64,000 bases of DNA from contig NC_135549.1 of the NCBI RefSeq assembly GCF_964340395.1, positions 11,112,342-11,176,341 on the forward strand, in the 5' to 3' direction. The stretch comes from Glandiceps talaboti. Lineage: Eukaryota > Hemichordata > Enteropneusta > Spengelidae. A program made the translations under genes and the position numbers. Every line of letters begins with the position of its first letter. Positions within the stretch are counted from its first letter, which is position 1. Positions 1 to 64,000 of this stretch are shown piece after piece. The notes beneath the pieces are model-generated. The model made no database searches. It saw only the letters and a program-made list of their open reading frames with translations, and had not been told where the DNA came from.

Positions 1-425
1 AATAGAGGGTAAATGGTCATCTCTCCTCAATCTTTACTGCTGATTAGTGTATGAATGATTAAAATGATTTATAGAGTGCCTGCACAGGTATCCATTCATA
101 ACGCTCACTGACACTTAATTGATGACTTGCAGTCATAAACAAACTTTCTCTTGAAAATACACTCTTTTATTTTTCACATTTTCTTCATATAAAGTTTTTG
201 ATGCTTATGTTATTCAAGAGTATGTTTCAACTCTTTTTGTCTACTAACATTTCTTGAAACTGCCTTGGCCTTCGTCAATACTGATGCATAAAACTGAATT
301 GTTGGAGAAAAGAAATACTCTTGAAACCTCTGAGTGCATGTGCAAAAGGACAAAATTACCCTATGTGTACTCTAGTCCAGCCTCTTACATAATAATTTTA
401 TGAACTTTGTTATTTTGAAATCCAG

Positions 426-1372
426 TTCACAGACAGTCAGAGTGGTGAATGGTTTGGTTATCTCAGTCAACAAGGTGAAGTTACACAAGATTTCAAAGGA
501 GGACCATTCAAAGGTATGTTTCACTTTTTCACATTCTATTTTCGCTTCAAGAATGTAACGTTAGTTTTAGAACATGTAACACTTTATGTAGTTAATCTAC
601 CTAAGATTGCCCTGGAAGACTTTTCATATGTAGACATGATTGGATTAATGTACAGTAGACACATGTAATGAAGAAATATCATTCCAAAGACTGTTTATTA
701 TGATTATAGTTTATAATGCCATGACAATGTTAGAGTAGAATAATATTTTTTTGAGCTTATTGTTGACATATTTTGTAAATTATTTTAGTCTCTGAGAAAA
801 ATGAAGAGCCATAATAGTGTTTGAATGTCAAATTTCAGATTTAGTAGTTAAATGAAACATTCTGCATCACATCAATCTTGAATTATATGCAGTAGCATAT
901 CTTGTACCTCAGATGGGAACTATTTAAACGTTTGCTGTCATTTTCTATAAGAAATTTCCAACCCATTCTTGTTTCAAATTAAGAAAAAAAATCAGGTGTC
1001 ACTTTGCAAAGTGTTCAAATAGAAGTCAAAATGTTATCAAAATTAAGCCATTTGAGAATCCAATATGGCTGCCATTTTAGAATCCAATATGGCCACTATG
1101 GGGAAAATAAGAGATCTTCATTTCCCTTGAAAACAAGACGGTTAACCCTCAAATGTCTTTTATTGTTTCAAAAGGACCAGAAGTAATCTTCCATATTGCA
1201 AAGTTTGGAGAACTTTGATTTTCTGTGAAATTTGTCCAAAGGTGCATGCTACCTTAATAATGTGATTATTTATTTATCATCTCCAGGTTGTTTCCATGTT
1301 CCAAGGTGTCTATTTATGTGTGAGAAGATACTTAAAGAAATCTTGAAGACTGAAGAAAAGTCCATCAATTAA
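426..1372 (+). CDS. RENBP: N-acylglucosamine 2-epimerase (renin-binding protein), last two coding exons
   Basis: Two exons are visible: 426-513 (acceptor ..TCCAG, donor GTATGT, phase 0 in and phase 1 out) and 1287-1372 (acceptor ..CTCCAG, stop TAA). The joined translation runs from [13 protein letters not shown] through [15 protein letters not shown] to a short Lys/Glu-rich tail ending EKSIN. GEWFGYL and [14 protein letters not shown] are the C-terminal signature of the AGE family, which has an alpha/alpha-barrel fold and interconverts N-acetylglucosamine and N-acetylmannosamine in the cytosol. The Cys of GCFHVPRC matches the residue reported as essential in the human enzyme (Cys380), and the second codon base onward lies past the intron junction. 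The rest of the gene lies before base 1. The tail is shorter than in the human protein. The family call rests on motif recall, not on a search. Confidence 0.88.
514..1286 (+). other. RENBP last intron
   Basis: A 773-bp phase-1 intron, AT-rich, with no recognised element. It contains a short direct repeat (AATCCAATATGGC) near 1060-1100. A 60-codon open frame inside it (1004-1186) shows no family features. Confidence 0.75.
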
Positions 1373-2025
1373 TGATACAGGGCAAAATAGCAAAAAGTTA
1401 CATCTCTGGACCAACTTTCATTTTTGAAACTATTTGGTATAGTTACTGAGTTGCATTTATAATCAGGTGTGGCGTGTTTTAATCTCCAAAGACAATATAG
1501 CAATCTTTACTGATGATATTATGATTAACAAATTATATTATAGTTATCTAAAAAAACCTTCTTTTTAATAGTTTCCATTTAAAAAAAAACGAAATTCAAG
1601 TTTAGATGATATATTTTAAGACTCTTCTTAGGCTTACTGGCACATGACTATTTTCAGTCTGTGAAATCCAAGCTTACATTTAATAGCCGTTCATTTCAGA
1701 GGCAAGATGATCACATTCACCCAGTGTAAATGTACAAATACAAAAGACCAATATATTAATTAGGAATTGTGCATTGGTAGCATTTACTCACTCAACGTTT
1801 TGTTTATAACAATTATAACAAAGTATGTTATTGGCAACAACCACGACAATACCTTTTGTGTGGTCTACAAATGTTTATTATGTAAAATATTCTCCTCAAG
1901 GAAAGTCAGAGATTTTACAGTCTGAGTGTTAAAGTTACATCTTTTGTGAGAGAAAGTATTTATTATGATAATTGACAATCAGGTATATGATATCTCAATA
2001 ACTGAGTTATGTTATCTGCAGTAAC
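1373..2025. other. AT-rich 3' flank of RENBP
   Basis: Contains the RENBP 3' UTR. No canonical AATAAA was seen close to the stop. Nothing else was recognised. Confidence 0.5.
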
Positions 2026-2530
2026 CAATCTGGGAATAACTGAGCTATGTTATTTGTGAATAACTGTTCTATGTTGTCTGGGAATAACTGGGCTATGTTG
2101 TCTGGGAATAACTGGGCTATGTTATCTGGGAATAACTGAGCTATGTTGTCTGGGAATAACTGGGCTATGTTGTCTGGGAATAACAGGGCTATGTTGTCTG
2201 GGAATAACTGTTCTATATTATCAGGGAATAACAGGGCTATGTTATCTGTGAATAACTGGGCTATGTTGTCTGGGAATAACTGTGCTATGTTGTCTGGGAA
2301 TAACTGGGCTATGTTATCTGGGAATAACTGAGCTATGTTGTCTGGGAATAACTGGGCTATGTTGTCTGGGAATAACAGGGCTATGTTGTCTGGGAATAAC
2401 TGTTCTATATTATCAGGGAATAACAGGGCTATGTTATCTGTGAATAACTTGGCTATGTTGTCTGGGAATAACTGTGCTATGTTGTCTGGGAATAACTGTG
2501 CTACGTTATCTGGGAATAACTAAGAATAAC
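2026..2530. repeat. 24-bp minisatellite, about 20 copies
   Basis: Tandem units close to ATGTTGTCTGGGAATAACTG plus GGCT. Variants are TATCTGG, TATCAGG and GTGAATAAC. Because 24 is a multiple of three, the array stays open on the + strand and would read as MLSGNNWA repeats. The unit block at 2143-2331 recurs almost unchanged at 2335-2523, so a higher-order duplication of about 192 bp (eight units) is visible. Confidence 0.95.
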
Positions 2531-2545
2531 TGATGCATGTTATCT

Positions 2546-3535
2546 GGGGAAAATGTGTTCATTCAGCAGGAATATCATGTATAATATGTTTAGCGTACAG
2601 TTTACAATCTCAGACAATTTACTGTTATGTAAAATCAATTAATGGTTCCACTGATTTCAATTCATGCAATTCATACAACAACATAGACTGGAAGATACAT
2701 CGTTTTGTTAAGCCCTATCAGGCTAGTGGTGCTGGCTGATAGCGTGACATGAATGTCTGTATCTTACAAACTAACAACAACACATTCTGATCAGAATCAT
2801 TCTAGGTCATATTGTGTTATTTTTCCATTGTTTTTAGCCAATCAGATGTAACCTTGTAGGGTTCAGAATTAATTCTACATCCAGACAGTAGACCAATAGT
2901 GACTGGTAATACCATTTATAATGACACCTAGCACTATTCAAAAGTCTTATTTTGTACATAACACATTTCTTCACAGCTGTGATATGTAATTTCTAAATTT
3001 ACATTTTTACTAAAGTATGTCACATCCCCTGAGTCTCACCTTATCTCACTTTCAATCTATTCTGTCATGTTTGATACATTCTGTATAGTTATCAGGGAGT
3101 TCTCAGTATCATTATTCACTGCCAGTTGTCTGATATGTTTTGTTGTGAAAGCTTACATGTGGGCCAAAAATACAAGCTTGGTGACTAGATATGACTAGAT
3201 ATGATAATATGAATATTTAAGTCACAGTGAATTTGATAACAATGATTATGGCAACAAATATGCACTAAACCTGCTAAATAATAAATGCATGCCACTATGG
3301 TACCATGGCAATAAGGACATAATATTGAAATCAATCATAATTATTGAATTGACTATCAAAAAATGTCAATACTTGTTAAAGTTAATTATAATAATTTACT
3401 AAATGTCTCAAAGGTTATGACAATGAAGGATTTAGACAACCAATTAAATACATATTCTATGTTCTTTATATTATATGAATGATTTAAGATATGTATATGA
3501 CTATGCTATGATTTGGTTTAACATTAGGGCACAGG

Positions 3536-3536
<1 letters not shown>
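2546..3536. other. AT-rich intergenic DNA
   Basis: No gene or clear repeat seen between the minisatellite and the TG array. Confidence 0.5.
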
Positions 3537-3609
<73 letters not shown>

Positions 3610-3680
3610 ATGTGTGTGTATGTATGTATGTATGTATGTATGTATGTATGTATGTATGTATGTATGTGTGTGTGTATGTA

Positions 3681-3729
<49 letters not shown>
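3537..3729. repeat. Compound (TG)n / (TATG)n microsatellite
   Basis: About 190 bp of TG dinucleotides with an internal TATG block. Long open frames on both strands here are repeat artefacts. Confidence 0.97.
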
Positions 3730-3731
<2 letters not shown>

Positions 3732-6500
3732 CGATATATTTCCATCCATTTTAACAGGGTAAATTTTACTGTAATATTGTAACATATGTTTCACGTCAGT
3801 AATGATTGAGTATTGTAAGGATTGTAATAGTTTTAAGGTGTGGAAGTATTTCTTTTCAAGTCAAAATTATGGTTTATTACATGTATGTGGTTTTTTTTCT
3901 GCAAATTTTGTGTGCTTTGGTGAGTGACTATACAAATGATTCCTCTGTACATGTAATACCAGCTGAACTGTATTATAGTTTTATCATGTGTACATTTTTG
4001 GTAAAATTGATGTTGGTTGAATAGATAAATGGATTTTATGGAGACAATTACTGAAAAGTAGTTACAGAGGAGGACATTATCATGTATCAATTATGAATGT
4101 TAATGTTTTAAATACTGAAATGTGAAACTCGTCAAAGATTTAAACTGTCTATACTGGTTGTCTATACTCATTGAGTGTTGGTTCATCCGTGATCATAAAC
4201 CCAAGCCTCTTTTACGGCACCGTCCAAGACACACCCACTGCCACGAGCATGTTTCACTGCCTCAGTAGAAATATGTGGTCTGGCTTGCGAGAATGGTGTT
4301 GATTTTTTCGACTTACCTACGCTGTTAAACTTAACAAAGTACACCACATATTTACACCATTGAAGTTCAATATTGTGAACTTGACAGTTGGATATAACCA
4401 CATGTGTATTGCTGATCTTTACAAGGCTGTTGTACTAGTAAGTGTATTACATGTACCCTATATATATATTGCAGTGACATACATCAATAATATATACAGC
4501 TTGTACAACTACAAATATATACCAAAGAGACAACTACTGTTTATATTATAAACATGGATATCGCCGGGGATATCAGTTCTATTCAGGTAGAAACTGCCTT
4601 GTACCAAAAGAGAGCACGAATTATGGAGGATGCAAAATAATAAACCGATTTTAATAAAACAAAAAAATATTTACCTTATAGATGTTAGTTGTGTTATTTT
4701 TAATTGGTGTGAACTGTATATACAATGCTATTCAGACAACTTCAGATTTGTGAAGGTCGCCCTCTTGTGGCATAGTTTATATAACTCGAAGGCTCAGTAC
4801 TTGATGGAGGCTAACTGGTTAGGTTTATATATAGTCCAATAAACCTACAGAGAAATATACCTCAGCCCGCCACTAATTTGAACACAATGTCTATGTGCTT
4901 TTGTATTCAATGGATACCCATTAATGACAAATTAATTAGATGAAAATTGAAAGACATGTATTTTAATTAGTTTTAGTTTTTCGTCAAAATATTACTATTG
5001 CAGGGGTTTTCATGCTGAGAGGGTTACAATCACTTGGCCTATGAAGTCATATTTTTAAACATCTTTCTAATCAAAATAAACATTTGGGTGATTTCAACAC
5101 AGGAACAAACCTTAATTTGGGGATTGGGAAATTTTGTTTTGCACTTTTGTCTCAAAATATGGCCTGGTTAATATTTCAAGATACATTACCGTATGTTAAC
5201 TGTTGGCAAGACTGCATTAAACTTTTGTGTATGTGTATGGTATCGCAGTGAGGCGAAACGATAGCTTATTCAACTTATGAAACGATGTTAACGTTGTTAC
5301 TATGGTAACAGTAAAATGAATTGTAACGTGGCGGCTTGGTCACCTTGTTTTCGCTGACGGGGGTCGTCTCAAGTCAACAAACCCTAGCTAGGTCACAGAT
5401 TTACCGTCAATGACATGAACAGATGTTGAATTTCTGAATTAATTTATCACTGGTTATAATGTAACAAGGGTATGGACACATAATTATCTGGATTATCTAA
5501 GCTACCTTTCAAATTAATACGGCATGCATTTTCTGATTGATAAATGTGTACATGTGTAACTTAGTGTGTAAAATTTTCAATTGACACTTGTTATGATTTT
5601 GATTTTTGTCTAGTCGCTATTTATTTGTTTGTCTTGCAAAAGTCTTCTCAGTTTTGTCAGAATTTTATAAAGTTTTAACATCGCGTTCACAATTTCCTAG
5701 TGCATATAATGTATATAATTTATTCGCAGTGACACAGTCAATGTTATATTGATGGCTCTAAATTGTCAAATTAATGTTCATAATAATGGCACATGTGTTC
5801 CAAATTGCACGTAGTTACATAAACTCACCACGTATTCAGTTAACTTTATTGACGAATAACCAATCAATGTTTGGAGAGGTCAGACACTTTTGGTCAACTG
5901 GAGGACGTATCGTACACGTCACTTCATTCTTATTTACATGTATTCGATAATTAATTTGCCACGTACTAACACATACACATAACTCGTTGGTAAAGAAGTC
6001 TTTAGGACACAAGTTGAAACTTTTCGTGGCTGGTGAAATGGTGTGACGCTAAAATAATTGAACGTGTACACAGTGTTAAAAGGTAAGCTGATGCAGTCCC
6101 AAGTTGTAACGGACATAGGGATAGCGAGATTCTTTTCATTTACAGTAAATGGTTGATGTTATGTTGACTTGCATGAATTATATCATCATTCATACACGTA
6201 GTTCCATAGTTAGTTTAAAAAAATAGATTAAGATACCATCTATAACTTGCCACTTTTTGATCATAGAACGAAAATTAAAAACCCACTTTTAATCAACAAC
6301 AGCGTATATGTACATGGTGTTTGTATAGAGATAAACTATATCCCTCAAACGTGTGCTCATCACAGTACAATTAGATTTATAATTATTGGCAAATAAGCAT
6401 TCCTTGTGAGATACACCAATTTGAAGTAAATACATACCACGTTGACTTGGGTATTCTGTCTTCAATACCTTTCAGCAAAATACTCAAAAAAAGAAGAGAA
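3730..6500. other. Intergenic region upstream of the EGF/peptide precursor
   Basis: Mostly AT-rich. It should hold the promoter and 5' UTR of the gene at 6501, but I could not place them. Two short coding-looking islands, 4183-4332 (-) and 4554-4640 (+), are described separately. Confidence 0.4.
4183..4332 (-). CDS. Possible terminal exon of an unidentified gene
   Basis: On the - strand an acceptor-like TTTAACAG ends near 4333 and is followed by an open frame to TGA at 4183. Its product is rich in ordinary protein residues: it contains KSKKSTPFSQARPH and GSGCVLDGAVKEAWVYDHG at the C-terminus. The stretch is clearly more GC-rich than its flanks. No upstream exon was found, and I do not recognise the family. 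It could be a chance open frame. Confidence 0.25.
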   Translation of the reverse strand, partial: KFNSVGKSKKSTPFSQARPHISTEAVKHARGSGCVLDGAVKEAWVYDHG

Positions 6501-8647
<2,147 letters not shown>

Positions 8648-9018
8648 ACTTGATTGGCAATCCACTACTATGGCAGGTGACTGAGGTGTAGGTGAGATGG
8701 TTCTTCAGAGTGTGAACATATTGTCAAAGCAACTGACAATGTTGTAAACTTGAACACTTTGGTGGAGTATCAGGGCACCACAGTACTGGATGGCAACAAA
8801 TATCACGATTATGTACGCACTTACGCTACGAGAACAAAAGTATGATTAGAGATAGTTAATACTCTGCAAGAACACAGTGTTGATTAGAAATTTTCCTTCT
8901 GTTAAGTTTGTAATTTCTAATTTTTTCTACGCTTGGCTGTAAACTTTAGACCTACTAAAACTATTATTACAGGTTTTGGAATAAAGCGCATTGCAGACTT
9001 GTACAAGTTAGCATTGTC

Positions 9019-9024
9019 AATAAA
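9019..9024 (+). terminator. Polyadenylation signal of the peptide precursor
   Basis: AATAAA lies about 370 bp after the stop codon in AT-rich 3' sequence; it is the best-placed signal for this gene. Confidence 0.6.
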
Positions 9025-11085
9025 ATAAGTGTAACTTACAAATGAATCTGTTAATTTTTTCAACCTCTGCATGTATTACTAGTCTGTTCATGGTAAAATG
9101 TTACCTTCTGGTAATACAATATCTGAAGACAACACACTCTAACTGTTTGGAGCGCCCTCTACGTCAATTGATTGTTTTCCCTTTGTTTTCGTTAATCGAC
9201 GTATAAATCATAAATACACCATTTCAGATAAATTGATGGAGAGATGGAATGTGCATGAGATTTCCATCAGCTTTAAGAAATCCCCATATTGCACTTATCA
9301 TCTGAACCACTTTCTATCAACATCTACTGTTGGTGCAATTCCTGTCGCCTGAACCATATACACCAATACTCACACAGACTATACACAGATAGAATAAATA
9401 CAAATCACACAAAAACCTGAAAATGAAAGCAAATAGTTGGTGTGAACTGAGAAGCATGGAAACTTGGACCTCTTTATACTACAAACAGTTTTATTGCTTA
9501 TAACATGATGGAACTACAATATCACAAAAAAATGATGATTTTTTTTTTTGAAAAATGACATGAACAAGTCTTGGTATTAAACAGACATAATCATTTCACT
9601 ATGACATAAACTATACACTACTAACGTTTACATTGCAAAGTTTCAGTTGTTTGTTGTAATGTGATGTGAATACTACTATAGCCTTCATTTCAAATATTTC
9701 AAACAATCCATACAAAGTGTAATTGCTAACTAATTAAGTTGTCACAAACACATAGTGAGTGACTCTAACATTTGTAATATGTTATTTTTCTTTTAAGTAC
9801 ATATACAAAAGTATTTTTGACTAGCAATGTTTTAACATTTTGTAGAACATTGCATGTCAGTCCAACGAGTAACATACGACAATATCTACAGAGACTACTG
9901 TAATCTTATCGCACCTGAACACTATATTTCTTACCTTTTATGTGCAGACTACAAACTATCACCATTTCTAACATCAATACATCTAAGTTTGTTGGTATGC
10001 TGTATACATACACTTACTGTACAACTTAGTTTAGCTTTATATAGAGAGTAAGTTAGCACTACTGTGTTACAGAAAGAGCCTACTAATATGTAACATTAAA
10101 AGGTGAAATCAAAGTGTGAAATAATATAAGTTAAATATTTTGAAAACTTGCGAATAAATGACAACATGTATATATGACAAGACTGCTGATTGATTGTCTT
10201 ACCAATAAAAATGAACTTGAAGTTATAAAATTCCAAACCATCTAAGCCTTTGATATATAACATTGGAGTCGAGTTGTGACTCAACCCAGTTCTACAGAAC
10301 TAGTGTATCAGTGATCCGTCTCACTAAAGCTACAATTTTAAACTTTTCTGAAGTATCATGATGTACAAATGTTGAGTTCAATAATGTTATTTTTTTTCAT
10401 ATGTTAGTTCCTTGATACCATTTACTCACAAGTTTCTAGAGCGATAACCATACCAATACTAGTAAATTCACTGACCACTTGAATTCGTTAAATGCATACA
10501 TACTGAGTATTTTTGAACTCAACATCTAAAAATGTTTGTGCAAATGGGAATGTTGCTGCATAAAAAGCTTAGCCATACAAACTTGCTTTGTACAAGCTGC
10601 AGTCTATTTCAATGTCAATATCTTTAGTCTTTTTTTTTGAGTTATGAAAAAGGTTGTCATCAACCGCTATCACTATTTGCATACTCAGGCTCTGAGTTGG
10701 TGTGTAATAAAGTAGTAAACTTGTGTTCATTTCATGTGTTTAACAGCCTGCAATGTACATGCGAGTAAAGACAACAGCAATGTCCCAATGTACATGTCAA
10801 TCAAAATTTAAATCTACATAGACATACATAATTCATCTCTTTTAAAATATATAAACATCAAAATTGTCCAAAGATAATGGAAAGGTTTAGAGAAATGTTA
10901 AAGCTTTATAAGGCATGATTAAAAGTACAACAGGTAGAATCATCTCAAAGTTTGGCAATGTTCATTAGTTGTGGTAAGGCACTCCTTGGATTATAGGTAA
11001 TGTTGACTGCAGTAGGAAGGATATGTTGAAGGAATGGTGTACACTCACAGGTTTTATCAAACAAAGAATGCAGACAAAGTTAACA
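9025..11085. other. Intergenic, AT-rich
   Basis: No gene or structured repeat was recognised; short open frames (for example 9854-10051) lack any family feature. Confidence 0.5.
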
Positions 11086-11428
11086 GGTGAGAATGACTGA
11101 TATCAGATGAGAATGACCGATATCAGATGAGAATGACTGATATCAAATGAGAATAACCGGTATCAGATGAGAATGATCGATATCATATGAGAATGACTGA
11201 TATCAGATGAGACTGACCGATATCAGAGAATGACTGATATCAGATGAGAATGACCGATATCAAATGAAAATGATCGATATCAGATGAGAATGACTGATAT
11301 CAGATGAGAATGATAGATCCCATCTTATAAGATAGGAATGACTGATATCAGATGAGAATGATCGATATCAAACGAGAATGACCGATATCAAATGAGAATG
11401 ACTGATATAAGATGAGAATGAATATCAA
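11086..11428. repeat. 20-bp minisatellite, about 17 copies
   Basis: Units near GATGAGAATGACYGATATCA, degenerate, with a short break at about 11308-11340. Confidence 0.93.
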
Positions 11429-12802
11429 GAACCAAATCAAAACAATTTGCTATGGTTTATGAAGTCAAGTAACATTATGAAAAGTGAATTCATAAGTCTG
11501 GGAACATGATAAAACATGATAGGAACTCATACTGTCTTAATGCTACCTCTAACAAGATTACAACTCTACTGATTTCAAGAATGGGTCAAGTTGTAAAAAT
11601 TAGAAGCTACTTATCAGGAATACAGTCAATTTCTACGTACAATTGCACAGTAAAACTTGCCTAAAGTTAATAACTTTTTAGGTTCTTTGGTAAAAGTTGT
11701 GGAGAGACGACTCACTTGTGAAGTACGTGGTAATTGTATACGTATGTGTCAGACTACACAATTTATAACCCAGTAACCTGGTTTGCACTTCTGTCTGTTA
11801 ACCATGAATTAATGATGTGTCACAAAAAACACAACAGTTTTCACAATAAAAATAAACATGGTTCCAAAATTTCAAGACTGCTGGAAGTCTTTTGTATCAA
11901 TATTAACACTATCAATTGTTGCTATAATAGCTGTATGCAGCTGCTATAGTGACAAATATTGGCCACCTGGAAGCGATATTCAAACATATTGTCATAATGT
12001 CAAAATATCATTAGTTTGGACAAGTCTTGGAATGATTGAAAATAATATGATAACAGCCAAAATACCAATAACTAATTTTTTTCAAACAAACAAACAAACA
12101 AACAAACAAACAAACAAACAAAGGTTTCATGAAAATAACAAAGCAGTCACCATATAAGTACAAAGTGGTGAAAGAGTCAAGACATAAACTTGGCTGATGA
12201 AGGCAGTTTTTTTTTTTTTAATTGTTAATTATGGGGTGTCAAAAAATCGTTTTTTTACATTCTCAGGTAATGACTATAGTTTGCACACTTTCACAAACAA
12301 TTTGACATGAGAGAAACATCCATGGCTGACAATATTTGGCACTCTACTGTAATACCTAGTACTTCACTACATAAACCTACTATGTAATTTTTTTTTACTT
12401 TCAACTTAAAAAAAAAATTGAGTACCATATGTCTACTATCATAAAACCTATTTGGGTATAGTTAAGTATTACAATAACATAGGCAAATAAACATCAAATC
12501 TCAACTAATTCATTGGAATGATTAGAACTAAAGGCAAAGGAGCTTATTGTCATAACTTTGTATCAATTCAATCTTTTCATTTCACTGTCATTCAACTGTT
12601 TACTCAACTTGATCAAATTCACTGACTTTCACAGATTAGTTTGCCTTTGATAAACCATCAATAAACTGATTGTCGTCGTAGAATGTTCATACACCAACCA
12701 ATTGTACCATCAACCACCATCATTCAACGTAGTTTTAGTGCTAAAAATAATGCTTTTACGATAAACAAAAAAAAGTTAGGACATGATATCTATATCGATT
12801 TT
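11429..12802. other. 3' flank of the LAP2-like gene
   Basis: AT-rich DNA with several homopolymer runs and a (CAAA)n tract at 12083-12122. It probably contains the 3' UTR of the - strand LAP2-like gene. No clear - strand polyadenylation signal was placed. Confidence 0.45.
12083..12122. repeat. (CAAA)n microsatellite
   Basis: Ten or so tandem CAAA units. Confidence 0.95.
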
Positions 12803-14448
12803 CTATTCTGCTGTAATACTTGGCATATCTTCACTACCTGATAAACTCTCTGGTATTTTTCTCTGTGGTAGTTTTTCCATGTTGTATAACACAAAAAAGA
12901 TAAATATGGCAACAGCCAGAAGGATAAGAATCTGGACATACACTGGAACCAATCTTTTCTTTGGTTCAGCTGGTTTTGTCTTGGTCACCTCCAAGGTGTC
13001 TTGAGTGGCATTCTGTGTTTTTGTCACCTGTCTGGTGGTGGTGGTTGTCATGGTAACTTGTTTCTTGGGGGAGTCCCTGGAATCTCCACTGTCTTGTTGT
13101 CTTGTTCCATGTATTCTTGTGGTGTGTTTAGTTTGTTGAGTAGTTCTTTTACGTAACTTGATTTGTGTGCTGGTGAAACAAAGTAGAAGTTTATCCTTTA
13201 GCGTCAATGTAAATTAACAATTTGAAATAAGTTCATCCCATGAGTGCCAAATTATACATTGGACAATATACCTTCACGATTACAAACACTCAGTTGTATA
13301 AATCAACGTTACCTTATGTCAAATTCAGAAGCTATAGAATTGAATGTTCAGTTTATATGACATCATTTATTGACTGGACACATGTATGCCCCAAAATTTC
13401 TACAGGGCTTATGATTGCTTCTTTCAAGTTCATTACTTTTATATAGCTATCATTTTATTATGTGTAATGGTTTACAACACAAACCTTGGCTGAACAACAG
13501 TTATTTCTGAAAATAAGTGAACATTTTGAAAATATGAACATACAGACGTTGTGATGTATTTGGTACTTACTTTGACACTTCAGATTCCTGAGAGCTTTCT
13601 TTTGATGAAACATCTGGAGGATGAAGAAAAGGTTGATGAATTGTACAAGTGAACTGAATGAATCACACTAATGTCTCCAGTAGTAAGTAGAAATGGTAGA
13701 CACTACTGCTCAAACATTAGAATTTTCTCGAATTAAAGTTAAAAGCGTCTAGCTGAATTCTCCAAAAAGAACCCAACTTCTATGGGGTTCGAATTCTGAA
13801 CATGGTGTATTTTGTGTTCCACTGTTTAATATACTTGCACAAACACAGCAAAAGTGATATTTTGGAGTCACTTAAACACTTCACAGAAAAGGGCAATGTC
13901 CAGCAATTATCTGTATTCAGTTTCTGTTGTGTCAACAAGCTAGGAGAGTATTCTTTGTTTATGTTCTTGTTTCATGAAAACAAAGTTAACTTAAACCAAG
14001 CTGATGAAAACTTTGGTCAAAGTAAACTTACCTTCATCACTATCACTATACTGGTCAGATTCATTGTTAACTTTTGGCTCCTGAGGACCTTCTGTTCTCA
14101 GCCTCACTAGTTTACGTTCATAGACAGAACGTGTGGAGTCTATAAATAAAACAGACCACAAAACAACAAAATTATCAACAACCATATGCTATGACGTGTC
14201 TCTCTATTTATACATGTAATACATAGTACTTAAAGTATATTTAGAGACAGGACTGTATTGTATATTCCATAAACACATTTTACTGCCTGCTCTATACAAA
14301 TTAATGTAGTTGGGAGGAAGACAACTATTTCCATTTCAACACAACACTTTCAACCAGTGACAGATATTTCTCTCAATTAAAATGATGGAAAAGGCCAGCT
14401 GTAAGTACTGTGCATCTGTGTATATATACATATAGTACAATAGTGTGT

Positions 14449-14518
<70 letters not shown>

Positions 14519-16848
14519 ATGTGTGTGTGTGTGTGTGTGTGTGCATGTGGGTGAGAGAGCATTTGTCAGAAGACAATAGTACTCTTTCTACAAGGGAGGT
14601 ACATGTATTTGTACACAAAAAACTGCAAGTTAGGAAAAACAGATTAAAACTGCACACAGTCCTTGGTTTCTTAGCAAGACAAAACTACAAAATTAACTTA
14701 GCTTGCTATCTTATACCATCAGAGATTGAGGTGATACAAATCTACATTAGTACATGAAGATGTTACTCTACAATTCTGTATTTGACACATACATTCAATA
14801 TTTAGAAAAGAAACAATGCTTCAACTCCCCTGTACATTTTTCGTTGTTGTTTACCGTCAGATTGAACACAGACTCAGTAACCGTAATGCATTTTCAGTAC
14901 AGCTTAAATATGAGCTAGTCTCAGAAAGTATGGACACAAGCCCAGAGCTGATGCTAGGCTGGTACTAACCTCACTTTACTAGTATGTGTTAGCAACCAGA
15001 AGGGTTAATGCAAGTACCAGCCAAATGTTAACACCTTACCTAGCTATTCGGGGTTAACACTAGGTTGATACTAACCATACATTTACTAGTATGTGTTAGC
15101 CGGCAACTAGAAGGGTTAATGCAAGCACTAGCTAAAGACAACCATGGTGTCAACAATCAGGTTGACATCTGGATAGCAAAGCAGGAAGGGATTCCTGTGC
15201 CATATACTGTACATGTCGATAGATGTAAGCCCTATAAGTATATGTTTATGAAATCTTAATCTGTTCTCCTAGACTAACAATAGTTGTTTCCTATACATGA
15301 CCACTGACATTATTAAATGTGTTAACATAAACTTCACAGTGTATAGCACATTAGTCACTACTAGTAGTACTAGACCATTCACATTAACTATGTTCAAATA
15401 AACTTCAAAGTGTAAACCATTCACATTAACTATGTTCACATAAACTTCAAAGTGTAGACCATTCACATTATTATAAACTATGTTCACATAAACTTCAGAG
15501 TGCAGACATTCACACTGACTACGTTCACATAAAATTCAAAGAACATATCTTTCACATAAACTTCAATGTGTATAGTCAAGTAAAGATAACATCATTAAAC
15601 CAAGCATACCTAGTATGGGTCCAACGGAAACACCAAGCTGCCTTAGTTCTTCAGCCAACTCTCTGTCCGACAAGTTGGCAACATCTTTCTCAATTTCAAT
15701 GTCATCATCTCTAGTGATAACCCGTGTTTTCTTTGTTAATCTCTGTAATAAAAGAAAATTAAATGATATTTAAGTACTCTAGTATTTTCTTAGTAGAGTT
15801 GTAGTAATTACAAATCTGCACTGTTGAAAAGAACCAGTACAAACTATCATTTTATTAATGTTGTGTCTCCAATACATGGTTTTCGAAAGTCATTTTATTT
15901 TACACAAAATCATGTTTGCAGAAATGTTAAGTTAATATGTGATTTTCTTTCTTAGCTCCTGACAGCCTCTGACCTCATGAGTCAGGTCACTTGCAAGGAT
16001 ACATGCAGTTTTTATCTAATTAGATATTACACACAACATTCCAGTTGTCCCATGGTACATGTGGTAGGCTGTATTTATCACTTACACTCACCAACATGTG
16101 CACACACACATACTGGAAGTATATTGAACCATTAGAAGAAGACTTCAAAACAGTAAGACTTCACTTGTAACCCTCGACGGTATTCTATGTTGTACAGTAG
16201 AAACTTGTATAATCATTGCCTAACATTGTAATATGTGTAATAGGCTACTTGACTACTGTATAACTAGAGAAACTGAAGGCTGGTGGGAATCAGTTTGTTT
16301 TGGCTATTCCTTTCTTGAAGTTATAGCATTCTTGTTTTTGTTCAAAAATGAAACTGAACACAGTAACGCTGCTATACATCTTTCATTTAATAATAATAAT
16401 AGTAATAATCTGATATGTTGTAAATGTAATGTGTTAGGTAGCTTTGTATCCAATACTATCAGGGACATGACATCTCAACTAAGGAATTCACTATTTGATT
16501 TGATTTGTACGACATTTGTAAGAAGTATGTGAAGCCAAGTAGTTAAACTGACTGCTTTACGTATGTGATATGTTGGCAATACTTTCTATCATCACTGTGA
16601 ACATACAGTTGACAATTATATTGATATCAGCAACTTTCATGAAAGTATGTACTGGGTAGATAACATATCACACACTTTCTGTGTGATCGTAGCGTTCTAA
16701 TTCTTACAGAATGGCAACCCTTCCACTTACAATGATATACCAGTAGTATGTGCAGACTTTGTGTGTGATCATAGCATTCTTATTTGTAAAGAATTGCAAA
16801 CCTTTCACGTGCAATGATATGCTAGCAGTATATACATACATACATACA

Positions 16849-16880
<32 letters not shown>

Positions 16881-19800
16881 GACTTACTGTGCGATCGTAA
16901 TGTTCTAATTCTTACAGAATGGCAAACATTCACTTGCAATGATATATCAGTAGTACATACATGCAGACTTTGTGTGTGATCGTAGCATTCTAATTCATAG
17001 AGAATGGCAAACATTTCACTTGCAATGATATACCAGTGGTACATACATGATACAATGTACACAGCTAAGCTGCTTTCATTCTAGACTCCGACAATTCTAT
17101 GTATGCACTTAAAGATTATATACGACTGTTGTGAATACTGAATTCCTTACAGATGAATACATACAAGTATATAGTATTTGGTTATACGCCAATATCTACA
17201 TGTAAAGGCATGCCAACAATGACTGAAGTAATTCACACAACATTTCTGAGACTTCTGAGTCAAAATAAAATTTGTCAGGAATTGAGTTGAAAATATTACC
17301 CACCAGACGATTAATTGAATAGATACTAAATGATGGTATTTTAACCAGTCTTACACGCCGCAAATATATGTTCATATTCCTGTCATCCTCGCTGCTAAAT
17401 CAACCAATCTAATCCTTGCACTAGTTTGCAGTCATGAAAATGGTTTAAATGCCATCAGATCGGCCAATTTACATGGTTCACTCAGTACAACCAATGGCAA
17501 TCCACAGAGACAATGATAACAAGAAACGTCAAAGTCTGCCCAGCCTCATAGTATCAGTAAAGTTTCACTCCACACAACACGTACTTGTCTCCTGCTACTA
17601 TCAGGAGAATTCTATGAGGTCAACATCCCATCACATAATCATATCCTAATGACCAGCTCTGAAATATACACCACTGACATCTGTACTCACTACTGTTCAG
17701 TAGAAATGGAAATATACAACGTACATGTGCAAATGTTGATTTTGGAGATATTTTTGATCACAGCCAGAAAGGGGTAGGATATTACTATGTTACTGAGAAC
17801 AAAATGTAGTAATAAACTGCTGTAGGCTATAGTCTATTATACTCCGTACAGGTAACACCAATCATTTTATCAAAACATGCCCTTTCTGATGCTAAATGTT
17901 AGGTTTTATCAAGGAGCTTTCATTTTGGTCAACTTTGACAGATTTGAAAGTAAAGTTTGAAAGGTTACAAGTTAATGCACATGGTATTATAGTGGAGCTA
18001 CCCACACTCACAACTGCAACATGTATTACTATTGAACTGTGAAGTAGAGAATACATGATTTATACATTAGATAACAGAATATCAACCATATTGAAGCCTA
18101 CAGGGACTTGAAAAGTTACTTAACCCACTAACTTTTAAATATTTTGTCAGATTGTGTGTTATTTTTTTTTTGTATCCTTCAAGACTATCTACAATACATC
18201 TTTGACACTTCTGTGACTAGTCAATACAGGGAACTATGAAGATAAAGACTATGGTATTATAAACCATATTCAACATAATGTTTCATTTTTGGCAATTTGA
18301 ACCTTTCTCCTGTACTGCTTCCAGGTTACACATTTGTTCCACAATTTAGAGGGAACTATCTGTCATGGTAAACATACGTGGGGAACTCTGGTAAATGATA
18401 CTTTTATACTGCCATCTACAAAGAGACTACTAATACATGTAAAATGTACCATAAAAATACAATTTTACCAACTTATTATTTTCTTGACAGACTTGCATTA
18501 TAAGAAATGTTAATCTGTATACAGACATACTTATACTTTTTAACCTGGTGACACAATGAAAGGGCTTTCACAGACAACATAGGTACTTGTACATCAGAGT
18601 TTGAAATTGACTTTCTTTCACCAGTGGTCCATGTCAGTATATGATTTGCTACCAACTAAGTCACTCCACATGTACATGTATATTTATGTACATGGACCAT
18701 TGGTGTGTGTAAAGTATATAGTAGGTTTATCACTATTGTAATCTGGAATGTTAACGGAGTACCATATATCACTGGTAAAACACAGTTTCATATATCACAC
18801 ACAACTGCAATGACTATCACCAAACCAAACCACAACTGTACACATTTCAATATGCCATCAGAGAGCATTTCATTTTGATTCTTTACTTTTGATTCTTTAC
18901 TTTTAGGGTGAGTGGCAGTTTAACTGCAGTTTGAATATGGGTAAATGTACTTTGTGTTCAGGGCAGTGGGATGTTAACTCCATTGAGTCTATGTACATGC
19001 ATGCATGTATATAGGTATTTGTGTTTTATGGGTAGGGCAGTGGGTGTGTAACTACATACTTGTCAATGTATGTCAATAATAATGATGTGAATTCATAATG
19101 AGTCTTTTCTCCTGAGATCTCAAGGTGCTCACAATTATTACATTTTGTATACCTCTGGCATGGATTAATTGCGGCATAACAACCCTTTATACCTTTTCAA
19201 CTCCATACAATCCATTGCAGCCTCTATAAGGCACATAGGATTAAAGTATTCACATTGCAACCTCTATTCTACCAGGTTCCCAATTATACAGCTGGGTTGA
19301 TTGGGGTACAATCATGGTTCAAATCTTGCCAAAGGACTTTAGCCACTCAGAAACAAACCAAACTACAATAAACTCTGGAATTCTCTACTTCAAATGTCTC
19401 TGGGCAAAGATCTGTATGGCACATTATTATAGTCATAGTCTCAAGGTCTATGGACACAGAGGTCTCAGTTTTCCAAATTCTCTAAATTAGTAAATATGTT
19501 CAATTACCAACTCGACTCTAAAAGACTCTCGTAGTACATGTAGTGACTTTTGGGATAAATCAGGAAGTATTTGTCATTTCCTTGAACTGAGATATGCGGC
19601 TGTGAAGAAGGTTCTCAAGTCAGTGTTTCTCAGGATTCTGCTCCAAAACAGGACAGTAGAGTATGGGGTAATTATGTTAATTTTACCACATTTTTCCCCT
19701 CTATTTATCATACCATAAACCTATGGCAAACATACTATTCTGATAAATGTTCTGAATTGCTACTGTCATGATATATTATTGGTGGTGGCAATATTCACCT

Positions 19801-22800
19801 TTTTTAAAAAAATTTTCTTTCAATATTTAATTTGTTTTGTCTTCTCACATTTTGCCACTGCCAGTATAGTACAAGGGAGGATCTATGAAGATTTGACAAG
19901 GCAATCCATCCATATTATATTTTCACAAACACTATATGTGCGTCATCACAATAACAAAGCAACCAGTCGGACATTAAACCAGCTATAATTAGATTATTTA
20001 CATTCCAAACAAATCTATCATGGTATGGGTTATTTCTAGCTGTATCTATCAACACTTAACAAAGCTATATACTCTAGATATTGAACACATGGCCAATTAC
20101 TGTCATGGCTATACAAATGACATCATCTGCCTCTGCCATTATAGAGGGAAGCACACACCCAGAAATCTGAAACAGGGGTGAAAGTTCACATGTCAGGAAA
20201 TGCAGACATGGTGACGTTTTTATTCATGACGTAAACATCACATACAGAATATACTATGGTCATAGTTCATAAGCAGTCATCCTTACAAAGGTTTTGTTAT
20301 ACGCATTATGGTTAACTGAATAAGTGAACTTATATTAAGAGGTCGCAAAGCGGAGTAGGAGTAATTGAGAAACAGCCAAGTACTTATAGCTGTGGTTTGT
20401 GAATATATCTCTTGATATAGGCAAAACTACTACACTTTCTCTATATCATACTCTGGTTTAAACTTACATACAGCTGTACATAATTATGTTTTGTCTTCAT
20501 TCTTGTGATGGCTATACTTAAAGGAAATCTACAGACTTGTGTTGAATAGTTCTGCTGGCTTGGACACTGGTACAAAATGAAATGTATCACTCCTACTCCG
20601 CTTCGCGACCTCTTAATGAGTTCACTTATTCAGTTAACCATAATGGGTATAACAAAACCTTCGTAAGGATGACTGCATATGAACTATGACCCTAGTATAT
20701 TCAATCACTCTGTAAACTCTAACAGTACCTGCAGACAGCCATGTCACAGTTTAACAAAGCTATGATGGTGTATTTACAGGGTTTCAGAATCCCAGGTAAC
20801 ACAGCAGGTGGGGGGGGGGGGGAACCTGGTAAAATGCCTTTGAATACTAGGATGATTTCACCTACTTATCATCTGTAACAATAACATGTGTACAAAAGCT
20901 TGGACCATAATATTGATTGCTATTGATGGAAGAAACTAACGGTCAGTTATTTGAAAAGGGGAACAACATGTATAAAGGTTTGGAAAAAAATGTCCATAAT
21001 TTGACCAAATGTTTGTTCATGATTCATTTCTGTATCTTACACCAACAAAGTCTAAAAACCTACTGTGGTGATATTATAGTGAAAGTGAAACTAGACAAAT
21101 ACCTAAATCATGGCTTTGACACTCACAGAACATGGTGGTAAATGTGTGAAAATAGTCAACATACCGGCATGGCTTCTTGTAATGATGGATCTCTTGGTTG
21201 ACAACAGTTCTTAAATAGTCCAGTACTGAAAGGGTTATGTCACTATTCAGTCTGTGGTTCACAACGACCCAGGACACAATAATCAACGATCCCAGTGAGA
21301 TTTGCCCCCACTTGAACTCAACAGGAAGTATGGAAACAAAACAAATGGCTACATTCTGCCATAGAGGGCGCTATTTGCTTTGAGTCATGGGAATGGAAGT
21401 CATCTCAGGTGTCATTCTGAATTGTGAACTTACAGTTTGAACGAAGCTAGCAACTTAAACATATATGATGAGGTATTTTAATTTGTTTACTTTTAATCAT
21501 ATATTTTTTTTTTTTTTTTACTTCCTATTATTACACTGCAAGTACCAGTAACAGGTGAACCTGCATTGCTAAACTTGCTGTCACATTAATTGTTCACATA
21601 TTTGACATTAACATACACAACTTTGCAAAGCTTCTGTTATAAATTAAAATTAAAATTATATAGAACTTATTGAAACTTCACTTACATGACATCCAGACAG
21701 AAAATTGTGATGAGTTACTAATCAATTAATCAATTTTAAAGTAATTAAAAGCAATTAATTAATTAATTAATTAGATTGTTTTAAAAGTTTTTCCTTGATT
21801 TCTCTATTTTTTTTAATGAGTAAATTCAATTTGTCCTCAAACTAGGGTGAAACAAGGAGTTTCTTTCCTTGGAACACTTATGAAACACTATTTATGACTC
21901 TCTTGTGATCACTGACTGTAATACAATACAGCACTAGCCTCATTATAGGTTTTCAAGTTTTTCTGACCAACTTTAATCAGAGCCTGATTTTAATGTTGTC
22001 TATTCCTATTCTAATTCTGTTCTCTTCTAATGAATGTAACCTAAACTACAAGACTGTCATGCTGTTCAGCCCTACCACTGGGCTCCTCTAGGCTGTAACC
22101 TAAACTATAAGATTGTCATGCTGTTCAGCCCTACCACTGGGCTCCTCTAGGCTGTAACCTAAACTATAAGATTGTCATGCTGTTCAGCCCTACCACTGGG
22201 CTCCTCTAGGCTGTAACCTAAACTATGAGATTGTCTTGTTGTTCAGCCCTACCACTGGGCTCCTCTAGGCTGTAACCTAAACTATAAGATTGTCATGTTG
22301 TTCAGCCCTACCACTGGGCTCCTCTAGGCTGTAACCTAAACTATAAGATTGTCATGTTGTTCAGCCCTACCACTGGGCTCCTCTAGGCTGTAACGTAAAC
22401 TATAAGATTGTCGTGTTGTTCAGCCCTACCACTGGGCTCCACTAGGCTGTAACCTAAACTATAAGATTGTCATGTTGTTCAGCCCTACCACTGGGCTCCT
22501 TTAGGATGACTATTATTAGCCATGTACAAATGTTGTATCACACAGACTAATCATAACCATGACCTCCATGATAACACATGCAACTGTCAACTGATAAAAG
22601 GTCATAGGTCACCGATGGAGACCTGGTATTAAGTCAATTATTGACAGTTAAAACATGAAAGGTAAATAAAGAATCAGTATTGGAAAAAATGGAAACTGGA
22701 TCAAACACCAGAATGATTTTCTCTCTCAATGTAATTAAATTTTGAAAATATTTTTTTTTTTAGTGAAGTCTTGCCTCTTTCTGTCTTTGCACATAGAGGT

Positions 22801-24695
22801 GACCTCAGACTAGTTGAGATCATTTTATTTTTCATTAACCCTGTCACTCGTCCACCATCAATTATGGCGTCTTGCAAAAGTGTTTGTAACCCCTTTTACA
22901 CCACCATTTTGAGACAGACTGATTAACAAAGATTATTTGTGCAGTGTGTTACTTAAATATGATTGACATGGACCTAAAGGTCACACGAAAATAGCAATTC
23001 TATTAAAAACATGGTGAGAACGTGTTCAGTAGTGAAATCTAGGCTAATTACAGTTCCGACTTCCTTAGAAATGTTGGCTCCTTGAAAAACAACGCATTTT
23101 CACACCTTTTTAGTGATTGAAATGGAATAATATATGGCATTTGAAATTTCCTTTTGAAATGTGCTTTATAAAACAGATGACTGTCAATCATTAAACTTCA
23201 TTGACATTAGAGTGCTGAAACTGTTAATTGTCAAAATATAGGTGTTGAAATATCCATCAATACACATAATTTGCTGTCACTTACAGAATATAAGTATTTG
23301 TAGATCCTATTCCCCAATATTTTTCTTCGTTCAGCTATGGAAAATATGAGTCACCTAAGACCTAAGTGGTCTTTGTCACTATGAGTCTATTGATTCGTAG
23401 TGACAACCATTAGGTCACGAATAATTTCCGGCTGAATGAAGTACGATCACAAACCCTGAAACAAAACGTCTCCTGGTTCGACAAAAATTTCACTAACATT
23501 GGCACAGTTTTTGTCTGGCCAGACAAAATATCTCTTTGATGTTGTAAATGTTCTCGTCTGGCTCGACAAAAATCTAATTAATATTTCCACATGTTATCAT
23601 CTGGCACGACAAGAACTGAACTACAATTGATACATTTTTAGTCAATTGACTTTCTCAAAAAAATATCAAAGAACGCGCTAAACCTTAGGTTTACCAGGCA
23701 AGGACATATGAATTTGGCATTGATCTCCTAAGATAATGGTAGCTCACGCAAAGAAAGTGTAACAATTTTGGTAAAGATGTTTGTCAAGCCAGACAATTGA
23801 CGAAATGCTGTTAGTAAGATTTTTGTCTAGCCAACCGACAGAATGTAGCAATGTTAATCGGGTTTTTGTCGAGCCAGACGACATTTTGTTTCAGGTTTAT
23901 GATTTTCATTGTAAAATTATTGGAGAATAACATACATTGCAATTATACCAGCACCAGTAATATCAAAGAAAAATTGGGGAAAGTAATGGCAATTTTGAAG
24001 GTTTTGACTAATATTTCGAACACAGCAGAACCAGTGATGTAGACACGTGTTGTCATGACATAGAATGATGGTATTCCATATTTTCTGTTGAACCTGGCCT
24101 GTGCATGGTATAATATACTCTATAATTAAGTCTAGATAGATTTTCAAGGCTAAAAACAAGAAAGTTACAAATGCAACTAAGGAGTCACAAAATCTACAAG
24201 ATTGCTGTATATCTGTGAATCATGTAATGTACCAATGGAGCGGTTCAACCAAAACACTGACATACCAGGATTGCATTCAATTCACATATTCAGACTCAGG
24301 ATAACACCCCCCCCCCCCAAAAAAAAAAAAAAAAAAAAAAAAAAGCTGACAAAAGACATGCTCACAAGTCAGAGTTTATATTTTCTAGCTGAGCATTGAC
24401 AGGGTGTCGTAAAGCGTTTAGTGATTTTACAACAATGACAAAATAAAGCAAAATCCTTGTGAGGGGAAATATAAAGTACATACAAGTATATATGAGGGGA
24501 AATATAAGTACTGTACACATTTTATCTTAGAACTATTTCTTGCATTCACACATGAAGTATGACACAGAATGATTAATGGCCTTGTATCTACATCTTACAC
24601 AAGTCACAGTATGAAGATTTGAATTCTATATGCATATATATGTATACCTACCCTGTACAGTGTACACCATGTATACATGATTTGAATTATGTATA

Positions 24696-24766
<71 letters not shown>

Positions 24767-27700
24767 ATTTCAACACTGTATACAGACTTATATACACTAA
24801 CTTGCAATGGTCTGACTCTTTTACCAGGAAATGTCAAACTTCTCATCAATATAAGTTTTCAGTCTCTCTGCTCACCAATCATATAGAACATTTTCATGGT
24901 AAAGTATATGGATTAAGTTGTCCATCTATCTGTATGCATCATCATCACAGCAGCTTGTATGTGCCACATCTCCAAGTTTCTGTGTCTTTATATTCACTGA
25001 TATACATCACTAATAATGGGGTATCACTGTTTTCTGGCACACAATAGTCATGCAATATAGGATAACACAGTTTCTCACACAGATTAGTCAATGACATGTA
25101 ATGTAGGTCATAGGATATCACTGTTTCTGGCACACATTAGTCATGCAATGAAAGATGAAACTTACATGTACACATGTACAGTCTACTAATAGTACTTGTA
25201 CACCTGTATGCACCACTAGCCAGAAGATTACAGTTACATGCAGATGGGTTATGCTACATTGAACTGTACAGGTTAAATTAATTTTGTTGTTTGCCACACT
25301 AGGCAACCAGCTGTAATGAAATATATAACACGCAATGTATAGCCCCTGGAATAAACAGCAGATTCACTGCTTTACGAATACAAATCGTACGCATCAAATT
25401 TCAAATTTCAGAACTGTATAACATTTTCTTTTATTTGTAATACTATTATTTCACTCGCATTCCTGGATTATTGTCTGATGAATCATAAAAGGAACTTGGA
25501 ATATATTGTCTGATAACTAATAAATACAGTATTGTCTGGTACAAATGGTTTCCAGGATCATGATAGAATTGTTTCAATTTTCATTTTCTTTCTCTTCTGT
25601 TGCGGTGGCGTTGTTTGTGCTGTGGTTGTGGAATTTCATTGTGAAGACTGCTGACAAGTTGTCTGGCCTTGAGGGAAAGTGCCAGCATGATGTAACTCTA
25701 CATGACTGTTGTCTGTTGTACAAACAAATTAACAAACTGTAAATATTCAAATATTTAAAACTACCTTGTGTACACATAGTTCATTTTTTTTAGCAGTTAT
25801 GAATATACAAGTGTTTAAATCGCTAAGGATGAAATTATATGATTGATACAGTTGGAAGTGTTTCCTTTATGAGAAAGTGAAATCCAAATAACAAAAATAT
25901 AACATTATAATTTGTGTTTGTACTTTAACATTTTGAAACTGAAATGATTGTAATATTTCATTTCTTTTTGATGAAGTATTTGCCTTGTATTGATTTTCTG
26001 TCTTTTATACAGACCTTCACTAAATTAGTCAATTCAAAGAAACAATATCATCTTGTTATTGCACTTTCCTTCATCTAAATACTGATACAATAGAATGTAA
26101 TACAAAATGTAGCTGCAAGGCTGGTTTTGTAATCATCACCAAACCACTATCTGAGTATTTCTCTACAATGATGGAAGAAGGTAGCTAGGTGACGTCACAT
26201 CATTTTTGGGGCATGCCATGTAATAAGATGCGTCATTTCACAGCAGACTTCATAAGCTTTGGTATTTTCCATATATGCAGGATTTTCAGCTTAATTTGTA
26301 ACATGATCTATTACTTAGATAAACTAGAATTAAAACAATTTCAGCTGCAGACACTCCCCCTCTATTAAGCAGACAGAGAATGGGTATCAATTGTACTTTA
26401 TCCATAGTCTCTGACTGGCATTGGCATTGGCATGGCTAGACAAATTTTTAAAATTAAAGGCTACTACTAACAGGCAAGGAAATATACTCCCTGACTTGAG
26501 AAATTTCCACTGTGACACAAACTTTTATAATTAGTGATTGCTAAAATGACAAAATGAGAGAAAATATATTTAAAAAACACTAATAAAATATGAGGTACAT
26601 TTCCACTGCTTTTGTTTGTTTGTTTGTTAAGAAATAGTACAATTGAACTACTCTAAAATGACAAGAAATAGAAAATGTTTCTTGTCATTGTTTGATTATG
26701 ATTGAAATTTTGGTGAGAAAAACAGGTGTCTTACAGAGCTACACAAGATGATCCCAAACAAATAAAGTATCCTATATAATTATATATGGCTTCACAGCTA
26801 CAGCAAGGATAGCACAAATGCAAAATCCTGGGAATGAATCACAGGCCTTTAATTTAAAGGAGCAATTAAGACAAGGGATTATTTATACTTGTGATAAATA
26901 CTTGGCTGATATAGCTATTCAACTATCATGCTTAAACAGATTTAATCTCCTGTAATCCCAATGTAACAGTCTAAACAAAGTCACAGTTTCTAAGTTGCCC
27001 TTTAAAGTTGCCATATGGATGAGAAATAGATTTTGGATTTTTAATTGCTAAAATAACTTTGCTAAGTTTTTCTACTTGAGAAAATAATGCAAAACAACAT
27101 ACACCAATTATGTGTTTGTAACTCACTAATTGCAAAAAAGATACAAAAAGTGTGAAAAGTTTGTTATTGTACATATTAAGTACAATAACAAACTTAAATT
27201 CACACTGTTTAAAAATGTTTTGTAATTTATTGAGCTACACACAAGGACTTGCCATACATTATTTCACATTGTTTTTTCAAGTAGAAAAAAACAAACATAC
27301 TAAAGGTGTTTTATATATTAAAAATCCCAATTCTCATCCATTTCACAACTTTACATAACATTACTGGTACGGATAGGATCATATCAATCCATAAGAGATA
27401 CCTTTGTTCACCTGTTGAATATAGAGATGGCTCAGGGTGATAAATCAAATGCATGGGTTGTTAAGTCCAGGTGAATGTTGGTCATATCTTGTTGGGGATA
27501 CACATACTAGATTACTAGTAATGACCTGGAACATATAACTAATGCATATAACCCCCCACAAAATATATGCTGGTCAAAACCAATGAAGTGTAATGATTAT
27601 TCCCATGAGCATCTGCTATTGAAATAGCAGTCTCCTATATAATGCCAATTCATAGGCAAACACTCAAGTCTGTTTCAAGTTTGCCAACATTTACATATTC

Positions 27701-30700
27701 ATGTTTATCTTTCAAAGTATTCTAGACATGACATGTTGTAGATTTAAAAGTTTATGGTCACTAAAAGGAGGGCAACACACACTTGTGTCAAGAACTAATG
27801 AAATACCGGAGGTACTGTGCAATAAAATGTCACAGGGTAGTGAGTGGTGAGTTAACAACCTTGAAAAAAATTAACTGCAATGGTTGAATGGACAGTGTAC
27901 ATGTATAGCCTTGAGCCATACTGGAATTATCAAGGTGATTGATGGTAATTAGGTCTAAACACTTGACAAACACACTGAAATTCTGACAACCAAGTAAAAC
28001 ATAGAAATATGTTCTTGGGGTCAGAAATATGTTTGATGACTTATTAAAGATTGATAGAGATGGCTTGAAGCACATGTTGTACTACAAGTTGAAGACAGGT
28101 TGATATATCATGTATATGGAAGTTGTAACAATAAACATGATGGTGGCCATAGTACATCATACATGTATGACACCCAGGGTATGATGCAGTAGCAAACAAT
28201 CAATTAAAATCATGGAGGTTGGAGGGACCATGTTTAAATCAACTGCTTTACAATCAAATTGGTACAAAAGAAAGGAAGGTACTGAAGGATAGACTTGTAA
28301 ATATTCATTTCTATAACTGGAATACAAAGACACTGCTGTAGTAACAGCTGCAAAAATAACAAAAATGGCTGTCATTTGAATTAAACAGCAGAAGTGCTGA
28401 GTTAGTGAAACGACACAATGATCCCTTACGATTTGCTAGTCTGATACATGGCTAACAAGCCTTAGTCACAACCACCCCATGAATTCAATAGGGGACTTTC
28501 ATATTGTATTCCATAAGAAAGGTACTGCATACACGTGTGTTGACACATTGACAAAAAAATAGGCCAAAGCATCAATTGAGTACTGCATTATTGAGAGTCT
28601 GTGGACCAGCTAAGACAGACATAATTCACATCTGATCTCCTAGTTTATAACTTGACTGAACCTGGAGGCTATCAACTAATCTAAAAACAAGCTTGTTTGT
28701 TGTCACTCTAGGGTAATCTTGCTAGTAAGATCTAGAAAACTCTTGTCAATGCTTTGAAAATGCTAGACTGTAAGATACGTTGTGTTGTTCAACCCTAGCA
28801 GGCTGTATCTGACAAACTATGAAAATGCACTCTGCATTCACTTGAATCAGCAGCTGATTCCAAACAGTTGCCTTGATATTTGTGATTTCAACTACAGAAT
28901 AACTGAATTGCTGTTAATTATTTTAGAAAGGGTGGTGTTCTCCATAACAAAATTTCACAAGCCTGCTCAGAGACCAAGAATGTCTTCTGCAGTTGCTGGT
29001 TGGAGACCAGGACATTTTGGATCTGGAGGCTGCATAGAAATGAATAGATTTGGAGTATTATTTAAATTATATCAAGAGGATGACCAGAAATCATGGAGGG
29101 CTTTGCATTCTTGTACTTCGTTCAGAGAAAACACTGCAAGACAGAATTGATGTATGTGATTTCACAGACAAAATGTACTATTATATAGCTATTCTGAGAT
29201 GCATGATTGAGTCTTACACATGTATGACAGCAAAACTGTCTCAAGGACAGATGAGTTCTACGAAAATATTCTACAAAATTATTACATAATAGCAAAAACA
29301 ATATCAAATCAAAAGATCAATATTAACATATAATTTGCATCTTATACAATTCTTATTTTTTTTCTTTAACCTGTTTTGAATACTTGTTGCTGATTCCACA
29401 AGTTGTTTGTTTCCAGTAGACATTACAACCCTTCCATCTTGGAAAGACCAACTGGGTGAAGCATCCAGTCTTTACAAAGAATTAACATGTGAAAAAACAC
29501 CATTAGTTATGCATACCTGATGTCACTTACATGTGTGTACCAGTATATAGTATGTTGGTCTGTATAGCCACAGGGACACAGTCCCGACTGACACTTCAAA
29601 CAAAACAATCATTCTATGCCTCTAGTTCCCTTTGGACTATCAATCAATGGTCAGACACACAATTAAACCCCATAGTGACCATACAGACATTTTCAGATCT
29701 TCTTACAGGGCTGTCTGACAAATTGAATGATGTGTGTTACTTCTCTTAATTGGAATTTTAAATGGACCCCCCCCCCCAATATCAAGGTCATTGAAAATAT
29801 ATTCTTTTGTTACTGACTTGACCACACTCCCCTATTACTTTATCTAATATTACACATGTTATGATGGATAAGGTTTCATATGTAAGTAGAACAAAACTAC
29901 TTACAACAATAACAAAATAAAGACAGAGGAAGAAAAGATAATTGGACATTAATTTTTTGCTGCAACAATTACCTGAACATATTGTAATATGCCTATGTGT
30001 AAATACAGAAGTGGATAGTTATATGCAAATGAAAACACAAGTGCTTTGTATAAAACCAGTAGCTAAATTTGTAAAATGTTCACAGTGTACATTACAACAA
30101 GTTGACAATAATCTTAACAAACTTCAGCCTCCAACTAAGTGCCAAGGTCAACAACTTAATTGTTAACACAGCACTACCTGTTTTCATAATATGTTTACTG
30201 TTACAATGTACATGTTAATTAATTCTGGTTAGTAATTAACATAATTTGTTTACTGTAACATGGTAATTAATTCTGGTTAGTAATTAACATAATTTGTTTA
30301 CTGTTACATGGTAATCTATTCTGGTTAGTAATTAACAGTGGCTGCACCTGTAGAATTCCAACAAAGGGCCAAACTGGCCTTTCATTGACGAACCAGAAGT
30401 GTGTCTAGACACAGATGTATTCAACAAAACCCAAAAAGTTGCACACCTCATGCATGACAAACTACTTTGCTATAATTTATATGATGGCATGGCAGAGATT
30501 GAGGGAGTAGGATATTAGTCAGGTAATCTTCAAAATAAACAAACAATCTTCTAATTCAATTAATGCAAAGATAAATCCGTTATACTACCATTAGATGTTA
30601 AACCGTTAACGGTTAAAAATATTATGAAGGCGTTAATACCTTTGTTCAACCAAACCTTGACAACAAAACTGCGAATAGCAGTGTCATCAGCTAAAGGGAC

Positions 30701-31487
30701 ATTGCGTCACCAGTGTCAACAATACACGATTGCATATTCAGCAGGTTCGCATCATGGTTGTTGTGAAGGCATTCACGTTTTTTTGTTGACAAATGTGACA
30801 AAACTATGAAAATAGATATTACACAATCTGATCGCCGTTCAGTTGTGCATCGGATGAAAGGTCACGCCTGCAGACGAGAAAAGGTCATTCTGACCTCCAA
30901 TATGTTACTGCCATGTGTATACAAATTTACAATCTGCTACGATTGCATTTTCCTTTAAAGTTAAATTTATGAAATTATATTAAATGACCCTGTGTATTTT
31001 GTATGATGTTTACATACACTATCATTGAGGTTGCATTGTCGCACTTGTAAACAATACTTCAAAGGGTGTCAAAGATAAACAGACTGGCCCAACCCACGCT
31101 ATTCATTCTTTCTAGATTCAATACTACGGTATAGAACGAATGATACACGTTTCATAATACAGTAAATATCGAAAGCTAAAAAAGTAAAATAACAAAAGGA
31201 AATATCCACTAAATTATTCTGAAAACATTTATGGTTCGAATGGCGACTATACATACCTTTTGGGTTCGTCTGACCGGAGACTGCTCCTCTTCATCGCTAG
31301 AAAACTCAGATTTCTTGGGTGATTTCTTAGCCTTGTCTGTACGAAGTGGGGAAAGATGTTTCAAATAAAGCTTGACCAGCGCGTCTTTCCTGGCGTCCCC
31401 TCCGGGTAATGGGATGTTGTGTGCCTCTAAGTCGGCTCGCAAACGATCTTTAGTGAGGTGCGCTGGATCAGAAGATATCCGAGACAT
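12803..31487 (-). CDS. TMPO: LAP2/thymopoietin-like inner nuclear membrane protein (LEM-like plus LEM domains)
   Basis: Five - strand exons join in frame: 31487-31257 (start ATG), 15742-15610, 14139-14032, 13613-13571 and 13169-12803 (stop TAG), giving 293 residues. All junctions are GT/AG and the phases agree. Residues about 10-46 (LTKDRLRADLEAHNIPLPGG, then RKDALVKLYLKHL) are the LEM-like, DNA-binding domain of LAP2. Residues about 101-138 (LSDRELAEELRQLGVSVGPI, then STRSVYERKLVRLR) are a LEM domain, which binds BAF; the domain is split over exons 2 and 3. A Ser/Glu-rich stretch and a Thr-rich linker follow. One membrane segment near residues 250-268 (VQILILLAVAIFIFFVLY) sits close to the C-terminus, as in LAP2 beta. 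The family tethers chromatin and lamin at the nuclear envelope. Extra or alternative exons in the 15.5-kb first intron cannot be excluded. It shares a promoter region with APEX2. Confidence 0.88.
14443..14547. repeat. (TG)n microsatellite in LAP2 intron 2
   Basis: About 100 bp of TG repeats, with GCATG interruptions, between exons 2 and 3 of the LAP2-like gene. Confidence 0.95.
14955..15140. repeat. Direct duplication of about 70 bp
   Basis: Two diverged copies (about 14955-15024 and 15061-15137) share TACTAACC, TTTACTAGTATGTGTTAGC and AGAAGGGTTAATGCAAG. Located in LAP2 intron 2. Confidence 0.8.
15374..15560. repeat. Short tandem repeat with unit near 42 bp
   Basis: Four to five degenerate units of CATTCACATTAACTATGTTC plus ACATAAACTTCAAAGTGTAGAC in LAP2 intron 2. 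Confidence 0.8.
16675..17048. repeat. Four-unit tandem repeat, one unit expanded by (TACA)n
   Basis: Units of about 80-110 bp share GTGTGATCGTAGCATTCTAA, AGAATGGCAAAC and CACTTGCAATGATATACCAG. A (TACA)n run at 16832-16877 expands the second unit. Confidence 0.88.
19120..19352 (-). mobile_element. SINE copy, 5'-truncated
   Basis: Read on the - strand it follows the SINE copies at 32.2 and 32.6 kb: TTTCTGAGTGGCTAAAGTCC, CAACCCAGCTGTATAATTGG and GGCTGCAATGGATTGTATG in the same order. The tRNA-like head is missing. Confidence 0.85.
20247..20703. mobile_element. Foldback (inverted-repeat) element
   Basis: Arms at about 20247-20364 and 20588-20703 are near-perfect reverse complements. Shared stretches are TTATGGTTAACTGAATAAGT and GAGGTCGCAAAGCGGAGTAG. 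The loop of about 220 bp contains no open frame. It fits a MITE or a recent inverted duplication. Confidence 0.9.
22035..22506. repeat. 59-bp minisatellite, eight copies
   Basis: Eight units of exactly 59 bp, starting at 22035, 22094, 22153 and so on. Each contains TGTAACCTAAACTATAAGAT and CAGCCCTACCACTGGGCTCC. Units differ by only a few bases. Confidence 0.97.
23325..24130. mobile_element. Dispersed repeat with inverted arms and a recurring GTCTGGC motif
   Basis: Arms at about 23450-23610 and 23740-23905 are reverse complements (CTGAAACAAAACGT with its inverse GTTTCAG, and ACTCGACAAAAAT-type stretches). TTTTTGTC followed by a GCCAGAC-like motif occurs about seven times. The left and right flanks resemble 58440-58770, so this is a repeat family. 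No coding capacity was seen. Confidence 0.7.
24307..24344. repeat. C-run then A-run
   Basis: A dozen C residues followed by about 26 A residues. Confidence 0.95.
24698..24765. repeat. (GTATAT)n hexamer repeat
   Basis: About eleven GTATAT units; flanking DNA is also ATGTAT-rich. Confidence 0.95.
26975..27352. mobile_element. Foldback element with perfect 16-bp core
   Basis: Two arms of about 185 bp each, roughly three-quarters identical as reverse complements by eye, meet at a perfect core: 27157-27172 (AAGTTTGTTATTGTAC) and its inverse at 27180-27195, with a 7-nt spacer. Outer matches include ATGGATGAGAA and TTTTTCTACTTGA. Confidence 0.8.
30223..30340. repeat. 48-bp tandem repeat, about 2.5 copies
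   Basis: TTCTGGTTAGTAATTAACAT begins at about 30223, 30271 and 30319. Confidence 0.9.
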
Positions 31488-31797
31488 TTTTGCAGTGTAT
31501 TATACTTGATGATGAAATCAATGAACAACGAGAAAAATAGAGAATCGCTAGATTTCGTATTGAGCATGTAGTATCGACCCGCCACAACAGACGCCGTGTT
31601 GTAATGAGACATCGTAGCAGATTGGCTGACATTTTACGCTAATGAAGATTAAATATCCTCACCGTAGCCAATCACAATGCTCAATGCAAGAGCGTGTTAT
31701 CGTATTCGAGTGCGCATGTGTTATGACATAATTTTGTTTTTAAACGAAGGTCAAACTAACCGCAAGTTAAGTGCACGCAATGTAGATCACCCCAAAT
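31488..31797. promoter_or_regulatory. Bidirectional LAP2/APEX2 promoter with inverted CCAAT pair
   Basis: Only 310 bp separate the two opposite start codons. GATTGGCT at 31620-31627 and its exact reverse complement AGCCAATC at 31666-31673 form a symmetrical CCAAT-box pair of the NF-Y type. No TATA box was seen. Divergent housekeeping and DNA-repair gene pairs commonly use such promoters; transcription start sites were not determined. Confidence 0.7.
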
Positions 31798-39330
<7,533 letters not shown>

Positions 39331-39434
39331 AGTATGAAGAAGTTTTCCTATAGAATAGGGTGTGATCAGAATAGAGATAGGGTTAGGAGAAGATATAGTA
39401 AGATTGAAGATTACACTTTATTCTTTTTGAAGTG

Positions 39435-39440
39435 AATAAA
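39435..39440 (+). terminator. APEX2 polyadenylation signal
   Basis: AATAAA 105 bp after the APEX2 stop codon. Confidence 0.7.
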
Positions 39441-39482
39441 ATCAATAGTTTTATAGTAATACCGGTGCTGAATGAATGAATG

Positions 39483-39485
<3 letters not shown>

Positions 39486-39529
<44 letters not shown>

Positions 39530-39545
39530 AGAGAGAGGAGAGAGA
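39486..39545. repeat. (GA)n microsatellite
   Basis: GA repeats with a G-run, just past the APEX2 polyadenylation signal; a short TG run follows at 39555. Confidence 0.95.
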
Positions 39546-39569
39546 ATGGGTGAGTGTGTGTGTGTGTCA

Positions 39570-42500
39570 CTGTGTTGGAGACAAACTCGCATGGAATTCC
39601 TCACTCGTGCCAGCATATAGGATTATGTGACAGCGCCCTCAAAGTGTTTTTTTTTGTCCTCAGTACTCAGCAGTATTGTCATCGGATACACATAACTCTG
39701 AGGCTTTGCAATTAAAAAAAATATTTGAAGCTTTTGCATTGAAAGTGAATTCCATTTATTGTCTGCGATTGAGTCAACGGAAAAGTTTGTGAAATAAAAA
39801 GATGACTAGTAGCTAGCGTTAATTCACCTTTAGATATATATCATAAAGGGATGAACACTTGACTGACAATGCATCCCTGGGAAATTGAGCGTCTACTCCA
39901 CGACGGTGAAATGTAGAAAAGATATTGGCCCTCGCTCAAAAGTGATTCATTTAAAATTTTAAAGAAACCCCTACTGTGCATATAATATATACAGAAAATG
40001 AAAACAAAGAAGAAGCGTAGTTTGATTATGCAACGATTGCGGCAATTCTACGAAATTTACGTGTTCTAGGAGCGCTAGCGGTTGTTAACGTGCAATCATA
40101 GACATTATTAAAAAACGTCTATTGTCTGTGGTTCAATAGGGGTGGGGGTGCGGGGGTGGAGTCTATGATATGAATTTTGCTGATGAGTCTATGTATACGG
40201 CTTGGGGTTCCATGAAAGGGTGGTTTTCATGTCATGAAATAAGGGGAGGTTTAAACATGACATTTTCATTTCATTCGCATGATCACATAACGTTGTATGT
40301 TGTATACGTCATATACCAAACAGTTGAATGGCTACCAAATGTGCTATGTATTGAGGCGTTTACAGTATCTTTACGTCATACACTCAAACCACCCATAGCA
40401 ATGTCAAGCCCATATAGACCTCGAACCTCTCTCTGAATAAGAATTGATACAGTCACCTTCTGCATGACATTGTGTTTAATATATTAAAATGAATAATATA
40501 ATGCAAGGACACGTTTCGTAACATTCTTCTGGTTGTAAATGAGACAATCACGCCATGAACTGTGAAACTTAGAGGAAAATTGATACTATACAGTTGTTTA
40601 TTGCGACGAATGAAACGTGCACGGCATCATCAATTCTATGCAACATTAATATTTTAACAGTGATGTGCATTACTGGCGAAGCGGACGCATTCGTTACGGT
40701 AATGTGAACTAATAGAGCTAATACCCCAGGTTATTTTTATTACTATTTGGACGATACAACCAATTCGACACGGCGTTAAGTTACTTCCCTACAAACTTGC
40801 ACATCCCAGAGTTTTTGGTAATGTCGGCGCGGCGTTGTCTTTGCCAAAGGCTGTAAAATCTTAAAACTTTCATAACAATCTCAAACCGCCTCAATTCACA
40901 ATTGCGGTAAATGACTGAACTATGATTGTTGTGCATGCTACTACAAGAGAGTGGCTAATTCTCGAACTGTTTTCTTTTGTTCGCGATCATAGCAATATCT
41001 TTTATCTCGTATGTACATCGAAAGAGCAGCATTCTCCGGCGATACGTGTCTGGCGACAGACAAATCAGATAGGATGCAGTCTCTAGAAGATAACGATTCT
41101 AGTTAAAAACATGTAATATACTCCGATGGCACACTAGTATTAGAGGTCAGAATGTGGTTGTTGCCATCATAATCAATAGTCAATAAACTAAGTACTCTAT
41201 TCGGTTTAGGAAAGAAATACTGAAACCTTCGACATATTATCTATGGGAACATGTGCTATCGCACCATATGGTATTCGCAAATGATTGGACATGTTTTGAT
41301 GTGCATGGATAGATCGTAGATGTCAATTTAGTGAGATTACCAGGTGATGGAAGTCATCGCTAAAAATGACGAGAACTAGTTTTTTGAGTTGACGTCAAGC
41401 TGTCAGTAATTAAAATCACATACCGTCAGTTAGCAAGGCATAGACCCTCCAAGAAGACCTGGTGGAGGGTCTATGAGCAAGGCAAGGCAGGAAATGGAAA
41501 CCGGAAACGTGATAACAGCATGTTCATATTTTAACTCATCCCCTTTTTTATTTGCAGTTATATTTTAAGACCGATTATTGAACTGACAAGAAATTAATTC
41601 TACATGAATTTGGAATCATATTCAGGTTGTCGTCTGAACTGAAAGAAATCCGTTGGTTCTAGGTGGAATTTCAAGTAGATAAGCTGGTAAGGGGATTTCT
41701 GGAAGGAGGGGTGTCGTTTATGTATTGACTATATTTATTCCTAACAATACTTTAATATTACGATATCGATTTTTGACTCATCAATAGCATTAAAACCATT
41801 CATGAGTATCAGTCACATTGATATACAAAAGTGTCACATATCAAAATAACGTATACACAACAAAGTTAATCCTAAGTCCAGGGCAGTGAATTTACTGTAA
41901 AAACAAGATTTGTTTTAAACTTATCGTGATTTCTGCTAATAATATAGCTTAAAAAATCTCAGTCTTCAAAGTATACTTAGCAACAAAGACAGTAGTCCCA
42001 GAAGGACTGATAGTTGTAACACAGACATTGCGGAACGTTTAAAACCCTAGAGTTTAAAAAAGTAATTATAAACCAGGCAGTTTTGATCATGGAAGATATA
42101 CTGAATGAGCTCACTCCAATGTCGAAGATCATCATTAAATCATGATTGATGTGGGAAATAGTGAGAGAAGCATGCATAAAGCTTCATCGTGTTAACGAAC
42201 TGTATCAAAATATATGTGTCTAGGGACAACCCTAAAACGATGGTCAGTTAGTTAAAAAAAAATTGATATCCAATTATGGCGTGATTTCACTATGTTTACC
42301 TCAAGAAAGCAATGTACCATCCTGTCATGTTGAATGCTGTACTCTCCTGCCATCTATTAGTTTGAATCCGAAAAGGTGACACGTGTGTGTGTGTACGTGT
42401 GTCTGTATTACACTGAGGGTTAGTACTAATTTCATCTTGTACGCCTCCAGAGGTTTAAACCAGTTAGTACAATGAATATAAATAACAGCTAGAAAGGTTA

Positions 42501-43683
42501 CTCAGAGAAAGAATACAGTATGTTTTCACAAGCATGAATAGCAAAGTTAACAAATGAATGTTTAATATTAGACGACATAAGTCATAGAGGACGAGTGCTA
42601 TGAGAGTTTGATTCAAAACGGAGTTATTCCTCAAAGATTCTGGATTTATCCTACGAAAGAAATTTTTTTTTGATAGTCAATAAAAAACCCATGGTTATTT
42701 ACAATATCACTTTTTGTGTGTAATTTGTTTTACAATGTTAACGACGTCCCTTTAATTTGTCGTGTTGTGTTTCTCGTGCTTTGTATACCCTTATATTTCG
42801 CCCTCTGAGTGTTTGTATTTCCTTTTTGTGTGTCATTGGCTGATATAGGGACTGTGGAGTGACCTTAGTACCAAGATAAGGAATGATTATTACCATCCTT
42901 CAGAACTTCGATATTGACGAACACTTTGTATGAAGTTAAATACATGCAGCAAGTACATAAAGATGGCGCTCAAAATCGTAATATTTTTGTAGCCTTTCTC
43001 ATATCCATATTTACACGGCCTGTGGAAGGAAGACTCGCTATATGTTCGTGTGTTGCATCATCGTCATTCAGTGACGGATTCGAAGTGAAAGACTAGTACT
43101 TTCCACACGATATTTTCTGTAAATGGGTTTCTTATCAATAATTTCACCTGGATGTTATGCTTGAATAGTCCGAAGTAGGGAGAGTGACTTGATAACCTAT
43201 GCAAATAAAGTGATAATCCGTTTAAATTGATAGAACTATTGAAATACTATCACTGTAAGTTATGAACTAATGAGTCAACGAATGAATGGACCGCCTTTCA
43301 AAGAACCCCAAGGTTTTATCATTGTTGCCTATTTTTGGGCAAATAGATTTGGAATGAATTATGAACTGTAATTTCCGTCAGCTGAAAGCGAAGATATTAG
43401 TTTTGAAGGCGTACTTGTGTTTTTTGTAGCTGCCAAGTACTTTGTATATGATAGGCAAAGTAGTACGCCAAGAACTAAACGATAAATGAATCTGATAACG
43501 TACCTAGTTGAAGTTGTGAAACCTGATTTGAAGAGCAGGTGTGCTGTCACATCCCAGTAATAAGTTCATTGTGATTACCAAAAATAATGTGTTCCCAAAG
43601 TGACACATAAATCAATTCTTTTATGTTGATTTTACATCATTGATATAATTAATTTCAAATGAATTCACCGACTTTTTTGAAGT

Positions 43684-43685
<2 letters not shown>
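39570..43685. other. Gene-poor intergenic DNA
   Basis: AT-rich, without recognised genes. One small hairpin at 41439-41475: arms of 13 bp, CATAGACCCTCCA and its inverse, 11 bp apart, inside a GCAAGGC-repeat context. Confidence 0.5.
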
Positions 43686-43754
<69 letters not shown>

Positions 43755-43774
43755 GTGTGTGTGTGTGTGTGTGT
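43686..43774. repeat. (TG)n / TATG microsatellite
   Basis: About 90 bp of TG with a short TATG block. Confidence 0.97.
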
Positions 43775-46700
43775 ACATACATGTGTACACACATGTGTAG
43801 CTGTGTGTTGTGCGTCTGTGTGAATATTATAAGGAAAGTATGACAAACACATACAGCTATACACACATACAACTCTGGATATATTCTATTGGAGTGATTT
43901 CTAGTTAATATTAATTTTTTTTACCCAATCGATGTCCATTAATAAGTTCAAATTTCATTATTTTGTAATTTAAACTTGTGCATTCTGTGTAGCCAATATC
44001 TATAGGGCTATAAAAGGACCTCGTTATGTGTTTGCAGAGTAAATGTTAACTTCGTATATTTACAGCAACTAAAGAATTTTTGGATATGCTGTGAATCCAC
44101 CACCAGCATCTCAATGAAACCCAATTGTTCAGTATTATTATGGAGGTGGTATAACACGAGGTAACGTTATTCTTATGATTTGAGTTACAACTTGGATCCA
44201 ACTTAGTAAATCTCTCCCATATGAAAACATTTCCAGATTCACATCTTGGGATAATCGGATCTACATCAGCATTTCAAAACAGTCACTTTATCTTATATTG
44301 TGTCAATGTACCATTTTCATTGTGATGACATACGTTTTAATATTAACCAAATAAGCACAACGAGAGCGAAAGAGGAGTAGTTTAAGAGAAGTTCACTGGT
44401 GACACCGGAGTTGTGCAAGCGCATAATCATTTCTGCCCTGCCGCGTTCGATGAAAATTACACAATTACAGACTGACAGTTATACAGCACAACACGAAAAA
44501 TACATTCTAATCTCAAAACGTAATGAGACTTAACGTACAGATGGAATGCACTGTCAATTCAAAAGATTTCTGCTGAGAGGCAACTGAAGAGTTTCTTTAC
44601 AAAATTTCTATTAAGCCGACAAGAAGGAAAATCTTAAACTGCACACTTCCTTGCTAAGCCAACTGAATATGCCCGGTAGTTGGAAACGAATCAAGTCCAG
44701 TTTCCTTGTAAGTTACTTGATAATTTGAAAGTAATTGTCATGCGTAGACGTTAAGGAGACGAAATCACTCTGTCACGTTTTATGCCGTTAGCATGTCCGT
44801 GCTACTGAGGTCAGCAATTCTCTTCAACTGCTTATAGATTAGGCACATAACAACTCACTACTTATTTATAGACAAGAAACGTCAACTGTTCAAAAGGGAA
44901 AATCCCATTTAATACAGCAAGATGTTGATTTAGAAAGCAGTAAGCTTACCAGGCAATATTTCAACATGTTTGTTAAATGCACGTTAAAATCACTTGATTT
45001 AACATCCTTGTATTTCTACATAACATGACAAGAGGAGTATTGTGACTATTCAAATACATCACTTCTAATTTAAGTTCTGCAAATTTATATTGACAACAGA
45101 AGTCACAAAATATGAATCATTCTAATAACATTTTATCCTATAAATGTAAACGAAATTTCACACAAAGAGTGCTACAACGACGCAATACTAATTAATGAAG
45201 TCAATTTGGCGGTTCGTGGTTCGCGCGACTCTTAATGCATTCTCGATGTATTAAACGAAGATGCTAAAAGAAATGCTAAAACATTTCCAATCAGTGATTG
45301 CACAATGTGGCGATTTTCTTTTTCACGTAGTAATATTATGTGTTAGCAATACCCTACGTAGTAACTTTATGTTGAGTAATCTTATCCATAGCAATGTTAT
45401 GTATGGCAATCTTTCAATTATCCAGGATATAGCGCGCTTTTCCAGACCGAAAATAAGTTATTGCTCTGTTTTGAATCTTTTAAGATCGGCAGCATGGAAC
45501 GTAGCGGCTTAGATGAAATATAGACGCAGAAGCACTTTCAACGTATTTATTATTTAACTTGCAACGAGTTAACAATATTGCCACAGGGAATAAAATAAAC
45601 CCCTCCTTTTTTTAAGATTTAATGATTTTCCTCACCATCATGTTACGCTTCATGTATTCTGTACATGGTTTACATATTTATAAATCAGTGGAGGTTTATA
45701 CATTGCTGTACCCCAACCCACGTAATTAACAGTGCAGGTAGTGTGGAGATAAAACATTTTTATACTTCTTCATAATTAATATCAAAGATAAAGCTTTTAA
45801 AACTGTGTAAGATGCTATATCACCCTGCTTTACAGAAAGTGTCAAGTTTCTTAGGTATACCATGGTTTACTGCAATGTCTGTAAATAGTGATGATAGTTA
45901 GTAATAATGGATTTATTCAGTGACAATTGTTTAGTACGACTCAATACAACCCGGTTATATACAGGAATAAACCATTAGATTAAGGGACTATCGCACAATG
46001 CCGCACAAACTCAATACACGAACTTACGACAAACCTAACTTACGATCGTTCACAAGTGCGTCTCATTGACACGTAAATATATCATACAACTTCGTATTAT
46101 GTAAACCATGATGACAATTGTTACAGTCACACCACTAAGCGTACGATCGATGTAATGTACAAACATGATGGTAAACCGGGGTAGGGGTGGGGCTGGGGTT
46201 TTGAAGGGGTCTCCCATAGAAGCGCTTAGTCTAGACTAGTTTTTATTTACTCTTAAAGCCAATTTGTAGGCTATTCAGGCCTTTCAGGCATAATTTCCAA
46301 GCTTTATAAGACAGCACTATCATGTAATTACCAGCTACATAGTATTGAAATGTCTTGACATTAAAAGGTAGAGGGAAGAGCTTGAGACGGGTTTACGTCT
46401 GCCCCAACGTCCACCTGTCAAGGGGTCCAAGGGTGCTAAGCTCTGGAGGGTTTTGACTATCGTAAATGCCCATTTTAGGTTATTCAGACCCTTTCGGACG
46501 ATAATTTCAAAGCTTTACAAGACAGCCCCCATTATGTATCAGAAACTACTTATACATTGGGTTGATATATGTTCTCAAAAGGTTGAATGGCATCATTATA
46601 GTTAAGGTCTTTACTCGCAATTTTTGGACTGTCCATACCCTTTTAGGCAACAATTTCACATCTAAGATTAAAAATTAATCTTTAGAAGACCTGGTTTTTA

Positions 46701-47040
46701 GGATATACATGACTTTTAAGGTGATAATTTCAAAGCTTCGAAAAGCTAAAACTAAGGTAAATTTTAACACGTTGTGCTGTCCTTTCATAATAAATGCTTC
46801 ATTTCCACAGTCCACTAATGCAACAACTATATAAGCCTCCCCTATTTTATAATAAAATGTGGATATTACTATACATGTAAGATAGGGAACTTTCTTCCTC
46901 GTTTGCTGATTGTGTGAGGGTTTTAATGATCTATCATTTTTATGGCAATACATAGCTGCATGATGGATATAGAAAGATTTCAGTATGGGTCTCTACGCCT
47001 ATGATTCACATTCAGATTTGAATACAATAAAAAATAAAAA
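43775..47040. other. Gene-poor intergenic DNA
   Basis: AT-rich. The open frames 45261-45512 and 46675-46953 show no family feature and no coding-like base composition; nothing was recognised. Confidence 0.5.
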
Positions 47041-47229
47041 ATAATACTGTTGGTTTTTATATAGCGCTTTCCCACTCTGTGTTCAAAGCACTTATTACCC
47101 TAGCTATTAAAGCGGCACAATGGCCTTTACTTCCCCAACTCCCTGGGGAGCATACAATCCATTGCAGCCTCTATGAGCGCATAGGATTAAAGTATTCACA
47201 TTAAAACCTCTGTCCTACGAGGTCCCCAA
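47041..47229 (-). mobile_element. SINE copy, truncated at a foldback element
   Basis: On the - strand it has the end of the 32-kb SINEs: TATAGCGCTTTCCCACT as its inverse, CAAAGCAC, CTCCCTGGGGAGCATACAAT and CCATTGCAGCCTCTAT. It stops at GGTCCCCAATT, where the foldback element begins. Confidence 0.85.
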
Positions 47230-47230
47230 T

Positions 47231-47540
47231 TGAGCTAACTCGCCAACTGGTAGATTCCTTGTGTTGTCCTGGTGTGCATCGTTCTATTCCTCGGCAGGCG
47301 AGAAACCATCTTACTAACCTTAAGCCTTTCAACCCAAGGATCCAAAAGATTGACAGGATCACTCGTTGCTGTAAGAAATCCATTCCTAAGTCGATAACCC
47401 TGTGAATCCATTGGATATAACCCCTTTCTTTAGATTGAAAGGCTAAACGCTAATGAGTTTAGCTTCTCACCTGCCGAGGAATAGAAAGGTACGCAATAGG
47501 ACGACACATGGAATCTACCAGTTGACGCGTTAGCTCAACT
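47231..47540. mobile_element. Foldback element abutting the SINE
   Basis: Arms of about 110 bp are reverse complements: GAGCTAAC.CG.CAACTGGTAG at the left end, inverse at the right end, and TCTATTCCTCGGCAGG with its inverse CCTGCCGAGGAATAGA. No open frame in the loop. Confidence 0.85.
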
Positions 47541-48970
47541 TGTTAGAAATCTCTGACAAGCTTAAGATTTCACGGGATGTGTTTTGTACAGAATATATCA
47601 AAAGCTACCGAAAAAAATCGTCCTAATCAGAATCTCTCTGTAATGGGCAGATCATCTTCAATAAATATAGGACACACTCCAGAAGTGTATCGGGGAAGAA
47701 ACCAGGAGCAACATCAAGTCGTTCAAAAATGAAACTTTAAGAATGATGCAACAATAAACTATAACTGCGTTGCCTTTTTGATGTGAGTTCACTTGAGACT
47801 TCTTTTTAATGACTGGCACTGCAAATTGATGTGAACCTGTCGCCAACGAAAACCTTCTGTGGTCTTCTGAAAAGTGCGCCAGTGAAGAATACATTCTTCA
47901 GGAGGTTGTAACCACTGGACTTCAAAGTGTAAAAAGACGTTATCCCTACCCGAGTTCTTGATAATTAGTAATATCCATGAACGATTGTCATGAATGGACG
48001 AATGTTTTTTTTTAATGCTAAATACTATGGTCGATTGAAATAAACTGCACCATATATATTTTTACGATGTTTTATAATAGTGGTCACCATTGATTGTAAA
48101 GCTTGTTCCCAGTGCTGACCTTTTATCAAAATATTTAAAAAAAATATGTTTTTATTTGCAGTAGTGTTGTGGATTGTACCTGTTATAAGCGTAATATACA
48201 CCGGCGTTCATTTGATATGTTGCTAGTGATACATCTATATATCTATGACAACCTCATATAATATCAGCAAAGCGGAAACTCTGTTTTGTGCTATGAATTT
48301 CCCCTTATAAAATCAACACACTATATAACGTGCCATCAAAATTATGTTTTAATACTGTACATATTGATATGAAATGTGTCGAAATTGTCTTTGTAGATTG
48401 TTTCCCGACCACGACTTGTGTGTCACATTTTGACCAATGGCAGTCGAACGTTGTCGAATATTAACAAACATGTTTTATACTCAACATGAAACATTTTCTA
48501 CACATTATACATGAAGAAGATGAGGAAAGGCTATGGTAAGCTTTAAGTATATTAACGAATTAACTTATTTCGGTAAATTGGTCATATCTTTATCATTGGG
48601 TATATACATTGACAATAACAAATCGAATGTGCCTTTACAAAACTTATGTATAATCACAGGGAAAAGGACAAATAATCAATTTTGTTCTCGCGATTTTCCG
48701 GATTTCTAATATTATTTTCTGTATATTTCAAAGAAAGTTTTAAGTATTGTTTCTTCTCACTGTTTTTTTCCTATTTCCTACCTGTTCACAAGAACAAACT
48801 CATTCGCTATTTGCCCAAATTAACGCATTACCCAGTGAGTTTAAACATCCACTGATCCGACTAATGGCACTACACGTCCACACCTAACTAGTTTTTACTT
48901 TTCTCACAAGGAAGAACTGATGTGTATAAAGTTTTATTTTAATTGAACCATCCGTTTAAGAAGAAAGCAA
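47541..48970. other. Gene-poor intergenic DNA
   Basis: AT-rich; nothing recognised. Confidence 0.5.
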
Positions 48971-48977
48971 TGACACA

Positions 48978-49112
48978 TACAGACAGACAGACAGACAGAC
49001 AGACATATACATATAGACAGACAGCGCCATTTCACAACCTCCCCTTATTGGAAGTAAACATTGATATAATAAACCTGATTGACGGCGACACACACACACA
49101 CACACACACACA
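48978..49112. repeat. (CAGA)n and (AC)n microsatellites
   Basis: CAGA run near 48979-49002 and AC run at 49089-49112. Confidence 0.9.
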
Positions 49113-49753
49113 CACCTGCCATCTTTAGGTTTGGATATTTTGTGCGGTAAACCCGAGGCAAGGACGAAATTGAGAAAGTTGCTCATCTATTCTACAGGGA
49201 TTATTTCCCTGTTGATCTTTTGACTTTCTTTTTCAACTTGATCACTGTGGAGGGAAACCATTTAATCGAACTCTTCAATGGCCCTGAATCTTTCATGCAC
49301 TTTGATTCCGTTTACCAATCGTCCCCATAGGGCAAGCAATCATCGTAAAGTAATCAGGAAAAGCAGCAGCAGCATAGACTGCGTAATAAATCTTACACAC
49401 GCTAGTGAAAAATAAGCACTTTCATAGATTTGGGTGTCTTGCGTTATGACTGGCTTATGGTCGCAGTGGAGCGTTGCGTGTGTGTTATTATTCCTTTATA
49501 CGAGCTAAAATGAAAGTCAATGACTGTTGACAAATGATGAAGTATATTTTTAAGTCTCCATACATATATATTGGAAACTCAAATGATTAAAACACGAATC
49601 AATCATCGCCATGTCAACAAATCTTTGTAAATGTATTGATATTTATATCAATACATCGGATAAAATGACATGGCAACGAAGCAAACGCGATCGTAGACAC
49701 CCTTTGTGAAGTGTTTTGTTGTAGATAGATCAATAGCCTAAGCTATTTAAACT

Positions 49754-49847
49754 TGTATGTATGTATGTATGTATGTATGTATGTATGTATGTATGTATGT
49801 ATGTATGTATGCATGCATGCATGCATGTATGTATGTATGCATGTATG

Positions 49848-49881
<34 letters not shown>

Positions 49882-49978
49882 TGTATGTATGCATGCATGC
49901 ATGCATGCATGCATGCATGCATGTATGTATGTATGTATGTATGTATGTATGTATGTATGTATGTATGTATGTATGTAT
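49754..49978. repeat. (GTAT)n / (GCAT)n microsatellite
   Basis: About 225 bp of GTAT with two internal GCAT blocks. Cys-Met-Tyr-Val and His-Ile-Thr-Tyr open frames are artefacts. Confidence 0.97.
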
Positions 49979-50278
49979 TCAAATTCATATTCATATTCAT
50001 TTTATTGACGAATTCTTCTTATAAAAAGAACATTGCCAAAACTAGGAAACATGAGTACAGTTGCATAGATACATGATTAAACTTTACACGTTACAAACAA
50101 ACAACAGAAAGTCACATTACTTACAACTGAAAGTAATAAAATTAAATACAAATTTTCTAATTTCGGCCATACTTTCAAAGTTTTGGTTTAGTATAGTTAG
50201 TATGTTGTATAAATTGTTTCTATTTTGTTGGTAGTAAGGGCAAATCATAACATAATGCATTTCATCTTATATTATATT

Positions 50279-50391
50279 GTATGTATGTATGTATGTATGT
50301 ATGTATGTATGTATGTATGTATGTATGTATGTGTGTATGTATGTATGTATGTATGTGTGTGTGTGTGTGTGTGTGTGCCTGCCTGCCTGCC

Positions 50392-50446
<55 letters not shown>

Positions 50447-50490
50447 TATTTTGCTAGCTTGCTTGCTTGCTTGCCTGCCTGCCTGCCTGT
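50279..50490. repeat. Compound TATG / TG / CCTG / CTGT / CTTG microsatellite
   Basis: Five different short-unit arrays lie end to end, each of a few to a dozen units; the parts grade into each other by single-base changes. Confidence 0.97.
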
Positions 50491-53400
50491 GTGTGCCTGT
50501 CTGTGTTCTCATTGGTTTGTTTGTCATTGAGTCCTGTCCGTCTACTTTTGTGTATGTCTCTCTTCTCTTTCAACGGTCATGCGTGTCTTGATTCAAAGAA
50601 ATTTGATAGAACGTTGAGACTATTTTGATGACGACGAAAATTCCAGGCACTTTGATAAAAGTCCTCAGAAGTTCTAGGCTGATACACAGACAAGTGGATG
50701 TCTGTGGATGATAACATATGTTCGCCAAAATATCTCTATGTGGTGTTTCACTAAAATGACTCGGCATCCATTTGTCCAATAACCAACCTACTGTATACCT
50801 TGTTGGTTAGCTCCCAAGGGTGGAAATTAAAGGATATAAATTTAATCAAATATGTGGTCATGTCAGGAATTGATTGATGGATGAATAAATTCATCGTTAA
50901 CAATTGTAACAGCTATCTATACAGAATCAACGCCTTTGTTGATACTAACTTAGAATTTAGTAGGCGAGAAATTCTTTTGAGTAACCTATCGTTACTGAAT
51001 CACATATTGACATCAATTTGTCTTCGTCATATTGTGCAAATGCTGTAACTGACATGTAAATGCATGATGTTTAGTTAAGGAAGGCTTTTTAGTTGCAACG
51101 TTTTAACACCGGCAAAGTTAAATACGCACATGCTCATGAAAAGGTTCTCCACGTTTTGCGGTAAGTGAATGGACTACCCATTGACAGGAAAAGATACCTC
51201 CTGTGTGCGCTGTTGTACTCCGCATCATGAGTGTTCAACCACATACGTAACCATTGAATTTATAACTTATTCACCAAGGTTCACGAAATGTCAAAGATAA
51301 AAATGTTGTTCATATTTGATGATTCCTCTAGGCAACTGCCCTAATACGATCACATTCGATTCACTAAATCCTAGGGTAACATGATAATATGAATAAGGTA
51401 AACAATGGACAAGATTGCAAATTAAAGGTATAGTTATTTTTAAGACTTGTATATGAAAGTATAAGATACCTAAGAATAAGCTAGATAATGATATTTTCAT
51501 CTTTTGGGGATAAAAGCTTCAGAAAAATAAATATTGCTAAATCTGATCAGAAAGTATTGACACAGCCAATATTGATGATACAAAGTCGTCTGACTTTAGA
51601 TGACTGACCAAGGGCGTGTGTTACAAAAGGTGTATCGCAAGGATTCCAACTCTGAAATTAGCAGACAATTCCATAACGCAACAAGTCAAACCTTTACGAC
51701 TCTGCGTCGAACTACATCTTGTAATGGAAAAACAGAATACTGCTGAGGTTATTATAAAAGCTTTTGTGATTTGATGAAAGGAAAGTAAAGGTTATCGTCA
51801 TTCTTATCTAAAGTGGTAGGTCATACAGGGGGTCTTACAATTACAATCTCATATTAAGTCTTTTTGACGTTGTTTTATTATAGCTGAGCATATGAGGTAT
51901 ACAACAACCACAATTCAATAATTTCCGATCTTCAAGCTGATTTTAGTTGGTACTCCAGCTCAAGACGCAGCGCAGTCGTTGTTGACTTTGAACATTTCAA
52001 TGGATATGAGGTTAAACTTTTGGTTCACCAGAATTCCCTACGTACGTACTCTAAAGATGTCGGCAATTGCTGTGCTCGGTGAACTCTATCTACAAAATCA
52101 CGTATACTTACCACAGTGACAGCGTCATGGAAAATGTCAACTATTGTTTTTACTCTTTTCAAAAAGATTGAAAAGTAAAATATTATTATAACCAAATTTC
52201 AACCCGTGGTTACGTAGTGTTATTCTTATGTTTGAATTTAAAAATCCCCATCTTACTATTAACAATCATCGTCTTGCAATGTTATTTTATTATAGTTATG
52301 ATGACAAACATCAAGTCCTGCCCACTCGCATAATTGTATTCACCCTAGAATCCCGAGTGCCCCAGACATTGAGAATCTTTGTCAAGAAAGTAAATGCCAA
52401 GAGATTACAACTTAGTACAAGTTGCTTCAACCACTGTCTAAAAAGATTGGAATATAATTTTGGAAATGTATACGGGCCCACTGTTTCATTTTGAAGTACT
52501 GCTGCACCCGCCGATAACACATTGGACGAACCATTGTTGCCGGAAGACTACACTTACATGACAACGTGAAACATTGAAGGTACAGTTCCTGATTGTGGTT
52601 GTAAGTGGGGATTCATTAGTAAACACTACACAAGGGGTAACAAAAGATTTACTAACACATCATGGAAGTTCGGGGCACCTTTCGGTAACCCGAACTCAAG
52701 TCGAGTCAGCAAGGATCAAATAAGCAGAGCTACTTTTGCGACTTTTCTGGCTGATGCGCGCAATATCTAGGAGTATGAACCCAATTTACTTTGTTTTTAG
52801 GCTAAAATGAACATAACAAGCTAAAGAAATAATAATCGTTTCATGTTCGCTTCAAATCGATACCAGCAAGCAGTGCTTTAGAGAGAGACGAGCGTTTCCA
52901 TAGAGACAACGTTGTAATAGTGTTACTTCTATCATTTTATTAGACGAGAAAAGCAGAATATCAATAACTTGTACAATTGGAAATCTTTACAAAAACAACA
53001 TAATGTCATTAGTCATACGCATATTACAGTTCCCCATAACTTAAAATGTCTTCAAGTAGAGTGCTTGTTTTCACTTCATTCATTATCGTCATGTGAAAAC
53101 TTTAATCGGGTTAAAACAACAAGATAAAAAATCTAAAGAAGGTCAAGGCTATAGAAAATCGTATCTAATATTTATGTTACACTTAATAAAGTAATCGATA
53201 TATCTCAAGGCTAATTCGATTTGCTTTAAAGTTTACAATATACACACTGCTCAATATCTGCTAACATATTTACTTTCTCTTATGAGATCATACCATGATG
53301 CTCTTGGCACAACTCTGTTTCGATAGAATGTACTTTTGATTAAAATACTCTGTAACAAAATGAACAAATATGCAAAGTGAAGTTGAGAAAGTGTGTCAGT

Positions 53401-54179
53401 TATAATAAAAAAGATGTGTTGTTTACTATGGAAAATATCTCGATGCTTATGACATCAAGGTTAGTTGAAATACAAATCTGTTTATAAAGTCACATTGCAC
53501 AAAGGCACTAAAACAGGCAGACCAAATCAACCACATGCAAATGTTAGGAATGTGTGTAGGGTAATTTGTGTCTTGTGGCAAGATGTAATCGCAAGTACAA
53601 ACCAGACGTCTTTAATTGAAAGTCGAGCCATACAATGACAGCATCTTTTAGTGAGTGTGCAATTGTCTGTGACCACTGAAACATTTGTAATACCTCCATG
53701 ATATCACCAGGTATATTGAAAAAACATTGGTCGAACTAATTGTTGTAAACATACACCATAAAATGGTTTAAAGACTAGAAGAAAGTCGAATGTTCAAAGT
53801 TGAACGATGAAGCATTTACACAGACGTTTGACACGACCAGGTGCACTTTATATTTGAATTGACTTAATTAAGTAAATGGCTGCTTCAAGAAGACAGGTGA
53901 ACTGGACTCATCACGTAGTGTCATTATCTAAGCACTTTAAACAACTTGTATGCAATTACAACCTAATATATTGCTTGAAGAAGACGTAACTTCCAACACT
54001 GATTAAGGCCATAACATATATCTAAAATTATATCGAAGATTTATATTGTGTGAAGTCTTGATAAAGTGGCAGTCATGTCATAATTTCACATTTGAGAAGA
54101 GTGTCAATATAAATGGTTATAAATATTAAAGTATTGAATAAATGAATAACAAGAATATAAACAGTAAGAAAAGTTAGAT
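50491..54179. other. Gene-poor intergenic DNA
   Basis: AT-rich; open frames such as 52228-52494 show no recognisable domain. Confidence 0.5.
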
Positions 54180-54284
54180 ACGACACATTCTGAAATGCTG
54201 TCGCAGAACACTCCATCCTATATGAGCAATAATACAGTACAAACAAGTGCAATAATGATTCAGAGACGGCTTACAAATGTAAAC

Positions 54285-54870
54285 ATAATACTACACAGTT
54301 GCAATTCGCAACTCTTTACTGTGGAATACAACACTGTATTGAATGATCCCAAACTTAATATACAACAATGCATTGCATCACACCGCACATTACTGCGCAA
54401 CGCAGCACCGTATTGTATCACAGTAAGTGTGCATTTTACTGTCCAATGCCACGCAACGCAACACTGCATCACACTACGATGTACTGTACAACACAACAAT
54501 GTATTGCATCACACTACACACTATGATACAACACAGCACTGTAGTACATCACACTCCATTCCTCTGTGTTGAATCACTCTGCACTGTACTGTCCAACATA
54601 ACACCATATTACATCACACTACCTTTTACGCTGCATCACAATATTATTATATCACACTAATCTTATACCTCACTGTGCAACACAACATTGTATTACAGCA
54701 GACTACACTGCACTGGTCAAAGTAACACCATATTGCATGACACTGCCCTTTACAGTATAACACAACACAACACTGTTATATCACACTAATTACACTTCAC
54801 TGTGCAACACAACACTATATTGCATCACATATACACGTTATTGTGTCAGACAACACCGTACTGCCTTATA
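54285..54870. repeat. Degenerate ACAACACAACACTGTATTGC repeat
   Basis: About ten diverged units of roughly 50-60 bp with AACACTGTATTGCATCACAC as the common core. Open frames here are shadows of the repeat. Confidence 0.85.
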
Positions 54871-55271
54871 ATGAACTTTGCTGCGCTCTAGAAGTATGAG
54901 ACTAAACGGTTTTAGTTTAAGTGTCTTTACCAGCTCTGCTCCAACATATCAATGTCAAATGCAAGGTTTACAATATAATTTCCGAGAGAAATGTAGTGAT
55001 CAACTTTAATAGAGCATGACCAACAAAGAGAAAGACGAGACACTGGTTTACGATGTACAGTGTTTGAATCTGTTTCTTCGTTTGGGATTGTCATCTACGT
55101 GATTTATAAAGTATGAGCCAGGGTTAGTTCACGTTACACCACACTCCTGCCTAATAAAAATAGAGAATTACAGTTAGTTGTACTTGAAGTGTTTACCAAA
55201 GCTAAATTAATAGCATTTTGAAAAAGAATGTTACATGTCAAGGTCTCATCATGAAATCCCCAAAACATTTC

Positions 55272-56333
55272 TCATGTGTTTTTCACGTTGACGTTCAGGT
55301 CGGTCATCTCTGTTTTTCCGGATAAACGACGATCCAGTTTGGAGTAGGAATCTCTGCACCATTTAGTCAGCATACAAGTGAATGCTTGATTAAAGGCTCT
55401 TCGGTAGATGGAACTCAAAGCGTTGTACACTATGGGGTTGACAGATGAATTGATCTCTAATAGGAAAGTGCTAGCGTTGAGTAAACACACTATTTGGTCT
55501 CGATTCAGGCTGATTATCGAGTACTCCAGTAAGCAGAATACGATAACTTGTAATATAGCGGGCATGGTGCAGACGAAATAAATCAAGGCCGTTGATACGC
55601 AGATACGGGTGATTTGCTTTTCCTTCTTCTTCACCGAGTGCTTGGATCGTCTGACTTTGATGATGATCATGGAATATAGTACGGTTGTTATGACGAGCAA
55701 TATAAACACACTAATAAGGTATACAACTCTTCCTGCAATTGAACGGTCGGTAGTGAAACACTCGACGAGACTCTCGACTGATATCACTGACGATGCCAAC
55801 CATGTTGTAACAATTACGACTCCTACAAAACACCTCTTGTGTATCACACCACCCCGGTAGATCAGAGGTTTGAAGAGAGCCAGATAACGTTCGATACTGA
55901 GTATAGTTATAGTGAACATTGACGCATACTGGGTGACTCGAGATGGAAATAAAGCTGCACAGTAATATAGGAAGTTTTGATGATGAAAGCATGGCTTTTG
56001 CCCGAAGATAGAGCAGTTCCAAATGAGAAAATGAACCAGTGAGTGAAGAAGATCTGCGGTGGCCAAATTCACCAGGTAAGCATTTGTTACTGTGCGCATC
56101 GAGCGAACCCGAAAAACGACGAACATGAAGGCAACATTACATATTATTCCAACAGAAGTAATAGTGGTTCCCACTATACGCTGAGTATTTTTGTCTATCA
56201 TACACGAGCCAGTAACATTACTGTCAAAGTTATCGGGATTACTGTAATCGGAATTGTTGTATAGAACGGCGTATTGCGAGTCTGTTGAAGTGTCTACGGC
56301 AGTGAAGATAACGTTCGATGTGGAAACAGCCAT
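55272..56333 (-). CDS. Orphan class A (rhodopsin-like) G-protein-coupled receptor
   Basis: One uninterrupted - strand frame of 353 residues; start context ACAATGG is strong. Seven hydrophobic segments lie at about 52-75, 86-107, 124-146, 168-187, 203-226, 246-270 and 281-305. N66 in segment 1, AD94 in segment 2, Cys125, the E-R-Y triad at 148-150, Trp178 and NPIVY at 299-303 mark the class A core. Two N-glycosylation sites lie in the N-terminal tail (N26, N39). Unusual: the conserved proline of helix 5 is missing, and the CWxP motif of helix 6 reads CTMP (255-258), so the usual toggle tryptophan is absent. The C-tail has a Cys pair near 320-326. Overall layout suits a peptide or amine receptor at the plasma membrane; the ligand is not inferred. 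It may have 5' UTR exons upstream. Confidence 0.9.
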   Translation of the reverse strand: MAVSTSNVIFTAVDTSTDSQYAVLYNNSDYSNPDNFDSNVTGSCMIDKNTQRIVGTTITSVGIICNVAFMFVVFRVRSMRTVTNAYLVNLATADLLHSLVHFLIWNCSIFGQKPCFHHQNFLYYCAALFPSRVTQYASMFTITILSIERYLALFKPLIYRGGVIHKRCFVGVVIVTTWLASSVISVESLVECFTTDRSIAGRVVYLISVFILLVITTVLYSMIIIKVRRSKHSVKKKEKQITRICVSTALIYFVCTMPAILQVIVFCLLEYSIISLNRDQIVCLLNASTFLLEINSSVNPIVYNALSSIYRRAFNQAFTCMLTKWCRDSYSKLDRRLSGKTEMTDLNVNVKNT

Positions 56334-58394
56334 TGTGGTAGCAGTCTTGATGTGCTCCGTGAAGAACTGAAACGAGTTGACGCCTACAGCTTGCTAATAT
56401 CGTAAGCTTTCACGTGAAGAGACCCCCTGTTGAACGAGATTAGAATAATCAATCCAACCTTCACGTACCGTACCAATGAACAGTACGCAACGTTCTTGTG
56501 CACTAACAGAGTACATTTGCGGTCTACACACCTGAAAGTTAAAGAAAGAATGCGATTTAAGAAATGTAACAATGTCGAAAATGTTTTAAATTCTTGATCA
56601 TCAGAAACATGGCCAATAATAAGAGAAAATTGATTTTTTATCTAAAGTCACCTGAAATCATATACCATAGCAGTTACAAATGTATCCATGCGAGTAGAAT
56701 TTGAATAATATATTGCGAATCCCTATGGGTTATATCAGTACATAGGCAATGTTGGAGGCTGAAACAGTCTCGCATGGACAATCGATCAAACACTAGTTTA
56801 ACATACATGATTATATTTGCAATGACGTACGGTATATAGGTTCTGAAGCATGTTGGTTAACCTCAAACCTGTTGTATCAACCATGTACATTCACATCCGA
56901 CAAGCAAGCTGAGCGTAATAAAACAACCAATGGCATTTATGTCACATTTTCATGTTTAATATTCAGTGTGTGTATGAGTGTCTATCTGATTTACACTGCT
57001 CATGCACACTTTTTATTGGCTGTCATTCACACATGACTTTAAAGTCAATAAAAATATATGTAGGTTCAACCTGGCCAATTTCACCAACATTGTTATCTCG
57101 TGTGACTACCTTCTGTTACACTTTACACAATTTTATCTCGTATTCTTTTCACCTGACTCTAAAATAGGTTCATAAGACGTGTTTTGATATTAGATTCTTG
57201 TGTGTCACAGGTGCAAGGAATCAAAACCTCATTGGTGAATACTGAATTGCATGTAATAGCTAATACTATTCATTGTTAGCAAGAGAATCGACAATGACAG
57301 ATTCCACATTTACTCACTTTATGTTGTGATTTGACTATACAAAATATATGTCTTTCCGGAATTCGTTGAACACAAGTACATTGGAAATATTTATGAAAGG
57401 AATAAGAATAGCGCTTGCTTGGCTTCACATAGTACGTAGACACAAAACAAGGTGATGTATCTTGAACAGAACAATATACATACACGTTTTGAGAGGTGAT
57501 CATGAATGCTGTATATAAATGAGATGATGAGATGTTCGCATTTCTTTTGAAATATTTGAAGCATACGCGGAAATAATTTACATCTGTGAAATAATGTTGG
57601 ACATCCCTCTGGGCATATTGTATTCATGTAGCCAAATGTCATTTGCTTTCCTTTGAAATAATGCGACGGTGACTGCAGATAATAGGCAATATAACAGTTC
57701 TACTACTTTCAGAAAATTACACCTATTTAACACCGAGTGGAAATAGATGATGAGTTGATCAACATTCCTGTGCTGTAGGAAAGGATTCCATGCATTTCTT
57801 TTCAATAAATACTGCAATCAAGCATTTTCAGGAGGTCAATCTGAATGAAAGTCGACTAAGTTAGGAAATTTCCTGGCTTCCTTTGCTAATAATTCGGGTT
57901 TCTTACTTTGCAGTCGGAACTCTCCAATGTTAAAATTTGTAAACACAGGAATGCATTATGGCAAATTTTGCACATATGTCACTGCAATGTATACACCTGT
58001 AGCTTTATCATAAATAAGGTCTCTGTCATGAACCACTATGGAATTTCATAACGAACAGCTCTGGATTCAATTCCCTGTGTAATAACTGTGAAATGAAAAA
58101 CATTGTCATATGCCGACACTTTGCACTCGGCATGTTTTGGTCTTCAACATAATTAAGAAGCAATACGGTATCATCATTTGATGTCACTTACAGGGGAACG
58201 ACACTTTGCTATTCTAATCAATATTTCCATCATGAAATATCAGCATGAAAATTTATTTAAAATGTTGGAAATCTGATGGAAATGAGTTTTTTGTAACCTC
58301 TAAACAGATGTACCAAACAAACTTCTGTCGGAAGTATTCAACTCAATATTTAATGTCACATTTATCAGTCTATTTACAAACAGTTCTAGAAAGG
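56334..58394. other. 5' flank of the GPCR and intergenic DNA
   Basis: AT-rich. No gene or structured repeat recognised. Confidence 0.5.
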
Positions 58395-58439
58395 AAGCCA
58401 GCACTTTTTTGATATTTTTCCGATATTGTCTTAGTTTTT

Positions 58440-58770
58440 TTCGCGAAGGAAAATACGAGTGGCCTAAGGGGCCTTGTTACCACGAGTCGATAGACGAGTG
58501 ATGACAAACCCTTAGCTTACTATCATTTTCCCGCTTAATGAAGAAAATTACAGGGGAATAATATTATTATATCCCCGCGAGCATACTTTATTCAAAATCA
58601 GGACAAATAATATCGCGCTGAAACGTTTTAATTCACGTTTCGAACACCGCAGAACCCATGATGTTGATGTAGATGTGAGTTGGGTGACGTAGAAAGGCCA
58701 GGGCATAAAAACCGATATATATTTTGTTCGAAAGCATTCAACCTTGCATGTGTGTGGTATAATTACGCAA
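58440..58770. mobile_element. Second copy related to the 23.3-24.1 kb dispersed repeat
   Basis: Shares an ordered set of motifs with the 23.3-kb copy: GGAAAATA.GAGT..CCTAAG, a short CGAGT-type hairpin, then TGAAGAAAATTAC-like sequence, GAACACCGCAGAACCCATGA and TGTGTGGTATAATTACG. Diverged; no open frame. Confidence 0.55.
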
Positions 58771-58882
58771 TAATCCCTACCACAGGCGTGTACACACTAG
58801 ATTGGTACAATTCGTAGCATATAGCGAGCCGAAAGCCTCTTTTAATTGAGGTAAGTGCCTGAAGCCATGCCACGTACATATA

Positions 58883-58990
58883 CTGTGAACCGGAAAATTA
58901 TTCGCGCATTTTTAATTTCGCGCAATTTCGCGCTCGACCGTGACCGCGAAATTAAAACTGCGCGGATGTGATTATGTGCGCCCTCACACG
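58883..58990. repeat. Left terminal inverted repeat and subterminal motifs
   Basis: Perfect 20-bp outer repeat, then an inverted motif TCGCGCATTTTTAATTTCGCGC is followed by a direct copy CGCGAAATTAAAACTGCGCG at about 58952-58977. Likely transposase binding sites. Confidence 0.8.
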
Positions 58991-59057
58991 GCAATTACTG
59001 AATTTCTTTCATCTTTGTTTACACCTCCTCTATGTAGACTTACGTATGTAAGTAAGT

Positions 59058-59062
<5 letters not shown>

Positions 59063-59091
<29 letters not shown>
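59063..59091. repeat. (AC)n microsatellite inside the transposon
   Basis: About 14 AC units after a GTAAGTAAGT run. Confidence 0.95.
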
Positions 59092-59094
<3 letters not shown>

Positions 59095-59137
59095 TATCAA
59101 ACGTGAACCAATAAAGTTGTTTCAAGAATCATGTCTC

Positions 59138-59143
59138 TTTATT
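59138..59143 (-). terminator. Polyadenylation signal of the transposase
   Basis: TTTATT on the + strand, so AATAAA on the - strand, about 210 bp after the transposase stop. Confidence 0.55.
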
Positions 59144-59352
59144 TCATAACAAATCTTTCACTTGTATACACAAAAAAATCAAATATAAATATCGGTTGTA
59201 CTGAGTTAAATTCATCAAGTCGATCTCGGAATTACTGGTAAGTAAATCACATAGAATAGAATTATCCGGTAAATAAGAAAGTTCAGCAATGAAATACTGT
59301 ATGAAAAAATAAAATGCCTTTGCATCGAAGTTCGAAGTTCTAATACCAGTTT

Positions 59353-60888
59353 TTACTCGCGTTCACCACGTAAACGATCAATGATGCCTGCATCGCGAAA
59401 ACCACCTAAACACAGCTCGGGACGGTTGCTCAGTGAGTTGACAGCGTCGACTATCCACTTGGCATGAATTGGTTTCAGTTCCGATAAACGTAGGTCTACC
59501 TTCACATCAGAAATCGGGGCCGCATCATCGTTGAGTTGATCGACTACTTTGTCTGTGTACCATGACTGGAAATTGCTTCTGAGAATGTCTTTGAACGGTT
59601 TGTTGACAGCGAGGTCGAGAGGTTGGAGCTTGTCAGTACAACAAGCTGGCACAAACACTGTAGCGATGTTGTTGTTGTGTAACTTTTCAAGTAGATCTTC
59701 AGATCGATGTGCCTTGAAAACATCGAAAATGGCGAGGGCTTTCTGGTCAGCTGGTAAACCTAGTTGTTCACGGGTTGATGAGACGAACGGGATGATGACC
59801 TTGTCGACGTAGTGATGCATAGTGTCTGTGTTTGACCAATGATTAGGCGAATGGTAAATGTCCCAATCAGCTGGAAAATTGTAGCGAGGGTGGCACTGAT
59901 TTGTTTTACCCTGGTATAGAAGTTGAGGTGGTAAAACTTGACCGGCGAGAGAAATACCCAGTATAGCTGTTATCTGTCTCTTGTCGTCGAGGCCTGTTAT
60001 CGATACTTGATCACTTCCACGCAGTTCCATCGTCCAGCTGCCCGAAGGGACAATCGAAACACCGGTCTGGTCCCAGTTGAAAATGAGGTCGTCGGGAATG
60101 TGATGATCGGTGACCGCTCTATGTATTCTCTGTAGGTAGTCTTCTTTGACGGCTGGGAAGTCTTGTACGGGTTTCTTCGCGGCCTTCGTCCCTTTCCTCT
60201 TTGTGTAATTCATTCTCTTCAGTATCGACTCAGCCCAAGTTTTCGAAAGTTCATAGTTGCCACCGAATTCAGCTAGTTGTGTGCGATCTTTCTTGATAAC
60301 GATGGCCCTAGCAGTTGCTAACACGATCGGTACGTTTATAACACCGCCAGACGTACGAATTGCACGGATAACCTCTTGCACTTTCGAGTCCAAATCTCTA
60401 CCAAGCAGCAGGGGACGACCACGTTGTTTTGCAGGTAGGGTAGCTGGAACGGACCGATCTGCAGACAGTTGTTTTTTGTAGGCAGCTTTCATTGATCTTA
60501 CAGTACTTTCGTTCAGGGGTTTGTCAAGTTGTTTTGAGAAATGACGACTCGCAACCATCACACCATTTTCTGCTGCATATTTTCCAATTTTGCACCGAAT
60601 CTCAGAGGAGTACTGCTGATAAGACCCTCGCTTCCGTTTTGTAGAACCGTTGTTTGTTTTGATGAGGCACGCATCGATGTTTTCGTTGACCTCGTCAATG
60701 ACACTGTCTGGTAGACTGGGGCACTGCAATGGGGAAATCAACCCAGGACGTGGAACGGCAGGTGAACCATCAGACTTCTTGAGATATCGAAACATTGCCA
60801 TAGTGACGAGTGGATTTGCTGTGTTAAGCGAGTGACGAACTCTAGTACACAACTGGCGATTTCGTTGAATTTCGTTCATTTTATTCAT
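59353..60888 (-). CDS. Pogo-related DDE transposase
   Basis: An intact 511-residue - strand frame, without introns. Residues 84-140 (KRKRGSYQQYSSEIRCKIGK through ESTVRSMKAAYKK) look like a psq/brinker-type helix-turn-helix DNA-binding domain. A basic middle region (RGRPLLLGRD) and a second helical DNA-binding-like region follow (about 160-235). The catalytic core has NWDQTGV (D273), IFDVFKAH (D389) and LQPLDLAVNKPFKD (D425), a DD35D triad typical of the DDE_1 family that includes pogo, Tigger, Jerky and CENP-B. It cuts and re-joins element ends in the nucleus. All catalytic Asp residues are present, so the enzyme may be active. It lies inside the TIRs at 58883 and 62761 and diverges from the HIRAN gene with 582 bp between them. 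Confidence 0.93.
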   Translation of the reverse strand: MNKMNEIQRNRQLCTRVRHSLNTANPLVTMAMFRYLKKSDGSPAVPRPGLISPLQCPSLPDSVIDEVNENIDACLIKTNNGSTKRKRGSYQQYSSEIRCKIGKYAAENGVMVASRHFSKQLDKPLNESTVRSMKAAYKKQLSADRSVPATLPAKQRGRPLLLGRDLDSKVQEVIRAIRTSGGVINVPIVLATARAIVIKKDRTQLAEFGGNYELSKTWAESILKRMNYTKRKGTKAAKKPVQDFPAVKEDYLQRIHRAVTDHHIPDDLIFNWDQTGVSIVPSGSWTMELRGSDQVSITGLDDKRQITAILGISLAGQVLPPQLLYQGKTNQCHPRYNFPADWDIYHSPNHWSNTDTMHHYVDKVIIPFVSSTREQLGLPADQKALAIFDVFKAHRSEDLLEKLHNNNIATVFVPACCTDKLQPLDLAVNKPFKDILRSNFQSWYTDKVVDQLNDDAAPISDVKVDLRLSELKPIHAKWIVDAVNSLSNRPELCLGGFRDAGIIDRLRGERE

Positions 60889-61386
60889 TTTTTACGAATA
60901 AATTGACACTCGTTCATTTAAAGTTCACTAACATTTGTTGGCGGCTCGTGTTTTGACTGCTTTGACGGTGTTTCAAACAATGCAAATGTAAAGTATTGAA
61001 ACCTGTGATTTTTTCCTGCTAGGAAGGCTAAATAAGGGACGTAGACTGGTGAATTAGTTGATGATTAGCATCTAGTTGTCGATCTATTTAACCAGGATAA
61101 TACAATATAGTATTGTTTGAAACCTGTGAGGAGTCTCATTACTAGACTTTGGTGGCTGTGTCGGTGTTAAGCAAAGTATACATACAATTAATTTAAGAAC
61201 AAAAGAGATCGGTTTCACAGTTTCATACACTTGACACTTCATTTGTTGCGATTGACGGCAGTCGGTCACTCACACTTTGATGGTAATTTCGCAACACATC
61301 AGTCATTACCGCCCTGTTTTAATTGTTTTTAGTCCTCCAGTCACCTTTTGGAACATTTTGACAGCTTGGGAATGCGCGTAAACATT

Positions 61387-61440
61387 TGATTGGTCAATAA
61401 GACCTTAAATACTGCTGGAAACTTACGCAGCAGATCAGTT
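61387..61440 (+). promoter_or_regulatory. Probable promoter of the HIRAN gene
   Basis: ATTGG (an inverted CCAAT) at about 61389-61393, TATA-like TTAAATA at 61405-61411, and an initiator-like TCAGTT at 61435-61440, about 32 bp after the start of the TATA-like box. The ATG is 34 bp further. This is a consensus reading only. Confidence 0.4.
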
Positions 61441-61470
61441 GCATACTGTACCTTCAAGTACCAAGCAAGT

Positions 61471-61860
61471 ATGAAAGTCATCATCAGAGGTGTTCTTGCT
61501 GTCGGCATGTCTCACTATGGTGACGGCAGGCAGTTGAAAGTGGGACAGGGCTACCAACTCCAAAGAGACACTGATAACCCATACGATAGGAACGCTGTAG
61601 CAGTAGTCGGCATGGACGATGGAAAGAAAGTAGCGAGTCTGAAGAGGGATGCGGCCAGGGTTTTGGCGAAGGTAATGGATCTTGGGTTTTCATCCGATGA
61701 CCGTTACCTGATCAAGCCAAAGGAGAACGCCTTCTTTCACTCTCGTAGAGTGGGTAGGGCCCAGGTATGCAACCTCGGGTTCCGTTTACACGAGAGTAAG
61801 GAAATGGCAGTAAGAAATCTCCTCCGATGTACGGCCCTTCAATACAGTGTCACTGTATAA
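61471..61860 (+). CDS. HIRAN-domain protein carried by the transposon
   Basis: A 129-residue frame from ATG 61471; the longer frame to 61390 has no ATG at its start. Residues 5-70 read as a HIRAN domain: GVLAVGMSHYG, then VGQGYQLQRDTDNPYDRNAV and KKVASLKRDAARVLAKVMD. The NPYDRNAV and LxRDxxNPYD signature matches the family, which occurs in HLTF/Rad5-type repair helicases and as small stand-alone proteins, and in HLTF binds 3' single-strand DNA ends. No helicase or RING domain is present, so this is a stand-alone HIRAN protein. It lies inside the element on the strand opposite to the transposase. It could bind excision or replication intermediates. Alternative: a host gene captured by the element. 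Confidence 0.82.
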   Translation: MKVIIRGVLAVGMSHYGDGRQLKVGQGYQLQRDTDNPYDRNAVAVVGMDDGKKVASLKRDAARVLAKVMDLGFSSDDRYLIKPKENAFFHSRRVGRAQVCNLGFRLHESKEMAVRNLLRCTALQYSVTV

Positions 61861-62639
61861 GTTCGTCATCGCCTTCAATTTAAAGGCATGATTCAAACGG
61901 CCCTTTTCAGGGCCACCACATCCTCCAAAAAGAGAACCACCATTAACCAGCACTTGAATTGTAGTCTGTCACCACACACAGTATAAAGCTAGATCTCCAC
62001 TCATTCACTTTGTATGTATGTATACATGTGTATGTACTGTATGCATGTATGTTTGTGAAATGATGTCGACATGTATAAGTGTGACTATAACACATTCCTT
62101 GTCGATAAAAGCAACAAACAAAAAATACTAGTAACCTCACTCATTTCATACTACCAATCTCCCTAAACTGGTTCAGGTATTTTTGTTTGCTTGGTTGTTC
62201 ATGCCATTTTATTGATAAAAGAATCATATACAGTATTGTAAGTAACGTGTAGCAATCTAATCATTCTCTGTGACTTCGGATACTGAGTATCAAAATGTAA
62301 CCAACGTGACCTTTTGAACTTCATTCCAAAACGACGCAAAACAGAGACACTGACGTGATTTGATTAGTGTTTCACCAAACTTGTGACTGTACCATATTGA
62401 CGCATGTGTGTTGGCGGCTCCTGCTTTGAGGCTGTGACCTACCCGACTTTCGTATTGTGTGATCTGGTAACTTGTCTAGTACATACTATTAATTGAACAA
62501 ATTAACACCTACATTTGTTACAAGTCAACGTGTCACAGTATGTTCGCAGTTGGAAACAATAGAGCACTGCAACTGACGGATGCCGACAGAGCAATACTGC
62601 CCATCAATCAGTGTCAAATTTCATTGTTCTCAGCTCAAC

Positions 62640-62761
62640 GTATTGTTTATGTTCACACAAAAAAACCACTGACGGCCTTACGCGAAAATTAAACTGCGCG
62701 TAATCACCGTGATCTCCCAAAGCGCGAAAATAAGACTGCGCAATAATTTTCCGGTTCACAG
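62640..62761. repeat. Right terminal inverted repeat and subterminal motifs
   Basis: ACGCGAAAATTAAACTGCGC (about 62677-62699) and GCGCGAAAATAAGACTGCGC (about 62722-62741) repeat the subterminal motif, followed by the outer 20-bp repeat ending at 62761. Confidence 0.8.
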
Positions 62762-62763
62762 TA

Positions 62764-64000
62764 TGTGATTGTCAGGCTTGGTTGCGTAAAAACTATCGGC
62801 AACGCTATGTTCATGCATGCATTCAGACATTTTAAATAAAGTTTTTTCGCTTATTCTGAACACGCTGTTTTATTGTTCAAACGTACATCATTTGCATAGT
62901 CCACATTTTGTAGTTAAAGTACACCGGAAGTATTTTGAATATACCGTCAGGCTATGATGAGTTGATTTTATGCTTCATGTAATAGTTGAATCTTAAGGTT
63001 TTTTTTTGTTTTGAAATCAAGGAGTATGGGCATTCAACTTACTGAAATATATAGTTAACAAATGCTGCTAGGATTGTATCAAAAAGAGGTGGAGAAAAAC
63101 GTACCAGGTAAAATAGTCCTTATAAGGTGTAATATTAGAGGACTGTTTACCTGCATTTTTCTAACTTACTGAAAATAATGTATCATGTGCTTTGCTCATT
63201 TACGTGTCAATAAAGTTGTAATCTTCGAGGGTTCAAAACAAAATTCCTTATCATTGGACATCTTTTCTTTTGTACAAATGTTGTATATAGAAGTATAAAT
63301 TATATATGTTGTTATATAGAATTATAATAGTGTATTCTATTATATTATTAGGTGTATTGTCAGAATTAAATAGTCTCTTTCATCATTTATTGCTCCTTAA
63401 TATAATCGAGCCAACTCTTTGTCCCTTTTTCAAATTAAAAAAACATTAATATTCTAAACTCATTTCCAAATGCTTATTTTCATTAACATTTTATGTTCCA
63501 TTTCTATTCAGTGTTGCTTCGATTCAGGTAGGAATATCGTGTACATGTTTATATAGATATTTTCTGTATGAGGTGTGAATTTCAATATCAATGTAGTCAG
63601 CTGTCGTTACAATTGTTCAGTTCTACAACTGTGCCTATTGTATTGTGCTGTATATATACTCGTAAAAAAGAAATATCATTTTCATTTACTAGTCGTAAAA
63701 ACAATTGTGTCGTTCCGATACATTCAATTTAAATTAGGTGGGCCAGGTAGATTTTTTATTTTATTTTATTATATATATTTTTTTCACGTGTGCGTGTTTA
63801 GTTCATAATGTTTCCATTGTTTTCCATATGGTCTCTAAGCTTATGTTGTTTATTTCTTCCCATTAGATGTACAACCATTACAGATTGGAAGAATAGTTTT
63901 ATTTTGTCTTTTAAGTTGATGTCAGTTTCCGCACCCACTATTTCTTCCGAGACTTCACGATTTTCGCGATTTTATTATTACTTTTCTCGAATACGTAAAA
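62764..64000. other. AT-rich flank, nothing recognised
   Basis: No gene, RNA or structured repeat was recognised. Short open frames are without features. Confidence 0.5.

Follow-up and report, generated by a model that had tools for sequence, protein, structure and literature searches.

In the hemichordate Glandiceps talaboti, we found a complete pogo-type transposon in which an open transposase gene is accompanied by a stand-alone HIRAN gene whose 3′ end closely resembles that of a host histone H4 gene. HIRAN is a family of DNA-end-binding proteins, and HIRAN genes of this kind recur in a second, different transposon type of the same genome. We tentatively propose, with somewhat less than even confidence, that the histone-type ending would supply HIRAN in S phase, where the protein would cap the 3′ ends produced by the transposase against HLTF-type helicases. 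The window analysed here is a stretch of 64,000 nucleotides (contig NC_135549.1, positions 11,112,342 to 11,176,341), in which the following features are located:

58881..58882, no strand: left TA target dinucleotide (read from the sequence)
58883..62761: complete element, from one terminal inverted repeat to the other, flanked by TA
58883..58902, +: left terminal inverted repeat CTGTGAACCGGAAAATTATT (repeat search)
58945..58964, +: subterminal repeat CGCGAAATTAAAACTGCGCG (repeat family D1)
59138..59143, −: poly(A) signal AATAAA, located 210 nt beyond the transposase stop (motif)
59353..60888, −: pogo-superfamily transposase, 511 aa, open (ORF and profile search)
60463..60564, no strand: apparent mosaic switch (identity change between copies)
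61389..61393, −: inverted CCAAT motif, 82 nt upstream of the HIRAN ATG (motif match only)
61405..61411, +: TATA-like TTAAATA, 66 nt upstream of the HIRAN ATG (motif match only)
61471..61860, +: stand-alone HIRAN gene, one open frame, 129 aa from ATG (ORF, profile search and structure model)
61894..61939, +: Rfam RF00032 Histone3 match, 36.1 bits, gathering threshold 34 (Rfam scan)
61899-61914, +: stem-loop GGCCCTTTTCAGGGCC, 38 nt past the HIRAN stop (Rfam scan)
61925..61937, +: CCAAAAAGAGAAC, candidate histone downstream element, or U7 site (position and purine content)
62742..62761, −: right terminal inverted repeat, identical to the left (repeat search)
62762..62763, no strand: right TA target dinucleotide (read from the sequence)

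Element ends and transposase

The terminal inverted repeats match exactly over 20 bp, within the pogo-superfamily limit of 40 bp, while the wider terminal arms are 96% identical over 26 nt. A TA target site duplication, another trait of this superfamily, is present at both ends. Even when as many as 3 mismatches are allowed, the window holds no third copy of the 20-bp end (chance expectation 0.01). Chance or artefact was ruled out by the end-repeat scan, the Rfam match, and a control. The subterminal repeat has further copies at 62681-62700 and 62723-62742 (85-90%), and these repeats are candidate transposase-binding sites. A preliminary description had reported exact 20-bp inverted repeats with TA duplications around an intact DDE transposase and an intact stand-alone HIRAN gene in divergent order; the identical ends and the two open frames, arranged head to head, bear this out.

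The transposase matches DDE_1 in a profile search (E 1.3e-14) and shows a weak match to HTH_Tnp_Tc5 (13.8 bits), below the cut-off of 22.2. Its catalytic triad, D273, D389, and D425, is of the DD35D type, with 35 residues from D389 to D425; the latter two aspartates are present in all 15 aligned sequences and D273 in 13 of them. This spacing is also found in Fot elements, according to the available portion of PMC7386202. The transposase gene ends with an ordinary poly(A) signal, unlike the HIRAN gene of the same element.

A HIRAN gene with a histone-type 3′ end

The 129-aa protein matches the HIRAN profile PF08797 over residues 2-129 (E 6e-12; 45.7 bits against a curated cut-off of 24.7), and its structure model has the predicted HIRAN fold (pLDDT 94.8). 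Most of 31 aligned database relatives, from a search taking only proteins of 0.55-1.75 times the query length, retain a common C-terminal motif. A scan of viral contigs returned 9 HIRAN loci.

The RF00032 match at the HIRAN gene is the sole gathering-level Rfam match in the window. Compared with the 3′ end of the host histone H4 gene at L042, 46 of 48 bases are identical across the stem-loop, the spacer, and the purine-rich U7-type site, the last of which (CCAAAAAGAGAAC) is identical in the host H4 genes. The stem-loop lies 38 nt from the stop codon in the HIRAN gene versus 24-27 nt in three H4 genes. The hairpin is found, with 0-1 mismatches, at all 21 HIRAN loci read, and there is no poly(A) signal close to the end of the HIRAN gene. 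Judging from these sequences, the HIRAN mRNA is probably processed by SLBP and U7. Because its gene ends like the host histone genes, we predict that most of the protein is produced during S phase. A histone-like promoter was also considered and set aside, the upstream sequence showing single motif matches only; in three host H4 genes the TATA box lies about 70-75 nt upstream of the ATG. The preliminary description had mentioned neither this 3′ end nor the mosaic switch.

Histone-type 3′ ends also occur on other repeated genes and on one P2RX7_C gene. Because other repeated genes share it, such an ending by itself does not point to HLTF.

Further copies and mosaic structure

The right half of the element is kept at five places of the window subfamily (the window and L009-L012), each with HIRAN sequence. 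L011 and L012 were found via HIRAN itself, whereas the window copy, L009, and L010 were also recovered by transposase search, which gives three copies, a small number, that are independent of HIRAN and all carry it. Beyond this count, the transposase search matched 15 short fragments running from residue 66 to residue 104-110. L039 and L040 end before the HIRAN position. The expectation that both genes recur between the same ends is supported by L010, which has both ends with TA and an open HIRAN frame, though its transposase is broken, and the absence of HIRAN from other copies, which would have spoken against the association, was not seen in the independent set. Among the subfamily copies found, both frames are open in the window copy only. 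That the transposon overran a host HIRAN gene is ruled out, since HIRAN is found again at other loci between ends of this type.

A sister pogo element, L041 (57% identical), encodes an intact transposase of 473 aa and lacks HIRAN; it was the one fetched among six near-identical matches of this family with open frames. Beyond L041, none of the best 50 HIRAN matches has coordinates close to those of the transposase matches at 57%, 50%, or 49% identity, as compared by eye. Because L041 is intact without it, HIRAN is an added module that is not needed for pogo mobility, and HIRAN as a general pogo partner is ruled out. The earlier idea of a pogo transposon with its own HIRAN protein is supported for the window subfamily; HIRAN is missing from L041 and also present in a second transposon type.

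To the left of the switch, the window element is 96.4% identical to L040 and 79% identical to L039, and in the coding part it matches L010 at 73-85%; to the right, it is about 97% identical to L010 and L009. The HIRAN half thus looks modular, as the window element appears to join the left half of one subfamily to the HIRAN-bearing right half of another.

Evidence for purifying selection on HIRAN, a check proposed in the preliminary description, is suggestive only. The dN/dS values of 0.20-0.26 between the window copy, L009, and L010 favor it (one-sided binomial 0.010-0.028, the pairs not being independent), but the value is 0.77 in L011 (2 synonymous and 5 non-synonymous changes), and between the window and L010 the HIRAN coding sequence is not more conserved than the adjacent non-coding sequence. 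In the second transposon type, 4 of 7 variable coding sites alter the protein.

A second HIRAN-bearing transposon

The second type is 8.3 kb long, with a DUF6589-like gene, 5-bp target duplications, and 13 copies, all with open frames. The structure model of DUF6589, at a mean pLDDT of 39.9, gives no ground for assigning it to a known transposase fold. It differs from the window element in its ends (CAGTC...), its other main gene, and its 5-bp rather than TA duplication. Its HIRAN is also stand-alone, is 45% identical to that of the window, and has the same histone-type 3′ end. We found no papers on DUF6589 in the open-access literature. That HIRAN recurs in this second type, and that other repeated genes bear histone-type ends, suggests a regular pattern more than a one-off event.

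Possible roles of the HIRAN protein

In the proposed mechanism, an mRNA ending like histone mRNA would supply HIRAN mainly in S phase, HIRAN would likely sit on the 3′ ends that transposase cutting exposes, and host HLTF could then not strip the transposase off the capped DNA. Binding to 3′ ends and the decoy effect are inferred for this protein. We prefer the reading in which HIRAN protects the ends as an HLTF decoy, since the isolated HLTF HIRAN domain reportedly acts in this way on Cas9-bound ends, in the sections of PMC11237066 accessible to us. Points that weigh against the proposal are the intact HIRAN-less sister L041, the weak selection signal, the replacement of HLTF residues Y72 and N90, the single subfamily copy with both frames open, and the sharing of histone-type ends with other repeated genes. 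A broader version, in which animal transposons of different types repeatedly put cargo genes on a histone 3′ end, giving S-phase, tail-less mRNAs, with HIRAN as an anti-HLTF cap that keeps the transposase on cut DNA, is conceivable but on balance doubtful.

It is unlikely, though a serious contender, that the module is a passenger, a captured histone-style mini-gene spread between elements by recombination and playing no role in transposition. The intact HIRAN-less sister, the apparent joining of the HIRAN half to a different left half, the similar 3′ ends on other genes, and the weak selection signal would agree with this, but the frames are open in 13 of 13 copies of the second element, gene and 3′ end are kept together in two different element types, and the C-terminal motif is common to most relatives within the length-filtered set. 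A positive role, in which HIRAN binds 3′ ends and recruits replication or homology repair to restore the donor site during S phase, thereby raising the copy number, is rather improbable. This proposal is close to the idea of the preliminary description. Its basis would be the S-phase supply implied by the histone-type ending, the dinucleotide-binding pocket described in the available text of PMC4666394, and the reported binding of HIRAN to 3′-OH ends with its proposed guidance of HLTF to fork 3′ ends (PMC11237066, same sections); on the other side, the protein is HIRAN alone, without motor or RING, and an isolated HIRAN had an inhibitory effect in the assays presented there. We consider it very improbable that the histone-like hairpin was left behind as a neutral remnant when the element inserted next to a histone gene, and that the mRNA is polyadenylated. 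The near letter-for-letter identity to host H4 would be expected of a relic, but the hairpin persists in several elements, the 3′ block is conserved between HIRAN proteins only 45% identical, no close poly(A) signal is present, and the frame of the database protein P0126 continues across an equivalent block. Moreover, a 1-nt shortening is common to the second element and L026 and absent from the three H4 genes read, which indicates that the block was inherited together with the HIRAN gene.

A histone-type ending on a transposon gene would tie the supply of its protein to DNA replication through RNA processing, a route for which we found no description in the open-access literature. An old question, the S-phase timing of cut-and-paste elements, becomes testable, and a natural stand-alone HIRAN is a possible inhibitor of fork remodelling. 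Among the papers listed in open-access searches, judged by titles and abstract beginnings, none dealt with HIRAN or with histone stem-loops in transposons.

Comparison with known systems

Like the pogo superfamily and its Passer family, as outlined in the available part of PMC7386202 (length 1.2-5.2 kb, one or two ORFs encoding transposases), the 3.9-kb window element has a TA target, terminal repeats below 40 bp, DDE_1, and DD35D; unlike them, its second gene encodes HIRAN and has a histone-type 3′ end. Ciliate Tec transposons, in the extract of PMC7325037, are likewise Tc1/mariner-type elements carrying more than a transposase, but their extra ORF is a recombinase, whereas here it is HIRAN with a histone-like ending. 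The window HIRAN differs from HLTF and Rad5 in standing alone at 129 aa, lacking the SNF2 motor and RING; of the dinucleotide-pocket tyrosines of HLTF, Y93 is kept as Y38, whereas Y72 is replaced by H15. HLTF residue N90 is replaced by D35. With replication-dependent histone genes, the HIRAN gene shares the RF00032 stem-loop, the spacer, and the purine-rich site, and it differs from them in its product and in its location inside a transposon.

A histone-type 3' end at HIRAN genes

In the window and eight further loci (143 kb together), the Rfam search reached gathering level only for four stem-loops of RF00032, the family of the histone 3' stem-loop. One of them belongs to the HIRAN gene of the window transposon:

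61894-61939, RF00032 match directly past the HIRAN stop codon (Rfam search)

A search of 15 additional loci gave 12 RF00032 matches, one in each of L014-L025, which carry a second transposon type, and none in the transposase loci L039, L040, and L041. Overall, the gathering level was reached at 16 of the 21 HIRAN loci, including L027, where only the HIRAN tail is left; five loci (L009-L012 and L028) stay below it, with L010 at 27.9 bits versus 34, and the core hairpin is present with zero or one mismatch at all 21. The genome contains 185 exact matches to the hairpin pattern and none to its reversed control; all but two hairpin places among the matches listed have the GGCCC/GGGCC form. On the listed contigs, seven of 12 further HIRAN places have a hairpin 50-84 nt downstream (coordinates compared by eye), and the five without one are weak HIRAN matches. 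Stop codon and hairpin are separated by 38 nt at the window gene, by 20 nt in the second element, and by 24-27 nt in histone H4 genes, the stop codon being excluded from the H4 figures. AATAAA follows the stop codon of the window transposase gene at 210 nt; after the HIRAN gene, the search for poly(A)-type signals within the element found solely ATTAAA, 828 nt away.

Twenty of the 185 hairpin places were read, two from clusters and 18 dispersed. Three are histone H4 genes (L042, whose identity as H4 was checked, L043, and L058), and L053 is presumably a histone H1 gene, as judged by eye. The 48-base block of the window is identical to the H4 block at L042 in 46 of 48 positions. Thirteen dispersed hairpins lie in one repeated context (L044-L050, L052, L055-L057, L060, and L061), 11 of them downstream of the same repeated ORF, at 40 nt from its stop codon in nine; two scanned copies of this ORF gave no Pfam family above the cut-off. 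At L051, an ORF with a P2RX7_C domain (243-596, E 8.4e-15) is followed by a hairpin 144 nt downstream, and the remaining two places, L054 and L059, were matched to no gene.

A second HIRAN-carrying transposon

The same sharp left boundary, CAGTCAAGTCGATCGCC, is found next to unrelated flanks at 13 loci (L013-L025), giving at least 13 copies of a second element; in two of these, where the sequence extended to the right end, 5-bp target duplications are present (ATATG in L013, TTCGT in L023). The element has CAGTC ends and spans about 8.3 kb in L013 (4727-9901, continuing in L029). The HIRAN gene lies leftmost in this copy; a DUF6589-like gene, broken up into several frames and scoring below the Pfam cut-off (23.9 bits versus 27), occupies the opposite strand. 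All 13 HIRAN frames are open, and they share 45% identity with the window HIRAN. L026 holds a third HIRAN, whose frame continues through the hairpin, and an open 496-aa DUF6589-like frame, also below the cut-off of 27 (19.7 bits); element ends were looked for there and not found. HIRAN relatives are also encoded by nine viral contigs (L030-L038).

Despite wide divergence of the coding parts, the 3' block is nearly the same in the window element, the second element, and L026. In the latter two, the sequence after the hairpin is shorter by one base than in the window and three H4 genes; this shared shortening argues for an ending inherited with the HIRAN gene over one captured repeatedly. P0126, a database protein, extends beyond its usual end into RPFSGPTYPPRRELP, which, judging by the protein alone, is what a histone-type block would encode.

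Copies and composition of the window element

A protein search with the window HIRAN across the 590-Mb host genome gave at least 50 matches; copy counts from the three whole-genome searches are lower bounds. HIRAN is about 95% identical to that of the window in L009, L010, and L011, and 73% in L012. In L010, TA adjoins each of the two ends, the transposase is broken, and HIRAN is open; in this second complete copy, about 0.9 kb extra (5766-6657) lies between HIRAN and the right end. L009 and L011 retain the right end and HIRAN region, and L012 the HIRAN region, where a search for element ends found none. The window and L010 have open HIRAN frames, a single stop interrupts the one in L009, and those of L011 and L012 are truncated or disrupted. 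Since HIRAN itself was the bait, L011 and L012 are uninformative on whether it is always present; the transposase search also recovered three right-half copies (window, L009, and L010), all with HIRAN. At L039 and L040, a fragment of the transposase ends short of the HIRAN position. The transposase search gave 15 short, similar N-terminal fragments (transposase residues 66 to 104-110, 81-92% identical), possibly a miniature element. L027 and ten similar matches of the HIRAN search are short repeats with only the last third of HIRAN, perhaps non-autonomous derivatives; L027, the one read, retains the histone-type hairpin too.

On its left side, as far as about 60463, the window element shares 96.4% identity with L040 (895 columns), 79% with L039, and 73-85% with L010 (150-base bins, coding part), while L010 and L039 are 96% identical to each other. 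Beyond about 60564, the element shares about 97% identity with both L010 and L009, versus 82% with L040 over 187 bases. Its right end equals its own left end, and the terminal sequence differs in L009, L010, and L011. The simplest reading of these few copies is that a HIRAN-bearing right half has been joined to a different left half.

The nearest sister family (transposase 57% identical) gave six near-identical matches with open frames; L041, the member fetched, encodes an intact 473-aa transposase and lacks HIRAN; its inverted ends are short and lie about 2.3 kb from each other.

Selection tests on HIRAN were small and mixed in outcome. The dN/dS ratio is 0.20-0.26 in three non-independent pairs and 0.77 for L011; four of seven variable coding sites are non-synonymous in the second element, and between the window and L010 the coding sequence is not better conserved than its surroundings.

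Elsewhere in the window, a 239-aa ORF (7928-8647) has repeated CGxxCLP and CxxGxNCPP units between dibasic sites, which we take to resemble a multi-copy peptide precursor. A 353-aa single open frame (55272-56333) is presumably seven-helix receptor-like, and the ORF at 38410-39330 seems to us to resemble the C-terminal part of an APEX2-type nuclease.

Comparison with HLTF

A histone-type 3' end would, by analogy with established knowledge of histone mRNA, limit HIRAN supply to S phase. Residues N36, Y38, and D39 of the window HIRAN correspond to HLTF N91, Y93, and D94, and the positions of HLTF Y72 and N90 are changed. In a study of HLTF, adding the HIRAN domain by itself reportedly hindered HLTF in displacing Cas9 from cut DNA, and an N90A-N91A HIRAN mutant had much less of this effect (PMC11237066). 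Given this inhibition by the isolated domain, a transposon-made HIRAN without a motor would, by analogy, most simply act as a decoy, keeping the cut complex intact.
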